From assembly GCA_020425835.1 (NCBI GenBank), contig JAGQRC010000031.1, positions 1 through 13,443 on the forward strand: 13,443 bases of DNA, in the 5' to 3' direction. The translations under genes were made by a program, and so were the position numbers. How positions within the stretch are numbered: position 1 is the first letter of the stretch; every line of letters starts with the position of its first letter. This DNA comes from Planctomycetota bacterium (GTDB taxonomy: Bacteria > Planctomycetota > UBA8108 > UBA1146 > JAJFFE01). The notes under the pieces are model-generated. The model worked only from the letters and a program-made list of their open reading frames with translations, was not told where the DNA came from and did no database searches. Positions 1 to 13,443 of the stretch are shown in pieces.

Positions 1-87
1 ACATCAGACGGGCCGATAACCCAGCGCGTCGGGACGTCGAGTTTCGGCAGGTGTGCCGGCCGCCGGAAGCTCGGGCTCTCGGCCGGA

Positions 88-924
88 ATGAGTTTCCGCA
101 CTGTCCTCGGCTCAACTGCGGCCCGCGGGGATCCGAAAACGGAACGCGGGACCCATCACCGCACTGTGCTGCCGGAGACCCCGGAGGCCCCATTGCGCCT
201 CGACGACTTCCTGCAACACGGCTTCGCCACGGCGCCGCTCCGGCGACCCGACGCGTTGGCGTCGAGCCCGGCGACGAAGCCGGTCTCGTCGAGCGGAACC
301 GCGGCATCGAGTGACGGAGTGGAGTCGACTCCAGACGCGCGCGCCGCGCGCGGGGTCGACCGCGCGGAGATCTCATCGGAGGCGAGAACGGCTGCCGGTC
401 GCGAGCTGACGGAGGATCAGCAGCACGAGGTCGACGATCTCCGCAAGCGCGACCGCGAGGTTCGCTCGCACGAGCAGGCGCACAAGTCCGCGGCCGGCGC
501 CCATGCCGGAGCCATCGCCTTCGAGTTCGAGACCGGCCCCGATGGACGACGCTACGCGGTGGGGGGCAGCGTTCCGATCGACACTTCGCCCGTTCCGGGC
601 GATCCGGATGCCACGATCCGCAAGATGGAGCAGGTGAGGAAGGCGGCCGTCGCGCCGGCGCAGCCGAGCGCCCAGGATCGCCAAGTCATGGCGACCGCGC
701 AGCGACAGCTCAACGAGGCGCGGGCGGAGAAGCTCGAACAGAGTGGGGCGCCGGACGAGCCGGACCACCCGTCGGCGGGCGACGGCGCGACGAGTTCGGG
801 ATCCATCCACTCGACGCCGTCCGCATCGGCATCGGGGGCAGTCTCGCTCCGCGGCTACTCCGCTCACGGCGCAACGCTCTCCGCACCGGCCCGAGCGGGA
901 GCTCTTCTCGACCTCCGCGCATGA
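88..924 (+). CDS. SprA-related family protein with HEQAH (putative zinc-peptidase-like) motif
   Basis: The 278-residue product has a conserved core at about residues 107-215. It contains EDQQHEVDDLRKRDREVRSHEQ, then an HEQAH motif at 128-132, then GPDGRRYAVGGSVPIDTSPV and GDPDATIRKMEQVRKAA. I recognise this as the SprA-related family, whose biochemical function is not established; the HExxH signature suggests a zinc-dependent peptidase fold. Residues 1-100 and 216-278 are low-complexity, rich in Ala, Ser, Pro and Gly, and probably disordered. There is no clear signal peptide or membrane segment. The reading frame stays open to the left edge of the window, so the true start could lie upstream. 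ATG 88 is the first methionine, with only a weak purine-rich sequence before it. The gene converges on the SDR gene with a 13-bp gap. Family assignment is fairly sure; activity is inference. Confidence 0.8.
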   Translation: MSFRTVLGSTAARGDPKTERGTHHRTVLPETPEAPLRLDDFLQHGFATAPLRRPDALASSPATKPVSSSGTAASSDGVESTPDARAARGVDRAEISSEARTAAGRELTEDQQHEVDDLRKRDREVRSHEQAHKSAAGAHAGAIAFEFETGPDGRRYAVGGSVPIDTSPVPGDPDATIRKMEQVRKAAVAPAQPSAQDRQVMATAQRQLNEARAEKLEQSGAPDEPDHPSAGDGATSSGSIHSTPSASASGAVSLRGYSAHGATLSAPARAGALLDLRA

Positions 925-937
925 ACGAGGAGGCTGT

Positions 938-1723
938 TCAGATGCCGTTCAGGCGGCCGCCATCGACGGGCAGACTGACTCCGCTGATGTAGGCAGCGAG
1001 CGGTGACGCGAGGAAGCAGATCGCGTACGCGGTCTCCTCGGGCATCGCGAAGCGACGCGCGGGGACGCTCTCCGCGAGCTGTGCGAGGAGTGTCTCCTTC
1101 TCGATCCCTTCGCGCTGCGCCCGGGCGGCCATCAACGAGTCGAGGCGCTGGGTCTCGGTGAAGCCGGGCAGCACGTTGTTGACGGTGATGCCGTGCGGGC
1201 CGAGTTCGCGCGACAGCGTCTTCGCCCAGCTGGCGACGGCGCCGCGCGTCGTGTTCGAGACCCCGAGGTTGGGGATGGGCTCCCGGACCGAGGTCGAGAT
1301 GATGTTGATGATCCGCCCGTAGCCCTCGCTGGTCATGCCAGGCACCAGCGCGCGCGCGAGGATCTGGTTGCAGATCAAGTGCTTCGAATAGGCGTCGAGG
1401 TACTCCTCGGGGGACGCGTCGATCGCGCGCCCACCGGGGGGGCCGCCGGTGTTGTTGATCAGGATGTGGCGGGGCGCGGCGCTGGCGTGCGCGCGAACCG
1501 ACGCGTCGAGACCCGACGGATCCGAGAAGTCGGCGACGAGGATCTCGTGCGACTGATCCGATGGCCGTGGGAGGGACGCCTGCACTTCGGTGAGGCGCTC
1601 GACGTTGCGGGCGACCAGCGTCACCTGTGCGCCGGCCGCAGCGAGTTCGTGGGCGCAGGCTCGTCCGATGCCCTGGGTGCTCCCGCAGACCACCGCGCGC
1701 TTACCCTCCAACGAGACTCTCAT
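938..1723 (-). CDS. SDR-family oxidoreductase with atypical catalytic residues
   Basis: This 261-residue Rossmann-fold protein has the SDR length and landmarks. The cofactor-binding glycine motif GSTQGIG is at 14-20, the NNTGGPPGG stretch at 90-98, the strand GRIINIISTS at 136-145, and the C-terminal ISGVSLPVDGG at 246-256. It resembles proteins annotated as 3-oxoacyl-ACP reductase-like. Where classical SDRs have YxxxK after the catalytic serine, this one reads GVSNTTRGAVASWAK (154-168), so the usual Tyr and Lys are absent at that place. A known SDR subgroup shares this NNTGGPP signature and an imperfect catalytic tetrad, so this is probably family character and not decay; the substrate is unknown. 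The start ATG overlaps the topA stop in an ATGA arrangement, which indicates co-transcription and translational coupling behind topA. Confidence 0.88.
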   Translation of the reverse strand: MRVSLEGKRAVVCGSTQGIGRACAHELAAAGAQVTLVARNVERLTEVQASLPRPSDQSHEILVADFSDPSGLDASVRAHASAAPRHILINNTGGPPGGRAIDASPEEYLDAYSKHLICNQILARALVPGMTSEGYGRIINIISTSVREPIPNLGVSNTTRGAVASWAKTLSRELGPHGITVNNVLPGFTETQRLDSLMAARAQREGIEKETLLAQLAESVPARRFAMPEETAYAICFLASPLAAYISGVSLPVDGGRLNGI

Positions 1724-4395
1724 TCGCCGCTCTTCTTCTTGGAGGCCCTCTTCTTCGCGGCCTTCTTCTTGGCGCTCTTCTTCTTGGAGGCCGCCTTCTT
1801 CGTTGCCGTCTTCTTGGAAGCCTTCTTCTTGCGCTTCTTCGCCGGGCCCTTGGCGCGACGGTCGAGGATCAGCTGCGCGGCGATCTCCACGGTCAGCGAC
1901 TGCGGGTCGGCGTCGCGCGGGATGGTCGCGTTGTACTCCCCATCGGTCACATAGGGACCGAAGCGACCGTCGAGCACCTTCAGGTCGATGCCGTCGAGCG
2001 CCTCCACCTTCTCGAAGACCTTCAGTGGCTCGGACGCCTTGCGCCGTCCGCGTTGCTTCTCCTGACTGAGGAGCTCCAACGCGCGCGCGCGGTCGATGGT
2101 GAGGATGTCGTCCTTCTCCTCGAGGCTCCGAGAGTCGTCGCCCCGCTTGATGTAGGGGCCGTACCGGCCGAGGTGGGCGACGATGTCGACGCCTTCATCG
2201 TCCTGGCCGAGTGTGCGGGGGATGGTCAGCAGCGCGACCGCCTGCTCCAGCGTGAGGGTGTCCGGGGTCATGTTCGCGATCAGGGAGACCATCTTCGGCT
2301 TCGCGTTGTCGCCGCCCTCGCCGAGCTGCACGTAGGGACCGAAGCGTCCGTTCTTCACGTAGATCGGCTCACCGGACTCCGGATGATCGCCGATCGACTT
2401 CGGGCCCTCGGCCGCCTGTCGAAGCAACTCCTTGCTCCGCTCGACGGTGAGCTCGTCCGGCGGGAGATCATCCGGGAGGTTGGCGCGATTCTCGCCGCGC
2501 TCGAGGTACGGCCCGTAGCGTCCGACCCGGACGACGATGTCCTGGCCGTCGTCGTCGACCCCGATCGGGACCGAGCAGATCGAGCGGGCGTCGATGTCCT
2601 GGACCTTGCGATCGAGGAGCGGTCGGAGGCCCTGGCCGTTCTTCCCGAAGTAGAACTCCTTGAGGTAGGGGAGCGCCTCGTGCTCTCCGCGGGCGATCGT
2701 GTCGAGGCGGTCCTCCATCTCGGCGGTGAACCCGAAGTCCACCAGCCCCGTGAAGTGCTCCTTGAGCAGCTTCACCACGGCGAATGCGATGAAGGATGGC
2801 ACCAGCGCGGTGCCCTTCTTGAAACAGTACCGGTCGAGGATCGTGCCGATGATCGACGCGTAGGTGCTCGGTCGTCCGATGCCCGACTCCTCGAGCGCTT
2901 TGACCAGCGACGCCTCGGTGTAGCGAGCCGGGGGTTGGGTGACGTGATCCTCGGCCTCGAGCTCCTCCGCCTTGACCGGGTCTCCTTCAGACAGCGCGGG
3001 CAGGATGGCCTCGCGATCGGCGAGCGCGGCTTGCGGATCGTCACTGCCCTCGACGTAGGCGCGCAGGAATCCGTGGAAGTCGATCGTGCGTCCGCTCGCG
3101 TGGAAGACGGACTCCTTGCCGTCGGTCTGCGCAGCGATCCGGACCGTCATGCGGCGTCCCTTGGCGTCCTTCATCTGGCACGCCATCGTGCGCTTCCAGA
3201 TCAGCTCGTAGAGCTTGAGCTCGTTCGCGGCGACCTTGCCCTCGAGCTCGGCCGGGCGGGGAAAGGATTCCCCGGCGGGGCGGATCGCCTCGTGAGCTTC
3301 CTGGGCGTTCTTCACCTTGTTCTTGTAGGTCCGCGGCTCGGACGGCAGGAACTCATCGCCGTACATCTGCGCGACCGCGTTGCGAGTTCCACGGATCGCC
3401 TCCGGCGAGAGCGCGACCGAGTCGGTTCGCATGTAGGTGATGTATCCGAGCTGGTAGAGCCGCTGCGCGGCGCTCATGGTCTGACGCGCACCGAAGCGCA
3501 GCTTGCGGCTCGCCTCCTGTTGGAGGGTCGACGTGGTGAACGGTGCGGCGGGCGACTGGGTGAAGGGCTTCTCCTCGGTCGAGATCACCCGGAAGTCCGC
3601 GGTCGCCAGCCCGTCGCGGAGCGCCGTCGCCGTGGCGCCGTCGAGCAGGACGACGTCGTCCCGGACGAGTCGGCCGGTGTCGGGATCGAAGTCCTTGCCC
3701 GACGCGATCCGCTTGCCGGCATGGGTCACCAGTCGGGCCGGGAAGCTCTCCGCCTTCGCGGTCGAGAACACCGCCGAAATGTCCCAGTAGTGAGCGGAGA
3801 CGAACGCCATGCGCTCCAGCTCTCGCTCCACCAACATCCGGATCGCCACGGATTGGACGCGACCCGCGGAGAGACGGGGGGCCACCTTCTTCCAGAGGAT
3901 CGGCGACACCTCGTAGCCGTAGAGCCGGTCGATGATGCGCCGCGCTTCCTGCGCCTCGACGAGGTTGTCGTCGATCGGGCGGGTCTTCTCGAGCGCGGCG
4001 TGGATCGCCTCCTTGGTGATCTCGTGGAAGACCATGCGCGAGGTCGGGACCTTCGGCTTGAGCACTTCGGCGAGGTGCCAGCTGATCGCCTCGCCTTCGC
4101 GGTCTTCATCGGTTGCGAGAAGGAGCTCGTCGACCTCCTTGAGCTTCGATCGGAGCTCCTTGATGACCTTCTTCTTGCCCTCGGTGACCACGTACAGCGG
4201 GGCGAAGTCCTCCTCGATGTTCACGCCGAGGCGGGACCACTCTTCATCCTTCACCTCGGCGGGGATCTCGGAGGCGCTCGCCGGCAGGTCGCGAATGTGG
4301 CCGACGCTGGACTCGACGACGTAGTCCTTCCCGAGGAACTTGCGGAGCGTCTTGGCCTTGGTCGGGGACTCGACGATGACGAGGCGTTTGGTCAT
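1720..4395 (-). CDS. topA: DNA topoisomerase I (type IA)
   Basis: The 891-residue enzyme relaxes negative supercoils by cutting and passing one strand through a tyrosine-DNA intermediate. The Toprim domain begins at once (MTKRLVIVESPTKAK, with Glu9) and carries the acidic TDEDREGE motif at 95-102. The active-site tyrosine is Tyr321 in ITYMRTDS. After the core come four topoisomerase C-terminal repeats marked by G-R-[YF]-G-P-Y at about residues 625, 680, 740 and 807. A roughly 44-residue Lys/Ala/Ser-rich tail follows. There are no Cys4 zinc ribbons of the kind found in Escherichia coli TopA; the layout resembles actinobacterial TopA. The ORF could be extended 62 codons upstream, but homology begins exactly at the ATG at 4395, and GGAG lies 10 nt before it. 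The SDR gene overlaps its stop by 4 bp. Confidence 0.97.
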   Translation of the reverse strand: MTKRLVIVESPTKAKTLRKFLGKDYVVESSVGHIRDLPASASEIPAEVKDEEWSRLGVNIEEDFAPLYVVTEGKKKVIKELRSKLKEVDELLLATDEDREGEAISWHLAEVLKPKVPTSRMVFHEITKEAIHAALEKTRPIDDNLVEAQEARRIIDRLYGYEVSPILWKKVAPRLSAGRVQSVAIRMLVERELERMAFVSAHYWDISAVFSTAKAESFPARLVTHAGKRIASGKDFDPDTGRLVRDDVVLLDGATATALRDGLATADFRVISTEEKPFTQSPAAPFTTSTLQQEASRKLRFGARQTMSAAQRLYQLGYITYMRTDSVALSPEAIRGTRNAVAQMYGDEFLPSEPRTYKNKVKNAQEAHEAIRPAGESFPRPAELEGKVAANELKLYELIWKRTMACQMKDAKGRRMTVRIAAQTDGKESVFHASGRTIDFHGFLRAYVEGSDDPQAALADREAILPALSEGDPVKAEELEAEDHVTQPPARYTEASLVKALEESGIGRPSTYASIIGTILDRYCFKKGTALVPSFIAFAVVKLLKEHFTGLVDFGFTAEMEDRLDTIARGEHEALPYLKEFYFGKNGQGLRPLLDRKVQDIDARSICSVPIGVDDDGQDIVVRVGRYGPYLERGENRANLPDDLPPDELTVERSKELLRQAAEGPKSIGDHPESGEPIYVKNGRFGPYVQLGEGGDNAKPKMVSLIANMTPDTLTLEQAVALLTIPRTLGQDDEGVDIVAHLGRYGPYIKRGDDSRSLEEKDDILTIDRARALELLSQEKQRGRRKASEPLKVFEKVEALDGIDLKVLDGRFGPYVTDGEYNATIPRDADPQSLTVEIAAQLILDRRAKGPAKKRKKKASKKTATKKAASKKKSAKKKAAKKRASKKKSGE
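1723..1854 (-). repeat. Degenerate repeats encoding the Lys-rich C-terminal tail of TopA
   Basis: On the plus strand this stretch is a run of imperfect cttcttctt-ggagg/cgcgg units. On the coding strand it gives repeated AAGAAGAAG blocks, translating to short KKKA/SKK-type units over the last 44 or so residues of TopA. In actinobacterial TopA a comparable basic tail is known to bind DNA and increase processivity. That role is carried over here by analogy only. Confidence 0.75.
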
Positions 4396-4432
4396 GCTGG
4401 GCGAACTCCGAAGCTGATGGAACCCGAGGGTG

Positions 4433-4444
4433 GCGTGGCCACGC
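4433..4444. repeat. Perfect 12-bp palindrome in the topA leader
   Basis: GCGTGGCCACGC is its own reverse complement and lies 38 bp upstream of the topA ATG, presumably in the 5' leader or promoter region. It could be a dimeric protein-binding site or a leader hairpin. A 12-bp GC-only palindrome can also arise by chance in GC-rich DNA, so the sequence is certain but the function is not. Confidence 0.4.
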
Positions 4445-4645
4445 GTGCCCGATGGGCGGCGCCGAACGCGGTGGCCGACGGGGTTCTCGGACGAATCCCG
4501 GCGGCAGGTCGAGCTCGGCCAGCCTGCACGAGGCGGGACGGCGAAGGCGCCACACTTAGCCAGGCCGTCCGGTCGATGCAAGCGGCGATCTGGGCGCGAC
4601 TACCGGATCACAAGTCGTAAGGTCCTCTTTCGGAGGCTCTTGCCG

Positions 4646-4700
4646 GGTCGGGGCGGACGTGCGGCGCGGCATCGGCCGGATCTCGATCCGCCCCCCGACC
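4646..4700 (+). other. Possible structured leader upstream of mutM
   Basis: GGTCGGGGCGG (4646-4656) can pair with CCGCCCCCCGACC (4688-4700). That gives 11 base pairs with a two-cytosine bulge. Inside the loop lies a second inverted repeat, CGGATC-tc-GATCCG (4677-4690), whose right arm competes with the outer pairing. This is a potential fold of the mutM leader or simply GC-rich coincidence. There is no T-tract, so it is not a simple terminator. Confidence 0.25.
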
Positions 4701-4753
4701 CCACGGGGATTCGGCTGGCCGCGCGCCGCGCTGAACGACTTCTCGCGGAAACC

Positions 4754-4766
4754 GAGGTGCCCGTTG
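4754..4766 (+). promoter_or_regulatory. Ribosome binding site and TTG start of mutM
   Basis: GAGGTG (4754-4759) sits 4 nt before TTG at 4764-4766. This site decides the start. Translation from TTG yields MPELPEVE, placing proline at position 2, where the family needs it as the catalytic N-terminal residue. Upstream ATG codons would bury this proline inside the protein. Confidence 0.85.
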
Positions 4767-5594
4767 CCCGAGCTCCCCGAGGTGGAGACGACCCGCCGCG
4801 GTCTCGCCGCAACACTGTTGGGTCGACGGATCGACCGGGTCGACGTCCGAGAGCGTCGCCTCCGCTGGCCGGTTACCCCTGGACTCCCACGGGTGCTCGA
4901 GGGAGGGACGGTTCGGTCGGTCGATCGCCGGGCGAAGTACCTGTTGATCTCGGTCGACCATGACGACGGCGCGCACGGCACTCTGATCGTGCACCTCGGA
5001 ATGTCGGGGAGCCTGCGATGGGAGCCGGTCGGAGCGCCGTTGCGAGTCCACGACCACCTGGAGTTTCGAGTGGGGCGACGCGTGTTGCGCTACCACGATC
5101 CCCGGCGGTTCGGTGCGGTGCTCTGGACTTCGGCGTCCCCGGAGCGCCACCGGCTGCTCGTCGGCCTCGGGCCAGAGCCGTTCGACCCCGCGTTCGACGG
5201 GCGATATCTCTACGAGCGATCCCGAGGTCGGCGCATCGCACTCCGCGATTTCCTGCTCGACGGCCGCCAGGTCGTCGGCGTGGGGAACATCTACGCGAGC
5301 GAGGCGGCCCATCGAGCGGGGATCCATCCGGGTCGCGCGGCGGGGACCATTTCGTCGAGACGATTCGACGCGTTGGTCGACGCGATCCGCGAGGTTCTCG
5401 ACGAGGCGATCCGCGCCGGCGGAACGACGCTACGAGACTATCGCGGCTCCGACGGCGCCGAGGGCGAGTTCCAACTCCGCCTGAGGGTCTACGGCCGCGA
5501 GGGTGAGCCCTGTCCGCAGTGCGCAGCCCCGGTGCGCCGGCGTGTCTCCGGTCAGCGTTCGTACTTCTATTGTCCGAAGTGTCAGCGGTTCTGA
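4764..5594 (+). CDS. mutM: Formamidopyrimidine-DNA glycosylase (Fpg)
   Basis: The 276-residue base-excision-repair enzyme removes 8-oxoguanine and formamidopyrimidines and nicks the strand by beta/delta elimination. All key landmarks are present. The N-terminus is MPELPEVE, with Pro2 as the Schiff-base nucleophile and Glu3 as the acid. RRAKYL contains the conserved Lys58. The helix-two-turn-helix segment holds GVGNIYASE. GGTTLRDY follows, and the C-terminus is a Cys4 zinc finger, CPQC...CPKCQR, containing the conserved arginine region. Length matches the family (about 270). An ORF with an ATG start begins 35 codons earlier, but that extension has no homology and would destroy the catalytic N-terminus. 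The gene converges on a small zinc-ribbon gene 36 bp downstream. Confidence 0.97.
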   Translation: MPELPEVETTRRGLAATLLGRRIDRVDVRERRLRWPVTPGLPRVLEGGTVRSVDRRAKYLLISVDHDDGAHGTLIVHLGMSGSLRWEPVGAPLRVHDHLEFRVGRRVLRYHDPRRFGAVLWTSASPERHRLLVGLGPEPFDPAFDGRYLYERSRGRRIALRDFLLDGRQVVGVGNIYASEAAHRAGIHPGRAAGTISSRRFDALVDAIREVLDEAIRAGGTTLRDYRGSDGAEGEFQLRLRVYGREGEPCPQCAAPVRRRVSGQRSYFYCPKCQRF

Positions 5595-5610
5595 ACGCTG
5601 CACGGCGGGA

Positions 5611-5628
5611 GCGCGTTCTTCGACGCGC
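5611..5628. terminator. Candidate bidirectional hairpin between convergent genes
   Basis: GCGCGT (5611-5616) pairs with ACGCGC (5623-5628) around a TCTTCG loop. It lies between the mutM stop and the stop of the convergent zinc-ribbon gene, where a shared terminator would be expected. There is no T-tract on either strand, so it is only a candidate. Confidence 0.35.
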
Positions 5629-5630
5629 CG

Positions 5631-5966
5631 CTATCCCTCGGACCTCCGACGGATTTCACGCAGCGCGAAGAGGGTCCCGAGGAAGGCTCCGGCGATCAGC
5701 AGCGCCTTGCCCACCGGCGTGCGAAGCGCACCCGGGACGACCCAGGCGAGGAGCAGTCCACCGAGGATCACCAAGAGGATGATCTTCGTGCCGACCCCGC
5801 CCGAGGGTCGCAGCGATCGACGCCGCGGCTCCTCGTCCCGATCGGGTAGCTCGAGGGAATGGTAGTCGACGTCGTCGACCCATCCGGTCTCGGCGTCGCT
5901 CCCGCAGTGGCGGCAGACCACGGCGTCATCGGCGACCGGCTCACCACAGTGGGGACAAGGGGTCAT
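5631..5966 (-). CDS. Small zinc-ribbon membrane protein, function unknown
   Basis: The 111-residue protein begins with a zinc ribbon, CPHC (Cys4, Cys7) and CRHC (Cys18, Cys21). An acidic linker follows (residues 28-50). Two hydrophobic stretches come next, at about 61-77 (IILLVILGGLLLAWVVP) and 85-102, and a basic tail (REIRRRSEG) closes the protein. It is probably an inner-membrane protein with the ribbon and tail in the cytoplasm. A clear GAGGAG lies 9 nt upstream of the ATG, which supports the start. It is divergent from the sigma-factor fusion across 173 bp and could share its promoter region. I do not recognise a specific family beyond the general zinc-ribbon type. Confidence 0.75.
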   Translation of the reverse strand: MTPCPHCGEPVADDAVVCRHCGSDAETGWVDDVDYHSLELPDRDEEPRRRSLRPSGGVGTKIILLVILGGLLLAWVVPGALRTPVGKALLIAGAFLGTLFALREIRRRSEG

Positions 5967-6139
5967 CGCGGAGCACTCCTCGGGGGATGGACGCGTCGAT
6001 CATCGGGCCGCCACGATACCATGGAGCCCCGGCCGGAGAGGCTCGGGAAAATCGGGGTTCGCTGCCACGTCTCGAGCCGTGGTGGCGATGTTCCTCCTGG
6101 ATCCGCAAGGCGACGGGCCGTCCGAACGGCCGAGGTGAG

Positions 6140-9100
6140 ATGACCGACAGAGAACGACACGACGCCGAAGCACTGCTCGACCACATGAGCTGGGTTCATG
6201 GGTTGGCGCGCTCGCTGGTGGGGGAGGACCGAGCGGACGATCTCGCCCAAGAGGCGATGCTCGCCGCCATGGAGTCGCCGCCCCAGCACGGTGGCGGACG
6301 CGGTTGGCTCGCGACCGTGTTGCGTCGGCGTGCCGCGTCGACGTTCCGCTCCGACTCCCGCCGTCGGCGCCGCGAAGAGCGGTGCGCGCGCGCCGAGTCG
6401 ATTCCATCCGAGGAGTCGGTGTTGGAGCGGGCGGAGCTCCAGCAGGCGCTCGTCAACGCGGTGATGGAACTGCGCGATCCCTATCGGCGGATCCTGTTGC
6501 TGCGGTTCTTCGAGGGGCTGACGCCCACCGAGATCGCCGAGCAACGCGAGACGACTTCCGCGACGATTCGTAGCCAGCTCAAGCGCGCGCTCGAAGTGTT
6601 GCGGGAGCAGCTCGACCGGCGGTTCGGAAGTCGCATCGGCTGGACCGCGGTTCTCATCGCTTTCGTCGCCCTACCCCCGAGGAAGGTCGTTGCCGCAGCG
6701 GCGACCACGACTGCGACGACGTCGGTCGGCACTTCGCTGATCGGGTCGCTCGCACTAGGAGGAACAGTCATGAGTTTCAAGTCGGTCGCGGCAGCGGTCG
6801 TCATCGGCGCGGCGATCGTCGGTGGCGCGATCTTCTTCATTCAGCGGGACACGACGGAGCGAGATCTCACGCGCTCGACCTCTTCCGCGTCGGAATCGGC
6901 AGTGCGCGGTCCCGGCGAGGCTCCGGCGTCGACCGCTCTCGCGAGGCCGACGGACGGGACCGCATCGACGACGGAGGAGGAAGCACCCCCGGCGGCGATC
7001 GACACGGTGGACACCGGCATGATCGCCGGCACGGTGACCGACCTCGAGGGACAACCCCTCGAAGGAATCGTCGTCCATGCGTTCCGGGGAGAGGTGCCGA
7101 AGTTGAGCGCCTCGGAGGAACCCGAGTTCTTCGCGCTGCGTGTCGTCTCGACGTTCGTCGGCGGTGCCGACCGTTTCCCTCCGCTCGATGATCCGAAGTG
7201 GCGTGGGGTGACCGATCCGAGCGGGCGCTACGAGATTCCGGGGATCGAGCCGGGGGCCTACTCGATCGTCGCCCGCGGCGGTGGTTATCAACAGCGCGTC
7301 CTGGATGGCATCGAGGTGGCGGCGGAGCGGACCGCTGCGGGGGACTTCCAGCTGGAGCTGGGACTGGCCATCGAGGGCACCGTCTTCGGTCCGGCGGGGC
7401 AGCCGATCGCCGGGGCGATCGTGCGGAGCTCCGGGAGAGGCGGCATGGGCGATGTCGGTCTGCTCATCTCCGGCCAAGCCGGCTCGTCCCCGCCGCAAGG
7501 TGTCGTCTCCGCGGAGACCGATGCTGCCGGGCACTTTCGGCTCGAGGGCCTGAAATCCGGAAACCACCGATTGGTCGCCAGCCATCCCGACTTCGCCGAG
7601 AGCAAGGGAAGCTCGACCGCGGCGGGATCGCGGGAGATCGAGCTGACACTTCGCGCGGGCGTGACCATCACCGGAAAGGTCTTCGGTCCGGACCAGCAGC
7701 CGATCGCGGATGCGGAGGTGCTCGCGTCGAGTTTCGGAGTGGAAGGACTCGCCAGTCGCACCGTGCGCACCGATGCATACGGTGTCTACCGTTTCGAGCG
7801 CCTCGCGCCCGGGCGGCAGCGTCTCACGGCTCAGCACCCCGACTTCCCGAGCGCGCAGGGGGAACGCCTGACGACCGAGGACGGTGAAGTGCTCGAGGGC
7901 GTCGACATCGCGTTCGACGCCGGCGCGGTCGTAGAGGGCGTCGTGCTGGACCCCGCGGGAGCGCCGCTCTCTGGCGCGTCCGTCACGGTACGGAGTGCGG
8001 ATCGACGGGAAGCGATGCGCATCGCCGTCTCGGGTTTCGGTGGGTCTCGCTCGAAGGTCGGGATGACGGATGCCGAGGGTCGCTTCTCGATCGCCGGGCT
8101 GCGTGTCGACGAGTCGCGCGTGCTTCGGGCCACCCACCCGCAATACCTGATGGCCGAGATCGACGTGACACCCGGCGCCGGCGTGACCGATGTCGGAACG
8201 CTTCAGCTCGCGCGCGGTGCGACCGTCCGAGGCGTGGTGCTCGATGCGGATCGGGGTGAGCCCGTCGCCCGCGCTCAGGTTCGGCTCTCCGAGGCGCGCG
8301 AGGGGGGAGACAACCTCGAGATGCAGATCCTCGCCGACATGGGCGGTGAGTTCGCGATGCTCTCCGGCGGGAAGTCCTATTCGGCGACCACGGATGACGA
8401 GGGGCGGTACGAGATCCTCGCCGTCGAAGCCGGGGAGTTCCGACTTCACACGCGAGCCCAGGGGCACGCGCCCTACCAGAGCGATCCGTTCGGCGTTTCG
8501 GGCGACGACGTGATCGAGCGCGAAGTTCGCCTCGGGGGTGGCTTGGGCATCTCGGGCGTCGTCTTCGACACGGCGGACCGACCCGTCGTCGGAGCTCTCG
8601 TCGAGGTGAGCCGATTCGAACCGCCCAGCGTGTTCTTCCGCGCGTCGGCGAAGACCGACGAAGAGGGCCGCTTCCGTCTGAGTGGACTCGATCCCGCGAA
8701 CTACACGGTGAAGGCTTCGAGCGGAAACCTGGCGCCAGCGGTCATGGACGAGGTGGCGGCGGGCGAAGGTGACGTCCGTCTGGTCCTCGCCGAGCGCGCG
8801 GTGGTGTCCGGGATCGTGATCGACCAAGCGACCGGACAGCCGGTGCCGGAGTTCACGGTGAAGGCGGAGCGGAGCGTGTCGGTCAGCGATCACGGCAGCT
8901 TCGACTTCAACGACTTGGACTTCGGGCCGGGCTCGCGATTCAAGGATCCGGGGGGACGCTTCGTCCTCAAGGATCTCGCCCCCGGCAAGGTGGTGCTCCG
9001 CGTCACCGCGGAAGGATTCGTCGTCTCCGAGCAGGAGCTCGAAGTCCGCGCCGGCGAGAGTCAGGAGCTCGAGATCGTGCTCGACATCGGAGGCGCCGTG

Positions 9101-9712
9101 GACGGTTACGTCCGAGACTCCGATGGCAAGCCAGTGCCCGGGGTCGTGGTCCAGCGGGTGCGGAAGACCGGGAGCTCCATGGTGACCGCGAGAGTCTCCG
9201 TCGTGGCGGACGGAGATGGCGAGTCGGTCTCGAGCTTCTCGCTGGGCAGCGACCCGGGATCGAACGAGAAGACCGACGAGAACGGGTACTTCCTGTTGTC
9301 CGGGTTGCCCGTCGGCGATGTGGACCTCGAGTTCTCGAGCTCGGATTGGATCGACCAGGTCATTGAGAAGGTGTCGGTCGCCCGAGGCGTGACGCGTCGA
9401 CTGCCTCCGCTCGAGTTGTTGCGCGGCGCGACGATCCGTGGGCGCGTGCTCGCGGAAGATGGGTCTCCCGTCAAACAAGGGGGGGTCATCATCCGACTCG
9501 TTGGTGACGAGGGTGGGAAGCCCCAATGGACTCCGATCGATGCCTCCGGTGAGTTCGAGCAGAACGGGCTCGCGGCAGGCACCTACGAGGTGCAGGTGCA
9601 TCGTTGGAAGGGTTCCACCGAGGGTGGAATGCCCGAGCCACCGGATCAGGTCACGACCGAAGTGACGCTCGATCCTGAAGAGGTCGAGTCGGTGACCCTC
9701 CGCTTCGAGTAG
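6140..9712 (+). CDS. ECF-type sigma factor fused to a membrane segment and nine carboxypeptidase-regulatory-like repeats
   Basis: The product has 1190 residues. Residues 10-75 look like sigma region 2 (HGLARSLVGEDRADDLAQEA). Residues 100-160 look like region 4, with the helix-turn-helix LTPTEIAEQRETTSATIRSQL then KRALEVLREQL. A short hydrophobic stretch (167-179) and an Ala/Thr-rich linker follow. The one convincing membrane segment is at 215-234 (VAAAVVIGAAIVGGAIFFI). After an acidic, Ser/Thr/Pro-rich spacer, residues 294-1190 are tandem beta-sandwich repeats. With the sigma part in the cytoplasm, the repeats would lie outside it. Start: ATG 6140 directly follows GAGGTGAG; the ORF extends 51 codons further upstream without sigma homology. 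No anti-sigma gene is adjacent. Planctomycete ECF factors with long C-terminal extensions are known as a general theme; target promoters and the signal sensed here are unknown. A strong terminator follows the stop. Confidence 0.88.
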   Translation: MTDRERHDAEALLDHMSWVHGLARSLVGEDRADDLAQEAMLAAMESPPQHGGGRGWLATVLRRRAASTFRSDSRRRRREERCARAESIPSEESVLERAELQQALVNAVMELRDPYRRILLLRFFEGLTPTEIAEQRETTSATIRSQLKRALEVLREQLDRRFGSRIGWTAVLIAFVALPPRKVVAAAATTTATTSVGTSLIGSLALGGTVMSFKSVAAAVVIGAAIVGGAIFFIQRDTTERDLTRSTSSASESAVRGPGEAPASTALARPTDGTASTTEEEAPPAAIDTVDTGMIAGTVTDLEGQPLEGIVVHAFRGEVPKLSASEEPEFFALRVVSTFVGGADRFPPLDDPKWRGVTDPSGRYEIPGIEPGAYSIVARGGGYQQRVLDGIEVAAERTAAGDFQLELGLAIEGTVFGPAGQPIAGAIVRSSGRGGMGDVGLLISGQAGSSPPQGVVSAETDAAGHFRLEGLKSGNHRLVASHPDFAESKGSSTAAGSREIELTLRAGVTITGKVFGPDQQPIADAEVLASSFGVEGLASRTVRTDAYGVYRFERLAPGRQRLTAQHPDFPSAQGERLTTEDGEVLEGVDIAFDAGAVVEGVVLDPAGAPLSGASVTVRSADRREAMRIAVSGFGGSRSKVGMTDAEGRFSIAGLRVDESRVLRATHPQYLMAEIDVTPGAGVTDVGTLQLARGATVRGVVLDADRGEPVARAQVRLSEAREGGDNLEMQILADMGGEFAMLSGGKSYSATTDDEGRYEILAVEAGEFRLHTRAQGHAPYQSDPFGVSGDDVIEREVRLGGGLGISGVVFDTADRPVVGALVEVSRFEPPSVFFRASAKTDEEGRFRLSGLDPANYTVKASSGNLAPAVMDEVAAGEGDVRLVLAERAVVSGIVIDQATGQPVPEFTVKAERSVSVSDHGSFDFNDLDFGPGSRFKDPGGRFVLKDLAPGKVVLRVTAEGFVVSEQELEVRAGESQELEIVLDIGGAVDGYVRDSDGKPVPGVVVQRVRKTGSSMVTARVSVVADGDGESVSSFSLGSDPGSNEKTDENGYFLLSGLPVGDVDLEFSSSDWIDQVIEKVSVARGVTRRLPPLELLRGATIRGRVLAEDGSPVKQGGVIIRLVGDEGGKPQWTPIDASGEFEQNGLAAGTYEVQVHRWKGSTEGGMPEPPDQVTTEVTLDPEEVESVTLRFE
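6757..6772 (+). promoter_or_regulatory. Internal Shine-Dalgarno and in-frame ATG within the sigma fusion
   Basis: AGGAGGA (6757-6763) is followed by 6 nt and then ATG (6770-6772), in frame at codon 211. This is a better ribosome binding site than the one at the annotated start. It is written with the codons GCA CTA GGA GGA ACA, five A-ending codons in a row in a gene that strongly prefers G or C there. Initiation here would give a 980-residue protein beginning MSFKSVAAAVVIGAAIV, with a signal-anchor-like N-terminus and no sigma domains. Use of this start is an inference. Confidence 0.55.
7019..9709 (+). repeat. Nine tandem carboxypeptidase-regulatory-like protein repeats
   Basis: Repeats start at about residues 294, 409, 508, 596, 694, 802, 887, 985 and 1097 of the fusion. 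Each opens with a pattern like GxVxDxxGxPxxGAxV and continues with TDxxGRFxxxGLxxGxY, ending in a strand rich in alternating hydrophobic residues and a final L-acidic or L-basic turn. Spacing varies from about 85 to 115 residues because the central loop differs in length. This is the Ig-like/transthyretin-like fold seen in surface and exported proteins, where it mediates binding or acts as a spacer. The repeats have diverged at DNA level, so recent duplication is not indicated. Confidence 0.8.
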
Positions 9713-9734
9713 GGTCGAGACGCACCGAGGCCAT

Positions 9735-9773
9735 GGGGCGAATATCCCAGAGGGATGTTCGCCCCTTTCTCTC
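9735..9773 (+). terminator. Rho-independent terminator after the sigma fusion
   Basis: GGGGCGAATATCCC (9735-9748) pairs with GGGATGTTCGCCCC (9752-9765). The stem is 14 bp with a single T-G wobble and a 3-nt AGA loop, followed by TTTCTCTC (9766-9773). It begins 23 nt after the stop codon at 9712 and isolates the fusion gene from the downstream macrodomain gene. Confidence 0.88.
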
Positions 9774-9881
9774 ATCTGGGCACCGCGCTACTCTCCCGAT
9801 CCGTGAAGATCTCGCGCGCAATGCGCCTATGGGATTCGAGCGCTGATACGAGTAGTCGTCCGGAATGGGAATGGTCGACGC

Positions 9882-10442
9882 ATGGATCGAGTTCGTCTGA
9901 TGCGTGGCGACATCACGTCGCTCGCTGTCGACGCCATCGTCAATGCCGCGAACACGAGCTTGTTGGGTGGCGGGGGAGTGGATGGTGCGATCCATCGCGC
10001 CGCGGGCCCGGAGCTCCTCGCGTCCTGCCGCGAGATCGGCGGGTGCGCGGTCGGTGAGGCGGTGATCACTCCCGGATTCCGTTTGCCCGCTCGCTTCGTG
10101 ATCCACACGGTCGGGCCGATCTGGCGCGGTGGCGCACAAGGCGAGCCCGAGCTCCTCGCGAGCTGCTACCGACGATCGCTCCATCTCGCCATCGATCGCG
10201 GTCTCCAGAGCGTCGCGTTCCCTGCGATCAGTTGCGGGGCCTACGGCTATCCGATCGACGCCGCGACCGCGATTGCTGTCCGAGAGGTTCGCACGGTGCT
10301 CGACGCGGAGCCCTTGCACGTGACCTTCATCTGTTTCGACCCCGAAGTCTATCGATCGTACGGCGACGCGCTCGCCATCGACGCGGACGACTCGCCGGTG
10401 TGCACGAAACCGAGTGGGGCTGGGACCGAGGAGGCCTCGTGA
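9882..10442 (+). CDS. ymdB: Macrodomain protein, YmdB-type O-acetyl-ADP-ribose deacetylase
   Basis: The 186-residue protein consists of one macrodomain closely resembling E. coli YmdB (177 residues). It has [20 protein letters not shown], then [28 protein letters not shown], and the phosphate-binding loop [15 protein letters not shown]. Asn24 and Asp34 correspond to the residues needed for deacetylation in this family. Such enzymes hydrolyse O-acetyl-ADP-ribose and remove mono-ADP-ribose from acidic side chains; E. coli YmdB also modulates RNase III. The last 15 or so residues are a variable tail. ATG 9882 is the only in-frame start that fits; the nearby ATGs at 9865 and 9871 are out of frame. 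The preceding ribosome binding site is weak. The stop overlaps the next gene by 4 bp. Confidence 0.92.
10428..10441 (+). promoter_or_regulatory. Ribosome binding site and GTG start of the gene after ymdB
   Basis: GAGGAGG (10428-10434) is followed by 4 nt and GTG at 10439-10441, which overlaps the ymdB TGA (GTGA). This fixes the start of the second gene and suggests translational coupling. Confidence 0.75.
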
Positions 10443-11026
10443 GTGAAGTCACCGTGGAAGAGCTCATCGACGTCGTCGATCGCGAAGGGCTTCTCGTCAA
10501 CAATGACGTTCGCTTGCCGAGCGTCGTTTCCATCGTCGCCGGTGGCCCCGTGCGCGGGTCTTGGTGGGGTCACCCCCAGGGTCACGAGATCTACGCCATG
10601 CTGCAACGAGTCGGGGAGCACCCCGACGTGTTGTCGACCAAACTCGTCTCGGGCAAGGTGACCTTCGTTCACCGACGACTGTGGCCCGACGTCTACGCCG
10701 TGGGAAGAGAGCGCGCACCGTGGCAGCTCGATCGCCTCGACCTCGACGCCAAGCGCCTTCTCGAGCGTGTCGACACCGAAGGGGTGGTCCTCTCGTCGGG
10801 GCCCCCGGCGGCTCTTCTCGAACATCTCCTCCTGGTGGTCGCCGAGCAGGTGACGGGTGATGACGGGATCCAACGCGTCCGGTTGGAGACCTGGGGCCAC
10901 TGGCGTGAGCGGGTCGGAGTCGAGCTCGAAGAGGTCGATCCGGTGGAGGCCCGCGAAGTGCTCGACGAGTTGATCGACTCCCTGAACCGCGACTACGGCG
11001 GGCGGGCGAAGCTGCCCTGGAAGTAG
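10439..11026 (+). CDS. Conserved protein of unknown function, coupled to ymdB
   Basis: The 195-residue product carries distinctive motifs. These are [16 protein letters not shown] (21-36), the tryptophan-rich [15 protein letters not shown] (41-55), and [19 protein letters not shown] (68-86), followed by a leucine- and acid-rich helical half. I recall similar SWWGHP...[11 protein letters not shown] proteins annotated only as hypothetical in several bacteria, and cannot assign a family number. There is no signal peptide or membrane segment, so it is probably cytoplasmic. The 4-bp overlap with the macrodomain gene indicates one operon, which hints at a role in ADP-ribose or nucleotide metabolism, but nothing in the sequence proves this. 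A convergent HTH-protein gene ends 24 bp downstream. Confidence 0.82.
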
Positions 11027-11050
11027 CGGGCGACGCATCGGTCTCGTCGT

Positions 11051-12268
11051 TCAGCTCGCTTCGTCGAACTCGAAACCGATGATCGTATTGACGCCGATCA
11101 CCGGAAACGGCTGCGCCACGCGATGGCCGACGTAGTCTCCTAGGCTCCAGCCGATCGTCTCGAAGACGCGTCCCACGAGCTCGACATGCCGTGGGTACCA
11201 CGGGCAGCCCGACATCGCCGACGGCTCGGGCAGGAGTTCGAGCGTGGGTTGGACGGGAAGCCGGTTCGGCCACTGCTGCGCGAAGGAGATGAAGGGCTCG
11301 TCTCCGGTCAAGAACATCCCGACGTTCGGCACGCTCTGTCGTGAGAGCTCTCGCTCGAGATACACCTCTTGGAGCAAGTATCGACTCGGGGTCCGCAGGC
11401 GACTCTGGTGGCTCAGGATCGGAGTCTCGAGGCGCCTCGGGTGCGGGCTGAACGGTGTGTAGCGCAGTCCCAGCACGAGATCGACGCCGCCCGTCCCCCG
11501 CAGCGCTCCCGGTTCGATGATCTGAAGCACGTTGTTCCCCTGCTCCACCGCGCTGATCGGAGGGACGGGGCTCGTGCTGAAGTCGGCGAGGATCGCGTGG
11601 TCCAGCGTCGCGCCGATCGGTGTTCCGTCGAGTGAAGTGAGCGGCGTTCCCTGCTGGGGACGGCGGCTGACGTGGAGAAGAAGCGGCATCCCGGATGCCT
11701 GCGCGGTCGTGCCCAGGGATCCCACCACGAGCACCGCTTCGAGCTGATCGAGGTCGTGGGGAAGTCGTCGGAAGATCACGATCCGGATCTGCGCCTGGTG
11801 ATGGGTTCCGATCAGTTCGCAGTCCGCTTCGAATCGGCGACGCCGGGCATCGATCGTCGCGCTCGGTTCTTCGTGCCGCGCGCCCTGGTGCCGCGTCGCG
11901 CGAAGACGAGTCACGAGCCGACGATGGCTGCCGACCTCACGCAGCAGGGCATCGAACTGATCGAGCGTGACGTCGAGCGCTCGGAGCACCGTCGAGTCGG
12001 AGCCGATCCGGCGAAGAGCTTCGACGACCTGTCGCAGTCCGGCGCGCCCCGGGGCTCGCTCGATGACTTCCGCGGGAAGGAGCGTCGGGGTGCAAGCGGC
12101 CAAGAGTCGATGGCAGGTGTTGCGGTCGACATCGAGGGTCGCCGAGAGTCCGCGAACCGTTCGAGTCCCGCCCGGGAGCGCTCGCAGCACCGATCCGAAC
12201 TGGGCCTGGAGTCGGGCGCCGATCTGTTCGACGCGACTGAGTTGGTCGCGGTCGAGGGGAGCGGTCAT
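11051..12268 (-). CDS. Putative helix-turn-helix regulator with an unrecognised C-terminal domain
   Basis: The 405-residue product has an N-terminal helix-turn-helix candidate at about 37-58 (TVRGLSATLDVDRNTCHRLLAA), flanked by helices at 7-30 and 67-90, in the manner of a winged-helix DNA-binding domain. Residues 120-405 match no family I know. They include IRIVIFRRLPHDLDQLEAVLVVG, PVPPISAVEQGNNVLQII and a C-terminal GVNTIIGFEFDEAS. There are no membrane segments. ATG 12268 has GAGG 5 nt upstream and begins MTAPLDRDQL. A longer ORF begins at 12451, but its extra 61 residues are Arg/Pro-rich without homology and would cover the AT-rich intergenic island. The gene is divergent from the secreted dockerin-like gene, so it may regulate it; this is inference. 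Confidence 0.72.
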   Translation of the reverse strand: MTAPLDRDQLSRVEQIGARLQAQFGSVLRALPGGTRTVRGLSATLDVDRNTCHRLLAACTPTLLPAEVIERAPGRAGLRQVVEALRRIGSDSTVLRALDVTLDQFDALLREVGSHRRLVTRLRATRHQGARHEEPSATIDARRRRFEADCELIGTHHQAQIRIVIFRRLPHDLDQLEAVLVVGSLGTTAQASGMPLLLHVSRRPQQGTPLTSLDGTPIGATLDHAILADFSTSPVPPISAVEQGNNVLQIIEPGALRGTGGVDLVLGLRYTPFSPHPRRLETPILSHQSRLRTPSRYLLQEVYLERELSRQSVPNVGMFLTGDEPFISFAQQWPNRLPVQPTLELLPEPSAMSGCPWYPRHVELVGRVFETIGWSLGDYVGHRVAQPFPVIGVNTIIGFEFDEAS

Positions 12269-12383
12269 GGGATCCTCGGGGGGTCTGGTCGCGCCTGTCT
12301 CTCGGATTCCGACTCCGCGACGACCCCGACGCCGCGGGCCGTCCTCCCCCCACTCTACCCGCTCTGCGTGACAGGCACGGAGC

Positions 12384-12402
12384 AAATTAATGTATTTATG
12401 TA
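12384..12402. promoter_or_regulatory. AT-rich island in the divergent intergenic region
   Basis: AAATTAATGTATTTATGTA is the most AT-rich stretch of the window, inside DNA that is otherwise strongly GC-rich. It lies about 115 bp upstream of the HTH-protein ATG and 137 bp upstream of the dockerin-like GTG, where promoter elements are expected. On the plus strand GTGACA (12368-12373) lies 17 nt before TGTATT, which is a weak match. On the minus strand no good -35 was found. The direction of use is undecided. Confidence 0.4.
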
Positions 12403-12436
12403 GCTTGTGGGGTTGGAGTCGTCTCGGGATTCCCGG

Positions 12437-12464
12437 TTGACGGAGGCCCATCCCCGGGTACTCT
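12437..12464 (+). promoter_or_regulatory. Predicted sigma-70-type promoter of the dockerin-like gene
   Basis: TTGACG (12437-12442, five of six consensus bases) is separated by 16 nt from TACTCT (12459-12464), which keeps the important first, second and last -10 bases. Predicted initiation is near 12471. That lies downstream of the ATG at 12467, so it supports translation from the GTG at 12539. Confidence 0.45.
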
Positions 12465-12469
12465 AGATG

Positions 12470-12483
12470 AGAGACATGTCTCT
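12470..12483. promoter_or_regulatory. Perfect 14-bp palindrome at the predicted transcription start
   Basis: AGAGACATGTCTCT is a complete palindrome. It begins 5 bp after the predicted -10 box and covers the expected +1 site, the position of a repressor operator. The divergent HTH protein is the nearest candidate to bind it. The palindrome is certain; the operator role is inference. Confidence 0.45.
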
Positions 12484-12502
12484 AGAAGTGTCCCTCCAAC
12501 GA

Positions 12503-12518
12503 GGGGAGGCTCCTCCCC
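12503..12518 (+). promoter_or_regulatory. Leader hairpin with SD-like and anti-SD-like arms
   Basis: GGGGAGG (12503-12509) and CCTCCCC (12512-12518) are perfect reverse complements separated by CT, so a 6-bp stem with a 4-nt loop is possible. It lies 20 nt before the GTG start. The CCTCC arm could also pair with the true ribosome binding site GAGG at 12530-12533, giving two alternative structures. Confidence 0.4.
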
Positions 12519-12538
12519 GCTGTGAAAGCGAGGTTCCC

Positions 12539-13408
12539 GTGCCCCGACTCGTGACGCTCCTTCTGCTGGCCGCCGCCATGGCGGTCCCCGCTGTGGTTCA
12601 GGCCCAGTCCGTGGTCTACGACAACCTCGATCCATCGGACTTCGGCGACTTCTACCCCGCGCTGTTCCAGGGCAAGGAGTTCGGCGACGAGATCACGCTC
12701 GCCCCGGGACCCCGGGCGATCACCAGCTTTCGTTTCGCTCCGGGTTCATCCCAACCGATCTCGCGGTTCGACCTGACCCTGCGCTTCCGGGAGGTCGGTT
12801 CGACGGAGCCGGGGGCCGAGATCTGGAGTGGGACGTACACGGCACTCGAGTCCTATGGCGGCATCTTCGTGATGCACGATCTCGACGTTCCCGATGTCGT
12901 GGTTCCCGATACCTTCGTGTTCACGGTGGAGGTCGACTACCAACCGGGATTCGGCGATGGCTCGGCGTACTTCAACGGTTTCGGCGGTCCGGTTGTCGGG
13001 AGCAGCGGGGCGTTCGTATGGGTCGAGGATCATCCGTCGTTCGGGCCGGGCTGGGTCGCGGCCGCCTCGCCGCCGTGCGCGGACTGTGTGTTCAACCTGG
13101 CGTGTACCTTCTTCGCGGATGGTTCCGTGCCCATCGACACCTTCCGCCGCGGGGACTCCAACGACGACGGGATGTTCGACATCGGCGACCCGGTGTTCAT
13201 CCTCGGGTCCCTCTTCGTCCCGGGCGCGGCATCGCCGTCGTGCGAGGATGCCGCGGACGCGAACGATGACGGGGTGCTCGACATCGCCGATCCGGTCTAC
13301 CAGCTGGCTGCGCTGTTCGTTCCCGGCTCGCCCGCGTTGCCCGCCACGTGTGGAGTGGACACGACGGCCGACAGCCTGGACTGCGCTGTGAGCGCCGGGT
13401 GCCCTTGA
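12539..13408 (+). CDS. Secreted protein with C-terminal dockerin/EF-hand-like repeats
   Basis: The 289-residue precursor starts with a signal peptide, MPRLVTLLLLAAAMAVPAVVQA, with cleavage likely after Ala22. Residues 24-175 form a probable beta-sandwich domain of the type VYDNL...EFGDEITLAPGPRAITSFRF, seen in many planctomycete exported proteins. After a short cysteine-containing linker (Cys180, Cys183, Cys189) come two calcium-binding-loop-like repeats, DSNDDGMFDIGD (206-217) and DANDDGVLDIAD (240-251). Each is followed by a hydrophobic helix ending LFVPG. The cysteine-rich end is CGVDTTADSLDC...GC. GTG 12539 was chosen because GAGG lies 5 nt upstream and the signal peptide begins there. 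ATG 12467 would add 24 polar residues and precedes the predicted transcript. The protein is probably surface-associated or extracellular; its ligand is unknown. Confidence 0.85.
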   Translation: MPRLVTLLLLAAAMAVPAVVQAQSVVYDNLDPSDFGDFYPALFQGKEFGDEITLAPGPRAITSFRFAPGSSQPISRFDLTLRFREVGSTEPGAEIWSGTYTALESYGGIFVMHDLDVPDVVVPDTFVFTVEVDYQPGFGDGSAYFNGFGGPVVGSSGAFVWVEDHPSFGPGWVAAASPPCADCVFNLACTFFADGSVPIDTFRRGDSNDDGMFDIGDPVFILGSLFVPGAASPSCEDAADANDDGVLDIADPVYQLAALFVPGSPALPATCGVDTTADSLDCAVSAGCP

Positions 13409-13443
13409 GCATTGCCGGCGCCCAGCGCATGATCGAGCCCTCG

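Follow-up and report, generated by a model that had tools for sequence, protein, structure and literature searches.

A planctomycete gene that may encode both a membrane-tethered ECF sigma factor and a sigma-free membrane twin

The window analysed here, a 13,443-nucleotide stretch of DNA from a Planctomycetota bacterium, contains a gene on the forward strand (6140..9712, +) that forms a single open frame of 1190 aa and comprises an ECF sigma domain, a linker, a membrane helix, and nine CarboxypepD_reg repeats. Pfam places Sigma70_r2 at residues 14-75 (6179..6364, +; 34.6 bits, cut-off 24) and Sigma70_r4_2 at residues 102-152 (6443..6595, +; 40.8 bits, cut-off 25.7) and lists no region 3 family, the composition expected of an ECF factor, and the NCBIfam sigma70-ECF profile likewise scores above its cut-off (74.3 vs 42.9). 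The sigma part matches the PDB sequences of SigK, SigW, and SigE, and ECF sigma factors are among the fold matches of the predicted structure. In an AlphaFold2 model of residues 1-240, the sigma fold is confident and is followed by a short hydrophobic helix (residues 165-176; 6632..6667, +), whose W168 is invariant among the 25 sequences of alignment A1. An Ala/Thr/Gly-rich linker without predicted structure comes next (residues 184-212; 6689..6775, +; low confidence, with pLDDT below 50) and leads into a helix of membrane length (residues 214-239 in the model), within which we place the membrane segment at residues 215-234 (6782..6841, +). The outer part, composed of CarboxypepD_reg/CnaB-like repeats, extends from about residue 293 (7016..9709, +): Pfam finds CarboxypepD_reg in nine stretches (322.9 bits), and the full-length model shows a string of beta-strands running to the C-terminal end, with CnaB-type pilins and adhesins among its best fold matches. 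Searching the repeat part against PDB sequences gave no match. The open frame, the Pfam and NCBIfam matches, and the models together confirm an earlier note on this DNA, which had assigned sigma domain, membrane segment, and repeats to one reading frame; a sigma factor that shares its polypeptide with a membrane helix and an outer domain is the arrangement of the IutY/ECF52 type.

The frame is already open from an ATG at 5987. Since 6140 is where the homologues have their first methionine in the alignment, with M1 as an invariant column of A1, and since a Shine-Dalgarno-like GAGG (6132..6135, +; duplex energy -5.3) precedes it, 6140 is likely the start of the sigma gene, and initiation at 5987 is possible but unlikely. 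Downstream of the stop codon lies a terminator-like 14-pair hairpin with a T-rich tail behind it (9735..9765, +). The flanking genes are topA, fpg, and genes for a zinc-ribbon membrane protein, a macro-domain protein, and an AlkZ-like protein; no match to an anti-sigma family turned up for any of them, which bears out the earlier note's statement that no anti-sigma gene lies next door. Across the loci of the family, no single neighbour is widespread (the biggest protein cluster among the neighbours covers 13 loci), and no recognisable anti-sigma domain was found in the extension itself among the 21 Pfam families listed or the best 25 of 80 NCBIfam families, although a divergent one may be present.

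This gene is one of a large family of Planctomycetota genes for membrane-tethered ECF sigma factors, which also has relatives in Nannocystis. We found 66 further proteins with a sigma domain and a long extension, 63 of them annotated with CarboxypepD_reg, which are 27-60% identical to the window protein over the matched part, and extracted 198 open frames with identical domain order from 211 DNA sources; several genomes carry tens of copies. The earlier note had allowed for a sequencing frameshift, and for homologues in which the two halves are always separate genes. A frameshift or the joining of two genes is ruled out by the recurrence of the layout in the 66 proteins and 198 frames, and no cleanly split member, with sigma and membrane-repeat parts in separate genes, was found among the loci examined. 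Five short frames scored above 100 bits: three are truncated by contig ends, one (L050) begins at a contig edge and has an early stop, and one (L162) is broken within region 4, the check for splitting having been made without a look for repeats downstream of the last two. Sigma starts were set by a family HMM and helices were called from Kyte-Doolittle windows of 18 with a mean of 1.6 or more, which leaves some positions off by a few codons; six of the 198 fusions lack a helix and were left out of the counts, leaving 192 genes. In 156 of these 192 the net charge is higher before the helix than after it, and in 16 it is lower. At the level of sequence, this shows an N-in/C-out topology bias in the family, and it supports the orientation that the earlier note had proposed, with sigma inside and repeats outside.

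Just ahead of the membrane helix, the window's gene carries an in-frame ATG at residue 211 (6770..6772, +), the predicted start of a 980-aa isoform without sigma, and, 7 nt before it, a perfect AGGAGG Shine-Dalgarno (SD) sequence contained in the codons CTA GGA GGA (6757..6762, +; duplex energy -10.2). The earlier note did not mention this signal. Across the family, 97 of 192 genes have an in-frame ATG 0-9 codons upstream of the helix, and the 102 ATGs of this kind show a mean SD energy of -4.64 compared to -2.88 at 1720 other in-frame ATGs (p 3e-7). Glycine codons 3-6 positions before these ATGs are GGA in 58/89 cases, compared to 1258/8097 gene-wide (p 2.5e-26); the bias holds in a non-redundant set from which two redundant genes were removed (57/86 vs 15% gene-wide, p 2e-26) and in held-out loci (34/53 vs 747/5271, p 1.8e-16). 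A later replicate of 36 new genes (35 with a helix, 17 with the methionine), some of them from genomes that had also provided discovery loci, was compiled with the exclusion of four duplicate genes and one without a helix, and gave GGA at 14/20 compared to 207/1421 (p 4.5e-8) and SD energies of -5.29 compared to -2.84 (p 3e-5). Where the methionine is absent, valine at the equivalent site is encoded by GTG in 13/17 cases (3036/7717 gene-wide). Additionally, the 91 SD cores located before the helix yield 76 start-codon matches in frame and three out of frame, while 943 control cores further downstream yield 112 in frame and 72 out of frame; the corresponding numbers in the replicate are 24 and none for 26 cores before the helix, and 21 and 13 for 153 control cores. 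Taken together, these comparisons show that in part of the family the internal start signal is kept at the codon level and not merely at the residue level. Because of the GGA bias, the use of GTG at the valine site, and the in-frame starts behind SD cores, many family genes probably make two proteins, one with sigma domain, membrane helix, and repeats and one with membrane helix and repeats alone.

The signal is unevenly distributed. Among 227 members, 72 have an SD and an in-frame start, 66 have the methionine without an SD, and 89 have neither; the first class accounts for 14 of the 33 members examined in genome G004, for 8 of 23 in Pla86 (Engelhardtia mirabilis, like Poly30 a cultured strain), and for only 5 of 65 in Poly30 (Saltatorellus ferox), where the GGA bias is marginal (5/12, p 0.055). 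When synonymous codons were shuffled with the protein held fixed, in what was the first test, only 7 of 64 genes reached p<0.05 (Fisher 0.006), and the window's own gene was not significant (p 0.196). On the sigma tree the SD trait has a scattered distribution, requiring at least 48 changes in a count made without a shuffle control, and has therefore often been gained or lost. On average, the internal SD is stronger than the SD of the sigma start in G004 (-5.92 vs -2.60) and G003 (-8.48 vs -3.68), and likewise in Pla86, in a mixed set, and in the window; in Poly30 and Nannocystis it is not. As a control from the same genomes, 30 kinase-helix loci provided 13 usable frames, eight of them with a helix (threshold 1.8), and these eight contain no SD core and one methionine at this site, a sample too small to carry weight alone.

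An expectation-maximization (EM) search recovered the motif TGAACC-N14-CGGCAT independently in two gene sets. In G003, the exact form TGAAYC-N14-CGGSAT occurs four times, each time directly upstream of a family gene, and when a single mismatch is tolerated, 7 of 59 sites lie at family genes. A motif score of 10 or more was reached by 25 of 197 members, compared to none in the upstream control and five in shuffles. In Poly30 and Pla86 the EM search likewise did better than its shuffles, but the motifs there differed and were less regular; the shuffles of this search received fewer EM restarts than the real data (6 vs 14) and fewer iterations, a difference that favours the real data. G004, G063, and G001 contain no exact match to the motif, no promoter motif of this type was found for the window's gene, and 22 of the 30 exact sites with loci lie away from family genes, one of them at an FG-GAP protein (L255). 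AAC at -35 is common in ECF promoters, and autoregulation is predicted for about 55% of ECFs (PMC8103513). The sharing of an ECF-type promoter by a subset of the family suggests autoregulation and short leaders for these genes.

Fusions of the general kind anticipated by the earlier note are known, namely IutY and SCO4117 (PMC8999054). IutY of Pseudomonas putida (ECF243) also joins an ECF sigma factor, a membrane helix, and a periplasmic domain in one polypeptide, and its sigma factor is described as being freed by Prc and RseP (PMC8999054; PMC5411451). The outer part of IutY, however, is an anti-sigma domain that belongs to siderophore surface signalling, whereas the family described here has CarboxypepD_reg repeats over about 900 aa in this place, occurs as tens of paralogues in several genomes, and in many members has a predicted internal start; a term search of the main text of PMC5411451 brought up no internal start codon. 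SCO4117 (ECF52) and the ECF48 and ECF53 proteins of Actinobacteria similarly have a C-terminal fusion with a membrane helix, in SCO4117 also with an outer domain, and activation by proteolysis is expected (PMC8999054), but a zinc-finger anti-sigma domain is described for these, while the present family has no Pfam anti-sigma match. In other ECF factors, an extension assumes the regulatory role of the missing anti-sigma factor (PMC8999054); as portrayed there, such extensions act on sigma or bind partners, with membrane crossing not mentioned, whereas the extension here crosses the membrane. In-frame internal starts within one gene are described for two-polypeptide phage endolysins and ClpB isoforms (PMC9430671, PMC6168691), neither of which is a sigma factor split between cytoplasmic and membrane parts. 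Among the open-licence papers that literature searches brought up, none treats this family or an internal start in an ECF fusion, judging by titles and opening abstract lines.

We propose that the long product would keep its sigma domain at the cytoplasmic side of the membrane and expose a string of CnaB/transthyretin-like repeats outside, while the second ribosome-binding site and start between linker and helix would give rise to a membrane-repeat protein lacking sigma. The long form would act as the transducer: when the repeats receive a signal or are damaged, the protein would be cut within the membrane or close to it, so that sigma is freed, by analogy with IutY. The short form would serve as bulk surface protein and, lacking sigma, would set the threshold as a partner or competitor of the long form. 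In a subset, the sigma factor probably activates its own gene through the ECF-type promoter, from which a short leader would be transcribed. What we infer from these patterns is the synthesis of both proteins, autoregulation, cleavage, sensing, and the roles of the two forms. We find this explanation as a whole, from tethering and internal start to release and subset autoregulation, reasonably probable; the narrower statement that one many-copy gene yields tethered sigma and sigma-free twin, with the isoform ratio instead of an anti-sigma factor setting the signal, has in our judgement an even chance of being right.

The internal signal has other readings. The SD-like element could be a site of ribosome pausing that aids insertion of the membrane helix and has no part in initiation. 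It lies about 10 codons upstream of that helix, and pausing at SD-like sequences close to membrane segments has been proposed for membrane proteins of E. coli. A pause, however, needs no correctly spaced start codon, yet 76 of 79 start matches behind the cores are in frame (24/24 in the replicate), and the eight kinase-helix proteins, a small sample from the same genomes, have no SD core there; pausing as the only role is thus highly improbable. Alternatively, the gene may make a single product, an IutY-like tethered sigma factor, with the internal SD and ATG left over from an ancestral pair of adjacent sigma and membrane-protein genes that became fused. This would fit the 89 of 227 members with neither methionine nor SD at the site, the scatter of the trait over the tree, and the proposed origin of such proteins by fusion of a sigma factor and a membrane regulator (PMC8999054). 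Codons of a relic should decay, yet with homologues only 27-60% identical to the window protein over the matched part GGA is kept at 57/86 positions and valine is mostly GTG, and no clean two-gene version was seen among the loci examined, so we hold this reading to be unlikely.

A different view of function deserves somewhat more weight, although we still doubt it: the gene may mainly encode a surface repeat protein, with sigma as a weakly translated autoregulator that follows the synthesis or export of that protein and responds to no outside ligand. The internal SD that is on average stronger than the sigma-start SD in G004, G003, Pla86, the mixed set, and the window points this way, as do the CnaB-type pilins and adhesins among the best full-length fold matches and the four exact motif matches in G003, all at family genes. 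The stronger internal SD is missing, however, in Poly30 and Nannocystis, and a weak sigma-start SD is no proof of weak translation, because short leaders would make an SD unnecessary. The regulon may also include genes outside the family, given that 22 of 30 motif loci lie elsewhere, such as that of the FG-GAP protein.

If the proposal of a tethered sigma factor with a sigma-free twin is true, these bacteria would possess, in many copies per genome, a set of surface proteins that regulate themselves. Should both products be made, one gene would provide sensor, sigma factor, and sigma-free competitor with no recognisable anti-sigma factor, which would offer answers open to testing on two questions, the control of planctomycete sigma factors that bear long extensions and the purpose of tens of similar layouts in a genome. 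Several homologues are automatically annotated as 'sigma-70 family RNA polymerase sigma factor', and in that case such annotation may conceal an equally large family of surface proteins.

The frame at 6140-9712 (+) encodes 1190 residues, and its N-terminus was scored above the NCBIfam cut-off as sigma70-ECF. Pfam places sigma region 2 at residues 14-75, sigma region 4 at residues 102-152 and CarboxypepD_reg in nine stretches; the earlier note's claim that sigma regions, a membrane helix and nine such stretches share one polypeptide is borne out in this frame. The predicted structure runs from a well-folded sigma domain through a short helix, a low-confidence linker and a single membrane-length helix to beta strands that continue to the C-terminus. 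The short hydrophobic helix (residues 165-176; 6632-6667) lies immediately after region 4, and its W168 is invariant in an alignment of 25 homologues (A1). Fold matches to the first part of the protein are ECF sigma factors, and those to the full-length model are multi-domain beta-sandwich proteins, including CnaB-type pilins and adhesins; superpositions of the full-length model were poor (TM-score at most 0.12 against the query among the 50 matches listed), as expected because the protein is a flexible string of domains. Charge bias favors sigma inside and repeats outside in 156 members and the reverse in 16, among 192 members, and by this measure the sigma domain is predicted to lie on the inner side of the membrane and the repeats on the outer side.

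A terminator-like hairpin follows the stop codon. The products of the neighboring genes are TopA, Fpg, a membrane protein with a zinc ribbon, a macro-domain protein and an AlkZ-like protein, and no anti-sigma family was matched by any of them, in agreement with the earlier note. DNA-repair/ADP-ribose genes stand on either side (fpg, macro-domain and AlkZ-like; 4659-5591, 9882-10439 and 10232-11023, all +), and 12467-13405 (+) encodes a protein that is predicted to be exported and has two Asp-rich, dockerin-like repeats (Pfam match below cut-off).

With residues 1-260 as query, 66 further proteins of similar length were found, and CarboxypepD_reg is listed for 63 of these. In five genomes reached via related loci, a family profile (E ≤1e-15) gave 79 matches in Saltatorellus ferox Poly30, 49 in a second genome, 34 in Engelhardtia mirabilis Pla86, 23 in genome G003 and 9 in Nannocystis, the weaker matches including frames without a long fusion; the 23 in G003 comprise 15 strong (E ≤2.3e-61) and 8 weak ones. 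Within the order of Poly30, at E 1e-20 and with no more than 27 candidates scored in any genome, at least 71 of 101 genomes have a match. Altogether, 210 loci plus the window yielded 198 fusion frames (median extension 713.5 residues; clear helix in 192), and 65 fusions with a helix came from Poly30 alone. Four members stand in tandem at about 3 kb spacing in Pla86 (L167, 4803000-4818700), which suggests local duplication as one source of the many paralogues. Four Nannocystis genes (L052, L053, L055 and L090) are myxobacterial relatives with the same layout and a Met-Ser-x-x-x-Lys start preceding the helix.

Short frames above 100 bits number five in all, and three of them reach a contig end. 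The L050 frame starts at the edge of a contig and ends early. At L162 (Poly30, 489544-496544) a family sigma frame (107.8 bits) breaks within region 4, which from its sequence is a decayed or shifted family member; at both loci the check covered the sigma-side frame. Among the profile matches listed, three have an internal stop, and these end upstream of the helix, at profile positions 178-188.

Many homologues carry G-G-x-x-M-x-x-K or similar directly before the helix, and members without that M often have V at the same position. The window's codons there are CTA GGA GGA ACA GTC ATG, that is, a perfect AGGAGG (6757-6762), a 7 nt gap and an in-frame ATG at 6770; the protein pattern is explained by a putative Shine-Dalgarno (SD) sequence plus start codon in the DNA. 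The product predicted from this ATG, M-S-F-K followed by a hydrophobic helix, resembles a normal exported protein. Across the family, ATG codons are over-represented 2-6 codons upstream of the helix, and SD pairing energy is stronger at 102 pre-helix ATGs than at 1720 other in-frame ATGs (p 3e-7). In the non-redundant set, GGA makes up 57 of 86 Gly codons 3-6 positions upstream compared with 15.0% gene-wide (23/33 in discovery loci, 34/53 in held-out loci). Val at the Met-like site is encoded by GTG in 13 of 17 cases compared with 39% gene-wide, and in Met-less genes SD pairing is stronger before GTG than elsewhere (p 0.0013), with no such strengthening before GTC (p 0.89) or TTG (13 cases, p 0.77). 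Within the 13 codons before the helix, start codons lying 4-10 nt behind an SD core are in frame in 76 cases and out of frame in 3; a control stretch downstream gives 112 versus 72. The tests of SD energy, GGA bias and start-codon frame all held on later-fetched genes (36 new genes, 35 with helix, 17 with Met). An exact pattern for the 16S anti-Shine-Dalgarno end matched in G001 and G002 and had no match in the other three of five genomes.

A first test, synonymous-codon shuffling with the protein held fixed, gave a weak signal (p below 0.05 in 7 of 64 genes and 0.006 for all combined; p 0.196 for the window's gene), and is conservative since the two glycines themselves provide most of the SD. 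SD plus start is present in 72 of 227 genes, Met only in 66 and neither in 89, 35 of the last from Poly30, where just 5 of 65 members have SD plus start. Genes with the trait lie scattered across the tree. Given these counts and the low Poly30 share, the internal start, as read from sequence, is frequent in the family but not universal. In Poly30 (L111-L166 and others), 25 of 65 members have a pre-helix Met without SD, often Met-Lys-Lys, so a start there, if used, must be found otherwise. The planctomycete sets show weak SD pairing at the sigma start (means -2.6 to -3.7), for which short leaders may be one reason. The internal SD is the stronger of the two in Pla86, G003, G004 and the mixed set, and in the window (sigma start -5.3, internal -10.2); exceptions are Poly30 (sigma start -2.61, internal -2.31) and the four Nannocystis genes.

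An unsupervised two-block motif search of 85 nt upstream recovered cctGaAcCg N12-13 CgGcATt in a mixed set of 55 genes; its log-likelihood was 156, and shuffles, run with fewer restarts, reached 56 and 66. A separate search of 33 genes of one genome gave a nearly identical motif; Poly30 and Pla86 gave others. Scores of at least 9 occur in 49 of 197 genes (upstream control 12, shuffles 17), with spacing 14 in 30 of the 49, and scores of at least 10 near the start in 25 of 197 (upstream control 0, shuffles 5). Among the genes scoring at least 9, an ATG comes directly afterwards in 17, and in 15 of these the -10 block ends 12-18 nt upstream of that ATG. The exact pattern TGAAYC-N14-CGGSAT occurs four times in G003, each time just upstream of a family gene; with one mismatch there are 59 sites (reversed pattern 9), seven of them upstream of family genes (15 strong ones). 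Fourteen genomes hold 40 exact sites versus 8 for the reversed pattern, and G004, G063 and G001 have none. For 30 of the exact sites a locus was examined; 8 of them precede a family frame by 10-67 nt, and the other 22 do not. One of the eight belongs to a broken family gene (L251:1158-1523, -), which has the promoter motif and sigma region 2, then an early stop and other sequence. A candidate for a regulon member that is not part of the family is the FG-GAP-repeat open frame at L255:1504-3024, whose start lies immediately after an exact copy of the motif or inside it. Two of the four Nannocystis genes (L053, L055) have GCAACG-N13-CGGCAT near the start. AAC is common at the -35 element of ECF promoters, and autoregulation is predicted for about 55% of ECF factors (PMC8103513). 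The motif was not found upstream of the window's own gene, so its autoregulation would follow only by analogy.

Sigma-membrane fusions are already known, and the family differs from them in lacking a recognizable anti-sigma domain and in its own repeats, copy number and internal start. Among the open-licence papers searched, a set without the main ECF classification papers, none dealt with the family. Closest in layout among experimentally studied proteins is IutY, whose sigma part is described as freed by two proteases (PMC8999054, PMC5411451). On that model, we infer cleavage, sensing and a division of labor between two forms. One mRNA would yield both, with a common stop codon: a long form whose sigma part would be freed by proteolysis, and a short form of membrane helix and repeats that would be the bulk surface protein. 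The short form would also act as partner or competitor of the long form and so set a threshold, and the ratio of long to short would depend on two different kinds of initiation.
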